A stretch of 64,000 bases of DNA from Roseivirga misakiensis (GTDB lineage: Bacteria > Bacteroidota > Bacteroidia > Cytophagales > Cyclobacteriaceae): the NCBI RefSeq assembly GCF_001747105.1, contig NZ_MDGQ01000004.1:1-64000 (forward strand), read 5' to 3'. A program made the translations under genes and the position numbers. Of the stretch, positions 1-64,000 are shown in pieces; within the stretch, counting starts at the first letter, position 1, and every line of letters starts with the position of its first letter. The notes beneath the pieces were generated by a model, which saw only the letters and a list, made by a program, of their open reading frames with translations, searched no databases and was not told where the DNA came from.

Positions 1-127
1 ACAATCAATTACTCGAAGTAAACGTAACTCAGAAAAGATATCTCACTCCTCCAAATCTTGACAGTCACTAGCGTTCTAGCAACCCCTTTTTTAACACCCT
101 GGCAATCTCTCATCCCCAAAGCGGATG

Positions 128-156
128 CAAAGGTAATGAAATTATTTATTCCCAAA
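128..156 (-). promoter_or_regulatory. Leftward promoter P2 (TTTG-N17-TACCTTTG)
   Basis: A second minus-strand TACCTTTG lies at 128-135, with TTTG at 153-156 and a 17-base spacer. It is followed by a G/C-rich start region, as in P1. Tandem promoters of this kind are typical of rRNA operons, but the target gene is not in the window. Confidence 0.45.
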
Positions 157-243
157 ACAAACAAGAGGAAATAATTTAAAAATATTTTTTACCCCTGTTT
201 TGAGTGTTCATTATGTTAAATCCGCTCCTTGCGAACGGGACGA

Positions 244-272
244 CAAAGGTAATAGGTTTTATGGTAACTCAA
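244..272 (-). promoter_or_regulatory. Leftward promoter P1 (TTG-N18-TACCTTTG)
   Basis: On the minus strand the -7 element TACCTTTG occupies 244-251 and a TTG (-33) lies at 270-272 with an 18-base spacer. This fits the Bacteroidota primary sigma consensus TTTG/TAnnTTTG. The predicted start is near 240 and transcription runs leftward away from purA, so it belongs to an unseen gene. Confidence 0.5.
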
Positions 273-376
273 CACTTGTAGCAAGAAAGAAATTAAGGTT
301 TTTCTTAAATCACTGATTACCAGTCATACTCTTTCTTAAATACTTTTAGTGGCGTTAAAATTCCTTGTCGCACATC

Positions 377-412
377 AAAAAAAAGCAGCTACAAGCGGGT
401 GCTTGCAGCTGC
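377..412 (-). terminator. Rho-independent terminator of purA
   Basis: On the minus strand a 12-bp stem (385-396 with 401-412, one G-U pair, four-base loop) is followed by eight T (377-384). It lies 26 bases after the purA stop codon and ends the spoT-fur-STAS-purA group. Confidence 0.9.
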
Positions 413-437
413 TCTTCATTGATTATTTAGTCTTATA

Positions 438-1706
438 CTAATTAATAATCGTCTGCGTTCGGTCTGGACCTACAGATACAATCTTAATTGGCACTCCAGT
501 GGCTTTTTCTATATATGCTATATAAGAAGATAATTCTTCTGGCATATCATCCATAGACTTCACGCCCGTTACATCTACCTTCCAGCCTGGGAGGGTATCA
601 TAAACTGGTTCTACTTGTTCATCGACGAGTTGGAATGGCATTTCTTCTGTCAGCGTACCATCTGCGAGTTTATAGCTTGTGCAGACCTTAATTTCATCTA
701 GAATTGATAGCACGTCAGCTTTCATCATGAAAAGTTGTGTTACTCCATTTATCATGATGGCGTACTTTAAGGCTGGCAGGTCTAACCACCCACACCTTCT
801 TGCTCTACCTGTAGTAGCTCCAAATTCGTGGCCTTCGCGTTGAATAGCTTCTCCTGTTTCATCAAAAAGCTCGGTAGGAAAAGGTCCTCCGCCTACCCTA
901 GTACAATAGGCTTTGAATATCCCAAACACCTCTCCGATATTTCTAGGTGCTACACCTAATCCCGTACATGCCCCTGCGGTCATAGTATTTGAACTGGTTA
1001 CATACGGATAACTACCAAAATCTATATCTAGCAGAGATCCTTGAGCTCCTTCAGCAAGAACAGTATCAGAAGACGCTATACATTTATTTATTAGGTATTC
1101 TGAGTTCACCAGATTAAAGCCCCTTAAAAATTCTATCGCTTCAAAGAACGGAGCCTCAACTTCATCGAGGTCATAGTCCAGCTCATAGTGCTTGAGGGTA
1201 TTTTCATGCTTACCCACTAGATTTCTGTAGCGATCTTCAAAACCTGGTGCCATGATATCACCAACTCGCAAACCATTTCTTGCAATCTTATCTTGATAGG
1301 ATGGTCCTATTCCTTTTAGTGTAGACCCTATTTTATCTTTTCCTTTCGCCTTTTCATAAGCCGCATCTAGCAATTTATGTGTTGGTAGGATCAGCTGTGT
1401 CTTCTTTGAAATAAATAGATTGGCTTTTAGGTCAATTTCAAATTTATCTAATCCCTCTATCTCTTTTTTAAAGACTACTGGATCTAGGACGACCCCGTTA
1501 CCAATAATATTCTTGATTTTATCTCGAAAGATGCCTGAGGGGATTTGATGAAGCACGTGCTTGTGACCATCGAATTCTAGTGTATGCCCTGCGTTGGGTC
1601 CTCCTTGGAACCTTGCAACTACATTATATTTAGGAGCCAGATAGTCTACAACTTTTCCTTTTCCCTCGTCTCCCCACTGCAAACCCAATAGTACGTCTAC
1701 TTTCAT
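438..1706 (-). CDS. purA: Adenylosuccinate synthetase
   Basis: Joins IMP and aspartate using GTP to give adenylosuccinate, the first committed step from IMP to AMP; cytoplasmic homodimer. The P-loop-like GDEGKGK motif is at residues 12-18, with the catalytic Asp13 and His41 (in NAGHT) in place. The 422-residue length is normal for the family. It is the last gene of a minus-strand series after spoT, a Fur regulator and a STAS gene, 99 bases after the STAS stop, and a strong terminator follows it. A weak -7-like element (TAGCCTTG, one mismatch) lies at 1752-1759, so it may have its own promoter. PurA of other bacteria is inhibited by (p)ppGpp, so the link to spoT may be functional; that part is inference. 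Confidence 0.97.
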   Translation of the reverse strand: MKVDVLLGLQWGDEGKGKVVDYLAPKYNVVARFQGGPNAGHTLEFDGHKHVLHQIPSGIFRDKIKNIIGNGVVLDPVVFKKEIEGLDKFEIDLKANLFISKKTQLILPTHKLLDAAYEKAKGKDKIGSTLKGIGPSYQDKIARNGLRVGDIMAPGFEDRYRNLVGKHENTLKHYELDYDLDEVEAPFFEAIEFLRGFNLVNSEYLINKCIASSDTVLAEGAQGSLLDIDFGSYPYVTSSNTMTAGACTGLGVAPRNIGEVFGIFKAYCTRVGGGPFPTELFDETGEAIQREGHEFGATTGRARRCGWLDLPALKYAIMINGVTQLFMMKADVLSILDEIKVCTSYKLADGTLTEEMPFQLVDEQVEPVYDTLPGWKVDVTGVKSMDDMPEELSSYIAYIEKATGVPIKIVSVGPDRTQTIIN

Positions 1707-1805
1707 TTGTTATTTGTTTTCATCTGCCTTACACGGCAGGATATTATTTGGCAAGGCTAAATCCTTGGCCTTATTTATTATTAATTCTTTTTATCGAGTA
1801 ATGGA

Positions 1806-2147
1806 CTATGACTTTAATAGTTCCATAGCTTCTTGCTGATTGTCTGATATTTTAAAAATCGCAGTCAGCTTCGTTATGATCAACAGCTTTTTCACGTGAT
1901 CGGATGGTTTTACAATGGCAACTTCACCACCCTGATTTCTAAACTTTGTCAAAAGCGTAATCAACACGCCAATTCCACTACTATTGATGTATTTTACATG
2001 CTCAATATCTACCAAACAGAGAGAAACTCCTTTATTAATAGCTTCATTAGCAGCCTCGAGGATTCCCGAGCCACTATTCTCACCAATTAAATCCCCATTC
2101 AAAGAGAGCACAAGCACATCACCTTCTTGCTTAGCAGTAAATTCCAT
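1806..2147 (-). CDS. STAS-domain protein (anti-sigma factor antagonist-like)
   Basis: A small single-domain protein (113 residues from ATG at 2145-2147) of the SpoIIAA/RsbV type, which in other bacteria binds an anti-sigma kinase and is switched by serine phosphorylation. The phosphosite motif reads INSSGIG, where the usual D-S-S-G aspartate is replaced by Asn but the serine pair stays. I chose this start because it begins one base after the stop of the Fur gene, which suggests translational coupling; the longer open frame would overlap Fur by about 50 bases. No anti-sigma kinase or phosphatase gene is nearby. STAS domains also occur in lipid-asymmetry and stressosome proteins, so the partner is unknown. 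Confidence 0.85.
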   Translation of the reverse strand: MEFTAKQEGDVLVLSLNGDLIGENSGSGILEAANEAINKGVSLCLVDIEHVKYINSSGIGVLITLLTKFRNQGGEVAIVKPSDHVKKLLIITKLTAIFKISDNQQEAMELLKS

Positions 2148-2148
2148 A

Positions 2149-2619
2149 TCAATTTTCTTTATCTGTAGTCTGCGGTTTGTTAGACTTCTTTTTGGCAAAG
2201 AAGTAAAGTGTGTGGTGCATAATATCTATATCGAACATCTCCTCTAGGGTGTTCTTTATGTTTTGGATTCTTGGGTCACAAAACTCGACCACTTCGGATG
2301 AATCCACCATCAGAATATGATCATGTTGCTTATAACCATACGATTTCTCGTACTGCGCCATATTCTTTCCAAACTGGTGCTTTGTCACTAAGTCACATTC
2401 GACCAATAAATCCAAGGTATTATAAACTGTAGCTCTTGAGACTCTGTAGTTCTTGTTTTTCATGCTGATGTAGAGGGATTCTACATCGAAATGTCCATCG
2501 CGACTATAAATTTCTTCGAGGATTGCGAAACGTTCGGGTGTCTTTCTTAACCCCTTATTCTCAAGATAAGCGGTAAAAATCTCCCTGACTTCATCAAAGA
2601 CTTTTTGGTTAAGCGACAT
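2149..2619 (-). CDS. Fur-family transcriptional regulator
   Basis: 156 residues with an N-terminal winged helix ([14 protein letters not shown], then [14 protein letters not shown]) and a C-terminal dimerisation and metal domain carrying HDHILM and EFCDP. The two CxxC pairs that hold the structural zinc of classical Fur/PerR are absent: only two cysteines are present and they are not paired. This form is common in Bacteroidota as I recall it, so the metal or signal sensed cannot be named. It ends one base before the STAS start codon. A perfect -7 element is 17 bases before its start, so it can be transcribed separately from spoT. Confidence 0.9.
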
Positions 2620-2636
2620 TTGAATTTATTAGGATG

Positions 2637-2644
2637 CAAATATA
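2637..2644 (-). promoter_or_regulatory. -7 element of the fur promoter
   Basis: TATATTTG on the minus strand matches TAnnTTTG. It lies between the spoT stop and the fur start. No clear -33 TTG is seen at the right distance. Confidence 0.5.
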
Positions 2645-2666
2645 AGATTCTTTACGATTTAGAATA

Positions 2667-4895
2667 CTAGCCTTCTTCTTTCTCTTCGTCAGAAATAGTT
2701 CGCGTAACGCGCATTACTCCCAATACCTTCTCGAGCTTGTGTATTAGCTGATCTAAATGCCGTGTACTGTTGATATAAAGCTTTATGTGCCCATCAAAAA
2801 TACCCGTTTCAGTATCTATACTTATCGATCGCATGTTCACCTTCAACTCGTTAGAAATGATATCCGTAACATCACGCATTAAACCCACTCGATCGGTACC
2901 GATAATTCTAAGGCCAGCCAAAAAAGCATTTTGTTGTTCGGAAAGCCACTTTGCCTTTACAATCCTATTGCCATGGTTTGACAATAATTCAGGTGCGTTA
3001 GGGCAAGTTGTTCTGTGAATCTTAATACCTTCATTAATAGTTACAAATCCAAAAACATCGTCTCCTGGTATTGGGTTGCAGCATTTAGCAAATTTATAGT
3101 CAAAGACATCCATATCTTCTCCTATTAATAGGATGTCGGTACCCTCCTTTTTTACCTTACTAAAGTCATCTGCGTACTCGAACTCTTTACTCTTGACTCT
3201 GGTGCTCTTCTGCTTCTTAGTCTTGAAATCTTTGAAATTCTTGATTTTAGACGCATCGATTACGCCCTTTCCTACCTTATAATAGAAGTCTGTTACTGTT
3301 TTTTCTTCAAAATAAGCCCTAAGTTGATTGGTCACGTCCCCATCAAACGGGATTTTCATTTGTTTGAGCTTTCGCTGAACAATCTCTTTTCCATCAAGGG
3401 CGGCTTTTTTCTTAGCCTCTTTTAGCGTGTCTTTTATCTTCGACTTGGCCTTAGAAGTAACTACGAATCGCAGCCAATCTTCATTTGGTTTTTGTTTACT
3501 CGATGTAAGAATCTCAATTTGATCCCCATTCTTTAATGCATAATCGAGCGGAACCAATTTATTATTCACTTTCGCGCCTAAACATTTCGCTCCTACTTCT
3601 GTATGAATGTCGAAGGCAAAGTCTAATGATGTGGCACCTTTCGGTAAAATCTTTAAATCTCCCTTTGGGGTGAAAACGAAAACTTCCTCATTAAAGAGAT
3701 TGGCTCTAAAGTCGTCAACAAACTCTATCGCATTGGTATCATTTTGCTCAAGCATTTCTCGAACCTTCCCAATCCAGAGTTCTAATCCAGACTCGTGCGA
3801 ATCCGACATACCATCCTTATATTTCCAATGTGCCGCGTAACCTTTTTCAGCAATGTCATTCATACGCTTGGTACGAATCTGAACCTCTACCCATTTACCC
3901 TTCTTACTCATCACGGTCGTATGTAAAGATTCATATCCATTAGCCTTCGGCGTACTCACCCAATCACGTAGGCGATCGGGGTTTGGAGTGTAGAAATCTG
4001 TAACAATCGAATAGACCTGCCAACAATCCGCCTTTTCTTGCTCATAAGGAGTATCGACGATAATTCTAACCGCGAAAAGGTCATAAACTTCTTCGAAAGG
4101 GATGTTTTGCTTTTTCATCTTACTCCAAATGGAATGGATAGACTTAGGCCGTCCCTTAACTTCGAAGTTGATATTAGCCTTATTGATCTCATCCAGAATA
4201 GGACTCATAAAGCTTTTAATAAATCGGGTTCTTGATGCTTTATTCTCGGCGATCTTGGCAACAATATCCTGGTATACTTCTGGTTCTGAATACTTCAACC
4301 AAAGGTCTTCTAATTCGGATTTAATGGCATATAGTCCCAGTCTGTGCGCCAACGGAGCGTAAAGGTAAATTGTCTCCGAAATTATCTTTAGTTGTTTATG
4401 CCTTGGCATGCTCCCTAGGGTTCGCATGTTATGGAGTCGATCGGCTAGCTTTACAAGAATTACCCTTACATCTTCTGAAAGGGTGAGCAGCATTTTTCGG
4501 AAATTTTCTGCCTGCTGCGAACTACCGTGATCAAAGACACCCGAAATCTTGGTTAATCCATCGATAATCTTCGCGACTTTTGGGCCAAAATCTTCTTCAA
4601 TTTCTTCTAGCTCAATCTCCGTGTCTTCAACAACATCATGCAACAGCGCAGCAATGATTGAGGTAGTTCCAAGACCAATCTCTTCAACACAAATTTCCGC
4701 TACTGCTAAGGGATGATAAATGTAAGGCTCACCAGATTTACGGCGCATTTCTTTGTGTGCCTCCTGAGAAGTGTAAAATGCCTTTTTAATAGACTTGGCA
4801 TCATCGTCTTTTAAAAATGGCTTTGCTTTTCGCAATAGCCGACGATACCGTCTTATGATTTCTTTTCTTTCTGCTTCTAAATCAACCGCAATCAT
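2667..4895 (-). CDS. Bifunctional (p)ppGpp synthetase/hydrolase (Rel/SpoT)
   Basis: Makes and degrades the alarmones ppGpp and pppGpp in response to starvation. Domains in order: HD hydrolase with His61 and the HDVVED motif at 86-91 intact; synthetase domain with GYESLHTTV and EVQIRT; TGS domain (FVFTPKGDLKILPKG); a Cys/His region with CCNPIPGDD and HRTTCPNA; C-terminal ACT domain (about 665-740). The hydrolase and synthetase motifs both look complete, so a dual enzyme is expected. The 742-residue length is normal. Its start is fixed by lack of another Met before residue 50, and a perfect -7 element lies only four bases upstream, which suggests a leaderless transcript. It heads the group with fur, STAS and purA. 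Confidence 0.96.
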   Translation of the reverse strand: MIAVDLEAERKEIIRRYRRLLRKAKPFLKDDDAKSIKKAFYTSQEAHKEMRRKSGEPYIYHPLAVAEICVEEIGLGTTSIIAALLHDVVEDTEIELEEIEEDFGPKVAKIIDGLTKISGVFDHGSSQQAENFRKMLLTLSEDVRVILVKLADRLHNMRTLGSMPRHKQLKIISETIYLYAPLAHRLGLYAIKSELEDLWLKYSEPEVYQDIVAKIAENKASRTRFIKSFMSPILDEINKANINFEVKGRPKSIHSIWSKMKKQNIPFEEVYDLFAVRIIVDTPYEQEKADCWQVYSIVTDFYTPNPDRLRDWVSTPKANGYESLHTTVMSKKGKWVEVQIRTKRMNDIAEKGYAAHWKYKDGMSDSHESGLELWIGKVREMLEQNDTNAIEFVDDFRANLFNEEVFVFTPKGDLKILPKGATSLDFAFDIHTEVGAKCLGAKVNNKLVPLDYALKNGDQIEILTSSKQKPNEDWLRFVVTSKAKSKIKDTLKEAKKKAALDGKEIVQRKLKQMKIPFDGDVTNQLRAYFEEKTVTDFYYKVGKGVIDASKIKNFKDFKTKKQKSTRVKSKEFEYADDFSKVKKEGTDILLIGEDMDVFDYKFAKCCNPIPGDDVFGFVTINEGIKIHRTTCPNAPELLSNHGNRIVKAKWLSEQQNAFLAGLRIIGTDRVGLMRDVTDIISNELKVNMRSISIDTETGIFDGHIKLYINSTRHLDQLIHKLEKVLGVMRVTRTISDEEKEEG

Positions 4896-4899
4896 AGTC

Positions 4900-4907
4900 C
4901 AAAGTTA
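4900..4907 (-). promoter_or_regulatory. -7 element of spoT, four bases from the start codon
   Basis: TAACTTTG on the minus strand, then GACT, then the ATG. Since transcription starts a few bases after this element, the mRNA would begin at or next to the start codon. No good -33 TTG is visible. Confidence 0.5.
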
Positions 4908-4954
4908 TATAAGATATTGCATGAATTTTTACTGAAAATTTCCTCTTACTGTTG

Positions 4955-4984
4955 TTGATTTAAAAAGTAAATCTCATACCTTTG
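4955..4984 (+). promoter_or_regulatory. Promoter of tRNA-Leu (TTG-N19-TACCTTTG)
   Basis: TTG at 4955-4957, a 19-base spacer and TACCTTTG at 4977-4984 form a full Bacteroidota promoter. The start is expected near 4989, about 17 bases before the mature tRNA. Confidence 0.75.
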
Positions 4985-5005
4985 CAATCCATTTTCAGAG
5001 TACCC

Positions 5006-5087
5006 GCGGATGTGGCGAAATTGGTAGACGCACTAGACTTAGGATCTAGCGCCTCAGGGCATGGGGGTTCGAGTCCCTTCATCCGCA
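5006..5087 (+). tRNA. tRNA-Leu (anticodon UAG)
   Basis: An 82-base class II tRNA. The acceptor arms GCGGATG and CATCCGC pair, the anticodon stem CTAGA/TCTAG (5033-5037, 5045-5049) holds loop CTTAGGA with anticodon TAG at 5040-5042, and the T-arm contains GGTTCGAGTCC. The long variable arm supports leucine. CCA is not encoded; the discriminator base is A at 5087. Confidence 0.95.
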
Positions 5088-5094
5088 CTAAAGG

Positions 5095-5130
5095 AACCCT
5101 CAGTCGAAAGACTCGAGGGTTTTTATTTAT
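5095..5130 (+). terminator. Terminator after tRNA-Leu
   Basis: A GAAA-capped hairpin formed by ACCCTC..GTC and GAC..GAGGGT is followed by TTTTTATTTAT. It ends the tRNA transcript 22 bases before the tig start codon. Confidence 0.8.
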
Positions 5131-5152
5131 GTTGACATAAAACTGTAAAGAA

Positions 5153-6478
5153 TTGGATATCACGTTAGACAAAAAAGATTCGAATTTAGCCTCTATTAAA
5201 GTTAAATTAAACGCGGCTGATTATCAATCGAAAGTAGACGAAAAAATCAAAGATTACAGCAAGAAGGCGCAAATCAAAGGTTTCCGTGCTGGAAAAGTGC
5301 CTAAAGGAGTAATTCAAAAAATGTATGGTAAGTCTATCCTTGTTGAAGAGATCAATCATTTGGTTGGTCATGCGCTGCAAGACTACATCAAAGACAACGA
5401 GCTTAGAATTTTAGGTGAGCCTTTACCTAACCAAAAGTCTGTAGATGCCGTGGACTGGGATAACCAAGAGGATTTCGAGTTTGAATACAACATCGGACTT
5501 GTTGAAGACTTTGCAGTTGAGCTATCTAAGAAGACAAAGGTTACTTCTTATGAAATCGAAGTTGATGACAAAGTAATCGATGAGACGATCGATAATGTGA
5601 GAAGCCAATTTGGAACAATGACTAACCCAGAGGTTAGCGAAGAGGGTGACACGCTCTTTGGAACTTTTAAGCAGGGTGAATTTGCTCACGACACTACCAT
5701 CGAGTTAAACGAATTGACAAAAACGGCTGCCAAGAAATTCATCGGAAAGAAGAAGGGTGACGAAATCAAGGTTGACTTGACGAAACTTCACAAAGATGAG
5801 TCGAAGCAAGCTGCTCAAATTGGTAAAACGGCTGATGAGCTTGCTGACATGGATAAGAACTTCGTATTTGAAGTTAAAAATGTGAATCGCAAGGAGCTAG
5901 CTGAAGTTAATCAAGAATTGTTTGATAAAACTTTTGGCCCTGATACTGTGAAGTCTGAAGACGAGTTCAAGGACAAAATCGTTGAAACTGTTGGCCAGAA
6001 TTATGGTAGAGAAACTGAAGCTTGGTTAAACAAAACAATTCAGGACACGCTCATCAAAAACACTAAAATCACTCTTCCAGATGAATTCTTAAAGGATTGG
6101 CTTAAGCACACTGGTGAGGGTAAAGTAACTGATGCTGACTTAGAAAAAGAATACCACTTATATGCCGATCAATTAAGGTGGAACTTGATTTCTGGGCAAG
6201 TAGCTAAGGATAACGAGGTAAAAGCTGAGCATGAAGACATTCAGGCGGCGACTCGTAAAATGATCGAAGCTCAGTTCATGGGTTCTGGCTTAGGCCAGCT
6301 TGGAGACCAAATGGATTCTTTTGTAGACAATTACTTACAAGGAGAAAATGGCCAAAACTACATGAAAATGGCAGAGCAAGTTCAACAAGAAAAAGTATTG
6401 AACTTCGTAGTAGAAAAGATCGATATTAAAACAAAAAAGGTGAGCTTAGATAAGTTCAAAGAAATAGTTGGTGCATAA
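5153..6478 (+). CDS. tig: Trigger factor (ribosome-bound chaperone and prolyl isomerase)
   Basis: Binds the ribosome exit tunnel and shields nascent chains. The N-terminal ribosome-binding domain (1-150) contains the signature-like GFRAGKVPKG; a diverged FKBP-like domain (about 155-250) and a helical C-terminal substrate domain follow. 441 residues is normal. The start is TTG: an in-frame stop lies at 5138-5140, the first in-frame ATG comes only after residue 50, and the sequence after TTG (MDITLDKK) agrees with what I recall of trigger factors in this phylum. Only 22 bases separate it from the tRNA terminator and I see no promoter there, so it may depend on readthrough. It precedes clpP and clpX, a common arrangement. 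Confidence 0.94.
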   Translation: MDITLDKKDSNLASIKVKLNAADYQSKVDEKIKDYSKKAQIKGFRAGKVPKGVIQKMYGKSILVEEINHLVGHALQDYIKDNELRILGEPLPNQKSVDAVDWDNQEDFEFEYNIGLVEDFAVELSKKTKVTSYEIEVDDKVIDETIDNVRSQFGTMTNPEVSEEGDTLFGTFKQGEFAHDTTIELNELTKTAAKKFIGKKKGDEIKVDLTKLHKDESKQAAQIGKTADELADMDKNFVFEVKNVNRKELAEVNQELFDKTFGPDTVKSEDEFKDKIVETVGQNYGRETEAWLNKTIQDTLIKNTKITLPDEFLKDWLKHTGEGKVTDADLEKEYHLYADQLRWNLISGQVAKDNEVKAEHEDIQAATRKMIEAQFMGSGLGQLGDQMDSFVDNYLQGENGQNYMKMAEQVQQEKVLNFVVEKIDIKTKKVSLDKFKEIVGA

Positions 6479-6513
6479 TCAGAACCACTTAACCTTTTTC
6501 GTTGTTATCTAAA

Positions 6514-6540
6514 AGTCCTTTCGTACAAGGGCTTTTTTTT
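6514..6540 (+). terminator. Terminator of tig
   Basis: A seven-bp stem (AGTCCTT at 6514-6520 with AAGGGCT at 6527-6533, one G-U pair) is followed by a run of T. The T run runs straight into the clpP -7 element. Confidence 0.85.
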
Positions 6541-6548
6541 TAATTTTG
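6541..6548 (+). promoter_or_regulatory. -7 element of the clpP-clpX promoter
   Basis: TAATTTTG matches TAnnTTTG and lies 23 bases before the clpP start. The -33 position falls inside the tig terminator hairpin, so terminator and promoter overlap. Confidence 0.6.
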
Positions 6549-6571
6549 TTAGTAAAGGTTTAAAAAAACGA

Positions 6572-7240
6572 ATGAATAACAGTAAAGAATTCCGAAAATA
6601 TGCGATTCACAACCAAGGTGTGAGTGGCTCAGCTATAGATGATTATTCTAATCATATCCAAAATATGACAAGATCAGTAATTGAGGAACGTCCTACGCGC
6701 TTTGCGGAGATTGATGTATTCTCGAGGTTGATCATGGACAGAATTATCTTCTTGGGCATGGGTGTTGACGATAATATCGCCAATATCATTACTGCCCAAT
6801 TATTGTTTTTAGAGTCGGTAGACCCGAACAGAGACATCGTTATGTACGTTAACAGCCCTGGCGGTTCGGTATATGCTGGTTTGGGAATGTATGATACCAT
6901 GCAGTTTGTAAAACCAGACGTGGCTACGATCTGTACTGGTTTGGCAGCGTCTATGGGTGCTGTTTTACTTGCTGGTGGTGCTGCTAATAAAAGAGCTGCA
7001 TTAAAGCACTCTAGAATTATGATTCACCAACCAATGAGTGGCATGCAAGGACAAGCTTCTGATATGGAGATTTCTTTGAAGCAGACCTTAGAGGTGAAAA
7101 AGGATTTATACGATATTTTGGCTCACCATTCTGGCCAAACGTATAATAAAATTGAAAAAGACTCGGATAGAGATTACTGGATGAGATCTGAAGAGGCAAA
7201 GAAGTATGGTCTAATCGACGAGGTTCTTGAAAGAAAATAA
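6572..7240 (+). CDS. clpP: ATP-dependent Clp protease proteolytic subunit
   Basis: Serine protease that forms a double heptamer and degrades proteins fed to it by ClpX. The nucleophile Ser127 lies in GLAASMGA, the catalytic His152 in IMIHQP, and the Asp is expected in the KDSDRDYW region. The N-terminal stretch of about 30 residues before the mature core may be processed. 222 residues is slightly longer than the usual 195-210. It is followed four bases later by clpX, so the two subunits are made together. Confidence 0.96.
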
Positions 7241-7244
7241 GAAT

Positions 7245-8471
7245 ATGGCTGAGGTTACTTGCTCTTTCTGTGGGCGTAATAAGAAGGATGTGGATCTGAT
7301 GATTTCAGGTATACATGCACACATCTGTAATCATTGTATTACACAAGCCAATCAAATACTTTCGGAGGAATTGAAGACAAAAACGTCTGAAGATGCGCCG
7401 AAATTTAATTTGATCAAGCCCATAGACATGAAAAAGTATCTTGATCAATATGTTGTTGGTCAAGACGAAGCAAAGAAAGTAATCTCAGTTGCTGTATACA
7501 ATCAATATAAAAGGCTGATCCAAAAAGCTGACCCTGATGATATTGTGATTGAAAAGTCGAATATCATCATGATTGGTGAAACGGGTACGGGTAAAACATA
7601 CATTGCAAAAACACTCGCTAAAATCCTACAGGTACCATTCTGTATAGCAGATGCTACTGTATTAACGGAGGCCGGTTATGTTGGAGAGGATGTAGAAAGT
7701 ATTCTAACGAGACTTCTTCAAGCGGCAAATTATGATGTTGAATCTGCAGAGCGTGGAATTATTTATGTAGATGAGATCGATAAAATCGCGAGAAAGTCTG
7801 ACAACCCTTCAATCACTAGAGATGTAAGTGGAGAAGGTGTTCAGCAAGCTCTACTTAAATTACTGGAGGGTACTTCTGTGAATGTACCGCCCCAAGGTGG
7901 AAGAAAGCACCCTGACCAAAAGATGATTTCTGTTAATACGGAAAACATCCTATTTATATGTGGTGGTGCTTTTGATGGTATTGCCAGACATATTGCCAAC
8001 AGGTTGAATACACAACCTCTCGGTTTCGCAGCAACTAAGGATGATGGACATGATGTAGATAGAGATAATTTGCATCAATATGTAAATGCTCAAGATCTAA
8101 AGGATTATGGATTGATTCCAGAGTTGATAGGTCGTTTACCGATTGTTACTCATTTAAATCCATTGAATACAACTATTCTGAAAAGCATTCTTACGGAACC
8201 TAAAAACGCACTTACCAAACAGTACACGAAACTGTTTGACATGGAAGAGACTGAACTAGTCTTTACTGATGGAGCACTGGACTATATTGTGGAAAAAGCG
8301 TTGGAGTTTAAATTAGGTGCCAGAGGTTTACGTTCAATCTGTGAAGCTATTATGACAGATGCCATGTTTGAGGTACCGTCAGATGAGAATACGAATTCTA
8401 TAGAAATAGATCGGGCTTACGCTCAGGAAAAGTTCGAGAAATCGAAATTTAAAAAACTTAAAGTGGCTTAG
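7245..8471 (+). CDS. clpX: Clp protease ATP-binding subunit ClpX
   Basis: AAA+ unfoldase that recognises tagged substrates and threads them into ClpP. The N-terminal zinc domain has CSFC and CNHC, followed by Walker A GETGTGKT, the pore loop GYVG, Walker B IIYVDEID, the RKH loop and sensor-2 GARGLRS. I start at ATG 7245, giving 408 residues that open with [10 protein letters not shown]; a TTG at 7227 would overlap clpP and adds nothing conserved. The stop codon is inside the loop of the terminator hairpin. Confidence 0.97.
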
Positions 8472-8483
8472 GCCACTTTTTTT
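8460..8483 (+). terminator. Terminator of clpX overlapping its stop codon
   Basis: Stem AAGTGGC (8461-8467) and GCCACTT (8472-8478) with tetraloop TTAG, then T to 8483. The TAG stop at 8469-8471 is in the loop. The reverse strand also has T after the stem, so it may end the queD transcript too. Confidence 0.85.
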
Positions 8484-8489
8484 ATATCT

Positions 8490-8909
8490 CTACTCACCGA
8501 AGTACTCAACGAAATTCCTTGGCGTTTCATAAAGCTTAAGCGAATGAAGTCCACCTTCTTTTGTGATCTCATTGACTTTTGGTGCTAGAATTTTCCAAAT
8601 TTCCATCACCAAAATCTCACAGCTCGCCATTTTACCCTGCATGAAGTCTACGTCGATATTCAGGTTTTTATGATCCAATTTTTCGATCACTTCATTTTTG
8701 ATCAATACAGATAACGCCTTTAAGTCAACTACAAATCCTGTATCGGGGTCCGGCAACCCCTTCACCGTAGTGATCAATTCGAAATTATGACCGTGCCAAT
8801 TTGCATTAGCACATGGGCCAAAAACTTCTTGATTTTTCTCTTCAGACCAGTTAGGGTTATACAGCTTATGTGCTGCATTAAAATGTTCTTTTCTACTAAC
8901 GTAAACCAT
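8490..8909 (-). CDS. queD: 6-carboxytetrahydropterin synthase (QueD / PTPS family)
   Basis: Turns dihydroneopterin triphosphate into 6-carboxytetrahydropterin, step two of 7-deazaguanine synthesis for queuosine. 139 residues. Zinc ligands are the His in FNAAHKL and the HGH pair in NWHGHNF; the probable catalytic cysteine is in FGPCANAN. The closing LYETPRNFVEY is typical of the family. queE, the next enzyme of the pathway, is at 21364-21981 in this window, which supports the queuosine role over a sepiapterin or folate role. A -7 element lies 19 bases before its start. Confidence 0.9.
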   Translation of the reverse strand: MVYVSRKEHFNAAHKLYNPNWSEEKNQEVFGPCANANWHGHNFELITTVKGLPDPDTGFVVDLKALSVLIKNEVIEKLDHKNLNIDVDFMQGKMASCEILVMEIWKILAPKVNEITKEGGLHSLKLYETPRNFVEYFGE

Positions 8910-8928
8910 CTTGTCGATAATTTGGGTG

Positions 8929-8936
8929 CAAAGATA
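8929..8936 (-). promoter_or_regulatory. -7 element of queD
   Basis: TATCTTTG on the minus strand matches TAnnTTTG. No -33 TTG at the usual spacing. Confidence 0.5.
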
Positions 8937-9042
8937 TTAAAAAGAATTTCCCGACTACCTAAAATACCAACTGAAGGTAAAAAGTTACTTGTTTGTGTGA
9001 TCAACCTCAATTACGTCACACTATGGAATAAAGACCGACTGA

Positions 9043-9495
9043 TCAGTGCACAGTGACTTTGCCGAACGGGCTTTCTTCCCCACTATCTGTAGGTTTTATG
9101 AATTTATATTTATCCAGATTGTAAACAGACCCCTTATTCACATTTAAAAAGCGGTCAAGGTCGCCTTGCAAGGCTTTCAAAGTAGGCTTACTACTTAGAA
9201 CAATTACAACCTGATCGTTTTTTATTCTTAGGGTTCTATCCTTTAAAGTCGTCTGAGCAAATTTTAAAATTCGAAGTCGATTAGCCGAATTCACTTGAAA
9301 AAGTGACTTTGCCATCTCGTTTGCCGAAGTTTTAATGGAATCAATTGGGGTCACCACACTTAAGCCATTATTCAATTCAATTGAGGCATAGAAAAACGCC
9401 ACGCTATCTCTAACTGCTGCTTTTTGACCTTTCTTTTGTGCAAAAGAAGTAAATGTAAAAGCCACTAACAATGTCAATACAATTCCTATTCTCAT
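9043..9495 (-). CDS. Small secreted protein of unknown function
   Basis: 150 residues with a clear signal peptide (MRIGIVLTLLVAFTFTSFAQ, cleavage after Ala or Gln). The mature part is Lys-rich with no cysteine and no motif I recognise. It starts three bases after the hldD stop, so it is very likely in the same transcript. That hldD acts in lipopolysaccharide core synthesis hints at an envelope role, but only by position. Confidence 0.75.
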   Translation of the reverse strand: MRIGIVLTLLVAFTFTSFAQKKGQKAAVRDSVAFFYASIELNNGLSVVTPIDSIKTSANEMAKSLFQVNSANRLRILKFAQTTLKDRTLRIKNDQVVIVLSSKPTLKALQGDLDRFLNVNKGSVYNLDKYKFIKPTDSGEESPFGKVTVH

Positions 9496-9498
9496 GAT

Positions 9499-10464
9499 CT
9501 AAAATGTTTTGTTGTCTATTAAATAGTTCTTCACATAATCCTCGACGCCAGCCTCTAAACCTGTAAAGGGCCTAGTATAACCGATCGCTTTTAGTTTAGA
9601 CATATTAGCTTCTGTATAGTACTGGTATTTATCTCTAATATCTTCTGGCGTATCAATAAACCCTATGTCTGCTTTTTTATCTAGGGCTTTAAAAGTTGCC
9701 GAAACTAGATCAAAAAACGTGCGAGCTTTTCCACTACCTAAATTATAAATCGCAGAATCCGAACGATGGTTCATTAGAAAGTAACAAACTTCCACTACAT
9801 CCTTTACGAAAATAAAGTCTCTTAGCTGCTCACCATCTTTAAAATTAGGATTATGGGAGCGGAAAAGCTTCATTTTACCAGTTTTCTGGATTTGTTTATA
9901 GGCATGTAACACCACAGAGGCCATTCTTCCCTTATGATATTCATTTGGTCCGTAAACATTGAAAAATTTCAGGCCAGCCCAAAAGAAAGGTTTTTCTTGC
10001 TGCGCCAGAGCCCATTTGTCAAACTCATTTTTTGAGACACCATAGGGGTTTAACGGTTTAAGCCTCTCAAGTTTCGAGTGGTCATCATCATAGCCTTCTT
10101 CACCGCCACCATAGGTAGCAGCAGATGACGCATAAACTAAGGGAATCTGATGGTCTATGCATGCCCGCCAAATCTTTTTAGAGTAGTCTAGATTAAGCTT
10201 GTTCAGGAGCTCATAATCAAATTCAGCTGTATCGGTTCTCGCTCCTAAATGAAAAATGAACTCTACATGCCTGGCGTTTCCGCTTAGCCAAGTAAAGAAA
10301 TCATCTCTATTCACCTTCTGACTAATTGACTTACCCACCAGGTTTCGATCCTTATCGGGTACATCAAATTTATCAACAGCAATAATATCATTAAAGCCTT
10401 CACTGTTTAGTTTACTTACCAAACAGCTTGCGATAAAACCTGCCGCTCCTGTTACTACAATCAT
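9499..10464 (-). CDS. hldD: ADP-L-glycero-D-manno-heptose 6-epimerase
   Basis: Extended short-chain dehydrogenase that epimerises ADP-D,D-heptose to ADP-L,D-heptose for the lipopolysaccharide inner core. The N-terminal nucleotide motif is TGAAGFIASCL, the catalytic YxxxK is in YGVSKNEFDKW with a preceding SSAATYG, and the FNVYGPNEYHKGRMAS block is characteristic of HldD. 321 residues is normal. The other heptose genes are not in the window. A -7 element (TATATTTG) lies 26 bases upstream. Confidence 0.93.
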   Translation of the reverse strand: MIVVTGAAGFIASCLVSKLNSEGFNDIIAVDKFDVPDKDRNLVGKSISQKVNRDDFFTWLSGNARHVEFIFHLGARTDTAEFDYELLNKLNLDYSKKIWRACIDHQIPLVYASSAATYGGGEEGYDDDHSKLERLKPLNPYGVSKNEFDKWALAQQEKPFFWAGLKFFNVYGPNEYHKGRMASVVLHAYKQIQKTGKMKLFRSHNPNFKDGEQLRDFIFVKDVVEVCYFLMNHRSDSAIYNLGSGKARTFFDLVSATFKALDKKADIGFIDTPEDIRDKYQYYTEANMSKLKAIGYTRPFTGLEAGVEDYVKNYLIDNKTF

Positions 10465-10490
10465 AAATTCGAACGAATTAAAACTTAAGG

Positions 10491-10498
10491 CAAATATA
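10491..10498 (-). promoter_or_regulatory. -7 element of hldD
   Basis: TATATTTG on the minus strand matches the consensus. The -33 box is not evident. Confidence 0.5.
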
Positions 10499-10553
10499 CC
10501 GATTCCAATATGGCCTAATGATAAATTATAAAGAGAATTAAGCGTAAATAGCC

Positions 10554-13500
10554 TTAATAACCGCCTTTCAGATGATTCCCAGTCATTCTTACTTGAAGTA
10601 GTTCGGGAGAATCATTATTCTTAAGCAAAAGGATCAACTCTTCACCGTTGACTGATAGCTTTTGAATTTTGTTGACCACACCATTCTTTATTAGGCCACT
10701 CATAGTCTGAGACATTGGCAAGAAGTTGCCATTACCCAAACCTTTTAATAACAAGGCGCTTTGCGCATCATAGCGTCCATTAAAAACTTCTGGACTATAA
10801 GAATTCCCTGCTAGGAGGACGTCTAGAATTCCATCATGGTCAAAATCAAGTGTCTCGATATCATTAACCTGTGAAAATTGAGCTTCAATTGGTAAGACTG
10901 AATAGGTAAAACCTTCAGTACCGTTATTTATGAATAGGCTGGTTGAAAAGTGATTGGCACTCAATTTTAGCGCCTTAGCTAAGCGTTCTTTACCTAGGAC
11001 TTCTTCTATAGTCGCTTCTGCATAGTCTAGATTTTTTACAAATTTCTTCTTAATAGAATTGATCTGTTGAGCTAGCGTCATTCTATCATGTAAAATGTAT
11101 TCGCGCCCGCCGTTAAAGTAGGCTATTACGGGGTCAATTCTTCCGTCAGTATTAAAATCATACGCGTATACTGAAAGTGGCTCCTGAGGTGTTGCTTTGT
11201 ACCGACTATTTAGTCCGAGGTTTCCAGCAAGAATATCTAGATCACCATCTTGATCAATATCCACTATTTTCAAGCAATTCCACCAACCTATATAATCCGA
11301 TAGATTGTACTGTTCTGTAGCATCGAGAAAGGATCCACTGACGTTTTTGAACACCTTAATGGCCATAAATTCACCAGTTAAAACAAGCTCGTTTGTACCG
11401 TCGTTATCAAGATCTGCCCAGGCGGCATCTTTTACCATACCTATTTTCTGAAGGGCGGGAGCTACATCGGCGGTTACGTCATTAAATACCCCATGGTTAT
11501 TCGACAATAGTTTACTTGTTCCTGCTAATGGGTACTGACCCGGTTTACATCTACCTCCTATGAAAAGATCTATATCGCCATCATTATCAAAATCATTTTT
11601 AATAATGACACCACTACTAAATGAATCGTAATTAATTCCGTTTTCTGATATGGTAAAATTCCCATTCCCGTTGTTCAAGTAAAGCCTATCCTTATAAAAC
11701 TCACTACCTAATTCAAATTCATTACTACCGGCAATAATGAAGAGATCTTCATCACCATCTGCATCGACATCAATAAACAAAGCGCCTGCATCTTCTGATT
11801 CCACTCCTTCAAATTCAATCACTTCATAACTCAAGGCCCCATTTTTTAAACGTTGAGTAAACAAGCGTCCCGGTTCTCCAGCTGCACCACCTATAAAAAC
11901 ATCTTGTAGTCCGTCTCCATTTACATCGGCTGTAGCAGAACTTGGCCCCTCTTGAGATATCTTATGTGGCAGTAACGGTTCACGATTAAAATCAACAAAC
12001 ATTGATTCTTTGTGCTTGTAGTCTAAATTAATGTGGCTTGACTCACCAAAAACACCATCAAAAACTGGCTTCTGGTTGGCAATCTCAACCTCAGAGGTCT
12101 CTCTTTCAATATTTAATTGCTGGTTAACAAGAACGTTGTTTAACCGCGTTACTTTCTGATCTGGCCAAATCACTTCCACAGCGTCGACCTTTTTCAGTTT
12201 ATTCAAACCAAAGTGCAACCTTGCATCCACAGTTGATTGAAACCCTCGGTATGGCGAAACAACTGCACTGTAAATTTTTCCATCAGCCAATAATTTAACC
12301 TGAGTACCTATGGCCTTTGCATGATCATTCTCAATAGTTACATTTATTGTCAAATAGTTTAAGCTATCAAGCTCTCTAGAACGGTTTTCATAGACAAACG
12401 ATGGGTGATTAAGGTTATTGACTATGATATCTAAGTCTCCATCATTATCGAGATCTCCATACGATGCGCCTGTTGAAAAACTTGGTTCACTAAGTCCCCA
12501 AGCAGAAGCCATATTTTCAAACTTTAGTCCTCCCGAGTTAGCATAGGCATAATTCGAGACTTTTTCGCCTTTCAATTCCTGTAGTGCACCAATCACTACA
12601 TTTGGATCAAATACCGCATTCCGACGCTGGTTTTCACTGATTATGTAATCTCTAAAATCTACGTCGGTCACATCTTTAACATACCCATTGGTAATGAAGA
12701 CATCTTTTTGACCATTATTGTCTAGGTCAGCAATTAGGGGTGTCCAGCTCCAATCTGTATTACTCATTCCAGTCAATTGACCAACCTCTTTAAAATTACT
12801 GTTTGAGGTTCCTAATTGTAATGAGTTTCTCATGTATTGAGGTACATAACCATTATTGGTTAGGAGTTGGAATCTGTTGTAGTTTAGTCCGCTGAGCAGC
12901 TTTTTTTGCCTTCTATTGTCTTCCGGAAGCATATCTACTTGAAAAAGGTCCATAGCTCCATCGTTATTAATATCCGCTATGTCTACCCCCATACCAAAAT
13001 TACTGGTATGATTCATATACTTTCCAATTTGGTCATTGAAACCACCTTTTCGATCGTTTATGTACAAATTGTCATCATAAGTAAAGTCATTACTTACGTA
13101 TATATCCAGCCATCCGTCACTATTGAAATCGTTAATCAACAGACCTAATCCATACCCTTCATGTTCAATGCCTGCCTGCACCGTGATATCAACGAACTTC
13201 CCATTCTCATTTCTCAATAATCGATCACTGCTTTTGGATTTGCCATCCTTCTTCTTTCTTTTTATGGCTGTTGGATCTTTATCTGGGTTATTCTCATAAT
13301 TGATTAGATAGGCATCTAGATCACCATCATTGTCGAAGTCAAAAAAAGCAGTATGCGTGGTTAATCGAGATTCGTTTAATCCATAAACTTCTGACAACTC
13401 GGTAAAAGTTAAATCACCATTATTAACAAAAAGAATATTTTCAGAATGTTTACCGATTGTTCGCCCACCAACACTTAAATAGATATCTTGAAAACCATCA

Positions 13501-13865
13501 GCATTAATATCAACTATCGACACTCCGTGAATCCACTTTGAAGTTTTCAAACCTGCTATTTCGGTTATATCATGAAAACGCAGTCCTCCATCATTGATAA
13601 ATAACTTACTGGACACCATATTTCCAGCAAAGAAAACGTCCTTAAGCCCGTCATTATTGAAGTCAGCAATACCTACTCCACCTCCGTTGTACATATAGAG
13701 GTACTTATAAGCATTAATTGAGTCACTTTCCGTTAAATCATTGGAAAAGAGAATTCCAGAATCATTCTCATCTAACAATTTGAAACGCGGCTTAAATTCC
13801 TCTTTCCCTCCACAGGAAACAAGAATTAAAAAAAGTAGTGTTAAAAAATAGTTTCTTATCAACAT
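10554..13865 (-). CDS. FG-GAP/VCBS repeat lipoprotein with ASPIC/UnbV domain
   Basis: 1103 residues, exported as a lipoprotein (signal segment ending LILVSCGGK). I count about 14 calcium-type repeats of the form D-x-D/N-x-D-G-x-x-D followed by a hydrophobic strand (for example DFNNDGLKD, DFDNDGDLD, DVNGDGLQD), in two blocks that suggest two seven-bladed propellers. Between the blocks is an ASPIC/UnbV segment (about 510-590, with YRGFQSTVDARLHFGL and EVIWPDQ). Such proteins often lie next to SusC/SusD pairs in Bacteroidota, as here, and may bind glycans or protein on the surface. The ligand is unknown. A gap of about 150 bases separates it from the lipoprotein gene before it. Confidence 0.88.
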   Translation of the reverse strand: MLIRNYFLTLLFLILVSCGGKEEFKPRFKLLDENDSGILFSNDLTESDSINAYKYLYMYNGGGVGIADFNNDGLKDVFFAGNMVSSKLFINDGGLRFHDITEIAGLKTSKWIHGVSIVDINADGFQDIYLSVGGRTIGKHSENILFVNNGDLTFTELSEVYGLNESRLTTHTAFFDFDNDGDLDAYLINYENNPDKDPTAIKRKKKDGKSKSSDRLLRNENGKFVDITVQAGIEHEGYGLGLLINDFNSDGWLDIYVSNDFTYDDNLYINDRKGGFNDQIGKYMNHTSNFGMGVDIADINNDGAMDLFQVDMLPEDNRRQKKLLSGLNYNRFQLLTNNGYVPQYMRNSLQLGTSNSNFKEVGQLTGMSNTDWSWTPLIADLDNNGQKDVFITNGYVKDVTDVDFRDYIISENQRRNAVFDPNVVIGALQELKGEKVSNYAYANSGGLKFENMASAWGLSEPSFSTGASYGDLDNDGDLDIIVNNLNHPSFVYENRSRELDSLNYLTINVTIENDHAKAIGTQVKLLADGKIYSAVVSPYRGFQSTVDARLHFGLNKLKKVDAVEVIWPDQKVTRLNNVLVNQQLNIERETSEVEIANQKPVFDGVFGESSHINLDYKHKESMFVDFNREPLLPHKISQEGPSSATADVNGDGLQDVFIGGAAGEPGRLFTQRLKNGALSYEVIEFEGVESEDAGALFIDVDADGDEDLFIIAGSNEFELGSEFYKDRLYLNNGNGNFTISENGINYDSFSSGVIIKNDFDNDGDIDLFIGGRCKPGQYPLAGTSKLLSNNHGVFNDVTADVAPALQKIGMVKDAAWADLDNDGTNELVLTGEFMAIKVFKNVSGSFLDATEQYNLSDYIGWWNCLKIVDIDQDGDLDILAGNLGLNSRYKATPQEPLSVYAYDFNTDGRIDPVIAYFNGGREYILHDRMTLAQQINSIKKKFVKNLDYAEATIEEVLGKERLAKALKLSANHFSTSLFINNGTEGFTYSVLPIEAQFSQVNDIETLDFDHDGILDVLLAGNSYSPEVFNGRYDAQSALLLKGLGNGNFLPMSQTMSGLIKNGVVNKIQKLSVNGEELILLLKNNDSPELLQVRMTGNHLKGGY

Positions 13866-14018
13866 ATGGTATGGCGAACACCAATACTTGAAAAACTATA
13901 TTCACAGTAGATTTTAGCGACCTATCTATGCAAATACGTTTACATTAAATGTTGAATTTGAGTATGACCTACTCTATTGATGTAATAAATTAATAATAAA
14001 TAGACTGAGTGCAACAGT

Positions 14019-14516
14019 CTATTTCACTTTTCTTATAATACCAGTATACCCATCACTGGTCATCACTTTAACCTTCTCGCCATCTTTACGGTAAAACTTC
14101 AATTTACCTGAAGACATTTCAAGTGTATGGCCTGTAAAACCATAAAACATACCTAAATCATTCTTTTCGGAAAGGCTTAGTGCTTGAAGAAGGGCAAATG
14201 CCACACCGGAAGTTGGTGTGTATCCCCTTAATTCTTTTTCACCTGCACCTGGTATTACTATATTTTGAACTGATGAGGGCAATATTTTCAAATCAAACAC
14301 AGTCTCTATTGCTGTTGTATCATCTTTAATTCTATCATAGTCATTTACGTGAGTGTATTTTACACCATCTATAGAAATCCAGTCATCTACCTTCAAAGTA
14401 TCTTTAAATTCAACTTCAATCATTTCAGCCAAAACATAAGGCCTTCTTTCACCACAACTCGCAGCTATAAGGCATACTGCGAATAATAAACCTACCAAAT
14501 ATCTATTCTTTTTCAT
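14019..14516 (-). CDS. Lipoprotein of unknown function
   Basis: 165 residues with an N-terminal lipobox (LIAASCGERR). The mature part has the segments DWISIDGVKYTHVNDYD and FYGFTGHTLEMSSGKL and is not a family I recognise. It lies between the SusD gene and the FG-GAP lipoprotein on the same strand, but a terminator separates it from susD, so it is either expressed by readthrough or from its own promoter. A link to the SusC/SusD uptake system is a guess from position. Confidence 0.75.
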   Translation of the reverse strand: MKKNRYLVGLLFAVCLIAASCGERRPYVLAEMIEVEFKDTLKVDDWISIDGVKYTHVNDYDRIKDDTTAIETVFDLKILPSSVQNIVIPGAGEKELRGYTPTSGVAFALLQALSLSEKNDLGMFYGFTGHTLEMSSGKLKFYRKDGEKVKVMTSDGYTGIIRKVK

Positions 14517-14563
14517 TTCTATGTTTCTATTAATCGAGACTAAATAGCTTCAAATAAAAGTAA

Positions 14564-14593
14564 TAAAAAAGCCCCAAGTAAAACTTGAGGCTT
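14564..14593 (-). terminator. Terminator after the SusD gene
   Basis: Minus-strand stem AAGCCTCAAG / CTTGGGGCTT with a five-base loop and one G-U pair, then a T run (14565-14570). It lies 20 bases after the susD-like stop. Confidence 0.85.
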
Positions 14594-14612
14594 TTAATGT
14601 ATCTATAATTGC

Positions 14613-16109
14613 TTATATACCACCAAAAGTATATACATCAAGACCTAAGATTTCAAGCTCTTGAGCAGGTAGTGGTAACTGCGGTGAAGTACCAGGCTGC
14701 AAGAAGTGCGAAGGATCAGATGCAATTCTTCTGAAATACCATCCGTTTAAGGCACCATCCCAAGCGAATTCTACAAGACGCTCGTAAGTGATCTCCTTCA
14801 ACATATCAGCATCAGACTCTGTTCCAGTCAATGCAGGAAGACCACCTCTTGTAACACGTGTCGCGTTAATCAAGCCAGCTGCCTCTGTTTTACTACCACC
14901 AGTTCTAATCAATGCTTCAGCTCTAATCATACCAATTTCATTCATTGTTAAATGAGGCATTGGTCCTAATAGTGCGGCAATGTAATAGTTGTACTTATTG
15001 AAGTTATAACTACTAAAGAAGTAGTAACCTCTATCTGCAGCAAACTGAACACCAGTATTATAAACAAAGTCAGTTGAGATTCTTTGATCTCTAGGGTTAG
15101 TAATCTCAGGTAGCGTATTCACGCCATCAGGCCATGGGTAAGGAGCAGTAGCATTGTTTGGATCAGTAGTAGTTCCACTACCAGTACCACCTTCCATCAT
15201 GTTGATGATTCTCTGACTAACTCTTGTCCATAATGGGAACTGACCTTGGATAAGAATACGCGTCCACCAGAAAACACCATCACCAGCAGGTGAAATGTCA
15301 GCAGTTACCGTATTGCTTGTCAAGTTCAAGATTTGGGTCCAGTCATTTGCAGCAGCTTCAGCCGCATCTCTAGAAGAATAAGCTAAAATTTTAGCAGCAA
15401 AAGACCTCGCAAAACGAGCAGCCTCTACATTGTCATAGTTCAATCCATTGATTGCACTATGAGTAGTAGATGCATCACTATCAAATATAGCAGCAGCTTC
15501 AGTCAATTTTGTTACACCAGCAGCAATTACATCTGAGTAAGGGCTTAACTCTAACGTACCTAAATCAATAGCAGATACAGTCTCATCAGCAATAAACGCT
15601 TGGTCAAAAATTAGGCCTAAAGTACCCAAAGCTAAACCTTGAGCTAACTTACCATTTGCTAATACCTGATTCGTAAGGTCATTGCCGTTACCGTCATCGA
15701 TTTGTCCACCAAACTCACTATTCATAACTCTTAACAAGTCATTAACTTGAGCCAAAGACTGGTTCAAACGAGCCCATGGAGTAGTCATAAATGCACGGTT
15801 GTTATAAGTAAGCGTGTTTTGGATCGGAGCTCTAGGAATAGTACCTAAATCTCTCATACCCCAGTTACCCCAACTTGAACTCAATGTCTGAGCGTAAACC
15901 GACATCGGCATGTTTGGCGTACTCAATTGAGTCGCCTGCCACCAAGTCAGGAACGCACCATCAACAACCGATGGGAACGTCGTAGGATCAGAGAAAATGT
16001 CAGAACTATTCTTCTCATTCAAGTTCTCCACTTCTAGATCTTCACAAGAGGTGAAAGTAACAGCGATTATCGCTGCTACTACCCCAAAATATTTGAAATT
16101 TTTCTTCAT
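14613..16109 (-). CDS. SusD/RagB-family nutrient-binding outer-membrane lipoprotein
   Basis: 498 residues; surface lipoprotein that caps the SusC-type transporter and helps bind its ligand. It has a lipobox (AVTFTSCEDLE), SusD-like helical segments, and the C-terminal family features (MNEIGMIRAEALIRTG, then EITYERLVEFAWDG and WYFRRIA). It starts 28 bases after the SusC stop, so the pair is one transcript. No glycoside hydrolase, peptidase or sulfatase is next to it, so the substrate cannot be assigned. Low-complexity Ala/Asn-rich stretches are normal for the family. Confidence 0.93.
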   Translation of the reverse strand: MKKNFKYFGVVAAIIAVTFTSCEDLEVENLNEKNSSDIFSDPTTFPSVVDGAFLTWWQATQLSTPNMPMSVYAQTLSSSWGNWGMRDLGTIPRAPIQNTLTYNNRAFMTTPWARLNQSLAQVNDLLRVMNSEFGGQIDDGNGNDLTNQVLANGKLAQGLALGTLGLIFDQAFIADETVSAIDLGTLELSPYSDVIAAGVTKLTEAAAIFDSDASTTHSAINGLNYDNVEAARFARSFAAKILAYSSRDAAEAAANDWTQILNLTSNTVTADISPAGDGVFWWTRILIQGQFPLWTRVSQRIINMMEGGTGSGTTTDPNNATAPYPWPDGVNTLPEITNPRDQRISTDFVYNTGVQFAADRGYYFFSSYNFNKYNYYIAALLGPMPHLTMNEIGMIRAEALIRTGGSKTEAAGLINATRVTRGGLPALTGTESDADMLKEITYERLVEFAWDGALNGWYFRRIASDPSHFLQPGTSPQLPLPAQELEILGLDVYTFGGI

Positions 16110-16137
16110 GATTTTTTCTTGATTTAAATCTTGGTTA

Positions 16138-19100
16138 TTAGAACGTCAATGCAATTGATCCATTGAAAGATCTAACAAGTGGGTAAGCGAAGTTATCCGT
16201 TCTTGTAGTGATACCACCTGAAGCAGGATCATATCCTGGGTAGTCACTAGATAAGAACAAGTTACGTCCCACTACACTTAATCTAACATTTTTGAACACT
16301 TTGTCCATACCAATTTTTGCCAATTGGTCGCCTCCAAGGTCATAGTTTACAGCAAGCTCTCTTAGTCTTAAGTGAGTAGCATCTTCAACCCAGAAATCAG
16401 TAGTTCTGTTCGTGTTATAAATGGTAGCTAAGTAAGTATTAGCTTTTCTTTGTCCTTCAGGGAAGTCACCTTGGTTAAAGATTGGGTGTAACCTATCTCT
16501 AGCTAACCACTGACCACCTTGGTAGTAAGTATCTCCACCATTTTGGTACTCCCATAACATGAATACAGAGAAGTTCTTGTAATCAAAGGAAGTAGTAAGT
16601 GCCATATTAAAGTTAGCCTGAGCATCACCAATCAATATGTCATCTAATTGTACACCAGCCTCGTCAGTAAGGTATACAGCAGCTTCATTAGTAGTGAACT
16701 CATCTGCCGCAACAATTACGATACCGTCCCTGTTGATTTTAAAATCAGAAGGAGTAAGACCACCTGGTACGTTTGCAACTGTTCCATCAGGAAGTACGGT
16801 CAAATCGTCAAGTGATCTAGCGATTTTTCTACCGAACATTTCAGTAGGTCTGTTTCCTAAATCCCAGATGTTACGAGCACCTACTTGGAATCTTGGCCTG
16901 TTGAATTCAGTAATCTCAGCTCTTGTTCTATCAAAGATTAAGTTGAATGACAAGTTCATGTCATTTTTCTGAATCGCATCATAACCTAAAGTGAACTCTA
17001 AAGTGTTAGTCTCTAAAGTACCAGCATTTTGCTGCTGAGAACTTCTACCAGTTACAGCAGACAAAGGAATAGTCAAAATCTGATCTCTGTTAGCTTGCTC
17101 AGAGTAAGAAGCAATGAACTTGAATTTATCAAGGAAGTCAACGTTTAATCCGATTTCCAATTCGTCTGTTACATTAGGACCTAATAGTGGGTTCTCAAGA
17201 ACAGTTGGGTTTTGAATTACACCGTTAATAACAGGAGCTCTTTCAAATCTATCGAAGAAACCAGGTAGTCCACCTGCTTGTCCCCAAGAACCAGTAAGCT
17301 TAGCTTCCTGAATTCCGTCGATTTCGAAATCCTCTGTGATTCTCCATCCTGCAGAGAATCTAGCAAATGTTTGCCATCTGTTGTCTCTACCGAACAATGA
17401 GTTACCATCTCTTCTAACCACAATATCAAATAGATATTTGTCTTGGTAATCACCACCAACTGATAGTGAGAAGTTGTTTGCTACAACTTGGTTTTCTTCA
17501 GTTGCACTAGCTCCTAAGAATGGAAGTCCATCATTTGGAGAAAGTGTTACGTTATTGAAACGATCAAAAGCAGCAAGTCCTAAGTTAGTACCATTAGCAC
17601 TGAAGGCCTCTCCACCTCTATCTTCATACTGGAAGAAAGCGTTAGATCTTAAATTCCAATCCTGAATCTTAGTCACATATGTTAAACGGAAAGAAGAAGT
17701 GATTGCAGTGAAGTCACTGTAACCTCTACTTAATGAACCAGTTCCTGGAACACCTTGATTTGCTAGATATCCAATGTCTTGGAATTGTCTAGAGTAATCT
17801 TGCCAAGTATCCATACCGAAACGACCTTCAGCAGTTAATCCTTCAACAATGTCATACTTAACGTTTACTGATCCGATAAATCTCTTACGAGTTCTTTCGT
17901 TTCTGTTATTTGTTAAGATATAGAATGGGTTGAATTCTGAAGTAGGCGAGAATCTGTTCGCATTGTAGTTGAATGGAGAACCATCTTCTTCGTTTGGCGC
18001 GAAGAAATCCGCACTAGGATCAGCAATAGTTAAAGTTCTGATACTAGGTGTTACATTGTCTTGCTCATCTTGGATAAATCTCAAAGATGAAGAAAGCTTT
18101 AATTTCTCACCGATATATTGATCTGACTGCACAGTAATGTTATAACGCTGGTTACCGTCATAAAAGTCTACACCACCAGTTCTATCTTGGTATTCAGCTG
18201 ATACCGCAAGGTTACCAGTAGCTCCTCTTGTACTTAGTCTCATGTACTGAGTAAAGAATGTACTACCTGTAAATAGGTCATTGATATGATCTCTGTAGCG
18301 AGGGAATTCGTTATCAGAAATTAGGTCTGGATCATCCTGAGCAGTTCCAGTGTTATCCAATTGGAAATCACCAGTTGCTGGATCGATCAAGAAAGGATGA
18401 TATCTAGCCTTTTCAATGTTTCTGCTTTTGTAAACACTTTCGTTACCATACTCAGTTCTTAATAAGAATTGAGTTGAACCTGGAGCAATTTTATCACCTC
18501 TTTTAGAGAATAATTGGATTACACCGTTAGCAGCTCTTGATCCGAATAATGTAGCAGCAGAAGCACCTTTCAATACCTCATAACGCTCAATATCCTGAAG
18601 GTTAATGTCTGAAAGACTACCTTCAATTAACACACCATCCAATACGATTAGTGGACTGTTGTTACCTGATAAAGTAGAAGCACCTCTGATTTGAATTTGA
18701 GGACCAGCACCAGGAACGTTGCTTGGCTGTACACGTACACCAGCAATTTTACCAGCTAGGGCAGAACCAGCATCTGTAGCCGGTACTTGCTTAATTACCT
18801 TCTCACCTACAGAACTTACTGTAAATGGAAGTTTTTTCACTGGAGTAGCTGCTGCCACACCTGTTACTACAACCTCTCCTAAAGAAGTCGCATCTGGAAC
18901 CATAATCACATTGTACACTGATTGATTAGGTACAAGTTTGATTTCTTGGTCAACGTAACCTAGGTAACTGAATACTAAGGTTCCGCCTGATGCAGGCACT
19001 TCGAGTCGGTATTCACCATCCTGATTGGTAGGTGTACCTTCAAAAGTACCTTTCAACTGAATAGTAACCTGAACAAGTGGAAGTCCGTCATCTGAACCTG

Positions 19101-19194
19101 TCACTTTTCCAGTTACTGTCCTGTTCTGCGCAAATGCAACGGTAGTTAAACCCGCCAACATAAGCATGACACAAGTCAGTAAAATTCTCTTCAT
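16138..19194 (-). CDS. SusC/RagA-family TonB-linked outer-membrane transporter
   Basis: 1018 residues. Order: signal peptide (to VAFAQ), carboxypeptidase-regulatory-like domain (about 27-110; GKVTGSDDGLPLVQVTIQL), TonB-box-like EVVVTG, plug domain with the LSGNNSPLIVLDGVLIEG and GASAATLFGSRAANG signatures, then a large beta barrel ending in a terminal F (SIALTF). It imports a ligand, often oligosaccharide or peptide, using TonB energy, together with the SusD-like gene that follows. There is no STN domain and no adjacent ECF sigma/anti-sigma pair, so regulation is not of the trans-envelope type. A -7 element lies about 50 bases upstream. Confidence 0.95.
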   Translation of the reverse strand: MKRILLTCVMLMLAGLTTVAFAQNRTVTGKVTGSDDGLPLVQVTIQLKGTFEGTPTNQDGEYRLEVPASGGTLVFSYLGYVDQEIKLVPNQSVYNVIMVPDATSLGEVVVTGVAAATPVKKLPFTVSSVGEKVIKQVPATDAGSALAGKIAGVRVQPSNVPGAGPQIQIRGASTLSGNNSPLIVLDGVLIEGSLSDINLQDIERYEVLKGASAATLFGSRAANGVIQLFSKRGDKIAPGSTQFLLRTEYGNESVYKSRNIEKARYHPFLIDPATGDFQLDNTGTAQDDPDLISDNEFPRYRDHINDLFTGSTFFTQYMRLSTRGATGNLAVSAEYQDRTGGVDFYDGNQRYNITVQSDQYIGEKLKLSSSLRFIQDEQDNVTPSIRTLTIADPSADFFAPNEEDGSPFNYNANRFSPTSEFNPFYILTNNRNERTRKRFIGSVNVKYDIVEGLTAEGRFGMDTWQDYSRQFQDIGYLANQGVPGTGSLSRGYSDFTAITSSFRLTYVTKIQDWNLRSNAFFQYEDRGGEAFSANGTNLGLAAFDRFNNVTLSPNDGLPFLGASATEENQVVANNFSLSVGGDYQDKYLFDIVVRRDGNSLFGRDNRWQTFARFSAGWRITEDFEIDGIQEAKLTGSWGQAGGLPGFFDRFERAPVINGVIQNPTVLENPLLGPNVTDELEIGLNVDFLDKFKFIASYSEQANRDQILTIPLSAVTGRSSQQQNAGTLETNTLEFTLGYDAIQKNDMNLSFNLIFDRTRAEITEFNRPRFQVGARNIWDLGNRPTEMFGRKIARSLDDLTVLPDGTVANVPGGLTPSDFKINRDGIVIVAADEFTTNEAAVYLTDEAGVQLDDILIGDAQANFNMALTTSFDYKNFSVFMLWEYQNGGDTYYQGGQWLARDRLHPIFNQGDFPEGQRKANTYLATIYNTNRTTDFWVEDATHLRLRELAVNYDLGGDQLAKIGMDKVFKNVRLSVVGRNLFLSSDYPGYDPASGGITTRTDNFAYPLVRSFNGSIALTF

Positions 19195-19244
19195 TTTGCT
19201 TTCGTTTTAGTTTAATTGATGAAAAATTAATTTGCTTAGAACTC

Positions 19245-19252
19245 CAAACATA
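19245..19252 (-). promoter_or_regulatory. -7 element of the SusC-SusD promoter
   Basis: TATGTTTG on the minus strand, 50 bases before the start codon. The nearest TTTG (minus strand, 19267-19270) is only 14 bases away, so the -33 fit is poor. Confidence 0.45.
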
Positions 19253-19263
19253 AAAGAAAATGT

Positions 19264-19298
19264 CATCAAATAATAATAATTGCAAAATAAATTTGATG
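19264..19298. repeat. Eight-bp inverted repeat near the SusC promoter
   Basis: CATCAAAT (19264-19271) and ATTTGATG (19291-19298) with a 19-base spacer. The arm nearest the gene overlaps the expected -33 zone, so it may be a regulator site; it may also be chance in AT-rich DNA. Confidence 0.35.
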
Positions 19299-19504
19299 CC
19301 CTGAATCACCTCAGAATCTTTGTTTTTCTGTGTTTAAACCCTTTTTTAATGTATTTAAGAATTTTGTTTGGTTGAGTAAGGGTAAACCATTTCTGAGGAA
19401 ATCCGTAGTGTTAAAGGATGTTAAAAACCTAGTCGATCCTAATTCTTTTTATCGACATTGTTAATAATCTCTATTTTAATTAATTATTAAGTTTTCAGAT
19501 TGTC

Positions 19505-21364
19505 TTATTTCAAGACATTAACAATTTTGAACTCGATTCGGCGATTCATTTCTCGCTCTTTTGGTGTATTCCCAGTTGTTAAAGGGTAGTCTTCTCCATA
19601 ACCCGCAAAAACCAAATTTTCTTTGGGAACCCCTTTTTCGATAAAATATCGGTAAACTGACCTTGCTCGGTCTCTTGATAAGGCCAAATTCTCCTTTTCA
19701 CCTCCAATTCCATCCGTATGACCTCCTATTTCTACCACTATCTTTTTATTAGCCTTCAGGAAGGTCAAAACCTCATTGAGGGTAGGTTCACTTTCGGGTT
19801 TTATTTCGGCACTATTGAAGTCAAAATAGATGTTACCGAAGTCGAAGGTCTCGCCTACATTTAACGGGTTCAATAAGACCTCTCCCTTTGGCAGCCTTTT
19901 CAATTCATCTTCGGTGAATTCTACTGATGCATAACCGCTGGCTGATACCCTGATTGATGAATTATTGGATTCAAGAAAAGTCAGAAAAGCACCTGTCAAA
20001 CTATCACTTGTCATTATGATATCCTCAGAGACTTGCAACGTTGCAGCTAAAGGAGCTCTAGAATTTGCATCTAATACGCGACCTGATATGTAGTCTATTT
20101 TATTATCAGCTAAAACAGCCTTAGGCACCTTAAATCGATTGATCTCTATTCGCCCATTGGAAAGTCCAGAACTGTAATATGCCCAACCATCAGGGCTGAA
20201 TGTGTAACCGATTTGATCGAAGGCATTATTGATGGGAAAACCAAGGTTCTTTGGGAGTGACCAACTCCCGCCTTCCCAAGTAGAAGAATATAAATCGTAA
20301 CCTCCCATACCTACTCTTCCGGTTGAGGCAAAAATTAGCGTTTTCTGATCGAGGTATATATAAGGAGAGGAGTCGTCATAAACTGTATTAATTTGAGGCC
20401 CTAGATTTTTCGCCTGCCCCCAACCTCGAATACTTTTTTCACTCACCCAAATATCTAGCTTACCGACTCCTCCTTTTCTGCTGCTAACGAAAAATAGCTT
20501 TTTTCCGTCACGTGAAAGAGAAGGCTGCGAGTCCCAATCCGGACTGTTGACTTTATCATTAAGCAGTTCTGGTGCGCTCCATTCGTCACCAATAGCATAA
20601 CTCACGTAAAGGTCACAGCTTCCAATATTGCCTGGGATATTACAGGCCGAATAAACCAAAGTAGAACCATCTGCCGAAATTGAGGCCGTCCCTTCATTCC
20701 TATCGGTATTGATTTTATAAGAAATTTGTTCTGGCTTTTTCCAACGAGTACCTAACCATTCACTTTGGTAGATATTCTCATCTCCTCTTCCATTTTTCTC
20801 CCTCACAATGAAGACTAATTTGTTATCGGCAGTGACGGTTGGAAAATATTGCTTCTGAAACTCGTTTAACGGAGCAGGTAATCTTTCAAAATTTATATCC
20901 AATTTCCTAGATGACTCGGCTAAAGCAAAATCAATGGACGCCGAGATTAACTGAAACTCAATGTCAGGGAATTTGTAAATCTCCCCCTCAATTTTTGAAA
21001 TACTGGTTTTGGCCTCTTTATATTGACCACCTTCAAAGAATACTTTGGATTGGTCTATCAGTATTCGGTTTGAAAACCTCCGCTCTAACTCCTCTTTGTA
21101 TTGAGATAAAACTCCAAGGGAACCTTCTAGATCATTCTTCCGCAAAAGAATCTGATGCAAGAGTAAAATAGCCTCGTCAAAGCTTTTGTCCTTCTTGATC
21201 GCCAAACGCGCTGACTCTTCTGCTCTTGCTACATTTCCAATCTGGCTAAGACTAAGTGCCTCTTTGTAAAAGGATAGAGCCTTTTTGTTTTTTGAATGCA
21301 GATTTTGAGCGGATAATGTTCCGCATATGAAAAGGAATATTAAAAAAAGGTAGGCTTTCAACAC
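19505..21364 (-). CDS. OmpA-family protein with TPR and PD40 propeller
   Basis: 619 residues. Signal peptide, TPR-like helices (about 25-130), a PD40/WD40-like beta-propeller (about 150-420) with repeats such as DGKKLFFVSSRKGG and SADGSTLVYSA, a small carboxypeptidase-regulatory-like domain (about 430-500), and an OmpA peptidoglycan-binding domain (IYFDFNSAEIKPES, GGHTDGIGG, MNRRIEFK). It probably sits at the outer membrane and binds the cell wall. Related proteins occur with gliding or type IX secretion genes in this phylum, but none are seen here. The start is GTG sharing one base with the queE stop (TAGTG), or the TTG right after it; there is no nearby ATG. Confidence 0.9.
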   Translation of the reverse strand: MLKAYLFLIFLFICGTLSAQNLHSKNKKALSFYKEALSLSQIGNVARAEESARLAIKKDKSFDEAILLLHQILLRKNDLEGSLGVLSQYKEELERRFSNRILIDQSKVFFEGGQYKEAKTSISKIEGEIYKFPDIEFQLISASIDFALAESSRKLDINFERLPAPLNEFQKQYFPTVTADNKLVFIVREKNGRGDENIYQSEWLGTRWKKPEQISYKINTDRNEGTASISADGSTLVYSACNIPGNIGSCDLYVSYAIGDEWSAPELLNDKVNSPDWDSQPSLSRDGKKLFFVSSRKGGVGKLDIWVSEKSIRGWGQAKNLGPQINTVYDDSSPYIYLDQKTLIFASTGRVGMGGYDLYSSTWEGGSWSLPKNLGFPINNAFDQIGYTFSPDGWAYYSSGLSNGRIEINRFKVPKAVLADNKIDYISGRVLDANSRAPLAATLQVSEDIIMTSDSLTGAFLTFLESNNSSIRVSASGYASVEFTEDELKRLPKGEVLLNPLNVGETFDFGNIYFDFNSAEIKPESEPTLNEVLTFLKANKKIVVEIGGHTDGIGGEKENLALSRDRARSVYRYFIEKGVPKENLVFAGYGEDYPLTTGNTPKEREMNRRIEFKIVNVLK

Positions 21365-21981
21365 TAAGGAATATTCATAAACTTATGTGTTTGTAGCGAA
21401 ATTTTCCACTGAGGGTTGTCTTTTACGTAACTTATTATTTCTGGCAACATACTTTCCGACTTATCCCATTCTGGTTGTAGATATAGCAAACAATCGGGTT
21501 TTACTCGCGCTGCGTGCTCTTCAGCCCATTTAAAGTCACTCTTGTTATAAACCACAACCTTTAACTCATCTGCCACTTCGTAGAATTCGGCTCTCGGCTT
21601 CATGAATTTCTTCGGAGAAAAACATATCCAATCCCAATCTCCACTCAATGGATGTGCTCCTGATGTTTCGACATTAGTCTGTAAACCAGAAAATCGCAAT
21701 GCGCTAGTTAATTCGTTTAAATCGTACATTAATGGTTCTCCACCAGTAATAACGGATAAACGTGTAGGCGATTTCAATACATTTCCTACAATCTCTTCTA
21801 CCGATTGTTCTGGCCATTTACCAGCCTCCCAAGACTCTTTAACATCGCACCAAACGCAACCTACGTCGCACCCGCCCAATCGAATAAAATATGCTGAATT
21901 ACCAGAGAAGTGACCTTCCCCTTGTATCGTATAGAATGCTTCCATTACCGGAAGCTTAGCTTGTTTTTCTACCATCTTCAA
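21364..21981 (-). CDS. queE: 7-carboxy-7-deazaguanine synthase
   Basis: Radical SAM enzyme that contracts 6-carboxytetrahydropterin to 7-carboxy-7-deazaguanine, the step after QueD. 205 residues. The iron-sulfur cluster motif is C-x3-C-x2-C in GGCDVGCVWCD, preceded by the substrate loop FYTIQGEGHFSG, and SAM-binding VITGGEPLMY follows. It is 40 bases after folD and overlaps the next gene by one base, so it is part of the lepA-folD-queE-OmpA group. M1 or M3 are both possible starts. Confidence 0.93.
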   Translation of the reverse strand: MKMVEKQAKLPVMEAFYTIQGEGHFSGNSAYFIRLGGCDVGCVWCDVKESWEAGKWPEQSVEEIVGNVLKSPTRLSVITGGEPLMYDLNELTSALRFSGLQTNVETSGAHPLSGDWDWICFSPKKFMKPRAEFYEVADELKVVVYNKSDFKWAEEHAARVKPDCLLYLQPEWDKSESMLPEIISYVKDNPQWKISLQTHKFMNIP

Positions 21982-22021
21982 TTTTTTAGAGCAGGTGTTG
22001 AAACTGCTATTGTGAACTAGG

Positions 22022-22897
22022 CTAAATCAATTTTTGACTTGCCAAATAAGTATTCCAAAGTAATGAAGCGATCGTCATCGGCCCAACGCCACCAGGAACA
22101 GGTGTAATAAAACTACATTTCGGTGCTACTTCATCAAATCTCACATCGCCTTTTAGCTTAAACCCTGATTTTGTTTCAGTAGATGGTACTCTATGAATAC
22201 CAACATCGATAACAATGGCACCTTCTTTTACCATTTCTTCTGTCACGAAACCTTCACGTCCGATAGCAACTATTAGAATATCGGCTTGGCTAGTAATTTC
22301 TGCTAAATTCTGTGTCCTGCTATGACATAATGTTACTGTTGCGTTTCCCGGCGATGAATTCCTCGACATTAAAACACTAATTGGGGTGCCTACCGTATGA
22401 CTTCTACCAATAACAACACAATTTTTCCCTGATGTTTCGATACCATTTCTTTCCATAAGCAGCATCATACCTTTCGGTGTGGCAGGAAGTAATGTAGGTA
22501 AGTCCAAAAGCATTTTACCAAGATTTGACGGATGAAAACCATCAACATCTTTCTCAGGCAAGATTGCCTCTACCACTTTGTGCTCATCAATCTGTTTTGG
22601 TAACGGTACTTGAACAATGAAACCATCAATCTCTGGGTCATTATTCAGCTTATCAACGGTTGCCAAAACCTCTTCTTCTGAGGTGTTTTCTGGCAGGTGG
22701 ATCAAAGTAGAACCAAAACCAATTTGCTGACAAGCTTTCACTTTTGCATTAACATAGGTTTTACTAGCTCCGTCTTCACCAACCAGAACTGCTGCCAAAT
22801 GGGGAACTTTGCCACCGTTGGCTTCAATTTCCTTTACTTTATCCGCCAATTCATCCTTGATAGACTTTGCGGTGGCTTTTCCGTCTAATAATTCCAT
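22022..22897 (-). CDS. folD: Bifunctional methylenetetrahydrofolate dehydrogenase/cyclohydrolase
   Basis: Interconverts 5,10-methylene-, methenyl- and 10-formyl-tetrahydrofolate with NADP, supplying one-carbon units for purine and Met-tRNA formylation. The conserved YVNAKVKAC (catalytic Tyr and Lys), [11 protein letters not shown], the NADP-binding [15 protein letters not shown] and the closing [15 protein letters not shown] are all present. 291 residues is normal. It starts 13 bases after lepA. Confidence 0.96.
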
Positions 22898-22910
22898 AGC
22901 AGTTGGTTTA

Positions 22911-24698
22911 TTAATCTAACTTGAGTACGGCCATGAAGGCTTCTTGTGGTATTTCCACATTACCTACTTGACGCATCCTCTTTTTACCTTTTTTCTGTTT
23001 TTCAAGAAGCTTCCGCTTACGACTAATATCGCCGCCATAACACTTCGCTAAAACGTTTTTACGAAGTGCTTTTACAGTTTCTCGAGCGATAATTTTAGTA
23101 CCTATAGATGCCTGAATAGCGATTTCAAACATTTGACGAGGTAAAAGCTCTCTGAGTTTTTCACACAAACGCTTACCCCAGTCATAAGCCTTGTCTCTAT
23201 GAACAATAGCTGAAAGTGCATCCACTGTTTCACCATTTAACATTACATCCAACTTCACCAAGTTTGATTGTCTAAACCCAATGAGTTCATAGTCCAATGA
23301 AGCATATCCTCTGGAAATGGTCTTCAACTTATCGAAGAAGTCAAATACTATTTCTGCTAATGGCATTTCGAAAGTCAATTCAACTCGACTTGACGTTAAA
23401 TAGACTTGATTCTTAATCTCTCCACGTTTATCAATACATAAGCTGATTATTGGCCCTACATATTCCGCTTTTGAGATAATCTGTGCTCTGATAAAAGGCT
23501 CTTCTAAATGTGCAGTAGCATTTGCCTCTGGCAATTCGGATGGGGCATTTACCATTTGTACGGAGCCATCAGTCATAATCGCATGAAATTGCACAGATGG
23601 AACGGTAGTGATCACCGTCATATCAAATTCTCGCTCAAGCCTTTCCTGAACAATTTCTAAATGTAGCATTCCCAGAAACCCACAACGGAAACCAAAACCA
23701 AGCGCAGCTGATGTTTCTGGTTCCCAAACAAGTGATGCGTCATTGAGCTGAAGCTTTTCCATGGACGCACGCAATTCTTCGAACTCAGATGTTTCTACAG
23801 GGTAGATACCGGCAAAAACCATCGGTTTTACATCTTCAAAGCCTTTGATTAGCTCTTGCGTCGGGTTTTCGACATGGGTTATGGTATCACCAACTTTAAC
23901 CTCTTTTGCCACTTTGATACCCGAAATCAAATAGCCCACATTACCAGCGCTAATTTCCTCTTGCGGGTCTTGTTTCAGTCTCAAAATACCAATTTCATCG
24001 GCATTATATGTCTTTCCTGTGTTAACGAACTTAATCCTATCACCTTTCTTAATAGAGCCATTAAAAACTCTAAATATTACTTCAATACCTCGATAAGAAT
24101 TAAAGACTGAATCGAAGATCATCGCCTGAAGTGGTTCATCAGGATTGCCTTTTGGTGCTGGCACTTTTTCAATAATGGCAGCTAAAATATCATCAATCCC
24201 GATCCCTTCTTTTCCACTAGCATGGATAACGTCATCTGGCGAACAGCCTAGTAGTTCGACTACTTGATCAGTCATCTCTTCTGGCATGGCACCAGGTAAA
24301 TCAATCTTATTCAGAACAGGGATAATTTCTAAATCATGTTCAAGCGCTAAATATAGATTAGAGATTGTTTGGGCCTCTACACCTTGAGAAGCATCTACAA
24401 TGAGCAATGCTCCTTCGCAAGCAGCTATAGATCGAGACACTTCATAGGAAAAATCTACGTGACCCGGGGTATCAATAAGATTTAATGTGTACTGTTCACC
24501 TTTATACACATAGTCCATTTGTATAGCATGAGACTTTATGGTTATGCCCCGCTCACGCTCCAAATCCATATCATCCAATAATTGGGCTTGCATATCTCTA
24601 TCACTCACCGCCCCAGTACTCTGAAGTAGCCGATCGGCCAAGGTACTCTTACCGTGGTCAATGTGTGCGATTATGCAGAAATTTCGAATTTTATCCAT
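22911..24698 (-). CDS. lepA: Elongation factor 4 (ribosomal back-translocase)
   Basis: GTPase that acts on stalled or mis-set elongating ribosomes. G1 is [13 protein letters not shown]2 lies in ERERGITI, G3 is DTPGHVDF, G4 is NKID; the LepA-specific C-terminal domain ([20 protein letters not shown]) is present. 595 residues is normal. Divergent from the DUF4924 gene; both promoters lie in the 75-base gap. Confidence 0.97.
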
Positions 24699-24713
24699 GC
24701 TTTCTTAAAGAAG

Positions 24714-24721
24714 TGCAAAAA
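24714..24721 (-). promoter_or_regulatory. -7 element of the lepA operon
   Basis: TATTTTTG on the minus strand, 15 bases before the lepA start. Confidence 0.5.
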
Positions 24722-24738
24722 TAGAAAAAAGCCGATCA

Positions 24739-24768
24739 TTTGCTTTGAAGAGATAAGCATTAATTTTG
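24739..24768 (+). promoter_or_regulatory. Promoter of the DUF4924 gene (TTTG-N18-TAATTTTG)
   Basis: TTTG at 24739-24742 and TAATTTTG at 24761-24768 with an 18-base spacer make a near-perfect promoter. The -7 box ends only five bases before the ATG, so the transcript is probably leaderless or has a leader of one or two bases. Confidence 0.7.
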
Positions 24769-24773
24769 CGCAT

Positions 24774-25301
24774 ATGTTATTGGCAGAGAGAAAAAAACAA
24801 CAAAATATTTCGCAATACATCATTTACATGTATCAGACTGAATTGTTAATCAGAAATTTCGAGTTTGATTTGAGCCAAATTCAAAATGAAATAGTCAACA
24901 AGATTCCAGCAGAAACATTAGATGAAAAAGGCAAGCTAGCAGAAATAGACTGGTATAGAGGCCTAATAAAATCAATGAAAGAAGAAGGCCTAGAAAAAAC
25001 TGGTCATTTACGAGCTGTTCAAGAACTTGTGAAAGAACTTTCTGACCTAAGTTTAAACCTGCTCACCGAAGACCCTGATTATCAGGTTATATTTAATGCT
25101 GCAAGGCCGGCTATAAGGGAAAACATCATTGCCTCTGACGGCAATATTTCTGACCCAATTCAAGCATGTCTGAACGGTGTTTTCGGTTTGCTAATCGCAA
25201 GGATGAAAGATGAGCAAGTATCAGAGGAAGAAATGGCGAAAATCGAACATTTCGGCAATGTACTTTCTTACTTGAGCCACAAAAGAAAAGTATCTAATTA
25301 A
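24774..25301 (+). CDS. DUF4924-family protein
   Basis: 175 residues starting at MLLAERKKQQNISQYI, which matches the start I recall for DUF4924, a conserved helical family limited to Bacteroidota with no known function. There is no signal peptide and no membrane segment; it looks cytoplasmic and all-helical. The longer open frame from 24654 would run into lepA and its promoter and is rejected. Confidence 0.82.
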   Translation: MLLAERKKQQNISQYIIYMYQTELLIRNFEFDLSQIQNEIVNKIPAETLDEKGKLAEIDWYRGLIKSMKEEGLEKTGHLRAVQELVKELSDLSLNLLTEDPDYQVIFNAARPAIRENIIASDGNISDPIQACLNGVFGLLIARMKDEQVSEEEMAKIEHFGNVLSYLSHKRKVSN

Positions 25302-25394
25302 CATAGGTAAAGTCAGCTGTTCCCATTTAGAAAACTCCCGTTAGTACTATAAATTCTTTTCTTCTGACTATTAAAGTCTTGGAACAAAGTATTT

Positions 25395-28217
25395 ATGGGG
25401 ATTATAAGACGCTTTGAGCAAAACGTATCCAGACAATTGCATTGTGCCGTCGCAGCGAGTGCTTTGTTCATCTTTTTAACGACTGCTATTCAAGCCCAGG
25501 TCATTGAAAAAGCTTATATCTCAACAGATAAAGATATTTACGCACCAGAGGATACCATCTGGTTTAAGGGCTATGTCTTTGACCAATTCAACTCAATTTC
25601 CGATAGCAGCTTAGCCTTTCATTTGATCCTCGTCAATGTAGATGGGATAAAGATCAGTAGATCTTCTTGGGCATTGAATGGAGGAGTAACCGATGGCTTC
25701 TTGATTGCTCCAGAAAACGAAGGCAGGTTTAGAATAAAGGCGATCAGTGGGCAAATGATAGGATCAAGAACTGATCAGTCATTTGAAAAAGACATCTATG
25801 TGCGTTCGGATCTTGCAGATGAAATCGAAGTTCAAGCCTTTCCAAATTTCGAGACCTACAACTATTCAGGTAATAACTCTATAGATATTTTCACACGGTA
25901 TTCTGCAAATAATGCCGCCCCAGAAGTCAAATTAACTTATCAACTCCTTTCTGGAGAGGATCAAATAAAAAAAGGCAGGCTCAAGACTACCCAAGACGGG
26001 AAAGTCACACTAGACCTTCAAAATATCAAGCAGGAATACACCGACCTGAGGCTTGTTATCGAAAGCGAAGATAAAAGGCTTTCTAAGCCTGTCAAATTGA
26101 CTCTTCCCATCCAAAAAACTCAACCTAAAATAGATTTACAGTTCTTTCCAGAAGGAGGAGATTTGATTAAAAACACTGTTTCCAAAGTGGCTTTCAAAGC
26201 GATAAATGAAAACGGCATTCCCATAGACTTCAAGGGTCTAATTATCGACAGTAATGGTAAAATTGTGGCGGCGGCCGAAAGTTATTACAAGGGTACAGGG
26301 TCCTTCAATTTAAAACCTGAAAATGGCAAAGAGTACTTCTTCAAAATTAATTCGCCTTTCAAAATCGATTCTCTTTATAAGTTACCATCTGCAAAACAAT
26401 CTGGTGTTTCCCTAAGCATTACAGACGAACAAAAAGATGGTAAACAATACGCTATTGTAAAAGCAAGCAATGACCTAGTAGGTAAAAATGGAAAACTATT
26501 AATCACCAAAAACAATCAGGTGATCAGCAATTCTGACTTTATATTTTCTGGGCAAGAAAACTGGGAAGTGGCATATGAAAATTTAGGAGTCGGCACATTT
26601 AGCTTCAAGGTACTTAATCAAAACAATGATCCATTGGCTGAAAGACTTTTTTTCTCCAATGTTAAACAACAGCTCAACGTGAATTTAAGTACTAACAAAG
26701 CCGAATATGAGGCACGTGAAAAAGTTGAGGCTAAAATTCGGGTTACCGATTATAATGGCAACCCAGTTGTAGGGAATTTCTCTTTTACTGTATTCGATTA
26801 TACAAGGAATGGTAATCCTTTGCCAGATCAACCAAACCTACTTGCCCAAATACTGTTAACCTCTGAACTTAAGGGCCATATACCAACACCTAATTTTTAC
26901 TTTTCAAAGGACGCTAAGGCTATAAAAGCACTCGACTTAGTGATGCTTACCAATGGCTGGAGAAAACATACTCCAAGCTCCATAGTGGACATAGAAGGAC
27001 TTTATGGGAAATTAATCTATAAGAACATTAAAAGAAAGCCTTTAAAAAACAGGGATGTCTATTTCTCATCTGTAAAAAGTGGTGGTATTGAGACGTTTAA
27101 AACAGATGAAAAAGGCTTTTTCAGGATCAGTTCGACTTACTTAAAAAACAGAGGAGATTCTTTCCTCATATTTACCGGAATTAGGAATAAAAAGGATCAA
27201 CCTGGTTTATCACTAATTGATGACGTTAGACTTGAAAAACTAAAATTCTTTGATGACCTACTTCAAGCTAGACCTACCCTCACTGAAAGCCTCGCTCTAC
27301 ATGAAAAGTCAAATAAAATAAGACCGGATAAATTTCAAAATACTATTCTTTTAAACTCAGTAACAGTAGAAGCATCACGGACCAAAAAAGAATTTGTGGG
27401 CAGTTGCCCCTTAGAGTCATTTCATTTTGAGGATCCGTGGACAACCAAAAAAATTGAAGACCTCGACACAAAAAACAAAGATATTTTATCACTTCTTAAA
27501 CAAGTCGGCTATATAAAGAAATTTCAAAACCTTTATGATTGGAATCACTGGCGTACACCCAACAAGCCTACCTCTGGTGTGCTAGGGCTTTATACCGATG
27601 TCCTTGTTGGTGAGTTAAACAACAAAAGAACTGTCCCATTCCAAATCTATCTCAATTGCGAACCAGTGAATAAAATCGACCTGTTTTTTGACTACTTAAA
27701 TTTCGATATGGATGAAGGGAATTTTCATGCAAAGTATTCTATTGAAAGAATTGATACGGACTTTATAGAATCTATTTCCATCAACAAAACACATATAGAA
27801 CCACCTATTGAATATTTAACACGTCAAAGACTCACGGAATATTTTGCATCTATTCAATGGCCTATTGTCCAGATTAACACGCTTTATGATGAGGTAGTAT
27901 ATAAGCCCATTTTCACCAGTAAGATCGATTATACGATCTTTAAAAACTTCACCACTGATTTTTACTCTCCAGTTTACTCAACAGAGAAACAAAAAAAGGA
28001 TCCTGTCCCGGACTTGAGAACAACCATCCATTGGCAAGCCAACGTGATCACCAATGAAAATGGGGAAGCTAACATCTCCTACTTTAACGCTGACCGTCCC
28101 AATGAAATCAAAATAACAGTCGAAGGGGTCGATGGCTACAGCAGATTGGGGTTTGAAACCAAATCTTACAAGGTACTAGAAGGGTCATTAACGGAAGGAG
28201 GTGATAATGATGATTAG
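25395..28217 (+). CDS. MG2/TonB-plug-like secreted protein, copy 1 of 3
   Basis: 940 residues with a signal peptide (hydrophobic run 17-35, ending IQAQ). The mature start carries a macroglobulin MG2-like motif (TDKDIYAPEDTIWFKGY), followed by several Ig-like domains, a conserved DLVMLTNGWRKH, then a segment like a TonB plug (NTILLNSVTVEASR, a vYLNCEPVNKI strand, IESISINK) and a last domain with PVPDLRTTIHWQANVIT and EGVDGYSRLGF. No thioester (CxEQ) is present. Two homologues follow directly. I recall this layout as a Bacteroidota family without a known role; secretion, surface adhesion or transport partner are all open. This copy is the most diverged of the three. Confidence 0.8.
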   Translation: MGIIRRFEQNVSRQLHCAVAASALFIFLTTAIQAQVIEKAYISTDKDIYAPEDTIWFKGYVFDQFNSISDSSLAFHLILVNVDGIKISRSSWALNGGVTDGFLIAPENEGRFRIKAISGQMIGSRTDQSFEKDIYVRSDLADEIEVQAFPNFETYNYSGNNSIDIFTRYSANNAAPEVKLTYQLLSGEDQIKKGRLKTTQDGKVTLDLQNIKQEYTDLRLVIESEDKRLSKPVKLTLPIQKTQPKIDLQFFPEGGDLIKNTVSKVAFKAINENGIPIDFKGLIIDSNGKIVAAAESYYKGTGSFNLKPENGKEYFFKINSPFKIDSLYKLPSAKQSGVSLSITDEQKDGKQYAIVKASNDLVGKNGKLLITKNNQVISNSDFIFSGQENWEVAYENLGVGTFSFKVLNQNNDPLAERLFFSNVKQQLNVNLSTNKAEYEAREKVEAKIRVTDYNGNPVVGNFSFTVFDYTRNGNPLPDQPNLLAQILLTSELKGHIPTPNFYFSKDAKAIKALDLVMLTNGWRKHTPSSIVDIEGLYGKLIYKNIKRKPLKNRDVYFSSVKSGGIETFKTDEKGFFRISSTYLKNRGDSFLIFTGIRNKKDQPGLSLIDDVRLEKLKFFDDLLQARPTLTESLALHEKSNKIRPDKFQNTILLNSVTVEASRTKKEFVGSCPLESFHFEDPWTTKKIEDLDTKNKDILSLLKQVGYIKKFQNLYDWNHWRTPNKPTSGVLGLYTDVLVGELNNKRTVPFQIYLNCEPVNKIDLFFDYLNFDMDEGNFHAKYSIERIDTDFIESISINKTHIEPPIEYLTRQRLTEYFASIQWPIVQINTLYDEVVYKPIFTSKIDYTIFKNFTTDFYSPVYSTEKQKKDPVPDLRTTIHWQANVITNENGEANISYFNADRPNEIKITVEGVDGYSRLGFETKSYKVLEGSLTEGGDNDD
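28195..28205 (+). promoter_or_regulatory. Full-length Shine-Dalgarno match before copy 2
   Basis: AAGGAGGTGAT is the full complement of the usual 16S 3' tail. It lies inside the last codons of copy 1, and ATG codons follow at 28207 and 28210. Shine-Dalgarno sites are uncommon in Bacteroidota, so this stands out. It also supports an internal start over the GTG at 28201. Confidence 0.5.
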
Positions 28218-31014
28218 CAGGTTTATACTCTTAACAGCATTCTTTTTTATCGGTCATGTAAGTTTTACACAGGTAGTCGAAAAAAGCCATCTCAGTACCG
28301 ATAAAGATATTTATGCACCTCAAGACACTATCTGGTTTAAGGGATATAGTTTCAATATACTCAATCAGCTTTCGGAAGCCAGTTTAGCACTTCACGTACT
28401 GATGGTGGACGGTGAAGGCAATAAAAAGACAAATACTAGCTGGGAATTAACCGATGGAATCACCGATGGATACTTGGTCGCTCCAAAACTCGAAGGTAAA
28501 TATCGAATAATAGCGGTGACGGGTCAAATGATCGGCAGTCCTATGGAGCAAACTTTCACAAAAGACATATTCGTTCGTTCCGAAATAGCTGATGAAATTG
28601 AGGTGCTCGCATTTCCACAGTTTGAAACTTACATCGCCGATGGTGAAAATGCCATTGACATTTTCACCCGATACTCCACTAACAATGAAGCCCCAGAGGT
28701 AAAATTATCCTACACCATTCTTTCTAATGGCCAATCGATTAAAAAAGGGAGACTAAAGACTTCTACTGAAGGAAAAGTGACCCTCAATATTGAAAAGCTC
28801 AAAAAGGACATTGGAACTGAATTCAGCCTCCTAATCGAAAGTGATGACAAAAGACTAACCAAACCTATTAAGCTCACTGTTCCTGTTGCGGTTCAGTCCA
28901 AAAATATCGATCTGCAATTCTTCCCTGAAGGTGGAGAACTGATCGCTGGAATGGTCAATAAAGTCGCCTATAAAGCAATCGATCAAAATGGGGAGGCCTT
29001 TGATCTAAAAGGAGTGATTTTAGATGACAAAGGAAAAATGGTCGCAGCAAGCGAAAGCTTTTATCAAGGCATGGGTAGTTTCGATTTGCTTCCCGATACT
29101 AATTCATCCTACTTCTTCAAAGTAACTGGACCTGTTAAAATTGACTCGCTCTACAAACTTCCACGGGTCGAAAAATCAGGAATACAATTGAGTATCAAAC
29201 AACTGAGCGATTCTTCTAAGAGGTATGCCTTCGTAAAACCCACAGCTGATCTACATGGTCAAAAAGGCAAGTTTGTCATTGCTAAAAGTGATAAGATCAT
29301 TAGCTCGATCGAATTCACATTCTCCGAACAGGAATATTGGCAAATCGCCTCAGAAAATCTGGGTGTTGGGGTTTATAATCTTAGGGTAACTGACGCAAAC
29401 GACAAACCGATCGCAGAACGGTTATTATTTGCCAACTCGGATAGTCAGCTTGATATCAATGTTCAAACTGATAAAAAAGCCTATTCAGCCAGAGAACTTG
29501 TTGAGGCTAAAATCACAGTCAAAGACAAATATGGCCTACCCGTACAAGGTAACTTCTCTTTCGCAGCGATAGACGCTATAAGAACTCAAAGCCCATCACC
29601 TGATCAGCCCAATTTACTAGCACAAATTCTCCTAACATCAGATTTGAGAGGCAGTATACCAACGCCAAACTTCTATTTTACTTCTGATAGAAAAGCCGAA
29701 GCGGCACTCGATTTAGTAATGCTAACCAATGGATGGAGACGCTATGTTCCGAGTACTATTATTGATAGCGAGGGATTGGCTGGTAGCTTGCACAAAACCA
29801 ATAGAAAGCGAAAGTTATTGACTGACCGTGAGGTTGTTTTAACTTCTTTAAAAAGTGGTGGCATAGATTATTTTAAAGTAGACAGTTCTGGTCTATTCAA
29901 AATCCCATCTTCATACTTGAGAGCAAAAGGAGACTCATTTCTGATATTCTCCGAAAGAAGGAATGAGAAAGATAAATTCAGCCTAATACCAAACCAAGAC
30001 AAACGAATTGCCAAAGACAAAGCACTATTCGGATATACCCAAGGAGTTTTAAAAGCAGGCCTTCAACAAGATCTAAGGCTATATGAAAAAGCTTTCAAAC
30101 TTAGACCTGATCGTTTTCAAAATACGCTACTCCTGAATTCTGTAGTCGTGGAAGGAAAAAGCTTACTACCTGATGGGACTTGCAAATTGGAAGATTATCA
30201 TAATCAATGGCCCTGGTATACAAAAACTCGAGAAGAGTTAAATCTCGGCGACTATGGCATAGTTGATTTAGTAACGCAAGTTAACCCATATGAAACCGTC
30301 GGTGGTTTTGGAGACGCCATTTTCAGTAGAACAAAATTGTATGGTACGTGGCCTATGAGGGTATATATAAACTGTGTACCTATACCAAGAATCGAATACA
30401 GAATGATAAGAGTCAGCAGTGGGCCAGCAAGAGAAATAACTCAAGTCAATACTGATAACGCTGATAGAAACGGCAAAGCCGTTGAAGAACAAGAGCCGTG
30501 GGGAAGCACACTTGGTCCGATGAATTCGAGCGATTATTTTGTTAGGGAAAGGGAATACAACTTCGCTAAAACGGTAAACAGGATTGATCTTCGAAACATT
30601 GAGTCAATTTCTATCAATACGACTACACAAATACTCACTCGGATGGATCATGAGCAGAACGTTTTTCCAATTCTAAATATAAACACCATCAATGATCAGC
30701 TTATTTATAAGCCAATTTTCGATATGAAGTACTTCCATAGTACTTACCAACACTACACTATAGAATTTTACTCTCCAGTTTACGCAACAGAGAAACAAAA
30801 AAATGATCCCGTCCCGGACCTTAGGACAACAATCTTTTGGCAGGCGAACGTGATCACCGATGAGAACGGTCAAGCGTTAATTTCATATTACAACGCAGAT
30901 AGACCTAACGAAATAAAACTAATAGTCGAAGGAGTTGACGGCTACAGCAGACTGGGCTTTGGTACATTAAAATATCAAGTAGAAGGGGGTCCCGTGACAG
31001 AAGGAGGTCAGTAA
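28207..31014 (+). CDS. MG2/TonB-plug-like secreted protein, copy 2 of 3
   Basis: About 935 residues from ATG 28207 (28210 is equally good). Signal peptide ending near VSFTQ, MG2-like motif TDKDIYAPQDTIWFKGY, Ig-like domains, LNSVVVEGKS plug-like start, a plug-like segment with RVYINCVPIPRIEYRMI, and the same C-terminal block as copy 1 (PVPDLRTTIFWQANVIT). It overlaps the end of copy 1, so both are one transcript. A tract of its 5' part (28321-28500) matches copy 3 at 174 of 180 bases by hand count. The region around residues 600-830 differs strongly from the other copies, so this may be the variable binding part. Function unknown. Confidence 0.8.
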   Translation: MMISRFILLTAFFFIGHVSFTQVVEKSHLSTDKDIYAPQDTIWFKGYSFNILNQLSEASLALHVLMVDGEGNKKTNTSWELTDGITDGYLVAPKLEGKYRIIAVTGQMIGSPMEQTFTKDIFVRSEIADEIEVLAFPQFETYIADGENAIDIFTRYSTNNEAPEVKLSYTILSNGQSIKKGRLKTSTEGKVTLNIEKLKKDIGTEFSLLIESDDKRLTKPIKLTVPVAVQSKNIDLQFFPEGGELIAGMVNKVAYKAIDQNGEAFDLKGVILDDKGKMVAASESFYQGMGSFDLLPDTNSSYFFKVTGPVKIDSLYKLPRVEKSGIQLSIKQLSDSSKRYAFVKPTADLHGQKGKFVIAKSDKIISSIEFTFSEQEYWQIASENLGVGVYNLRVTDANDKPIAERLLFANSDSQLDINVQTDKKAYSARELVEAKITVKDKYGLPVQGNFSFAAIDAIRTQSPSPDQPNLLAQILLTSDLRGSIPTPNFYFTSDRKAEAALDLVMLTNGWRRYVPSTIIDSEGLAGSLHKTNRKRKLLTDREVVLTSLKSGGIDYFKVDSSGLFKIPSSYLRAKGDSFLIFSERRNEKDKFSLIPNQDKRIAKDKALFGYTQGVLKAGLQQDLRLYEKAFKLRPDRFQNTLLLNSVVVEGKSLLPDGTCKLEDYHNQWPWYTKTREELNLGDYGIVDLVTQVNPYETVGGFGDAIFSRTKLYGTWPMRVYINCVPIPRIEYRMIRVSSGPAREITQVNTDNADRNGKAVEEQEPWGSTLGPMNSSDYFVREREYNFAKTVNRIDLRNIESISINTTTQILTRMDHEQNVFPILNINTINDQLIYKPIFDMKYFHSTYQHYTIEFYSPVYATEKQKNDPVPDLRTTIFWQANVITDENGQALISYYNADRPNEIKLIVEGVDGYSRLGFGTLKYQVEGGPVTEGGQ

Positions 31015-31092
31015 GGTTTTAACTGAACAATAGGTGCTAATAAGTCGTTTTTATATTTAGAATCAGCTTAACCACACACAAAACCAAAGCTT

Positions 31093-33801
31093 ATGAGATT
31101 CTTCATCGTATTAGTAAGCTCTATCCTTCTTTCAATCACTTGCTCAGCTCAGGTAATTGAAAAGGCCCACCTCTCAACAGATAAAGACATTTATGCACCT
31201 CAAGACACTATCTGGTTTAAGGGCTATAGTTTCGATATGCTCAATCAGCTTTCAGAAGCCAGTTTAGCACTTCACGTGCTGATGGTGGACGGTGAAGGCA
31301 ATAAAAAGACAAATACTAGCTGGGAATTAACCGATGGAATCACCGATGGATACTTGGTCGCCCCAAAACTCGAAGGTAAATATCGAATAATAGCTGTAAC
31401 TGGTCAAATGATTGGCAGCCCAGCAGAGCAGGCTTTCACTAAAGACATATTCGTACGATCAGAAATAGCCGATGAAATTGAAGTTTTAGGCTTCCCGAAA
31501 TTTGATACTTACGACCCCAACAGTGAAAATGAAATAGATATTTTCACACGATACTCCACTAACAATGAAGCTCCTGAGGTAAAACTATCTTACACTATCT
31601 TAAATGAAGGCAAATCCATTAAAAAAGGAAGATTAAAGACCTCAACAGAAGGAAAAGTCACCCTCAATCTTAAAGAACTAAAGAGAAATAGCAACAAAGA
31701 ATTCACCCTGCTAATCGAAAGTCGAGACAAACGACTGACTAAACCTATTAAGCTGACCGTTCCCATTGCTGTTCCATCAAAAAGTATCGATTTGCAATTT
31801 TTTCCAGAAGGTGGGAACATAATCGCTGGAATGGTAAATAAAGTCGCTTACAAAGCAATCGATCAAAATGGAGAGGCCTTTGACCTGAAAGGAGTGATTC
31901 TGGATGAAAAGGGGAAAATGGTGGCATCAAGCCAAAGCTTCTATCAAGGCACGGGGAGTTTTGATCTGTTGCCCAATGCCAATTCAGCCTATTACTTTAA
32001 AATCAATGAGCCGTTCAAAATTGACTCGCTGTATAGGCTCCCTGAAATAAGAAAATCAGGGATTCAACTGAGTCTAGCAAAATTAGGTGGTGCGCCTGAA
32101 AAGTATGCAGCCGTTAAAGCAACGCCTGACCGATATGGACAAAAAGGAAAGTTTATCATTGCCAAGAATGACTCGATAATCAGTTCGGTGCCATTTGAGT
32201 TTTCCAAACAAGAAAACTGGCAGATTGCCTTTAACAATCTTGGTGTTGGGGTCTATAATCTTCGGGTAACCGATATCAATAATATACCGCTGGCAGAACG
32301 GTTATTCTTTGCCAACTCAGACAACCAATTGAACATCAATATTGAAACCGATAAAAAAGAATATGCAGCAAGAGAACTTGTTCAGGCTAAAATTAGGGTA
32401 CTTGATGAAGATGGCTTCCCTGTAGAAGGCAACTTCTCATTTGCTGCCGTCGATGCTTTAAGAACAAAAAGCCCTCTACCCGAACAACCCAATTTATTGG
32501 CCCAAATACTACTCGCTTCAGATCTTATGGGCCATGTGCCCACACCTAATTTCTACTTCTCCGGTAATGAAAAATCAGAAAAAGCGCTCGACTTGGTGAT
32601 GCTAACCAATGGCTGGAGAAGATATGAACCTTCAATCATTACTGACCCAGAGCAAATTACTGGAAGCCTTCATAGGCGGAATAGGAAAAGAAAGTTGTTA
32701 AAAGACCGGGAAGTAGTTCTATTTCCAATTCGGGGCGGTAGTCTAAAGTCATTTGAAGTTGACAAAACCGGTGTTTTTAGAATCCCATCTACTTATTTAA
32801 AATCTCTTGGTGACTCCTTCCTAATTACATCTAACAAAATGACGGAGCGGGATAAATTCAGCTTAATACCAAATCAAGAGAAAAGGATTGCAAGGTCAAG
32901 TCATCTTGCACGGTATACAGAATATTATCGAGATAAATATTTACAAGACGACAATTTATTATTTCACCAAGAATTTAAGTTATCGCCGGATAGGTTTCAA
33001 AACACTCTATTACTTGGCGCTGTAATAGTAGAAGATAATGGGAAAATATCGTATGCTGGCTGTGATTTAAGGGATTTTCATTTTCAGGACCCTTGGAATA
33101 CTAAAATGGTTGAAGAACTGGATATGACAGACTTAGACATTCTAGCCATACTAAAGCAGGTAAATCCAGAAATACATGATATCGGAAACTTTAGTCCAGA
33201 CCCTGGGAAGCAGGCTATGATATACGACGTTTTAATGACTAAAGGTAGACCCATAAGAATTCAACTCAATTGTGAACCTATGAAGATTATCGATTTTGTT
33301 CAAAGAGATAGCACCATTACTGATGGACAGTACTTTGTAAGAGAAAAGCTTAACCGTATAGATTGGGGAAACATTGAATCGATATCATACAACAGAACTT
33401 TCTTACCTGGGCCAAATAGAGCTCCGGATATCTATTTTGAGGAAATTACTTTCCCAATAGTAAACATCAATACGATTAACGATCAACTTATTTACAAGCC
33501 AATGTTCAATCGAAAGTTCTTTCATAGTACCTATCAGCACTACACTACTGAATTCTATGCTCCTGTTTATGAAACAGAAAAGCAAAAGAATGATCCAGTA
33601 CCAGATTTGAGAACTACCATTTTCTGGAAAGCTAATGTGATCACCAACGAAAATGGAGAAGCTACCATCTCCTATTACAATGCTGATCGTCCTAATGAAA
33701 TTAAACTGACTGTCGAAGGAGTAGATAGCTACAGCAGACTGGGATTTGGTACATTAAAATATCAAGTCGAAGAAGGGCCCGTGACAGAAGGTGGTCAGTA
33801 A
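31093..33801 (+). CDS. MG2/TonB-plug-like secreted protein, copy 3 of 3
   Basis: 902 residues with a clean signal peptide (to CSAQ). It has the same order as copies 1 and 2: MG2-like motif, Ig-like domains, DLVMLTNGWRRYEP, plug-like segment with RIQLNCEPMKIIDF, and the terminal PVPDLRTTIFWKANVIT block ending VTEGGQ. It begins 78 bases after copy 2, and a weak -7-like TATATTTA lies in that gap. The 5' part is close to identical with copy 2, while the segment after residue 600 is only alignable in short blocks. This is tandem duplication with later gene conversion, by inference. Confidence 0.8.
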   Translation: MRFFIVLVSSILLSITCSAQVIEKAHLSTDKDIYAPQDTIWFKGYSFDMLNQLSEASLALHVLMVDGEGNKKTNTSWELTDGITDGYLVAPKLEGKYRIIAVTGQMIGSPAEQAFTKDIFVRSEIADEIEVLGFPKFDTYDPNSENEIDIFTRYSTNNEAPEVKLSYTILNEGKSIKKGRLKTSTEGKVTLNLKELKRNSNKEFTLLIESRDKRLTKPIKLTVPIAVPSKSIDLQFFPEGGNIIAGMVNKVAYKAIDQNGEAFDLKGVILDEKGKMVASSQSFYQGTGSFDLLPNANSAYYFKINEPFKIDSLYRLPEIRKSGIQLSLAKLGGAPEKYAAVKATPDRYGQKGKFIIAKNDSIISSVPFEFSKQENWQIAFNNLGVGVYNLRVTDINNIPLAERLFFANSDNQLNINIETDKKEYAARELVQAKIRVLDEDGFPVEGNFSFAAVDALRTKSPLPEQPNLLAQILLASDLMGHVPTPNFYFSGNEKSEKALDLVMLTNGWRRYEPSIITDPEQITGSLHRRNRKRKLLKDREVVLFPIRGGSLKSFEVDKTGVFRIPSTYLKSLGDSFLITSNKMTERDKFSLIPNQEKRIARSSHLARYTEYYRDKYLQDDNLLFHQEFKLSPDRFQNTLLLGAVIVEDNGKISYAGCDLRDFHFQDPWNTKMVEELDMTDLDILAILKQVNPEIHDIGNFSPDPGKQAMIYDVLMTKGRPIRIQLNCEPMKIIDFVQRDSTITDGQYFVREKLNRIDWGNIESISYNRTFLPGPNRAPDIYFEEITFPIVNINTINDQLIYKPMFNRKFFHSTYQHYTTEFYAPVYETEKQKNDPVPDLRTTIFWKANVITNENGEATISYYNADRPNEIKLTVEGVDSYSRLGFGTLKYQVEEGPVTEGGQ

Positions 33802-33861
33802 GGTTTTAACGAAACGATTAACTTATTGATGAAAAACTCAAATTGAGGAAATGACAAAGGG

Positions 33862-34551
33862 TCATCTCCTAATAAGCCTCGCTAAATACTGCCCATTCTC
33901 ATCGGTATGTAAAAAGTAGACGAACCATCCTGCCTCAAAAGCCATTCGATCTAACGTGTCAGAATCAACATAAACCCAGTCGAACCAGTCTCCTTTTTTA
34001 CCATTATACTCATACTGAAATCTCACCTCGCCAAAGTATTTATCTTGAGGTTTTTCCTGACCATCGTATAAGTAACTTATATCACTACTGTCTATAATTA
34101 TTTGCCCTTCGGGCTTTAAAAGTCGATCTGCTTTTTCTAAAAAATGATTGAGGTTAGACAAACTCCCAATGAATCCCAAGCCATTCATAAGGCTTAAGAT
34201 TGTATCATATTGTTGAGTCTCTTCGGTTTTAAAGAAATCTACCTCTGATGCATTTTTAACACCAGAAGCATTCATAATTTCAACGGCTTCCTTATTGACA
34301 TCAATGGCCGTCACTTCACAGCCCATCTGCTGTAAACATAATGCATGAGACCCAGTGCCCGCACCTACATCCAGTACAGCTCCTTCACATACTGTCAAGG
34401 CCAGCTTTTCAAGTTCAGGCATATCCTCATACTCTCTGAAAAAGTACCAAATGGGCATTTCTTCAGGTACCCCATAAGAATTATGTAGCCTTAAATCACC
34501 AGTCTCTTTTTGCTGACTATATGCCTTTAAAGCCGCACCGTAAGGATTCAT
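33862..34551 (-). CDS. Class I SAM-dependent methyltransferase
   Basis: 229 residues with motif I VLDVGAGTGSHAL, an acidic loop CEVTAIDVNKEAV and a motif III-like LLKPEGQIIIDSSD. No substrate-specific feature can be seen, so the target (small molecule, RNA or protein) is unknown. The N-terminus (MNPYGAALKAYSQQ) resembles other Bacteroidota members. It stands alone, convergent with the MG2-plug trio and divergent from the DUF5916 gene. Confidence 0.85.
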   Translation of the reverse strand: MNPYGAALKAYSQQKETGDLRLHNSYGVPEEMPIWYFFREYEDMPELEKLALTVCEGAVLDVGAGTGSHALCLQQMGCEVTAIDVNKEAVEIMNASGVKNASEVDFFKTEETQQYDTILSLMNGLGFIGSLSNLNHFLEKADRLLKPEGQIIIDSSDISYLYDGQEKPQDKYFGEVRFQYEYNGKKGDWFDWVYVDSDTLDRMAFEAGWFVYFLHTDENGQYLARLIRR

Positions 34552-34832
34552 TTTTCAAAAAAGAACATATCATTTAGTAAATCAAAATGTCGGCTAAAAC
34601 ACCAACAAAATAAAATTCCGCAGGATCAAAACATTACAAAACAAATACGGTTATATGCATGTACCAACGAATAAAACATAACTACTCCTATCACTGAAAC
34701 AAATACACTTAAAGTGCTTATTAGCAACTAGTTAATTATCACTTACCATTCAAACCAAATATCTACTTCTAGGATAACTTTCATTTAACATATACACTCA
34801 ATTTTGGCAACTTTAGCCAATTATAATTTAGC

Positions 34833-37325
34833 ATGACGAAGGCACTCTTCACCTTTACTTTCATTATCTGTGGCTTACTAAGTTTTAACTTAGGACTCAA
34901 TGCGCAATGCGACCCAAAAACGTTTGATGCCGTTCGAACGACAGATAAAATCAAAATTGATGGTGTCTTTGATGAAGAAGCGTGGGAAACAGCTCCGATA
35001 CTAACTGACTTTGTGCAAAGAAGACCATCTCCAGGCGATGCTTCGGCTCGAAAATCAGAGGTAAGGTTTCTTTACGACGATGAAGCAATCTACATTTCTG
35101 CTAAACTTTATGAGAAAAGAGATAGCGTTTTTAACCTTTTAACTAACCGTGATAATATTGGTAATTCTGATTACTTCGGAGTTTCTATAGATCCTTTTAA
35201 CGCAGGGCTCAATGGCGTTGGTTTATTTGTCACAGTTGCTGGGGTACAATATGATACTAGGTACTCGAATGGTGGAAATGAGCGTATTTGGAGAAATGAT
35301 GAAGACTGGAATGCCGTTTGGTTATCAGACACCAAAATTACTGACGAATACTGGACAGTAGAATACAAAATTCCCTACGCCGTTCTAAGATTTAAATCAA
35401 ATGACATTCAGGAATGGGGAATTAACTTTTTCAGAAAATCATCTGCGATCAATGAAGACTCGTTCTGGAATCCTATCGACCCAGAAATTGATGGTTATCT
35501 TAATCAAGCAGGATTAGTCAAGAATTTAGAAAATATTAAAACACCAACCCGACTATTCTTTTACCCTTACGTTTCAACGGTAATTAGCCGATCGACTGAA
35601 ACAGGTTTCGTCACTCCCCAATTGAACGGCGGTATGGATATAAAGTATGGTATCAATGATGCTTTTACCTTAGATGTCACTCTCATTCCGGATTTCAGTG
35701 GTGTTCGTTCGGACAATCAGGTATTAAACCTTTCGCCTTTTGAAGTTCGTTTCGACGAGAATAGACAGTTCTTTACTGAAGGTGTGGAATTATTCAATAG
35801 AGCAGGCATTTTCTATTCTCGAAGAATTGGGGCGACTTTCGGGAATGTAACAGAAACACTTGGTGAAAATGAAGAAATCACTTCGAGGCCTCAAGCCGCG
35901 CAGCTGATTAATGCTAGTAAAATCACCGGAAGAACAAATAGTGGATTGGGTATTGGCCTTTTCAACGCAGTTACCGATCGAACATTTGTAGAAGTAGAAG
36001 ATACAGAAACGGGAGAAGTCAGACAGGTAGAGGCTGATCCATTGACCAACTTTAACTTATTAGTGCTTGATCAAAACTTGAGAAATAACTCTAGCGTCAC
36101 CTTAACTAACTCCAACGTATGGAGAGGTAAAAATGGAGATGATGCTAATGTAACCGCTCTTAATCTAAGTCTTAACGACCCAACTCTGACATGGCGCGTG
36201 GGTGGTTCTTACTCGTACAGTCAAGTTATATCTCACGATATAGAAACAGAAACTAGCTCAAATAAAACTGGGTATAAGTACAATCTCTCAATCGCCAAAA
36301 CCAGAGGTAATTTTCAGTTTAATGTTCGAAGGAATGTGGAGACTGATGACTATGATATTAATGACTTAGGCTTTTTAAGAAGAGCGAACAGGCTGGAACA
36401 TGGAGGTCAAATCTCTTACAATCAGTTCAGACCACAGGGCATCTTCAACAGCTGGTCTATGCGATTTAATACGCAGTATAATCAATTGCATGCGACAGAG
36501 GAATTTACGAATATGAACATGAATTTCAATGTTGATGGCCAATTCAGGAACTTCTGGTCACTATCGGCAGAACTGGGAGGAAGCCCGAGAAGTAGTAATG
36601 ATTTCTTCGAAGCTCGTGTAGATGATTATGTTTTTAGAATCCCTGAAAGTGTAAGATTTGGAATGAACCTTAGATCAGATGGGCGGAAAAAGTTCAGAGT
36701 CACTGGTAGATTTAGAAGAACATTAAGATCTGAGTGGGACTTTTCAGAAAATTCCTACAACATCTCGGGTAGAATTAGAATTGGCGAACGTGCCGAAATC
36801 AGTCAACGAATTGATATTCTTGATAGAAAAAATAATAGAGGATATGTGACCCGCTTTTATAATGATGAAGGAGGCCTAACAGATGTAATTTTTGGTGTAC
36901 GAGATAGAAGAAGGTTGACAACGACGACTGATGCGCGCTATATTTTCTCCAACAGAATGGGGGTGACTTTCCGTTTACGTCATAACTGGGACCGAGTAGA
37001 ATACAGAAACTTCTTAGAGCTCACTGAAGACGATCAATTATTAGATTCCGATTATAGTGGAAGAGACGAGGTAACAAATGATCCGCTCCACGACAGAAAC
37101 TTCAATGTGTTCAATATCGATATGGAGTATAACTGGCAGTTTTCTCCGGGTAGTGAAATTAGAGCTATCTGGAAAAGATCGATCGGCACGAATGATATCA
37201 ATACACAACTTGACTTCTTCGATAACTTCAACAATACTTTTAACGCCCCAAATTTCGATACCATTACGATCAGGTTGGTATACTTCCTTGACTACTTAAA
37301 CGTCAAGAAAATCTTCACTAAGTAA
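34833..37325 (+). CDS. DUF5916 outer-membrane protein with CBM9-like domain
   Basis: 830 residues. Signal peptide (to LNAQ), a CBM9-like beta-sandwich (about 25-215; IDGVFDEEAWETAP is the typical opening), then a long barrel-like region rich in alternating aromatic and polar residues with FSPFEVRFDENRQFFTEG, ending in KIFTK. This is the DUF5916 architecture that is frequent in Bacteroidota. It is likely an outer-membrane barrel with a carbohydrate-binding-like cap; its substrate is not known. A weak -7-like TAATTTAG lies right before the start codon. Confidence 0.85.
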   Translation: MTKALFTFTFIICGLLSFNLGLNAQCDPKTFDAVRTTDKIKIDGVFDEEAWETAPILTDFVQRRPSPGDASARKSEVRFLYDDEAIYISAKLYEKRDSVFNLLTNRDNIGNSDYFGVSIDPFNAGLNGVGLFVTVAGVQYDTRYSNGGNERIWRNDEDWNAVWLSDTKITDEYWTVEYKIPYAVLRFKSNDIQEWGINFFRKSSAINEDSFWNPIDPEIDGYLNQAGLVKNLENIKTPTRLFFYPYVSTVISRSTETGFVTPQLNGGMDIKYGINDAFTLDVTLIPDFSGVRSDNQVLNLSPFEVRFDENRQFFTEGVELFNRAGIFYSRRIGATFGNVTETLGENEEITSRPQAAQLINASKITGRTNSGLGIGLFNAVTDRTFVEVEDTETGEVRQVEADPLTNFNLLVLDQNLRNNSSVTLTNSNVWRGKNGDDANVTALNLSLNDPTLTWRVGGSYSYSQVISHDIETETSSNKTGYKYNLSIAKTRGNFQFNVRRNVETDDYDINDLGFLRRANRLEHGGQISYNQFRPQGIFNSWSMRFNTQYNQLHATEEFTNMNMNFNVDGQFRNFWSLSAELGGSPRSSNDFFEARVDDYVFRIPESVRFGMNLRSDGRKKFRVTGRFRRTLRSEWDFSENSYNISGRIRIGERAEISQRIDILDRKNNRGYVTRFYNDEGGLTDVIFGVRDRRRLTTTTDARYIFSNRMGVTFRLRHNWDRVEYRNFLELTEDDQLLDSDYSGRDEVTNDPLHDRNFNVFNIDMEYNWQFSPGSEIRAIWKRSIGTNDINTQLDFFDNFNNTFNAPNFDTITIRLVYFLDYLNVKKIFTK

Positions 37326-37374
37326 GGTTTGGGAATCCCTCCACTGGTTAATACCTTTAGTTAAAAGCAAAAGC

Positions 37375-37974
37375 ATTAACTATCTAGCCCATTTATTACT
37401 CTCAGGCGACAACCCTAAAATTAAGGTTGGTAATTTTCTTGGTGACTTTATTAAAGGAAAGCAGTTTGAAGCTTTAGACCCAATGATTGGTAAGGGAGTA
37501 CTATTGCATAGGGAAATAGATTTCTATACCGATAATCACCCTACCGTGGCGATCAGTAAGGACAGGTTAAGAGATAAGTATCGGCACTATTCAGGTGTTA
37601 TTGTCGATATGTTTTATGACCACTATTTGGCAAAGAACTTCGAACTGTTTTCGGACAAGCCTTTAGTCCAATTTGCTGATTTGAGTTACAAGCTCATGGA
37701 GTCTTATTGGGATATAATCCCCCCTCGAGGTCAGAAAATGCTCCCATATATGGTTCGTGGTAACTGGTTAGTGAATTACGGTAAAAGTGAGGGTATTCAT
37801 AGGGCGCTACAAGGTCTTTCTAGAAGAACCAAATTTGATTCTAAGCTGGAATACGCCATTCAAGACCTGTTGCAGTATGACGCTGAATTTGAAAGTGAAT
37901 TCAAGTCCTTTTTTGCTGAGATTCAACAGCATATTTCAGTATTTCGTGAAGATTTGATTAATTCGTCTCAATGA
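37375..37974 (+). CDS. Acyl carrier protein phosphodiesterase-like (AcpH/DUF479), ATT start
   Basis: AcpH removes phosphopantetheine from holo-ACP in E. coli. The first in-frame ATG (37483) would cut off conserved sequence: reading upstream gives NYLAHLLLSGD and KVGNFLGDFIKG, which fits the AcpH opening (MNFLAHLHLA). In that frame no ATG, GTG or TTG exists before 37483, so the best start is ATT at 37375, giving 199 residues. HREIDFYTDNHP and the helical core MFYDHYLAKNF are conserved. Non-standard AUU starts are known for infC and pcnB in E. coli. A point error in the sequence is the other explanation. It overlaps the next gene (ATGA). Confidence 0.8.
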   Translation: MNYLAHLLLSGDNPKIKVGNFLGDFIKGKQFEALDPMIGKGVLLHREIDFYTDNHPTVAISKDRLRDKYRHYSGVIVDMFYDHYLAKNFELFSDKPLVQFADLSYKLMESYWDIIPPRGQKMLPYMVRGNWLVNYGKSEGIHRALQGLSRRTKFDSKLEYAIQDLLQYDAEFESEFKSFFAEIQQHISVFREDLINSSQ

Positions 37975-38414
37975 TAATTTCAAAGCCACAAAGAAAGACT
38001 ATTTTCTCACTGACCATATTCACCATAGTATGTGGATTTGGATCAATTTATTTCCTTCGGCAGATATTAGATGATGCAGAGGGCACTTGGCGATATATCA
38101 TGCTGGGTATCTTGGTGCTCACGACAAGCATTCTATTATCCAAGCTTCTATTTGGCTACAAGGTGATTAAAATCAGTCATGATTTAGTTCATATATACTT
38201 CCCATTTAGGTTTTTTAAAACCACCCAAGAAATTAAAAATCTAGGTGCTTGGCAAGAAACAAAGGTCATGACGAATAAGACAGAATTTCGTCAGCTGAAG
38301 CTGGTATTTTTAAATAAAGGCTATGTAAAACTCTCGAATCAAGAGAACAGCAATTATGACAAGGTGTACAAATACATCAAACGGAAAGCACCTAAAAAAG
38401 AGGTTAGAGATTAA
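37971..38414 (+). CDS. Small membrane protein of unknown function
   Basis: 147 residues with two transmembrane segments (about 13-32 and 44-64) and a basic cytoplasmic tail that looks like a small PH-like or bacterial-PH fold (HDLVHIYFPFRFFKTTQEI). It overlaps the AcpH-like gene by four bases and crcB by one base, so the three are coupled. I do not recognise the family. Confidence 0.72.
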   Translation: MIISKPQRKTIFSLTIFTIVCGFGSIYFLRQILDDAEGTWRYIMLGILVLTTSILLSKLLFGYKVIKISHDLVHIYFPFRFFKTTQEIKNLGAWQETKVMTNKTEFRQLKLVFLNKGYVKLSNQENSNYDKVYKYIKRKAPKKEVRD

Positions 38415-38788
38415 TGATCAAGAACCTTATCATAGTAGCACTCGGTGGTGGAATTGGTAGCGCACTTCGTTACCTTATCCAAGAAGTTCTCCACAAGCAA
38501 ATCGAAAATTTTGAGCCTTATGGGACCTTTGTCGTCAACATTTTAGGATGTCTTTTATTGGGCCTACTCGCTGGTTTTGCTGAGCAAGAAAAGCTACTCA
38601 CTCCTTCAATGAACTTATTATTAATCTCAGGCTTTTGTGGTGGTTTTACGACATTTTCAACCTTCGCCTTTCAAAGTCACAACCTTTTCCTTGCCAATAA
38701 GCCTATTCAAGCGATACTTTATATTGGCTTAAGTATTACGATAGGCCTAATCGCTGCCTACCTAGGATACAAATTGACTAAAGGCTAA
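38414..38788 (+). CDS. crcB: Fluoride ion channel CrcB/Fluc
   Basis: 124 residues, four transmembrane helices. The family features are GGGIGSALRY, TFVVNILGC and GFCGGFTTFSTFAFQ. It exports fluoride as an inverted dimer. No fluoride riboswitch is seen; the start overlaps the previous stop. Its stop codon abuts the stop of the convergent M42 gene with no spacer. Confidence 0.95.
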   Translation: MIKNLIIVALGGGIGSALRYLIQEVLHKQIENFEPYGTFVVNILGCLLLGLLAGFAEQEKLLTPSMNLLLISGFCGGFTTFSTFAFQSHNLFLANKPIQAILYIGLSITIGLIAAYLGYKLTKG

Positions 38789-39841
38789 TTAATGACTCCA
38801 ATCGTATTGATCGAGGTTTTCCAAACAGGCCATCAGTAGATCAATAGAGGCCTGAATATCATCTTTGCTCGCCATTTCAATAACTTGATGCAAGTGTCGT
38901 GTAGGAATGGAAACAGCACCAGAAATAGCACCATTCTTACCCATGCGCTGTACCCCAGCCGTATCAGTTCCGCCTGCCACTAGAATCTCCGGTTGCCATT
39001 TAATGTCATGCTTATTGGCCATTTCCTTCATATAAGCCACCATTCGATAATCGCAGATTGTAGAAGCATCTAGAATTTTTATAGCTGTTCCTTTTCCTAA
39101 CTCAGTGACCATTTCATGTGGCTGGGCTCCGGGTAAATCAAAAGCGATGGTTGTATCCAAACCAAAACCAAAATCTGGATTAATAGTATGTGCAGAAACA
39201 TTAGCACCACGCAGTCCGACTTCCTCTTGAACGGTAAATACACCGTAAACATCGTAAGGTTGTTTCTTTAAGTTTCTTAAAGCTTCTATGAGAATAAAAA
39301 CTGAAACGCGATTATCGATTGATTTGCAATTAACGCAATTACCCATCTCGATCAGTTCGCGTTCTCTGGTAATTGGGTCTCCAATAGCGATCACTTTTTC
39401 AACATCCTCTTTTGGCATACCCAAATCGATAAAGTAATCTGAGGTTTTTGCCACTTTAGTTCTTTCCTCGGCAGTCATTACGTGAATAGGCTTACTTCCC
39501 ATTACACCAATCACATCTTCCCTACCATGTATAATAACACGTTGGGCTGTTAATGTTTTTGGATCAAAACCACCTAGTGTTTGAAATCTTACAAAACCAT
39601 TGTCATCGATGTGAGACACGATAAACCCTATTTCATCCATATGGGCAGCTACCATGACTTTCTTGCCATCGGGGTTATTGACACCTCGCTTAATCGCAAA
39701 AACGTTACCCATATTATCAACGCTTAGCTCATCAACTAACGGGTTTACCTCTGCAATTACCAAGTCTCGAATACGCTTCTCAAAACCGGGAGCGCCAGCG
39801 ATTTCACAAATGTTTTTGAGTAAAGGAATATTCAAAGCCAT
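38789..39841 (-). CDS. M42-family aminopeptidase
   Basis: 350 residues. Binuclear metal ligands: His in VAAHMDEIGF, the Asp in CKSIDNRVS, Glu in VQEEVGLRGA, Asp in GLDTTIAFD and His in PTRHLHQVIE. M42 enzymes are large cytoplasmic tetrahedral complexes that trim N-terminal residues from peptides; family members are sometimes named endoglucanase M, which is not supported by structure. Start and length are normal. Confidence 0.92.
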   Translation of the reverse strand: MALNIPLLKNICEIAGAPGFEKRIRDLVIAEVNPLVDELSVDNMGNVFAIKRGVNNPDGKKVMVAAHMDEIGFIVSHIDDNGFVRFQTLGGFDPKTLTAQRVIIHGREDVIGVMGSKPIHVMTAEERTKVAKTSDYFIDLGMPKEDVEKVIAIGDPITRERELIEMGNCVNCKSIDNRVSVFILIEALRNLKKQPYDVYGVFTVQEEVGLRGANVSAHTINPDFGFGLDTTIAFDLPGAQPHEMVTELGKGTAIKILDASTICDYRMVAYMKEMANKHDIKWQPEILVAGGTDTAGVQRMGKNGAISGAVSIPTRHLHQVIEMASKDDIQASIDLLMACLENLDQYDWSH

Positions 39842-39898
39842 AACAAATCAGATTTGCTGTGAATATAATAGTAAAGGATTTGAGAGTGAAGTTGAAGG

Positions 39899-40453
39899 CT
39901 ATAAATCCTCAGCGATAGTGAAGAGAACCTCCATTGTATAGATACCGGGAGAATATGTAAAACCTGGTGTTAACCGATAACTAATTCGAAAGCGATGTGT
40001 AAATGGATCGGAATTGGAATCACCAGGGTCGTTAGTACCAATACCTGAGCCAGTGGTGGCATCATTCCCAACAGACCCAATCAAGTAAGTTGGAGTAGAA
40101 ATATCTTGAAGTTGAAAAAAGGCGGCTTCTTGTGAAGTAAGACCAGGACTATTGGCTCGTATGGATAAGATGCTTACTGGAACGTTATCATCCCCTGCGT
40201 CAGAATAGGATTGAACAAGATCCCAGAAACCCGGAGTAACAGTTTGGGTTCCCACATATAGGTCCCATTCTACTGTAGATTCTATGGTTACCTCTGAAGC
40301 ATTGCCTAAAATGGCGCCTGTGGTATAGGATCGTATAGAATTAAATGTAAAAACGAGGTCAGTGCCTTTAGTAATCGTTAAGTCAATGGTTTGACCAGAG
40401 CACCAAAAGACCATAAAGAATTGCAAGACCGTCGCCAGTACCAGTGTCCGCAT
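39899..40453 (-). CDS. Small secreted subunit B, chaperone-usher-like locus
   Basis: 184 residues from ATG 40451-40453, chosen because it opens the signal peptide MRTLVLATVLQFFMVFWCSGQ; the longer frame to 40507 would contain a second hydrophobic run and cross the palindrome. The mature part is beta-rich and similar to subunit A: both contain the pattern L-T-(L/I) with F-x-F at the front, xNAxEx and VxWDL, and end in the same C-terminal tail (YRLTPGF..SPGIYTMEV, IAEDL). It carries no cysteine after the signal. This looks like the subunit class of a chaperone-usher-like pathway; I do not assign a Pfam family. Confidence 0.7.
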   Translation of the reverse strand: MRTLVLATVLQFFMVFWCSGQTIDLTITKGTDLVFTFNSIRSYTTGAILGNASEVTIESTVEWDLYVGTQTVTPGFWDLVQSYSDAGDDNVPVSILSIRANSPGLTSQEAAFFQLQDISTPTYLIGSVGNDATTGSGIGTNDPGDSNSDPFTHRFRISYRLTPGFTYSPGIYTMEVLFTIAEDL

Positions 40454-40472
40454 GCATAAAGTTATAAATATT

Positions 40473-40502
40473 AAAAGAGGTAACAATATTGTTACCCCTT
40501 TT
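40473..40502. repeat. 30-bp near-perfect palindrome between the two subunit genes
   Basis: AAAAGAGGTAACAAT is followed directly by ATTGTTACCCCTTTT; 14 of 15 positions match in reverse complement, and the core GGTAACAATATTGTTACC (40479-40496) is perfect. On the minus strand the arm ends in CTTTT, so it may act as a weak terminator or attenuator that lowers subunit B relative to A. As an alternative it could be an operator. Confidence 0.6.
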
Positions 40503-40562
40503 ACCAATCAACATAAATCGAACTAACTTATTTACTACGTCTTAGTAAAAGTTATGTCTTTA

Positions 40563-41186
40563 TTAAAGGTCTTCTGCTAGCGTGTAAATAAGGTTGATAC
40601 CGTAGTATCCAGCAGTATAAGTATCTAATCCTGGAGATAATCTGTAGTCTATTCTGAACTGGTGAGTATCAGGAGACGTTAGGTAAGATCCTGGAGCGCC
40701 TGGAGCATCACCAGCATCAACAGTACCTGTTACATCACCAATAATTGGTAACTGATCAGTACCAGTTAAGTTGAAGTAGGTATTAGCCACTCCACCCCCA
40801 TCGATCAATGAGTTACCAGCAGCGTCAATAGCTCTAACACCAATGATGTCTGATAAAACAGCAGTAGAACCTGCAGAAGAATACGTTTCGAAATTCTCCC
40901 AAGTCGCAGTCTCAGCATTTACAGCTAAATCCCAAGCAACAGTAGCTTCTACTCTTAATTCAGTAGCATTTGTTTTAGTAATACCGTTTTGGTACTGAGG
41001 AATAGTACTAAATACGAAATCTAAGTTAGGGTTTGTTACCAAAGTGAGATCAAGTACACCTTGTAGCTCCAAAGAGACATATACATTTTCATTGTCTGTT
41101 GGAAGTTGTGCGAACGCCTTTGAAGTGAACGCGAAGGATACTAATGCCACTGCGGCTAACATCCTGAGTTTAATTACATTTTTCAT
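40563..41186 (-). CDS. Small secreted subunit A, chaperone-usher-like locus
   Basis: 207 residues with a signal peptide (MKNVIKLRMLAAVALVSFAF, cleaved after KAFAQ). The mature protein is beta-rich with a repeat of Thr/Ala/Gly; it shares LELQGVLDLTLVT-type strands, NATELRVEATVAWDL and the C-terminal YRLSPGLDTYTAGYYG and LAEDL with subunit B. No cysteine is present, so no disulfide stabilises it, unlike many pilins. It is probably the main secreted subunit, because it lies first in the short transcript. Confidence 0.72.
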   Translation of the reverse strand: MKNVIKLRMLAAVALVSFAFTSKAFAQLPTDNENVYVSLELQGVLDLTLVTNPNLDFVFSTIPQYQNGITKTNATELRVEATVAWDLAVNAETATWENFETYSSAGSTAVLSDIIGVRAIDAAGNSLIDGGGVANTYFNLTGTDQLPIIGDVTGTVDAGDAPGAPGSYLTSPDTHQFRIDYRLSPGLDTYTAGYYGINLIYTLAEDL

Positions 41187-41247
41187 GATATAAATGTTTA
41201 GGTTAAAAGTTTCGATACGTGAATGTATGGACTTATTTTCATATATA

Positions 41248-41255
41248 CAAATTAA
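41248..41255 (-). promoter_or_regulatory. Probable -7 element for the subunit genes
   Basis: TTAATTTG on the minus strand differs from TAnnTTTG by one base and lies 61 bases before the subunit A start. It would let the subunits be made apart from the chaperone and usher-like genes. Confidence 0.3.
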
Positions 41256-41348
41256 CAGTAAAACATTTTGTTATTTTTCTCGCTATCATCCCCTCTATAT
41301 CAGGACAATAGCCTCGTTTTACTGCATAAGTACTTAAATCCAACATTA

Positions 41349-42197
41349 TTAATTATTTCCCCTTTGGGGTATTAAAATTTCCATTTCAGCTGCTTCAACT
41401 TCATCACGATTTCCATAATCCATCACTGCTAAAACAGAGTAGCGTCCAGGTGGAATATCGGGTGGAATATTGAAAACTGTATTTCTATTAAGTGCTGGCA
41501 ACATGGTAAAACCGCGGGTAGTAACACGTTTAGTCTCACCTGTGGACAGACTGGTTAATTCTATATATGAGTTGCATCTCAAGAATGTCTCTCCTGCATT
41601 CTTCATTTTTACGGTAAACTTGTTTTCTTCAAAATCTAACCCTGTGATTTCGCCCCGAGAATCGGTGGCACTTGGAGGGGTCTGAAAAATATAGACGCCA
41701 AATCGGTAGGATTGATTTACTTGGACTTTTAGACCTTCGCCACTACCCTGCCCATCATTTTCTGGCGCTCTCAACTGCACGTAGGCGACGGCCCATCTTG
41801 CAATTAGTGCTGCTGAATCAGCAGGTACATCCATGAGCACAGAAATCTCTTGATTCTCTCCAGGTTCTAATTCGAAAACTGCTGGCGTGGCTGTTAGCCA
41901 AGAAGCACAACTTCTAGATTGTGTGCCTTGTGCCGAAAACTGACTCTTCCCAGCCACATTGGCCGAAAAGTCTCCAAAAGTCACCTGAAAGCCTTGCCTA
42001 TCAGCCGAGTTATTAGCGACAGTGATTCTGCTAGTCCCAGAACCACCAGGTGTCACCTTATAGTTTATTCTAGTCGGTGAGGTCGAAATTTTCTGAGCAA
42101 CCGAATCCCACGCAAAAAAGGCCAACAGCAAAAGCATTATTGAAGCTATTCTCATCAGCCTAAAGTCTTTAGCGTTTAATTTCATGTTCTTAATCAT
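41349..42197 (-). CDS. Periplasmic chaperone-like protein (PapD-type fold)
   Basis: 282 residues; a hydrophobic segment (about 15-34) ends at SVAQ. Two Ig-like domains follow: the first (about 36-165) has the pattern SPTRINYKVTPGGSGTSRITVAN and ELEPGENQEISVLMDVP, as in pilus chaperones and related cell-adhesion proteins, the second (about 185-280) ends in a typical beta-sandwich. The start codon overlaps the usher-like stop (TAATG). I did not find a clear Arg-Lys carboxylate anchor pair, so the call rests on fold-like features and genome context. Confidence 0.7.
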   Translation of the reverse strand: MIKNMKLNAKDFRLMRIASIMLLLLAFFAWDSVAQKISTSPTRINYKVTPGGSGTSRITVANNSADRQGFQVTFGDFSANVAGKSQFSAQGTQSRSCASWLTATPAVFELEPGENQEISVLMDVPADSAALIARWAVAYVQLRAPENDGQGSGEGLKVQVNQSYRFGVYIFQTPPSATDSRGEITGLDFEENKFTVKMKNAGETFLRCNSYIELTSLSTGETKRVTTRGFTMLPALNRNTVFNIPPDIPPGRYSVLAVMDYGNRDEVEAAEMEILIPQRGNN

Positions 42198-45124
42198 TAG
42201 TTATTGTCGAATTTCTTGATGTTCAATTTTCTTTTCTTCTCTATGAGATAATAGGTTAGTTCATAATTTGAATCTGCATTATCAATGGTCAATTCATATG
42301 AATCTTGAGCAAACTGGAACTGTTCATCTATAGTTGCTGAACTGGCATCAATCACATATTTACCAAAGGGTACGAAAATTTTAAATTTGCCATCCTTATC
42401 GGTTACTCCCGAGTAAACACGCTCATCAGATCCAATCGCTGATATTCTTATACCGCCTAGCTTCACGTCATCATAAGACCTGGAATAAGTAGCTTTCTGT
42501 GCTATTACGGTTCCTATGATCTGCACACCCCGAGTTAATGGTATAAGTAAGGTTTGGCTTTTATTCATTAGCACTGGGTTGTTTCCGGCTTTAAACCAAC
42601 CTTCATTGTCGCTTAGCATTTTTGATTTAACCAAGTAGTTACCTACTTCTAAGTTCTCAAAGCTAGCCTCTCCATTAAGGTCTGTCATAATGGTTTGGTC
42701 TTTTAAAGTGATCATTACATTCTGCACAAACTCTTCTCCCTTATCCCTTTTCCCATTTCCATCGGCGTCTTTGAACACTAGTACTTTCAGGTCGAATGCC
42801 TTACCCCCTGGCCTTTTAAATCCAAAGTCTTTTTTAATCCCAAAGCGCAAAAAGGTGTTTGCTTGATTAAAAGGCTCTAAAACTCCGTCTATTCCTTGTT
42901 GTTCATTCTGCAAAGCGATAGGGCTTTCACCTTGTTTGACAGAAACTAGCTCTGCAGCCATGGTAAAGGTGTATCCACTTTTAGCGTAATAGACGAACTC
43001 ACCTGTCATATTCGTTCTCCACCTTGCAAAGACAGATTCATAGCGGCTGTTAATTCTAGGCCTGAATAACAAGCCTTGTTTTCTGAAATAAAGAGAGGCG
43101 TAAGTTGAGATAAAGACCGACTGTGGATTAATCTGATCCTCAATAACCCTAATATTCTCTGTTACCGTAGCGGGACCGTAATTATACCTTGCTACGAAAT
43201 TCAAATTCTTATACCGAAGTCTATTCTCCCAGCGAGCTACTGGAAATGGCTCAATTTCAAAATCTGGAGCATCGGAGAACCCAGCAAAGAACCTCGTGAA
43301 AACCCTAAAACGCTTACCATTATTTCTACTTAAGCCTGCCGCTAGTCCTGAAGTTTTAACTCTTAAACCTAGAACCTCATCATCTTGATGAATTGGAGAT
43401 ACATTCATCGTTGCCTTATTCAGCCTCCATTCATAACGCAATTCATAACGATCTCTCTTATTTAATTGACTCGTAAAAAGATTTCCTCTTAAGAAGCGAA
43501 CTGGTCTATTACTATTTACTGCTCCTCTAAAACTAAGACTAGAAGTAGTTGAAAGCGGGTATCTCAAATTCAAAGCCAATTGCCTGCTTCCGCTTCTCTG
43601 AGCAAAGAATGATTCGGAATAATATGCGCCTGTGAAACCAATATTTAATTTATTAACCGACCCGAAGTATCTGAGTTCAGCGCCATATCCTGGTGTTTGA
43701 AAAACACTATCTGGATCAAAACTATCTTCTTGAACGCTATACGCACCCACAATCCCGACTCGATGTCGTTTTCCGATTCTATGGTTCACTTGCATTCTAA
43801 AAAGATGCCCGTCAATTACATTAAAATCATCTATCTGATTTACGTATTGTAATTCTACATTACTACCTTCTTTAGGTTCATACTTAATTCTACCACCTAA
43901 ATAAGTCAGGTCATTTCTACTCAACCTTCCTCCTCTATTGGCATTGGTTGCATAAATAGCTCCGACTTCAAAATTGTTGAAACGATAGCTTCCTTTTGCC
44001 CCCATGCCATTAATGAATACACCCATATTTTCACCTATACCACCCAAAGAAGCCGAATACCTAGGCGTAGAATACTGGATGAATCGATTGGCACTACGAA
44101 CTTGTGTACCACCAACGAGACTCGTTGTAATAATAGCTTGGTAGTAATAACTTAAGAAGCGTTGACTGCCTAGGTCCGCATTTCCTCGCAGGTCAAGAGA
44201 GAAGTTGGTGAAATTAGATAGAATATTATAGGAGTTTAACTCGGCGGTTAACGGTATTACAGCACTTCCCTTTCCAGAGTCAAATTTGGCTTTGTTAGAA
44301 AGCTTGGTGAAACTGACTCGGCGCCCTTTTATTTTATCGATATTGTCTACACTTGCCGCATTGATCTGCAAGCGATACTTTTTATTATTGATTTGTTCTT
44401 CTTCATCATCTGGTCGATCAGTAAAAAAGTACCCTTTGGTCTTATCTTCACTTACCCGCACATTTAGAACGAAAGTACTATCCAAACCAACTGGTAGTTC
44501 TGCATATAAGGTATTGTCTTGAATCTTCTTCCACTCGTGATCCAATACATCTAACCTGACATTCGTCGATAAATTAATTCTTATTCTTTCAACAGAATTA
44601 CCTTCGTTCACTAACCTTACATGAACACTCGCACTGTCAGATTCATTTGTAAAGTATACTTCCCGTTCTTCGACAAGCATATTCCATTTGGACACTTTCT
44701 TCACTTCAACTGACCAAGAACTTGAAGCTAGGGCATCACCGAATTGCGAATAGGCTGTTGCACTAATAAAGTAACTGGTATTACCGTTGGTTGTCCTTGA
44801 TGGGACTAATCTAATCGGGATAAACGTAGAGTCTCCTGGAGCTACGACATGAATTTTCTCTAAGTCGTTAACAACTTTCCAACCAGAAGGTGAAGATAAA
44901 TCGAGTGAAAATCGAAGGGGGCGAGAAGTTCTGTTTTTGGCTTTTATGACATTAGTCACAACATCATCCGCAGACGCAGTACCACCTGACTTGAGAAAGT
45001 CAAGGGTTAGGGCCGTATTGAGTCCATTTGTTTGAGCAGTCGCCGAATTGGCTATCATCAAACATAATGCACCAATCATGGCAATGGAGAGGAAACTCCA
45101 CAGTCTAGATAGACGCGTAGTCAA
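42197..45124 (-). CDS. Usher-like outer-membrane barrel protein
   Basis: 975 residues with a signal peptide (to TAQT). N-terminal Ig-like domains (about 35-290; KNRTSRPLRFSLDL), then a long region (about 300-750) of alternating hydrophobic beta-strands with many Arg, Tyr and Asn, then C-terminal CNA-B/SdrD-like domains (about 760-975) that start VLVFKDADGNGKRDKGEE. This order, N domain, barrel and C-terminal domains, is like ushers of the CS1/CFA or archaic type, though overall similarity to FimD or PapC cannot be judged here. A classical usher plug could not be placed. Directly coupled to the chaperone-like gene. A -7 element (TATATTTG) lies 29 bases upstream. Confidence 0.68.
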   Translation of the reverse strand: MTTRLSRLWSFLSIAMIGALCLMIANSATAQTNGLNTALTLDFLKSGGTASADDVVTNVIKAKNRTSRPLRFSLDLSSPSGWKVVNDLEKIHVVAPGDSTFIPIRLVPSRTTNGNTSYFISATAYSQFGDALASSSWSVEVKKVSKWNMLVEEREVYFTNESDSASVHVRLVNEGNSVERIRINLSTNVRLDVLDHEWKKIQDNTLYAELPVGLDSTFVLNVRVSEDKTKGYFFTDRPDDEEEQINNKKYRLQINAASVDNIDKIKGRRVSFTKLSNKAKFDSGKGSAVIPLTAELNSYNILSNFTNFSLDLRGNADLGSQRFLSYYYQAIITTSLVGGTQVRSANRFIQYSTPRYSASLGGIGENMGVFINGMGAKGSYRFNNFEVGAIYATNANRGGRLSRNDLTYLGGRIKYEPKEGSNVELQYVNQIDDFNVIDGHLFRMQVNHRIGKRHRVGIVGAYSVQEDSFDPDSVFQTPGYGAELRYFGSVNKLNIGFTGAYYSESFFAQRSGSRQLALNLRYPLSTTSSLSFRGAVNSNRPVRFLRGNLFTSQLNKRDRYELRYEWRLNKATMNVSPIHQDDEVLGLRVKTSGLAAGLSRNNGKRFRVFTRFFAGFSDAPDFEIEPFPVARWENRLRYKNLNFVARYNYGPATVTENIRVIEDQINPQSVFISTYASLYFRKQGLLFRPRINSRYESVFARWRTNMTGEFVYYAKSGYTFTMAAELVSVKQGESPIALQNEQQGIDGVLEPFNQANTFLRFGIKKDFGFKRPGGKAFDLKVLVFKDADGNGKRDKGEEFVQNVMITLKDQTIMTDLNGEASFENLEVGNYLVKSKMLSDNEGWFKAGNNPVLMNKSQTLLIPLTRGVQIIGTVIAQKATYSRSYDDVKLGGIRISAIGSDERVYSGVTDKDGKFKIFVPFGKYVIDASSATIDEQFQFAQDSYELTIDNADSNYELTYYLIEKKRKLNIKKFDNN

Positions 45125-45474
45125 AATAAGTTAGTTCTCGATGTTAGGTATTTCAAATATATAAGTTTCAATTGATTTAGCACAATATGAAAACACCTAA
45201 TTACGTTGCCCTCAGCCACTTTTGAGGATAAGTTGAAAAATGCGTGATGCCAGAGACAAACTTTTGTATGTATAAAAAATAATTTTTTCCGTAAAGTTTA
45301 CCCCTAGACAGATTAGTTGTCAGTATCTCAAGTCTAAGGCGTAACGCTAGCCAATATTTCTCTATTCCTATTAATTGTTCTCTGACATGGGTTTAAAGCG
45401 TAACCGGCCAACACTACTTTAGGGAGTAGATAGAACATTTTGCCCGAATAATTGGCAAGCACGAAATCTGGCGC
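45125..45474. other. Intergenic region upstream of the usher-like gene
   Basis: About 350 bases without a gene. It holds the usher-like promoter (45154-45161) and a short CCTCA/TGAGG dyad. The tRNA terminator follows at 45475. No riboswitch or small ORF is supported. Confidence 0.6.
45154..45185 (-). promoter_or_regulatory. Promoter of the usher-chaperone genes
   Basis: TATATTTG (45154-45161, minus strand) with TTG at 45183-45185; spacer 21 bases. The leader is about 25 bases. Confidence 0.5.
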
Positions 45475-45506
45475 AAAAGAAAACCCCAGCTTAGAAAGCC
45501 AGGGTT
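45475..45506 (-). terminator. Terminator after tRNA-Leu(GAG)
   Basis: Minus-strand stem AACCCTGGC / GCTGGGGTT with a seven-base loop, then TTTTCTTTT. Confidence 0.85.
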
Positions 45507-45508
45507 TG

Positions 45509-45592
45509 TGCGCACGAGAGGAGTCGAACCTCCACGCAAGTTAATGCACCACCCCCTCAAGGTGGCGTGTCTACCAATTCCACCACGTGCGC
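45509..45592 (-). tRNA. tRNA-Leu (anticodon GAG)
   Basis: 84-base class II tRNA. Acceptor arms GCGCACG/CGTGCGC, anticodon stem CCACC/GGTGG with loop TTGAGGG and anticodon GAG, long variable arm, T-arm with GGTTCGACTCC, discriminator A. It does not encode CCA. Confidence 0.95.
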
Positions 45593-45611
45593 ATGGTAAT
45601 TATTGGGTTGG

Positions 45612-45642
45612 CAAAAGTAAATAAGAATTGACCTATTTCAAA
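45612..45642 (-). promoter_or_regulatory. Promoter of tRNA-Leu(GAG) (TTTG-N19-TACTTTTG)
   Basis: Minus strand: TTTG at 45639-45642, 19 bases, TACTTTTG at 45612-45619. This is a full match to the consensus. The mature tRNA starts about 20 bases downstream. Confidence 0.8.
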
Positions 45643-45720
45643 TAAGAAAGACTCACCTTTCAACAAATGTCCGTTGTTTAACCTCAACGAGTTTTCTAGA
45701 TTTAAATCTCAAATCGAAAA

Positions 45721-46407
45721 ATGAATAATATTAATAAGAGCACGCTTCTTGGCATCTTACTGGTACTTGTTGGTGGAGTCACCGTATTAAGTAACCTAGG
45801 CTTGATTCCTTGGCAACTAAGGCACTACTTATTCCAGTGGGAAAATATTCTGATGCTACTGGGTATATTTTTCTTCTTTTCTCAAGAGGATAAAAAGGCA
45901 GGTATTATTCTATTTGTCATCGGCTTTTATTTTGTTTTAGATGATTGGTTCTATATAGACTTTTCATTTTGGGATTTCTGGCCAGTTTCCCTCGTGCTGA
46001 TCGGTATATATATACTTAATAGAAAAGCAGTGACCACGGATGATTTAAAATCTAATCATCAAGACGAGAAAGATTTCATACAGGATACGGCTATTTTCAG
46101 CGGTGGCGATAAGGTCATCGGTACGCGTAACTTTAAAGGAGGGAGCTTAACAGCAGTTTTCGGAGGGTCAAATATTGACTTAACCACTTCTGAGCTTTCT
46201 AAAGATTCAGCCAAACTAGATTTATTCTATATGTTTGGTGGCTCTAAAATTCGCGTACCTAAAGATTGGAACGTTGAAGTAAAAACCACCAGTATTTTTG
46301 GTGCATTAACTGATAAAAGGATTGTAAAGGCTTACAACCCTGAATCGCCTGAAACATTGGTAATCACTGGTGTTATCATCTTTGGAGGGGCAGAATTAAC
46401 TAATTAA
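45721..46407 (+). CDS. LiaF-like membrane protein (DUF5668 plus LiaF C-terminal)
   Basis: 228 residues. Four short transmembrane segments in the first 105 residues (LLGILLVLVGGVTVLSNLGL type), then a beta-helical soluble C-terminus (TAVFGGSNIDLTTSEL, FYMFGGSKIRVP, TSIFGALTDK). LiaF-type proteins repress the LiaRS envelope-stress system in Firmicutes; Bacteroidota homologues have no partner known to me and none is adjacent here. It is two bases upstream of ggt, so co-transcription is likely though a functional tie is unclear. Confidence 0.85.
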   Translation: MNNINKSTLLGILLVLVGGVTVLSNLGLIPWQLRHYLFQWENILMLLGIFFFFSQEDKKAGIILFVIGFYFVLDDWFYIDFSFWDFWPVSLVLIGIYILNRKAVTTDDLKSNHQDEKDFIQDTAIFSGGDKVIGTRNFKGGSLTAVFGGSNIDLTTSELSKDSAKLDLFYMFGGSKIRVPKDWNVEVKTTSIFGALTDKRIVKAYNPESPETLVITGVIIFGGAELTN

Positions 46408-46409
46408 AC

Positions 46410-48095
46410 ATGAAGAAATTATTGATTATAGCACTCATATTTTGTGCTGCTGCACTGCAGGCTCAAGATAGAATTACTGGAAAGAAGTTTGCCACTCGCT
46501 CCGAAGTAATAGCTCAAAACGGGATGGCCGCTACTAGTCAGCCGCTGGCTACTCAAGTAGCCCTAGATATCTTAAAAAAAGGTGGAAACGCAATAGACGC
46601 TGCCATTGCCGCCAATGCTGTACTTGGCTTAGTAGAGCCGACTGGTAATGGTATCGGAGGTGATTTATTTGCCATAGTATGGGATGCTAAAACGCAAAAG
46701 CTTCATGGTCTTAATGCTTCGGGCAGATCGCCTTATGGTTTAACACTAGACTATTTTAAAGATAATGGCTACCAGAAAATCCCTTCCTATGGGCCACTAC
46801 CCGTATCTGTTCCAGGTGCTGTAGACGGATGGTACGAACTGCATGGAAAATTTGGCAATATGGATATGAAAGATATCCTTCAGCCTGCGATTGATTACGC
46901 TAACAATGGTTTTCCTGTAAGTGAACTTATAGCATGGTACATGGAAAGAGGCGCTGCCAACTTAAAGCGCTTTCCTGGCTTTAAAGAAGTTTACATGCCC
47001 AATGGTAAAACTCCAGCAAAAGGAGAAATCTTTAAAAATCCGGCTTTAGCAAATACACTTTCAAAAATTGCAGCTGGTGGCAGAGATGCTTTTTATAAAG
47101 GAGACATCGCAAAAACTATTGCTGGCTACATGGAGCAAATGGGTGGCTTTTTATCTGAAAAGGATTTAGCCGACCATACTTCTGAGTGGGTTGAACCTGT
47201 AAGCGTTAACTATAGAGGATATGATGTTTGGGAATTACCACCAAATGGGCAAGGTATTGCTGCGCTACAGCAATTGAAAATATTGGAAGGCTATGACTTG
47301 AAATCAATGGGATTTGGAAGTGCCGAATACATTCACACTTTCACAGAAGCCAAAAAGTTAGCCTTCGAAGATCGAGCTAAATTCTATGCCGATATGGACT
47401 TCTATAAAACTCCGATAGAATGGTTGATTTCCGATGAATACGCGGCTGAAAGAAGAAAACTTATCAATCCAAATAGAGCAGCACGCTCCGTTCCTGCCGG
47501 ACAGTTAAAAGATGGTGATACAATTTACATGACAGTCGCCGATAAAGACGGGAATATGGTTTCATTAATCCAAAGTAACTTTAGAGGTATGGGTTCTGGA
47601 ATGACACCTCCTGGCCTTGGTTTTATCTTACAAGATCGCGGAGAGTTATTCTCGCTAGAAGAGGGTCATGCCAACGTATATGAACCCCATAAACGTCCGT
47701 TCCATACAATTATACCGGCATTTATTACTAAAGATGGCGAACCTTTTGTCAGTTTTGGACTTATGGGTGGTGCTACACAACCTCAAGGGCATGCTCAAAT
47801 TGTAGTGAATATGGTGGACTTTGGTATGAATTTACAGGAGGCGGGAGATGCCCCAAGAATCCTTCATTCTGGTTCGTCCCAACCTACTGGCGAGGTAATG
47901 ACGGATGGCGGTACTCTTCAACTAGAAAGCGGAATAGACTATGAAGTGATCCGCAAGCTTGTACTCATGGGACACAAAATATCTTGGAATGTGGGTAGCT
48001 ATGGTGGCTATCAGGCCATTTTATGGGACAAATTGAATAAAGTCTATTACGGAGCGTCCGAGTCGAGAAAAGATGGTCAGGCAGCGGGTTATTAA
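46410..48095 (+). CDS. ggt: Gamma-glutamyltransferase
   Basis: 561 residues; signal peptide (to ALQAQ), so periplasmic. Precursor of the N-terminal nucleophile family that self-cleaves before a Thr; by alignment with TTHYSVVDKDGN the nucleophile is Thr371 in GDTIYMTVADKDGN. The large subunit has NGMAATSQPLATQ and GNAIDAAIAANA; PSYGPLPVSVPGAVDG and the small-subunit SFGLMGGATQPQGHA are typical. It cleaves the gamma-glutamyl bond of glutathione and related compounds. The T-I-Y motif in place of T-T-H marks the broader YwrD-type branch, so substrate preference may differ. Confidence 0.93.
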   Translation: MKKLLIIALIFCAAALQAQDRITGKKFATRSEVIAQNGMAATSQPLATQVALDILKKGGNAIDAAIAANAVLGLVEPTGNGIGGDLFAIVWDAKTQKLHGLNASGRSPYGLTLDYFKDNGYQKIPSYGPLPVSVPGAVDGWYELHGKFGNMDMKDILQPAIDYANNGFPVSELIAWYMERGAANLKRFPGFKEVYMPNGKTPAKGEIFKNPALANTLSKIAAGGRDAFYKGDIAKTIAGYMEQMGGFLSEKDLADHTSEWVEPVSVNYRGYDVWELPPNGQGIAALQQLKILEGYDLKSMGFGSAEYIHTFTEAKKLAFEDRAKFYADMDFYKTPIEWLISDEYAAERRKLINPNRAARSVPAGQLKDGDTIYMTVADKDGNMVSLIQSNFRGMGSGMTPPGLGFILQDRGELFSLEEGHANVYEPHKRPFHTIIPAFITKDGEPFVSFGLMGGATQPQGHAQIVVNMVDFGMNLQEAGDAPRILHSGSSQPTGEVMTDGGTLQLESGIDYEVIRKLVLMGHKISWNVGSYGGYQAILWDKLNKVYYGASESRKDGQAAGY

Positions 48096-48132
48096 CCTGG
48101 CTTAAAGGTTTAGGATTCAGTTATGAATCAAA

Positions 48133-48164
48133 AAGGGCTTTATGATTGAATTCATAAAGCCCTT
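48133..48164. terminator. Bidirectional terminator between ggt and the permease operon
   Basis: 13-bp perfect stem (AAGGGCTTTATGA at 48133-48145 with TCATAAAGCCCTT at 48152-48164) and a six-base loop. T-rich DNA on the plus side and AAAA (T on the minus strand) on the other side let it serve both convergent transcripts. Confidence 0.88.
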
Positions 48165-48191
48165 CTTATTTGCTGGAAGCCCTAAAACTGA

Positions 48192-50840
48192 TTACTCATC
48201 TCTTAATGCGTTTACTGGATTACCCTTGGCTGCTTTGAATGAATTATAGCTGACGGTAGTAAAAGCAATCATTGAAATTAAGAATCCACCCAGAATGAAT
48301 AAGCCTAAACCAATTTCGGTTTGATAAGCAAAGCCATTTAGCCATTCTCGCATGAGATAAAAAGACAATGGGAAGGCTAAAACTATGGCTACTGAAATAA
48401 GTTTAGCATAATCTTTTGCTAATAAGAAAACGAGCTTCACAACCGAAGCACCGAGCACTTTTCTGATGCCGATTTCCTTTTTGGCCTGTTCAGTCGTAAA
48501 CGAAACGAGACCAAATAGTCCTAAACATGCCACAAAGATGGCCAGTACGGCGAATCCAACAAACACCGTATTAAACTGACGATCGGCCTTATACTGCCTG
48601 TCAAATAGTTCGTCTAGAAAGAAGAAATCGAAAGGGTTATCAGGATAAATTTGATCCCAAGCTGTTTCAACTTTTGATATGACCGCAGGGTAATCATCCG
48701 TACTCAACTTGACAGAATAGTAAGACGCGGCCCTTCGCTCATTATAGACAAATAATACAGGATTCAAATCGTCTTTGATGGTGGCTTGATGATAGTTTTC
48801 GATGACACCAATAATTGTCATTGGTCTATCACTATTTGGATCGATTTTCTCTCCAATGGCTGATTCTGGATCACTAAATCCCAAATGTTTTACGGCCATT
48901 CTATTTAATAAAACAGCAGCTGTATCCGTTTTCATCTCTTTCGAAAAAGTTCTTCCAGCCAGCACTTTAATATCAAAAAAGTCGGTAAAATCTTCATCAG
49001 CCCCAACTCTGTAGCAATCTCTCAGTTCGGTTGGGTAGAATTTACTATGGAAACCACTAATACTGAAGTTTTCTACGCCGGGCACATTGCTCGAAATTGT
49101 AAAACCTTCTACCTCAGGAAACTCTTCCAGTTTATTAGCAAAAACTTGCAAACGATCCTCGAGGTCGGTGTCAGAGGTTCCAGATGATGGTGCTTGTAAA
49201 ACAAGTGTTTGATTTAAATCAATACCCAAGTCGTAATTGCGCATATAATTCAACTGCTTAAAGACTAAAAACGTCCCTAGAATCAATGTGATAGATGCTG
49301 TAAACTGAAATACAACAAGTATTTGTCTAAATCCGAATTTTCGTCTACCAGATTCAAACCCACCTTTCAGCACTGTGAGTGGCTTGAAAGAAGTGAGGAC
49401 TAATGCTGGGTAAAAACCAGAGCAAATCGTCCCCATAAGCACCAAAACAAATAGTCCGCCGAGTACGGTTGGCCCTATCAGCAAAGACTGCTCTAGACTT
49501 AAATCCATCACGCGGTTAATTACAGGTGTAAGGAACCAAACGATAATGAATGAAGTGAGTATGGCCAAAAAGTTATACAAAAAAGACTCTACTAAGAATT
49601 GTATCAACAGGTTTGCTTTGCCCGCTCCTACTACTTTTCGAACCCCAACTTCTTTAGCCCTTTTGACTGCTCTAGCCGTGGCTAGGTTTATATAATTAAC
49701 CCAAGCTATGAGCAGAATTAAGGCAGCAATAATTAATAAGAAATAGATCTGTTGACCGCCGCCATTTTCGCCCATATCCCAACTAATACCTACTGATTTA
49801 AGATGTATGTCGCCAACCTGTTGTGTCCAAAGCACTTCTCTGATCGCGTTTCTTTCGTAAGACTCAGCTTTTTTATCGTCTAAGTAAATACCAAGTTTTG
49901 CATCTAGGGCAGCTTGACTCACCCCATCTGCCACTTTTACGAAGGTGTAGAAGTCGTACCATCCCCAATTCGAGACAAAGTCTTCAAAGCCATTCCAAGT
50001 TGATAGTGAAGTAATCAATTCGAACTGCATGTGCGAATTCTTAGGGAAGTCTTTGAATACGCCACTGACCTTCAGTTCGGTGGATCCTCTCCAAAATATA
50101 GATTGACCAATAGGGTTATCGGTTCCAAAATATCGCTTGGCAGTAGATTCAGAAATTACGATTTGGCTTGGCTGAGAAAGCACATTCTTTCTATCACCAT
50201 TGATGAGTTCAAAGCCAAACATATCGAAAAAGTTATGGTCAGCTAAAACCGCTTTGTCTTCATTGTAGCGAATTAGTGTACCATCCTTATCCCTGACACT
50301 ATAGACCCCTCCGCCAAATGGTAGAATTCGAGTTGACATTTCAATTTCTGGGAAATCAGTTAACAGATTCGGGGCAACCGCTGGATAGACTGGGGCACTT
50401 TTTGTCTTCAACTCCCCTTGACCATACATATCCATTACCACACGATAGGTCTGTTCGGCCTTCGGGTGGAAGTTATCAAAAGTGACCTCTTTCAATACGT
50501 ATATACTGATTAGTAGACAGGCTGTAATCCCGACAATAAGTCCCGACAGGTTGATAAAACTATAGCCCCTATGTCTTTTAAAGTTCCGTAAACTGACAAT
50601 TAAATAATTCTTTAACATCGCAATTTGATTTGAGTTATATGACCGTTTTTCGAAAGATGAAGGCCTAAAAAACCTTAAAACATCCCAAACAAACCACCAA
50701 TAAGCTCTTTTGACACCCACTTCATCTTGTCGATAATAATAGGCCTCAATCAAGTCACCTTGTATTTCATCGACTAAGTCGGCAGCACAATACCACTCTA
50801 AAAAGCGGTTGGCCCAATGTGGTGGATTTAACTTTTTCAT
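48192..50840 (-). CDS. FtsX/MacB-type ABC permease with N-terminal prefix domain (second copy)
   Basis: 882 residues. N-terminal prefix (about 1-80) with HWANRFLEWYC and EIQGDLIEAYYYR, then an FtsX-like layout: first transmembrane helix (about 97-117), a large periplasmic MacB_PCD domain, three central helices, a second periplasmic domain and three C-terminal helices, ending in KEIGIRKVLGAS and GNPVNALRDE. It is paralogous to the preceding gene and starts four bases inside it (ATGA). No ATPase is present. The pair probably forms a heterodimer that needs a partner ATPase from elsewhere, or acts in a different way; inference. Confidence 0.9.
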   Translation of the reverse strand: MKKLNPPHWANRFLEWYCAADLVDEIQGDLIEAYYYRQDEVGVKRAYWWFVWDVLRFFRPSSFEKRSYNSNQIAMLKNYLIVSLRNFKRHRGYSFINLSGLIVGITACLLISIYVLKEVTFDNFHPKAEQTYRVVMDMYGQGELKTKSAPVYPAVAPNLLTDFPEIEMSTRILPFGGGVYSVRDKDGTLIRYNEDKAVLADHNFFDMFGFELINGDRKNVLSQPSQIVISESTAKRYFGTDNPIGQSIFWRGSTELKVSGVFKDFPKNSHMQFELITSLSTWNGFEDFVSNWGWYDFYTFVKVADGVSQAALDAKLGIYLDDKKAESYERNAIREVLWTQQVGDIHLKSVGISWDMGENGGGQQIYFLLIIAALILLIAWVNYINLATARAVKRAKEVGVRKVVGAGKANLLIQFLVESFLYNFLAILTSFIIVWFLTPVINRVMDLSLEQSLLIGPTVLGGLFVLVLMGTICSGFYPALVLTSFKPLTVLKGGFESGRRKFGFRQILVVFQFTASITLILGTFLVFKQLNYMRNYDLGIDLNQTLVLQAPSSGTSDTDLEDRLQVFANKLEEFPEVEGFTISSNVPGVENFSISGFHSKFYPTELRDCYRVGADEDFTDFFDIKVLAGRTFSKEMKTDTAAVLLNRMAVKHLGFSDPESAIGEKIDPNSDRPMTIIGVIENYHQATIKDDLNPVLFVYNERRAASYYSVKLSTDDYPAVISKVETAWDQIYPDNPFDFFFLDELFDRQYKADRQFNTVFVGFAVLAIFVACLGLFGLVSFTTEQAKKEIGIRKVLGASVVKLVFLLAKDYAKLISVAIVLAFPLSFYLMREWLNGFAYQTEIGLGLFILGGFLISMIAFTTVSYNSFKAAKGNPVNALRDE

Positions 50841-53464
50841 TCCATTCTTAGGGCTTTCACAGGATTACTCCTCAATGTTTTAGATGTACCAAAGAAAACA
50901 ATTCCAATAATGAGGCAGAATACAAAGACAATTACCCCTGCAAAAACTAACGGGTTCAACTCGATATGGTAAGCAAAATTATCGAGCCAATCGGATGCAA
51001 AATAGATCGTAAGTGGCACAGCAATCACAGAAGCCAAAGTCAACAAGAGTAAAAATTGTTTTGATAGAATGAAATACAAATGGTACGCATTTGCGCCTAG
51101 CACTTTCCTGATACTCACCTCCTTTAATCGACCAGTGATTGAAATACTTACGATACCGATCAAGCCTAAAGTAGCTAAGCCTAATGCCCAAATTGTAGCG
51201 TATTTCACAATCTCAAACCAACGTTCCTGTGCTGCGTATTGAGCCTCAAGATCGTCTGACATCAAATTGAATTCAAAAGGGGCGTTAGGAGCAATCTCAT
51301 ACCAACTCTCTTGGAGAAATTGGACCATCTCAGCATTCAACGGTTGGTTCATTTTAACCAATATGTTCTCATATGTGCCCTCAGATCGACCCATAACCAT
51401 CAATACTGGTCTTAATTCACGAGCCAATGATTGAAAATGAAAATCCTTTGTTACACCGATCAATTGGGGGTCTTTCAAACCTGCATTTCTAAACTTTTTT
51501 ATGTTTCCATCTAAAACGAAATCTTCACCCATAGCGCGCTTGAATTGATCATTCATAATCACACTATTGCTATCAAGCGATGAACCTACATTGAAGTTTC
51601 TTCCCATAGTGATAGGAATGTCCATAATTTCAAAGAAAGATGGCTCAACAAAATACATGGAGTATGTGACTTTTGAACCGTCGGATTTTTCAAGCTCAGA
51701 TGAAAACCCTCCTCTGGAGAAGGAACTGTTAATAGAGGTTACACCAGCAATATTGGGGTTAGATTCGAGCAGATTTTTGTACACTTTGACCTTCTCAGGA
51801 TCATTATTCATATTATTGTCCAACACTACAACGTTCGTTGCATCATAACCCAGGTCTTTCACGTTGAAGAACTTAATCTGCTGAAATACTACAAAAGAAC
51901 CCAACAGCAGCATAATAGAGAGACTGAACTGTACGGTTATTAATGATTTTGTAAAGAAATTTGAACCACCAAGCTTTAGCTTTTTTCTGAAAAAATCGAG
52001 GATACTAATTCCTGATAATACGAGTGAAGGATAAGCACCCGCAATAAGGCCTGTCAAAAGGGCAATAGAAGGTAAAAGAATGAGTAGTCGTAAGTTGATA
52101 ATATCTTCTAACCGGTAATTTTTATCGGCAAGTGAATTAAAAGAAGGTAAAAGCAAGCTCATTAATAAAATACTGAGCAGCATAGCCAATATGCTCAAAG
52201 TGAAGGCTTCCGTCCAAAACTGGATGACCAACTGGCGACGCTTCGCCCCAATTACTTTTTTAATCGCTATTTCTTTACCTCTGAGCGTAGACCTACCCAT
52301 TGATAATATGGTAAAGTTTGCACTACCAATGAGCAAAATTATCACGGCTATAATGGACAGCGTGTAAGATTCCGATGGGTCACCGGTAGACCATAAGCTT
52401 CCAATATCGGAAGCTAAATGTACGTCTGTAAGTGCTTGTAACCTGTAATTCTGATAATCCCCTTTGTAAGATTTACTCTCCTTGACAGCGTCAGTTAAAT
52501 AGTTCTTCCAATGGTCTTTCAGCTTTGCCTCAAACTCATTCAAGTTAATATTTTCATTGAGTTGCATAAAAATCTCATCGATTCTAACTCCCCAGCTATT
52601 AGAAGCCCAGCTATAATAGTCTACCTGGTCGTAGCTCATAGCCATATCAAACTGGATGGAAGAATTCGTAGGAATTCGCTCCACAACGCCTGTGATTAAA
52701 TAGGCTGTGAATTTATCATCCTGTCTTATCTCGATTGTTTCGCCTAGAACATCAATGCTTTGAAAATACTTCTCGGCCATTTCACGCGTAATGACAACAT
52801 TTTTTGAGAACTGTAGGGCCGAATTTTTATCTCCAACCACAAACGGAAAACTGAAAATCTCAAAAAATGAATTATCAACGAAAATAGCGTTTTCCTGTTG
52901 AGCTGCACCATCAGTCCTTACATAGCGACTATCATCTCCAATACGTGTGATGGCAGCAATTTCAGAAAAATCATTCACTAATTCCTTTGCCATGGGAAGT
53001 GGGTGACTAGCACCAGTGTAGTCAAATTCTCCTTCTGGCGAATAGTAATCAGTGATCATACGATAAATGGCATCTTTATTTTCATGATGCTGATCATATG
53101 AAAGCTCGTCCACCACGAAAATGGAGATAAGGGCTACAGCTGTAATCCCGAGTGTAAGGCTAAAAATATTTATAAAAGAGGCCCACTTTCTTCTGTTGAT
53201 AATTCTAAGCGAGATTTTGATGTTGTTTTTTAGCATAATTAAAGCGTTTGAGTTAATTGACTTTTTTTGAAATGAAGAGGGTCTAAAAAATCTTAGGACA
53301 TCCCAAATGAACCACCATCTGGCCTTTCCGTGTCCTAATTCCTCTTTCCGGTAATAGTAAGCTTCTAGAAGGTCACCTTGAATCTCATCAAGGAGGTTTT
53401 TGGCACAATACCACTCTAGAAAGCGATTTGCCCACTTTGGAGGCATGTTATCTTTTTCAATCAC
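50837..53464 (-). CDS. FtsX/MacB-type ABC permease with N-terminal prefix domain (first copy)
   Basis: 875 residues from GTG 53462-53464 (coupled to the padR stop as TAGTG) or about 869 from the ATG that gives MPPKWANRFLEWYC. Prefix domain EIQGDLLEAYYYR, then the same FtsX-like order as its paralogue, ending SNPVKALRME. In Bacteroidota these permeases often sit beside PadR regulators, as here. Substrate unknown: MacB relatives export peptides and antibiotics, LolCE-type relatives move lipoproteins. Confidence 0.9.
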   Translation of the reverse strand: MIEKDNMPPKWANRFLEWYCAKNLLDEIQGDLLEAYYYRKEELGHGKARWWFIWDVLRFFRPSSFQKKSINSNALIMLKNNIKISLRIINRRKWASFINIFSLTLGITAVALISIFVVDELSYDQHHENKDAIYRMITDYYSPEGEFDYTGASHPLPMAKELVNDFSEIAAITRIGDDSRYVRTDGAAQQENAIFVDNSFFEIFSFPFVVGDKNSALQFSKNVVITREMAEKYFQSIDVLGETIEIRQDDKFTAYLITGVVERIPTNSSIQFDMAMSYDQVDYYSWASNSWGVRIDEIFMQLNENINLNEFEAKLKDHWKNYLTDAVKESKSYKGDYQNYRLQALTDVHLASDIGSLWSTGDPSESYTLSIIAVIILLIGSANFTILSMGRSTLRGKEIAIKKVIGAKRRQLVIQFWTEAFTLSILAMLLSILLMSLLLPSFNSLADKNYRLEDIINLRLLILLPSIALLTGLIAGAYPSLVLSGISILDFFRKKLKLGGSNFFTKSLITVQFSLSIMLLLGSFVVFQQIKFFNVKDLGYDATNVVVLDNNMNNDPEKVKVYKNLLESNPNIAGVTSINSSFSRGGFSSELEKSDGSKVTYSMYFVEPSFFEIMDIPITMGRNFNVGSSLDSNSVIMNDQFKRAMGEDFVLDGNIKKFRNAGLKDPQLIGVTKDFHFQSLARELRPVLMVMGRSEGTYENILVKMNQPLNAEMVQFLQESWYEIAPNAPFEFNLMSDDLEAQYAAQERWFEIVKYATIWALGLATLGLIGIVSISITGRLKEVSIRKVLGANAYHLYFILSKQFLLLLTLASVIAVPLTIYFASDWLDNFAYHIELNPLVFAGVIVFVFCLIIGIVFFGTSKTLRSNPVKALRME

Positions 53465-53790
53465 TAAACAGAAAAATTAAGTCTGGGCATCAGATCCCAA
53501 AGTTTCATTCTGTTGGACTGGATTTGTTCTAAGGTCGACAGGCCAATTTTGGTGACTTCAAAAATTCGCTTGCGCCTTCCTCCTCTTTCCGCTGTGGCAC
53601 CGCCCATCTTAGACATGATTAACCCTTTCTTCTCCAGGCGTTTTAAAACGGTATGTACAGCCGATATCGAGATTCTGCTTCCCATGTGCTCGTGATAGGC
53701 TTCTGAAACCGTATATCCATAGGCTTCCTCCTGTTTTACAGCAACAATTAGCAGCACTGTCTCTTCTAGATTTCCTAAACTTTGACTCAT
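53464..53790 (-). CDS. PadR-family transcriptional repressor
   Basis: 108 residues from ATG 53788-53790; a longer frame to 53883 would swallow the operators and its own promoter. N-terminal winged helix with LEETVLLIVAVKQEEAYGY, SISAVHTVLKRLEKKGLI and GRRKRIFEVTKIG. It is the first gene of the permease operon. Two TACAA-N3-TTGTA dyads lie on its promoter, so autorepression is likely. The inducer is unknown. Confidence 0.9.
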   Translation of the reverse strand: MSQSLGNLEETVLLIVAVKQEEAYGYTVSEAYHEHMGSRISISAVHTVLKRLEKKGLIMSKMGGATAERGGRRKRIFEVTKIGLSTLEQIQSNRMKLWDLMPRLNFSV

Positions 53791-53793
53791 ATA

Positions 53794-53810
53794 TCTACAA
53801 CTATTGTAGA
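53794..53810. promoter_or_regulatory. Dyad O1 (probable PadR operator) on the padR start site
   Basis: TCTACAA-CTA-TTGTAGA: perfect seven-bp arms around a three-base centre. It lies just after the padR -7 element, over the expected start site, so a bound repressor would block initiation. Confidence 0.6.
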
Positions 53811-53811
53811 A

Positions 53812-53842
53812 CAAATAAAGAGAATGATTTCTATTATTACAA
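53812..53842 (-). promoter_or_regulatory. Promoter of padR and the permeases
   Basis: Minus strand: TTG at 53840-53842, 20-base spacer, TTTATTTG at 53812-53819 (one mismatch in the -7). Both flanking dyads overlap or touch it. Confidence 0.5.
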
Positions 53843-53850
53843 CATTTGTA
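53838..53850. promoter_or_regulatory. Dyad O2 (probable PadR operator) on the -33 region
   Basis: TACAA-CAT-TTGTA, centred 42 bases (four helical turns) from O1. It covers the -33 TTG of padR, so both dyads lie on the same DNA face. Confidence 0.6.
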
Positions 53851-53927
53851 GAACTTATTGCGAATTCGATTCTCGATAAGCACACGAAATTAAGTCCCTT
53901 GAAAGCCTGTTAAAAGCCAATATTACC

Positions 53928-53937
53928 TACATTTGTA
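53928..53937 (+). promoter_or_regulatory. -7 element of the DUF6660 gene inside a third TACA/TGTA dyad
   Basis: TACATTTG (53928-53935) matches TAnnTTTG and forms TACA-TT-TGTA. It ends four bases before the GTG start, so the transcript would be leaderless. The same half-site as O1 and O2 hints at shared control by PadR; weak evidence. Confidence 0.5.
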
Positions 53938-53939
53938 AT

Positions 53940-54257
53940 GTGAAAATCACTGCTATAATTCTTTCTTTATTGATCATAAGCCTGTACAATCAGCCTTGCG
54001 TAGATGATTTAGGAGAAATCAATACAGATGAAATTTCACAGGAAATAGGAAGCGATCAGCATGACGAATCGACCGAACACAACGATGATGACTGCTCTTC
54101 TTTTTGCGCTTGCAACTGTTGCCAGAGTCAAGTTTTTAGTACCAACGTATCGATACCAGCACTGACTTCTTTCACTATTTTAAGCGCTTTAGAGGCAAGT
54201 CCGAATTGGATTTCGGCTTTTTCTACCTCCATTTGGGAGCCCCCTCAAGTTGGTTAA
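53940..54257 (+). CDS. DUF6660-like small secreted metal-linked protein
   Basis: 105 residues from GTG; an N-terminal signal segment (MKITAIILSLLIISLYNQPC) followed by an Asp/Glu/His-rich stretch (SDQHDESTEHNDDDC) and a cysteine cluster (CSSFCACNCC). It ends in WEPPQVG. I recall DUF6660 as a Bacteroidota family of this shape found with metal-efflux genes. It could bind copper or zinc in the periplasm. It is followed 60 bases later by the TonB receptor. The in-frame GTG is the only start near the promoter. Confidence 0.75.
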   Translation: MKITAIILSLLIISLYNQPCVDDLGEINTDEISQEIGSDQHDESTEHNDDDCSSFCACNCCQSQVFSTNVSIPALTSFTILSALEASPNWISAFSTSIWEPPQVG

Positions 54258-54317
54258 TGTATCTACCACCCGCCATTTAGTTGGCAAAGTCCATTACATT
54301 AACACATTACAACACTC

Positions 54318-56471
54318 ATGAAAAATATATTAATCATGTTGTTGCTCTGCTGTGGAGCATCAGCATTTGGTCAAAATACCTTTAAGGCAAAAATTATTGA
54401 TGCCGAAAGCGGCGAACCTTTAATAGGCGCTACAGCACAAATTTCCGCTACCCAAGGTGATGTAGCCGATGCAAATGGCGAGGTCACTATAACCAATATC
54501 CCCAATGGAGAAGTCACCATTAAGGTCTCTTTTGTTGGCTATGAACCCTTTTCGAAAAAGTATACTTTCCCAATCAGTGAAGCTTCTATTGTAATTTCTT
54601 TAGAACCTTCTGAAGAAGAGGAAGAGGTTATCGTTACCGCCACAAGAAGTGGAAGAACAATCGATGATATACCAACAAGAATTGAAGTATTGGGCAGTGA
54701 AGAACTGGCAGAAAAGGCTGTTATGCGTTCATCCAACATCGCCATGGTACTTCGGGAAAGCACAGGTATTCAAATGCAGATCACCTCTGCTAGTTCTGCA
54801 AATCAAAGTATTCGTATACAAGGGCTAGATGGCCGCTATACCCAAATTTTAAAAGACGGTTTCCCTTTATTTGGCGGATTTGCTGGTGGATTAAGCATTA
54901 TGCAAATTCCTCCGCTTGACCTTCAACAAGTTGAAGTAGTTAAAGGCAGTAGCTCTACCCTATACGGAGGGGGTGCCATCGCTGGTTTGGTAAACCTCGT
55001 CACCAGGACTCCTGATGAAGAAAGAGCGCTCAAACTGATGGTGGACCAAACGCAAGCCCGCGGTACAACGATCAATACTTTTTATTCTGAACAGTTCGAG
55101 AAATTGGGAGTCACCTTATTTTCTTCTCTTGGCAGGCAAGAGGCTTATGATGCTAACAATGATGACTTTAGCGATATACCGCAAATTAGGGGGTTAACAT
55201 TTAATCCAAGTTTGTTTTACAATTTCAATCCTCAATCTAGACTGAGGCTTACGCTCAATGCAACTTTAGAGAATCGGTTGGGGGGAGATATTCAAGTGAT
55301 TGATGGTGGCACGAATGGAATTCATCAATTTACAGAGGAAAACAAATCTCAGCGATATAATTATCAGTTGTCCTATGACAAGATAGTTGACGAGAACAAG
55401 TCGTTTCATTTAAAACATAGCATCACCTATTTCGATCGCGAAATCATAGAGCCAAACTTTGTTTTTGCGGGAAAACAGTGGTCTTCTTTTAACGAAGCGT
55501 CTTTTAATTTCGGGCAAGAGGGCTCTCGGTTTATCGTTGGTGCCAACCTCTATACGGATCGTTTTGATGAAAACCCATTAGGCGGCCTTTCAAGAGACTA
55601 TAGCCATACAACGGTTGGCATATTTGCTCAAAACACATTAAAAATCTCAGAAGAATTGTCTTTAGAAAGTGGAATGCGAGTAGATACTAATGATGATTAC
55701 GGAACTTTTGCACTTCCGAGAGCTTCGTTTTTAGCTAAAGTGAGTGAAAAATTTTCTATTAGACTCGGCGGTGGCCTTGGCTACAAACTTCCGACAATTT
55801 TCACGGAAGATGCAGAGAACCTAACTTTTCAAAACATCTTACCGATCGATCCGAATCTACTCGAAGCTGAACGATCGATTGGAGGAAATTTAGATTTTAA
55901 TTACACCACTTCCATTAGCACGGATTGGACTTTATCTATCAACCAACTATTCTTTTCTACCCGAATAAATGATGCCCTCGTTTTTCGAGCAAATCAAGGA
56001 CAGTATTTCTATGAAAATGCCAATGGCCCCGTCAACAGTCAGGGTATTGAAACTAATATTAAGCTGACTTACAAAGACTTTAAACTCTTTGCCAATTATG
56101 CTCTTATTGATGCCCAACTCAAATATGATAATGTGACACGCCAAAAACCATTGACAGCTAAACATAACATTGGTGCCGTTTTGGTGTATGAAGTGGAAGA
56201 CAAATGGCGAGTCGGGCTAGAATCTTACTACACTGGATCTCAAGTAAGAGGCGACGGAAGCACAACAGACGACTTTTGGATTGTGGGATTTATGATACTC
56301 AGGAAGTTCGAGAAACTGAGCCTATACATCAACTTTGAAAACTTCACCGATACCCGTCAGCATAGGCTAGAAAACTTTGCGATTGGCAATCATTTCAAAC
56401 CTGCTTTCCCAGAAATATGGGCACCAACCGACGGTAGTATTATTAATGCAGGGTTTATATTCGATTTTTAA
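54318..56471 (+). CDS. TonB-dependent receptor, metal-island associated
   Basis: 717 residues. Signal peptide (to AFGQ), carboxypeptidase-regulatory-like domain (about 20-100; AKIIDAESGEPLIGATAQI), TonB box (EEEVIVTATRS), plug with IRIQGLDGRYTQILKDGFP and GGGAIAGLVNLVTRTP, then a 22-stranded barrel ending GFIFDF. It imports a ligand through the outer membrane. It lies with DUF6660 and opposite the CusCBA genes, and similar receptors occur in metal islands of this phylum, so a metal complex is the likely but unproven ligand. Confidence 0.9.
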   Translation: MKNILIMLLLCCGASAFGQNTFKAKIIDAESGEPLIGATAQISATQGDVADANGEVTITNIPNGEVTIKVSFVGYEPFSKKYTFPISEASIVISLEPSEEEEEVIVTATRSGRTIDDIPTRIEVLGSEELAEKAVMRSSNIAMVLRESTGIQMQITSASSANQSIRIQGLDGRYTQILKDGFPLFGGFAGGLSIMQIPPLDLQQVEVVKGSSSTLYGGGAIAGLVNLVTRTPDEERALKLMVDQTQARGTTINTFYSEQFEKLGVTLFSSLGRQEAYDANNDDFSDIPQIRGLTFNPSLFYNFNPQSRLRLTLNATLENRLGGDIQVIDGGTNGIHQFTEENKSQRYNYQLSYDKIVDENKSFHLKHSITYFDREIIEPNFVFAGKQWSSFNEASFNFGQEGSRFIVGANLYTDRFDENPLGGLSRDYSHTTVGIFAQNTLKISEELSLESGMRVDTNDDYGTFALPRASFLAKVSEKFSIRLGGGLGYKLPTIFTEDAENLTFQNILPIDPNLLEAERSIGGNLDFNYTTSISTDWTLSINQLFFSTRINDALVFRANQGQYFYENANGPVNSQGIETNIKLTYKDFKLFANYALIDAQLKYDNVTRQKPLTAKHNIGAVLVYEVEDKWRVGLESYYTGSQVRGDGSTTDDFWIVGFMILRKFEKLSLYINFENFTDTRQHRLENFAIGNHFKPAFPEIWAPTDGSIINAGFIFDF

Positions 56472-56483
56472 GCTAAAAGTATA

Positions 56484-56509
56484 AAGCCACCCCAAAAATG
56501 GGGTGGCTT
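56484..56509. terminator. Bidirectional terminator between the TonB receptor and the cus genes
   Basis: 10-bp perfect stem AAGCCACCCC / GGGGTGGCTT with loop AAAAAT. The minus strand continues TTTATACTTTT; the plus strand has no T run, so it works best for the cus side. A second short dyad (AAGCC/GGCTT) follows near 56531-56543. Confidence 0.65.
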
Positions 56510-56555
56510 ACACATACACACACGTCTCTAAAGCCCAAAGGCTTAAGAGATTTCT

Positions 56556-57014
56556 TTATTGACTAATCGTCTCTTGAACGCTACCACAGTGTAGCATTAA
56601 GTTTCCAAAATAGGGGTTGTTAATTTCTTTTTCGGTTGCTAACCAAAAGGCACCTTTGTTATTAAAAGCCATAGGGCAATATTGCTTATACAGTAATGTA
56701 GTAGCGCCGTCAGATTTTACAATAGTATACATTTCTTCTGAAAGTTTCTCAAAAGCTAGCCTTTGTTTATCCACATTTGTTGTGGCCGCTATTTCTTCTA
56801 AAACAGAATTCAGTTTCGGGTTAGTATTCGTTGCCAAAAAAGTCTTCGCTAAGCGTTGAGTTTCTTTAGCATTAGTCTTTACTAGCGCATCTTTAATGGC
56901 CAAATATTGACTTAGTCCGTCTTCCTCATTTGGAGCGCTTGACTGTTGTTTTTTCTGACCACAGCCTGCGATCAGTACGAAAATCGCCAAAAGGATTATG
57001 TTTCTTTTTATCAT
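56556..57014 (-). CDS. DUF3347 lipoprotein
   Basis: 152 residues; lipobox LIAGCGQKKQ. DUF3347 is a helical domain with a short motif: YKQYCPMAFNNKGAFW and NPYFGNLMLHCG. The Cys-Pro-Met and Met-x-x-Cys residues suggest a copper(I)-binding site. It is nine bases after the CusB gene, whose C-terminus carries the same domain, so a free copy and a fused copy exist side by side. Confidence 0.88.
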   Translation of the reverse strand: MIKRNIILLAIFVLIAGCGQKKQQSSAPNEEDGLSQYLAIKDALVKTNAKETQRLAKTFLATNTNPKLNSVLEEIAATTNVDKQRLAFEKLSEEMYTIVKSDGATTLLYKQYCPMAFNNKGAFWLATEKEINNPYFGNLMLHCGSVQETISQ

Positions 57015-57023
57015 ATCAATACT

Positions 57024-58775
57024 CTATTTACTTGCTTCTATTACTTCTTCTACATTGCCACAATTCAGCATGACATCACCGAAATATGGGTTGATTATTT
57101 TCTCTTCTTTACTTATCCAGGTCGCGCCCTTATCATTATTGGCCATAGGACAGTATTGGATATAAAGTGGACTTTCAAACGAAGTTCCAAATGACTTTAC
57201 AGCATTAATCAGGGCTTTCGATAGGTTAATAAACTCCAATCTCTGTGCATCGCGATCGTTGGTTGTGGTAATAAAATCGAGGCTTTTATTCATGATGTCT
57301 TGCAATGGTTCCCAATACTCTTGAACAGTATTGCTTTCATTGTTAAAAACCATTTGTTGAATAGCATTCTCTACCAAAACTCCCGCTTTTCTAATCTCCG
57401 AACCATTGCCTAGAACCATCGCGTCTTTTAAGGTGATATACTCTGAAGAAAGAGCACTCAATTCTTCCTTGAATTGCTCTCCAATATTGCCCGACAAATC
57501 CTTGAATTCTGGCAGTTCAACTTCTTTAAAACCCTCACCTTCAGAACCGGTTTTAGAAGATAGAGGATTCATCATACTATTATTCCCTTTCAACTGTGAT
57601 TCTGCATCTAAAGTAAAGGCGCCGTTCACAACAACTTCTTCACCTTTCTCCAGACCATCTTCAATGAGGTAGGTATCGCCATTAGACTCCCCTAGCGTCA
57701 CTTCTCTTAATTGAAAACCAGATTCATCTGGGATTTTCACATAAACAATGGATCGTTTGCCAGTCCACAAAACAGCCGATTTTGGAACTTGAAGTCCATC
57801 ATCTATTCCAGCAAAAATGGTTGCTTCAATGAACATATCGGGCTTCAATTTCTGATTCCGATTTGAAACGTCTGCCCGAACCTCGACGATTCTACTTTTA
57901 GGGTCTACATTTGGAGAAATAAACGAAATGGTTCCTACATATTCCTCATTACTTCTTGATGTTGTGAATCTTACTTTCTGACCTACTGATACGGTATTCA
58001 AGTCACGTTCATATACCTCAAAAACTGCCCATAATGACGATAAATCGGTGACTTCCATTAAACCACCTCCTTCATGCAGGTGTGTACCATTATTCACAAT
58101 CTTTTTGGTCACTACACCGCTATAATCAGAGAGCAAATCAAAGTTTCGTAACGGTTCACTGGACTTTTCTATTTCCATTATTTGATCCATAGAAAGTTTC
58201 CAATGATGAAGCTTTTTCCTAGCCGCATCTAATAAAACGGGATTAGAATCAGCCAACTTTTTTGCCGCAATCAATTCTTCTTGAGCCGTAACCAATTCAG
58301 GAGAATATATAGAAGCTACCTTTTCTCCTTTTTCAACAACGTCACCTTCAAAACCTTTGTACAATGCTTCCACCCGACCTTTGAAATGCGTGGTTTGCAA
58401 ATTCACTAACCGATCGTCAACCTTGATTTTACCATTCAGGCGAATTGCTGATGCTGTTTTTGACGAGCCTATAACCGCAGTTTGAATATTAGCAAGCTGC
58501 ATCGCCGCATTCGACATTTTCAAAATGGTTGGGTCACCCGATTCCTCATTTGAGGCAGGAATTAAATCCATTCCACAAAAAGGGCAAGACCCAGCTTCCG
58601 ACTGACGAACTTGTGGGTGCATGGAACATGTCCACAGACCATTTTCATCTTCTGTATGCCGATGACTCGCCTCTTGCACTTCCGGTCCTTTGTTTCCAAA
58701 CAAAAGTGCGCCAGCCGTCACACCTATTACAAGTGTCACGCCTATAGTTAGTAGTATACTCTTGTTAAGTTTCAT
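57024..58775 (-). CDS. cusB: CusB-type RND periplasmic adaptor with metal-binding and DUF3347 domains
   Basis: 583 residues. N-terminal membrane anchor (about 6-27), a heavy-metal-binding domain (WTCSMHPQVRQSEAG then CPFCGMDLIP, about 48-74), the adaptor core with barrel-sandwich and beta-barrel (GRVEALYKGFEGDVVEKG; IFAGIDDGLQVPKSAVLW) and a C-terminal DUF3347 domain (about 460-583; IQYCPMANNDKGATW). The adaptor links CusA to CusC. The start overlaps the cusC stop (ATGA). The fused domain is unlike E. coli CusB. Confidence 0.92.
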   Translation of the reverse strand: MKLNKSILLTIGVTLVIGVTAGALLFGNKGPEVQEASHRHTEDENGLWTCSMHPQVRQSEAGSCPFCGMDLIPASNEESGDPTILKMSNAAMQLANIQTAVIGSSKTASAIRLNGKIKVDDRLVNLQTTHFKGRVEALYKGFEGDVVEKGEKVASIYSPELVTAQEELIAAKKLADSNPVLLDAARKKLHHWKLSMDQIMEIEKSSEPLRNFDLLSDYSGVVTKKIVNNGTHLHEGGGLMEVTDLSSLWAVFEVYERDLNTVSVGQKVRFTTSRSNEEYVGTISFISPNVDPKSRIVEVRADVSNRNQKLKPDMFIEATIFAGIDDGLQVPKSAVLWTGKRSIVYVKIPDESGFQLREVTLGESNGDTYLIEDGLEKGEEVVVNGAFTLDAESQLKGNNSMMNPLSSKTGSEGEGFKEVELPEFKDLSGNIGEQFKEELSALSSEYITLKDAMVLGNGSEIRKAGVLVENAIQQMVFNNESNTVQEYWEPLQDIMNKSLDFITTTNDRDAQRLEFINLSKALINAVKSFGTSFESPLYIQYCPMANNDKGATWISKEEKIINPYFGDVMLNCGNVEEVIEASK

Positions 58776-60010
58776 TTGATTTGATTTAAAGTCTGTGATG
58801 TTAAATAACTCTTTTTGAAAGCTGCTTTTTCAAGTTGGGCCTTCGCATTAATTTGAGCTAACTGAAGTTGTAGCAATCGTTGTTGTGTGGTCAGAAGCGT
58901 CTCAAAATCTTGATTATTATTTGAGTATTCACTTGTCAGCACGCTGAGTAGGGCTTGGACCTTTTCAATTTCAGATTGATATTGATCTAGAGATCTCTTT
59001 GCTGATGCTTCCTCAAACGCAACGCTATTCCATTCGTTTTTCAGCTCATTCTTTACGGCAGTAAATTCTGCTTCAAAACTCTCACGTTTTAAAACAGCTT
59101 CTTTCTTGAAAGCCCTGTTCTTCTTACCAAAAATGGGCAAGCTCATGGAAATGGTCGGTAATAGAATGTCTTTACCATTGTCTGCCAGGTTTATACCAGA
59201 GCGCTTACTTACAAAACCATATTCCAAGCCTAGCCCTATATTCGGCTTTCGCTTTAAATCAGCTAAAACCTCGGCATCTTGCATCGATTGAATATTGGCC
59301 TTAATAGCAAGCAACCTCGGTTGATTAAGAAGTTCACGCTGCAAAGCATCATCCTTCGGATTTTCACTTTTCAACATGTCCGTAGTTACCGGGCTTTCCG
59401 GTGGTCGGTTGAGTAAGGTGTTAAAATCACTAAGCAAAACACCTTCTTTCAGTTTAGCGATGTCAAGATCAGTTTCTGCATTCTCAATCCTAATCTGCAC
59501 TCTTATAAGATCGGCCAGCGAAACCAAATTAGCTTCATATTTCGTCTTAGTGACGGGTTCGTAAGACCTTAAAATGTCCAAATTCGAGCTCATGATTTTG
59601 AGCTCTTGTCTTATCACATAGATTTCCAACCATTTAGATTGGACTTGTAAGAAAAGCTTGCTCTTAACCTCTTGGAAAGCTTCAAACTCGGCTTTTGCTA
59701 CATTTGCTGCAGCACTTTCTCTTGCTTTGAGCGTTCCCATCCAAGGAAACATTTGAGCCACCGCCAACCTAAATCTCTGCGTACCAACTCTGGTTTCCAC
59801 AGGGGAAATAAAGTAGCCAAAAGTAACTGAGGGATCAGGTAAACTCCCTGTCTGATTCACTTTTTCCAAGGCGGCCAAATACATCTTGAATTTAGCCTCT
59901 AGCCTCGGGCTCTCCTCAGCGGCAATTCTCAAATAGTCATTAAGACTTGTTTGTGCATAATTCAGCGTCGCACAGACCATCAATATGATTATGTAGTTAA
60001 GTCTTCTCAT
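58772..60010 (-). CDS. cusC: TolC-family outer-membrane channel (CusC-like)
   Basis: 412 residues with a signal peptide (to LNYAQ). Two helical hairpin repeats (QSKWLEIYVIRQELKIM; QRLLQLQLAQINAKAQLEKA) form the periplasmic tunnel of a trimeric outer-membrane channel. Smaller than E. coli CusC (about 460). It overlaps cusA and cusB by four bases each, so the three pump subunits are translationally coupled. Confidence 0.9.
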   Translation of the reverse strand: MRRLNYIIILMVCATLNYAQTSLNDYLRIAAEESPRLEAKFKMYLAALEKVNQTGSLPDPSVTFGYFISPVETRVGTQRFRLAVAQMFPWMGTLKARESAAANVAKAEFEAFQEVKSKLFLQVQSKWLEIYVIRQELKIMSSNLDILRSYEPVTKTKYEANLVSLADLIRVQIRIENAETDLDIAKLKEGVLLSDFNTLLNRPPESPVTTDMLKSENPKDDALQRELLNQPRLLAIKANIQSMQDAEVLADLKRKPNIGLGLEYGFVSKRSGINLADNGKDILLPTISMSLPIFGKKNRAFKKEAVLKRESFEAEFTAVKNELKNEWNSVAFEEASAKRSLDQYQSEIEKVQALLSVLTSEYSNNNQDFETLLTTQQRLLQLQLAQINAKAQLEKAAFKKSYLTSQTLNQIK

Positions 60011-63000
60011 GATTCTTCAGTCGTAACGGGCTTGGCATATTTCAACTTATTCTCTTGATGAAAGGCATAGAGCACTGGCACAACAAAAAGCGTGATGAGT
60101 GCTACTGCCATACCTCCAAATATTGGTACGGCCATCGGGATCATTACATCGGCACCTCTTCCTGTCGATGTCAAAATCGGGAGTAAGGCCAGAAGGGTAG
60201 TTGCCGTGGTCATAAGGCATGGTTTGACTCTTTTCTTACCAGCCTCAATGATGTTTGCTTTAATGGATTCTCTATCGTACTTACCACCTGGTTTAAATGA
60301 CTGTTTTAGATAAGTGGCCATTAAAACACCGTCGTCCGTGGCAATTCCAAAAAGCGCGATAAAGCCAACCCAAACCGCTACACTAAGGTTTATACTCGAT
60401 ACTTGAAAAAGCGATCGCATATTGGTACCAAACAAATCGATGTCGAGAAATCCTGTCCTGCCGTAGAGCCATAGCATGATAAAACCACCCCCGAAAGCAA
60501 CCGCAACGCCACTAAATACCATAAGCGAGACAGATATTGATTTAAATTGGAAATAAAGGATCAGAAATATTAAAACGAGTACAATTGGAATGACCAAGCT
60601 TAGCCTTTTTTGGGCTCTTACTTGATTTTGATAATTCCCAACAAATTCGAACGATACACCTTCTGGTACGGTCAACTGACCTGTTTGTATTAATCCATCT
60701 AAATAGTCTTGCGCCTCATTGACCACTTGGGTTTCTGACCTTCCCTCCACTTTGTCGAAAATGACGTAGCCAATCAAAAAGGTATCTTCACTTTTGATTA
60801 CTTGAGGCCCTCTTTCATAGTTTACTGATACCAATTCACTGAGTGGAATAGTGCTGCCCGACTTTATTGGAATCAGAATATTTTCAATAGCGCTTGGACT
60901 ATCCCTAAGCTCTCTTGGATAACGTACGCGAATTGGATACCGCTCTCGCCCTTCGATCGTCTGGCTTAAAGCCATGCCACCTACCGCCACTTGAATGTAT
61001 TCTTGAACCGTCTTAACACTTAGGCCATATCGCGCCAAAGCCTCACGATTTAAATCCAGATTCAAATATGGTTTACCAACAATGCGCTCTGCAAAAACTG
61101 ATTCTTCCTTCACCTCTGGCACTTGCTTAAGCAATGACTCCAACTGTATGCCGAAGGATTCGATAGTTGCCAGATCAGGACCTTTCACCTTAATCCCCAT
61201 TGGCGCACGCATACCTGTTTGAAGCATGACGAGTCTGGTTTCTATCGGTTGGAGTTTTGGTGCCGAAGTAACGCCAGGAATACGGGTTACTTTCAAAATC
61301 TCATTCCAAATATCATCTGGTGATTGTATTTCGTCGCGCCACTGCCGGTAATACTCCCCATTGCTATCTTCAATCAAATGGCCATCAGCATCTCGGGCAA
61401 ATTCACCACCTGACCTCTTAAACCTGACCCGTCTACCATTCTCGTCTGTTTTATACTCTGACTTATAATTGATCAGGTTCTCGTACATAGAAATCGGTGC
61501 GGGATCTAAAGCACTTTCAGTTCGGCCCAGTTTGCCAACAACAGATTCTACCTCTGGAATAGCTGTAACGGCCATATCCAGCATTTTTAGTACCTCCCGA
61601 TTCTGTTGAATCCCTGCATGAGGCATAGAAGTTGGCATTAATAAAAATGCACCTTCTCCGAGCGAGGGCATAAATTCTTGTCCTATTCCTGGAAATGTTT
61701 TAGCCAACTGTTCATATGGCTTTGAGGCTTTTATACTATCGCCTAAAGTATTTGGCAGAAATGAAAAGACGCGGTCAAATCCCATCCAGATGGTCGTGCC
61801 TAACAATACGATAGCGATTGGAAAGGCCAAAAACAACAACCTATTCTCTAAACACCAATTCAGTAGTAAGGGGTAAACTTTGATGAATCCTAAGAAGACG
61901 GCTAGGGTAATTCCTACCACCAAAGCCACAAATATAAAGTTGGCAATACCACTTACTTGAACACCTAAGGGAAGCCATTCTTGGCTTAGAAAAACCGTGA
62001 TCCCAAAAAGCGCGAACAGAACATCGCCGTGTTTCAGATATCTGGAAGTATAAGGTTTTAAGGACTGAATAACATTGGTTAACCCTATCCCGATAAGGAT
62101 AATGGCCGACACCCAATAACCGAAATATAGTACCCCGAAACCTAGGACTAAAGTGATTAAATGGAGTGAAAATCGGGATTTTTTGCCCTTAGGACTGAAA
62201 CCTAATACCCAATAGGCAAGTGTTGGGAGAATAACTAGCGCCACAAGAATTGCCGCAATCAAGGCGAAGGTTTTTGTATATGCCAATGGAGCAAATAGCT
62301 TCCCTTCGGCGGCCTGGAGCGTAAATACTGGAATGAAACTAATGATAGTTGTCAGTACAGCAGTAACGATGGCTGGGGCCACTTCCTTAGAGGCCTTTTG
62401 AATAGTTTCGATTAGTTTTTGCCCAGGTAAATGTTTGATGTGTCGTGTTATGTTTTCCGTTAACACAATTCCGACATCAACCATCGTTCCGATCGCGATG
62501 GCAATTCCGGATAGCGCCACAATGTTGGCATCAACTCCAAAATATCGCATGGCGATGAAACACATAAGCACTGCGATGGGCAACAGTGACGAAACTAAAA
62601 TTGATGCTCTCAAATTAAGCAACATCACCAGTACCACTAAAACAGTGATGATCACCTCTAAGCTTAGGGCCTCTTCTAAGGTGCCAATCGTCTCTTTTAT
62701 CAGTTGAGTTCGGTCGTAAAAAGGTACGATTGTAAGTTTCGATTGAGTACCATCGGCTAGGTATTTGGTAGGCATACCTAGACTTATTTCTTCGATTTTT
62801 GCCTTAACGTTATCGATCACCTCTAACGGATTTGACCCATACCGTGCAACAACTACTCCCCCAACGGCTTCCGCACCTGACTTGTCTAATGCACCTCGTC
62901 TGGATGCAGGCCCTAAGGCAACACGCGCCACATCTTTAATACGAATCGGTGTGTTATTATTCACACTGACCACAGAATTTTCGAGATCTTTTAAGCTTTC

Positions 63001-63762
63001 GACATAACCCAAACCTCGGACTAAGTATTCTACTTGATTAACCTCTAAGGTTTTTGCCCCGATGTCTTGGTTACTCTGTTTTACAGCTTTAATAACATCA
63101 GCCAAGCTCACATTATAGCCTTCCAATGCTGTTGGATCTACATCAACTTGGTATTCTTTAACAAAACCACCTACTGAGGCTACTTCCGAAACTCCAGATG
63201 CTGAAGCCAAAGCATAACGGACTGTATAATCTTGAACCGTTCTAATCTCTTGTGGGTCCCATCCCCCAGTCGGGTTTCCATCCTCATCGCGGCCCTCGAT
63301 GGTATACCAAAATATCTGCCCAAGCGCCGTAGCATCGGGCCCGAGTGATGGCTGCACACCTTCCGGTAAAAGGCCTTTGGGCAGCGCATTGAGTTTTTCG
63401 AGTATTCGACTTCTACTCCAATAAAATTCTACGTCATCATTAAAAATGACATAGATGGAGGAAAACCCGAAAATTGATGAGCTCCTAACCGTTTTTACTC
63501 CTGGCACACCTAAAAGTGATGTTGTGAGTGGGTAGGTAATTTGGTCTTCTATATCCTGTGGAGATTGGCCTTCCCATTTGGTAAAAACTATTTGTTGGTT
63601 TTCGCCAATATCTGGAATGGCATCCACCGCGACCGCATCTTTAGGCAAAGGCAAAACCCATTGAAAAGGGGCTGTTGCTAATCCCCAAACCACAATGAGC
63701 AGTGTAAGGATTAGTGTTATTAGCCTGTTCTCTAAGAAGAACTTTATAATACTATTGAGCAT
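60007..63762 (-). CDS. cusA: CusA-type RND transporter (Cu(I)/Ag(I) efflux)
   Basis: 1251 residues, longer than E. coli CusA (about 1047). The transmembrane-4 motif reads GIAIAIGTMVDVGIVLTEN, as in the monovalent-metal branch; the extra Asp that marks CzcA-type divalent pumps is absent. Extra material occurs after about residue 540 (added helices such as VLGFGVLYFGYWVSAIILIG) and a loop with SEYKTDENGRRVRFKRSGGEF. The later motifs (VAVGGMALSQTIEGRERYP, IATDDGVLMATYL) are typical. It moves metal out by proton exchange with CusB and CusC. It heads the minus-strand operon. Confidence 0.93.
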   Translation of the reverse strand: MLNSIIKFFLENRLITLILTLLIVVWGLATAPFQWVLPLPKDAVAVDAIPDIGENQQIVFTKWEGQSPQDIEDQITYPLTTSLLGVPGVKTVRSSSIFGFSSIYVIFNDDVEFYWSRSRILEKLNALPKGLLPEGVQPSLGPDATALGQIFWYTIEGRDEDGNPTGGWDPQEIRTVQDYTVRYALASASGVSEVASVGGFVKEYQVDVDPTALEGYNVSLADVIKAVKQSNQDIGAKTLEVNQVEYLVRGLGYVESLKDLENSVVSVNNNTPIRIKDVARVALGPASRRGALDKSGAEAVGGVVVARYGSNPLEVIDNVKAKIEEISLGMPTKYLADGTQSKLTIVPFYDRTQLIKETIGTLEEALSLEVIITVLVVLVMLLNLRASILVSSLLPIAVLMCFIAMRYFGVDANIVALSGIAIAIGTMVDVGIVLTENITRHIKHLPGQKLIETIQKASKEVAPAIVTAVLTTIISFIPVFTLQAAEGKLFAPLAYTKTFALIAAILVALVILPTLAYWVLGFSPKGKKSRFSLHLITLVLGFGVLYFGYWVSAIILIGIGLTNVIQSLKPYTSRYLKHGDVLFALFGITVFLSQEWLPLGVQVSGIANFIFVALVVGITLAVFLGFIKVYPLLLNWCLENRLLFLAFPIAIVLLGTTIWMGFDRVFSFLPNTLGDSIKASKPYEQLAKTFPGIGQEFMPSLGEGAFLLMPTSMPHAGIQQNREVLKMLDMAVTAIPEVESVVGKLGRTESALDPAPISMYENLINYKSEYKTDENGRRVRFKRSGGEFARDADGHLIEDSNGEYYRQWRDEIQSPDDIWNEILKVTRIPGVTSAPKLQPIETRLVMLQTGMRAPMGIKVKGPDLATIESFGIQLESLLKQVPEVKEESVFAERIVGKPYLNLDLNREALARYGLSVKTVQEYIQVAVGGMALSQTIEGRERYPIRVRYPRELRDSPSAIENILIPIKSGSTIPLSELVSVNYERGPQVIKSEDTFLIGYVIFDKVEGRSETQVVNEAQDYLDGLIQTGQLTVPEGVSFEFVGNYQNQVRAQKRLSLVIPIVLVLIFLILYFQFKSISVSLMVFSGVAVAFGGGFIMLWLYGRTGFLDIDLFGTNMRSLFQVSSINLSVAVWVGFIALFGIATDDGVLMATYLKQSFKPGGKYDRESIKANIIEAGKKRVKPCLMTTATTLLALLPILTSTGRGADVMIPMAVPIFGGMAVALITLFVVPVLYAFHQENKLKYAKPVTTEES

Positions 63763-64000
63763 TGATTTTCATTTACAATCCGTTTTGAAAAATTATGTCT
63801 GATTGACGTATTCAGACCTTGAGGAACGTTTGGTTAGTAATTGAAAGAGCAGAAAACGCCCTTTCGATGATATCAAATCATCTGGCATTAAGCCGCCAAA
63901 ACGTTCAAATTAGGATTGTAAATCTGAAGGAATCTTCAGGGAATGGTATAGAATAAAGAGATCAGGTAATTTGATGTCAGGTGGTCCAGTATTTTGGACT
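63763..64000. other. Right edge, region upstream of cusA
   Basis: 238 bases without a gene. A dyad GATGAT-ATCAA-ATCATC lies at 63866-63882 and a rough repeat GAACGTTTGG ... CCAAAACGTTC about 80 bases apart. A weak -7-like CTAATTTG is also seen on the minus strand. A regulator of the cus operon may be encoded outside the window. Confidence 0.4.

Follow-up and report, generated by a model that had tools for sequence, protein, structure and literature searches.

Four genes stand side by side on the minus strand of the window (the whole 64,000-nucleotide stretch of Roseivirga misakiensis DNA analysed here), as an earlier note on this DNA, made from the letters and their open reading frames, had described. 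We refer to them as U, C, A and B. The features are as follows:

39899-45124, minus strand: four-gene cluster, genes adjacent, in the order U-C-A-B (open reading frame list)
42197..45124, minus strand: U, outer-membrane protein of 975 aa resembling an usher, starting at a TTG (sequence, AlphaFold2, Foldseek)
42815..44260, minus strand: barrel part of U, residues 289-770, about 26 strands (DSSP list of the AlphaFold2 model)
41349..42197, minus strand: C, putative PapD-like two-domain periplasmic chaperone, 282 aa (profile comparisons; predicted role)
40563..41186, minus strand: A, 207 aa, putative shaft-type subunit of the fibre, extended at its N-terminus (sequence, model, alignments; predicted role)
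41058..41105, minus strand: residues 28-43 of A, its N-terminal extension and putative donor strand (alignment A5, residue pattern)
40470..40549, minus strand: conserved RNA-like element of 80 nt in the A-B intergenic stretch (a hairpin and a terminator-like hairpin joined by an invariant linker)
39899..40453, minus strand: B, putative tip-type subunit, 184 aa, ATG at 40453, without N-terminal extension (relatives' alignment; predicted role)

The coupling of U and C by a TAATG overlap was confirmed in the sequence, and the kinship proposed for A and B is borne out by BLASTP (36% identity over 169 columns, E 2e-26). Neither A nor the mature part of B contains a cysteine, again as first described. 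The start of B had been placed at a TTG at 40507, giving 202 aa; this start falls within the conserved hairpin element and was dropped in favour of the ATG at 40453 (184 aa), which agrees with the relatives.

Recurrence of the locus in Bacteroidota

Of 19 genomes of the genus, 14 (this one and 13 others) have the order U-C-A-B; another, G017, has a fragment of U only. Since these four genes keep their order in 13 further genomes, the locus is more than a chance arrangement. In more distant loci a homologue of U adjoins C in 13 of 14 cases, the fourteenth (L058) being a contig of 4,151 bases. A scan of genome contigs with C as the query yielded 67 loci, with a long U in 44 and a subunit-type open reading frame in 64; here U was counted by length (above 500 aa), because on iteration the profile of U began to collect C proteins. 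The other 23 loci have no long U close by; a search of 11 of their genomes showed a full-length U elsewhere in all 11. In a sample of 395 genomes of the phylum, the same 12 carry both C (E <= 1.5e-46) and U (E <= 6.9e-64), cut-offs that we set after the gaps were seen; the next best matches were at 5.2e-34 for C and 3.2e-22 for U. A search with the single U sequence (P0001) found relatives in 15 of 39 genomes and 1 of 21 genera, with none outside the genus. Alignment A9 omits L078, L107, L111, L114 and L117 as near-duplicates and L132 for its length; L123 and L132, where U is broken or short, are absent from A10.

Judged by these sequence searches, relatives of the locus recur across Bacteroidota and are missed by curated models. 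The earlier note had read the genes as a non-classical fibre assembly system in a single compact locus; that reading is supported, and the locus has turned out to be one member of a widespread family. Among the titles and abstracts listed in a literature search that did not extend to preprints or subscription papers, none reported a chaperone-usher-like system in Bacteroidota.

The barrel protein U and the chaperone-like protein C

U consists of a signal peptide, two Ig-like regions (about residues 39-141 and 147-274), a barrel (289-770) and two C-terminal beta domains (777-962). Its AlphaFold2 model (mean pLDDT 83.9, pTM 0.53) shows two beta-sandwich regions at the N-terminus and a barrel of approximately 26 strands with beta domains at both ends. 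Insertions between the barrel strands are at most about 20 residues long in the model, so that U has no inserted plug. The SdrD_B/CNA-B assignment also proved real: PF17210 matches at 35.5 bits (cut-off 29.7) and SpaA at 26.7 bits (cut-off 23.1), and the C-terminal domains of U are of the SdrD_B/CarboxypepD_reg type.

The Foldseek comparison that the earlier note had proposed placed FimD at ranks 1 to 5 (E 3.9e-15) and PapC at rank 7, although the TM-scores of FimD in those five rows were only 0.27-0.28 by query length. In a second structural comparison, FimD (Z 16.7) came behind VIA Mtr complex chain B (Z 20.9), and siderophore receptors and porins reached Z 14-15.5. The FimD barrel has 24 strands, and the strand number of U is nearer to that of the Mtr chain. 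By sequence, the Pfam Usher family (PF00577) had no match in this genome at E <= 1, and a search of 42 U members at E <= 0.1 likewise gave none. Alignment of U with eight E. coli K-12 ushers by hhalign gave 0.9%, or 0.2% for the barrels alone, and U alone matched none of the PDB sequences. The likeness of U to ushers, as far as the model shows it, is structural only, with no sequence homology.

C resembles known chaperones at the level of profiles. Its match to PapD_N is below threshold (E 0.016, 15.6 of 23 bits), and PapD_N was not found in 98 genomes of the order. Against a profile of ten K-12 chaperones, both domains of C together gave 95.8% with signal peptides included. However, an alignment of C with the subunits proved to reflect the shared signal peptide only (77.1%, falling to 1.4% when trimmed), so we trust the values for mature sequences: for C, 80.6% and E 1.3e-5, against controls of 0.1-1.8%, yet with the N-terminal part of U at 78.8%. 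The single domains scored weakly (D1 17.4%, D2 3.7%). Three positions are well conserved among the 61 aligned C members, namely Y253 (61 rows), R238 (59) and K or R134 (57), and we compared them with the Tyr, Arg and Arg of the CsuC carboxylate anchor, as given in the available text of PMC4654587. At the position aligned with the TR conserved in the K-12 chaperones, only 14 of the 61 rows have Arg.

A second resemblance of C is to the WxLIP proteins. Of 61 C members, 46 have a WxLIP_PGBD match at E <= 1 (best 3.2e-7) and six a PapD_N match. C of this locus (P0002) falls below the cut-off for WxLIP_PGBD, with E 0.044, and C alone gave only a chance match among PDB sequences; the C profile aligns with the solved EfmWxLIP1 over positions 38-251 (E 0.0013). 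C may thus be linked to WxLIP proteins. Several observations on U and C count against a chaperone-usher-like reading: the lack of sequence homology between U and ushers, the low TM-scores of FimD and its second place by Z, the weak single domains of C, the greater frequency of WxLIP_PGBD than of PapD_N among the C members, and the rarity of Arg at the TR position.

Subunits, filament homology and the intergenic element

In alignment A5 the A rows have an N-terminal extension that the B rows lack. Among 117 rows, positions 37, 39 and 41 of the extension are hydrophobic in 63, 93 and 92%, and positions 38, 40 and 42 in just 6, 19 and 17%. In the model of A, the chain ends in the last core strand and the extension is without secondary structure. 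For the subunits of 140-260 aa, to which classification was confined, exactly one per locus is of the extension-less, tip type in 53 of 62 loci; none is in nine, and no locus has two. In 10,000 shuffles, which ignore relatedness, the number of one-tip loci averaged 25.5 and never exceeded 39. Without 13 close Roseivirga-type loci the count is 40 of 49. Some calls were made by eye: L116 was called short, unclear rows were counted as long, and three subunits whose start is not short but a long linker rich in Asp were called tip-type, without which the count is 50 of 62. With a putatively incomplete Ig fold, an extension of alternating hydrophobic residues in A and none in B, the subunit sequences make a donor-strand logic visible; that donor-strand exchange takes place we infer.

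The structural neighbours of the A model, a further check suggested at the outset, were TLP-1, TasA, CfaB, FimA, PapA and CsuA/B. TLP-1a and TLP-1b (PDB 9ikj, 9ikk) stand apart from the rest, at Z 13.7 over 167-168 residues with the next neighbour at Z 7.2. A alone matches them at E 5e-7 over its residues 32-111, and by profile at E 1.1e-15; a relative from Pontibacter harenae matches over the whole mature chain (E 1.7e-20). The TLP structure is a 16-chain cryo-EM filament entry whose chains open with the same extension. By sequence homology and predicted fold, A belongs to the protein family of the TLP-1a/TLP-1b filaments. We take these to be the pond-water filaments of CryoSeek, and the primary paper may already name relatives. 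No close source of the filaments was found: among 380 genomes of the order, the TLP-2 chain had matches in 9, the best at 1.4e-8.

The element at 40470..40549 is conserved and may keep the level of B below that of A. Rfam over 39850-41400 gave three matches, all below the curators' scores, with DapZ at the element reaching 19.7 of 56 bits. In 18 distant loci only weak matches to the element were seen, the best at E 0.0021 in L098.

A proposed fibre assembly pathway and its alternatives

The roles first assigned from the letters (a barrel without a classical plug, a chaperone and two subunits) are supported by the U model, the C profile alignment and the subunit model. Very probably, the locus makes a fibre at the cell surface, by a donor-strand mechanism like that of chaperone-usher pathways. 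The observations behind this reading are the gene content and order, the co-occurrence of C and U, the rule of one extension-less subunit, the predicted folds of U and A, and the homology of A to TLP-1a/b. A and B would cross into the periplasm by Sec, where C would bind each subunit, fill its open Ig-like fold with a strand of its own and grip the C-terminal carboxylate by basic residues. Having no extension, B would be the first to reach U and become the tip; A would then be added repeatedly, each extension entering the groove of the preceding subunit, and the growing fibre would leave through the approximately 26-strand barrel of U with its periplasmic beta domains.

The described chaperone-usher classes (classical, alternative and archaic; FimC/FimD, CfaA/CfaC, CsuC/CsuD) have a two-domain Ig chaperone to which C can be aligned by profile. 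They share with the locus a large barrel in the outer membrane with periplasmic-type domains at either end, as in the U model, and small Ig-like subunits that carry N-terminal extensions, one subunit per locus (in 53 of 62) being without. Unlike those systems, U has no Usher-family signal, about 26 strands, no plug insertion and C-terminal domains of another type, and the subunits in the window are cysteine-free. Archaic systems are listed for proteobacteria, Cyanobacteria and Deinococcus-Thermus in the available text of PMC4654587, where the word Bacteroidetes does not occur. Our verdict is that the locus probably works like a chaperone-usher pathway, yet stands formally outside the described classes.

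We considered whether the locus might instead encode a surface complex of the WxL/WxLIP (DUF916-DUF3324) kind, in which C stays on the subunits, no polymer is extruded and U serves merely as an anchor or export pore. The WxLIP_PGBD and EfmWxLIP1 matches of C speak for such a complex, as do the W-D-L motif in both A and B and, in the available text of PMC10599100, a WxLIP hairpin strand predicted to complete WxL by insertion. According to the same text WxLIP has a C-terminal membrane helix, which is lacking in the sequence of C. WxL is also absent from the 23 Pfam families matched at E <= 1 by 45 subunits (alignment A11), so WxL membership of the subunits was rejected. Moreover, the subunits have a match in a solved filament, their extensions follow a tip/shaft pattern, and the hosts are diderm and have a dedicated barrel; we regard this alternative as decidedly improbable.

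Only slightly more credence is due to the view that A and B are beta-sandwich proteins secreted in soluble or non-polymeric form, that U is simply a large porin of the ordinary kind, and that C is an Ig protein with a general role in the periplasm. Many outer-membrane proteins resemble the U barrel at similar Z, and a fibre in this genus is here predicted from genes. This view was nevertheless rejected on the co-occurrence of C and U, the one-tip rule and the homology of A to a 16-chain filament. Type V pili, which are protease-mediated and known from Porphyromonas, are donor-strand fibres of Bacteroidota; in their favour, they are the fimbria type described for Bacteroidetes. Yet neither A, B nor the 45 subunits match the fimbrillin (FimA/Mfa1) families, no Cys-containing lipobox precedes mature A, and the genes beside the subunits are of the chaperone-like and barrel types, different from the type V assembly genes; pili of this kind were rejected and seem scarcely credible here.

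For the chaperone-usher-like reading we lean, by a little, towards a wider form: a fourth, Bacteroidota-wide class, missed by models and with its own plug-less 26-strand usher, would make the TLP-1 filaments, which were solved before their assembly genes were known; C would link PapD-type chaperones with Gram-positive WxLIP proteins; and the 3' RNA element of Roseivirga would tune shaft against tip. If true, the TLP-1 filaments gain an assembly pathway. A distinct and widespread assembly system with a testable tip/shaft sequence code would alter the annotation of many genomes.

The locus and its RNA-like element

The four adjacent minus-strand genes described in the earlier note are present in the window, with an RNA-like element between the two subunit genes:

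39899-45124 (-): the gene quartet U, C, A, B
(-): U, usher-like outer-membrane protein, 975 aa
(-): C, putative PapD-like two-domain periplasmic chaperone, 282 aa, TAATG overlap with U
(-): A, shaft-type fibre subunit with an N-terminal extension, 207 aa
40470-40549 (-): RNA-like element, 80 nt, between A and B
ATG at 40453 (-): B, tip-type subunit without the extension, 184 aa

A and B are 36% identical over 169 columns (E 2e-26), so the kinship proposed for the two subunits holds. In Pfam, the C-terminus of U has SdrD_B, SpaA and CarboxypepD_reg-type domains, C matches PapD_N below threshold, and A and B have no domains; NCBIfam returned only sub-threshold matches for the four proteins. Usher (PF00577) had no match in this genome at E <= 1 (E. 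coli control positive), PapD_N had none in 98 genomes of the order at E <= 0.01 (E. coli and Caulobacter controls positive), and no named NCBIfam chaperone-usher family was matched by 42 U, 61 C and 45 subunit members (E <= 0.1). At E <= 1, PapD_N matched six of the 61 C members, the best at 0.0025. Elsewhere in the window (25395-33801, plus strand), three adjoining related proteins of 940, 937 and 902 aa form a tandem family with near-identical starts (QVVEKxxLSTDKDIYAPxDTIWFKGY).

The element has two hairpins with an invariant stretch between them, the second hairpin being terminator-like with T after it. Across an alignment of 13 sequences, 51 of its 80 positions do not vary (including a run of 30), whereas A proteins share 54-90% identity with the A of the window. 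Five pairs of the terminator stem have changed on both sides, with a small covariation term. The element model matches all 14 intact-operon genomes (E <= 1.2e-13), with one strong copy per operon-bearing genome, and a decayed copy (9.2e-11) in G014, which has lost the operon; it has no match in G008, G009, G015 and G017, and weak matches elsewhere. A relic lies at about 7263 of L171, a locus of an operon-less relative. The element may set A above B, or may be a small RNA.

Putative chaperone and barrel

We aligned the C profile with ten K-12 chaperones, with and without signal peptides. Over both domains the match reached 95.8% with signal peptides and 80.6% (E 1.3e-5) without, and one control, the also Ig-like U N-terminus, reached 78.8%. 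The other controls without signal peptides were low (subunits 1.4%, K-12 ushers 0.4%, a neighbouring outer-membrane protein 0.1%, U barrel 0.1%, U C-terminus 1.8%), and single C domains matched weakly (17.4% and 3.7%). The C profile also matches the solved EfmWxLIP1 (E 0.0013), and 46 of 61 C members match WxLIP_PGBD at E <= 1, the WxL-interacting protein being Gram-positive. P41, W135 and Y253 are conserved in all 61 C rows, R238 in 59, R165 in 58 and K/R134 in 57; the Arg at the K-12 'TR' position is kept in only 14. In CsuC, according to PMC4654587, three residues hold the subunit carboxylate: one Arg from strand F of domain 1, and an Arg plus a Tyr from domain 2. R134, R238 and Y253 may, by analogy, be the counterparts.

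The AlphaFold2 model of U (42 sequences; mean pLDDT 83.9, pTM 0.53) has two N-terminal beta regions, a barrel at residues 289-770 (26 strands by count) and two C-terminal beta domains. The earlier note's picture of a barrel with no evident FimD-type plug is thus borne out: no insertion in the modelled barrel exceeds about 20 residues. Foldseek ranked FimD 1-5 (best E 3.9e-15), a sperm axoneme chain sixth and PapC seventh. A second structural comparison placed chain B of the Mtr complex on top (Z 20.9, 437 residues, rmsd 5.0) and FimD next (Z 16.7, 365 residues). Since Mtr chain B stands above FimD, and many further porins and receptors follow at Z 14-15.5, we regard the modelled U as a large barrel usher-like in layout, for which usher descent is not demonstrable. 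One conserved loop contains a helix (654-663, GPxxVxxNxRVxxDxxNPQS) and could, at a guess, narrow the pore.

Subunits and solved filaments

The subunit profile matches two cryo-EM filament entries, PDB 9ikk (named TLP-2, title TLP-1b; E 1.1e-15) and 9ikj (named TLP-1, title TLP-1a; E 3.2e-14), which we take to be pond-water filaments from CryoSeek work. Against these chains, A alone gave E 5e-7, the B profile 1e-4, and a Pontibacter harenae relative 1.7e-20 with the whole chain covered. The A model (45 sequences, pLDDT 85.3) matches them at Z 13.7, against 7.2 for the next-best chain; at Z 6-7, a level that is common, come archaeal fibres, TasA, FimH, Csu, CfaB and EcpA. The TLP chains start a few residues ahead of the extension that A carries. 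Searched against 380 genomes of the order, the TLP-2 chain found nine matches; the best, Roseivirga A subunits, reached 1.4e-8, and no close source of the chain turned up in these genomes. One perspective describes such filaments as lacking matching sequences (PMC12967142).

About 16 residues precede the common domain in 10 of 10 A rows and in none of 10 B rows. Sorting 170 subunit ORFs from 67 loci, partly by eye, gave 117 with the extension, 50 short and three with an Asp-rich start. Subunits could be classified in 62 loci; 53 of these carry a single short or Asp-rich one, nine carry no such subunit and no locus carries two; label shuffling (10,000 rounds) gave a mean of 25.5 such one-tip loci and a maximum of 39. 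The count is 50 of 62 without Asp-rich subunits, and 40 of 49 once the 13 Roseivirga-type loci are removed. Among the subunit genes, the tip-type one lies closest to C in 39 of the 53; in the Roseivirga type it stands last. Over the 117 extensions, positions 35, 37, 39 and 41 are hydrophobic in 37, 63, 93 and 92%, versus 21, 6, 19 and 17% at 36, 38, 40 and 42, an alternation that is a predicted donor-strand pattern. Larger subunit-type ORFs adjoin C in L101, L115 and L123 (310, 294 and 294 aa), and a 338-aa ORF sits between C and U in L061; these may be tip proteins that carry an additional domain.

Distribution and assignment

All four genes occur in the order U-C-A-B in 14 of 19 genus genomes, that of the window included. 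Four have no U match, and G017 has only a 286-aa U fragment adjoining the peptidase gene; G014 retains the flanking genes and lacks the four genes of the locus. In L019 and relatives the downstream peptidase is constant although the gene upstream of U varies (an 801-aa protein in L020, L021 and L025). The window's genome has a single C copy, and A and B are its sole subunit-type proteins at E <= 1.

Across the order, the C profile matches 21 of 390 genomes. In 13 of 14 distant loci C has a U homologue nearby (E 1e-16 to 1e-54), the 14th being a short contig; most have subunit-type ORFs, which in some Spirosoma-type loci were weak or unmatched in this search. Scanning GTDB species genomes with C gave 67 loci (Roseivirga, Pontibacter, Lacihabitans, Niastella, Longitalea, Mucilaginibacter, Litoribacter, Chitinophaga and others). 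This Bacteroidota-type locus occurs in three metagenome records labelled Williamsia, Azovibrio and Sphingomonadales (L090, L113, L120), which are probably mislabelled bins. A long U is present in 44 of the 67 stretches; all 11 genomes searched from the other 23 loci have a full-length U elsewhere.

In 395 evenly drawn phylum genomes, C matched 65 (E <= 0.001) and U 17 (E <= 1e-10). With cut-offs chosen from gaps visible in the results, one set of 12 genomes holds both the strong C matches (E <= 1.5e-46) and the strong U matches (E <= 6.9e-64). The other five U matches are weak: one spans C-terminal domains only, and four (G409, G499, G638, G737) directly adjoin a weak C match; by their sequences, these four pairs represent a more diverged form of the locus in other parts of the phylum. 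The U-like frames there measure 478-1194 aa.

We do not assign the locus to the described chaperone-usher classes, because U was examined for Usher-family sequence and for a plug, and neither was found; in this U differs from described ushers. Taking sequences and models together, the locus is very probably a donor-strand fibre system that would work like a chaperone-usher pathway.
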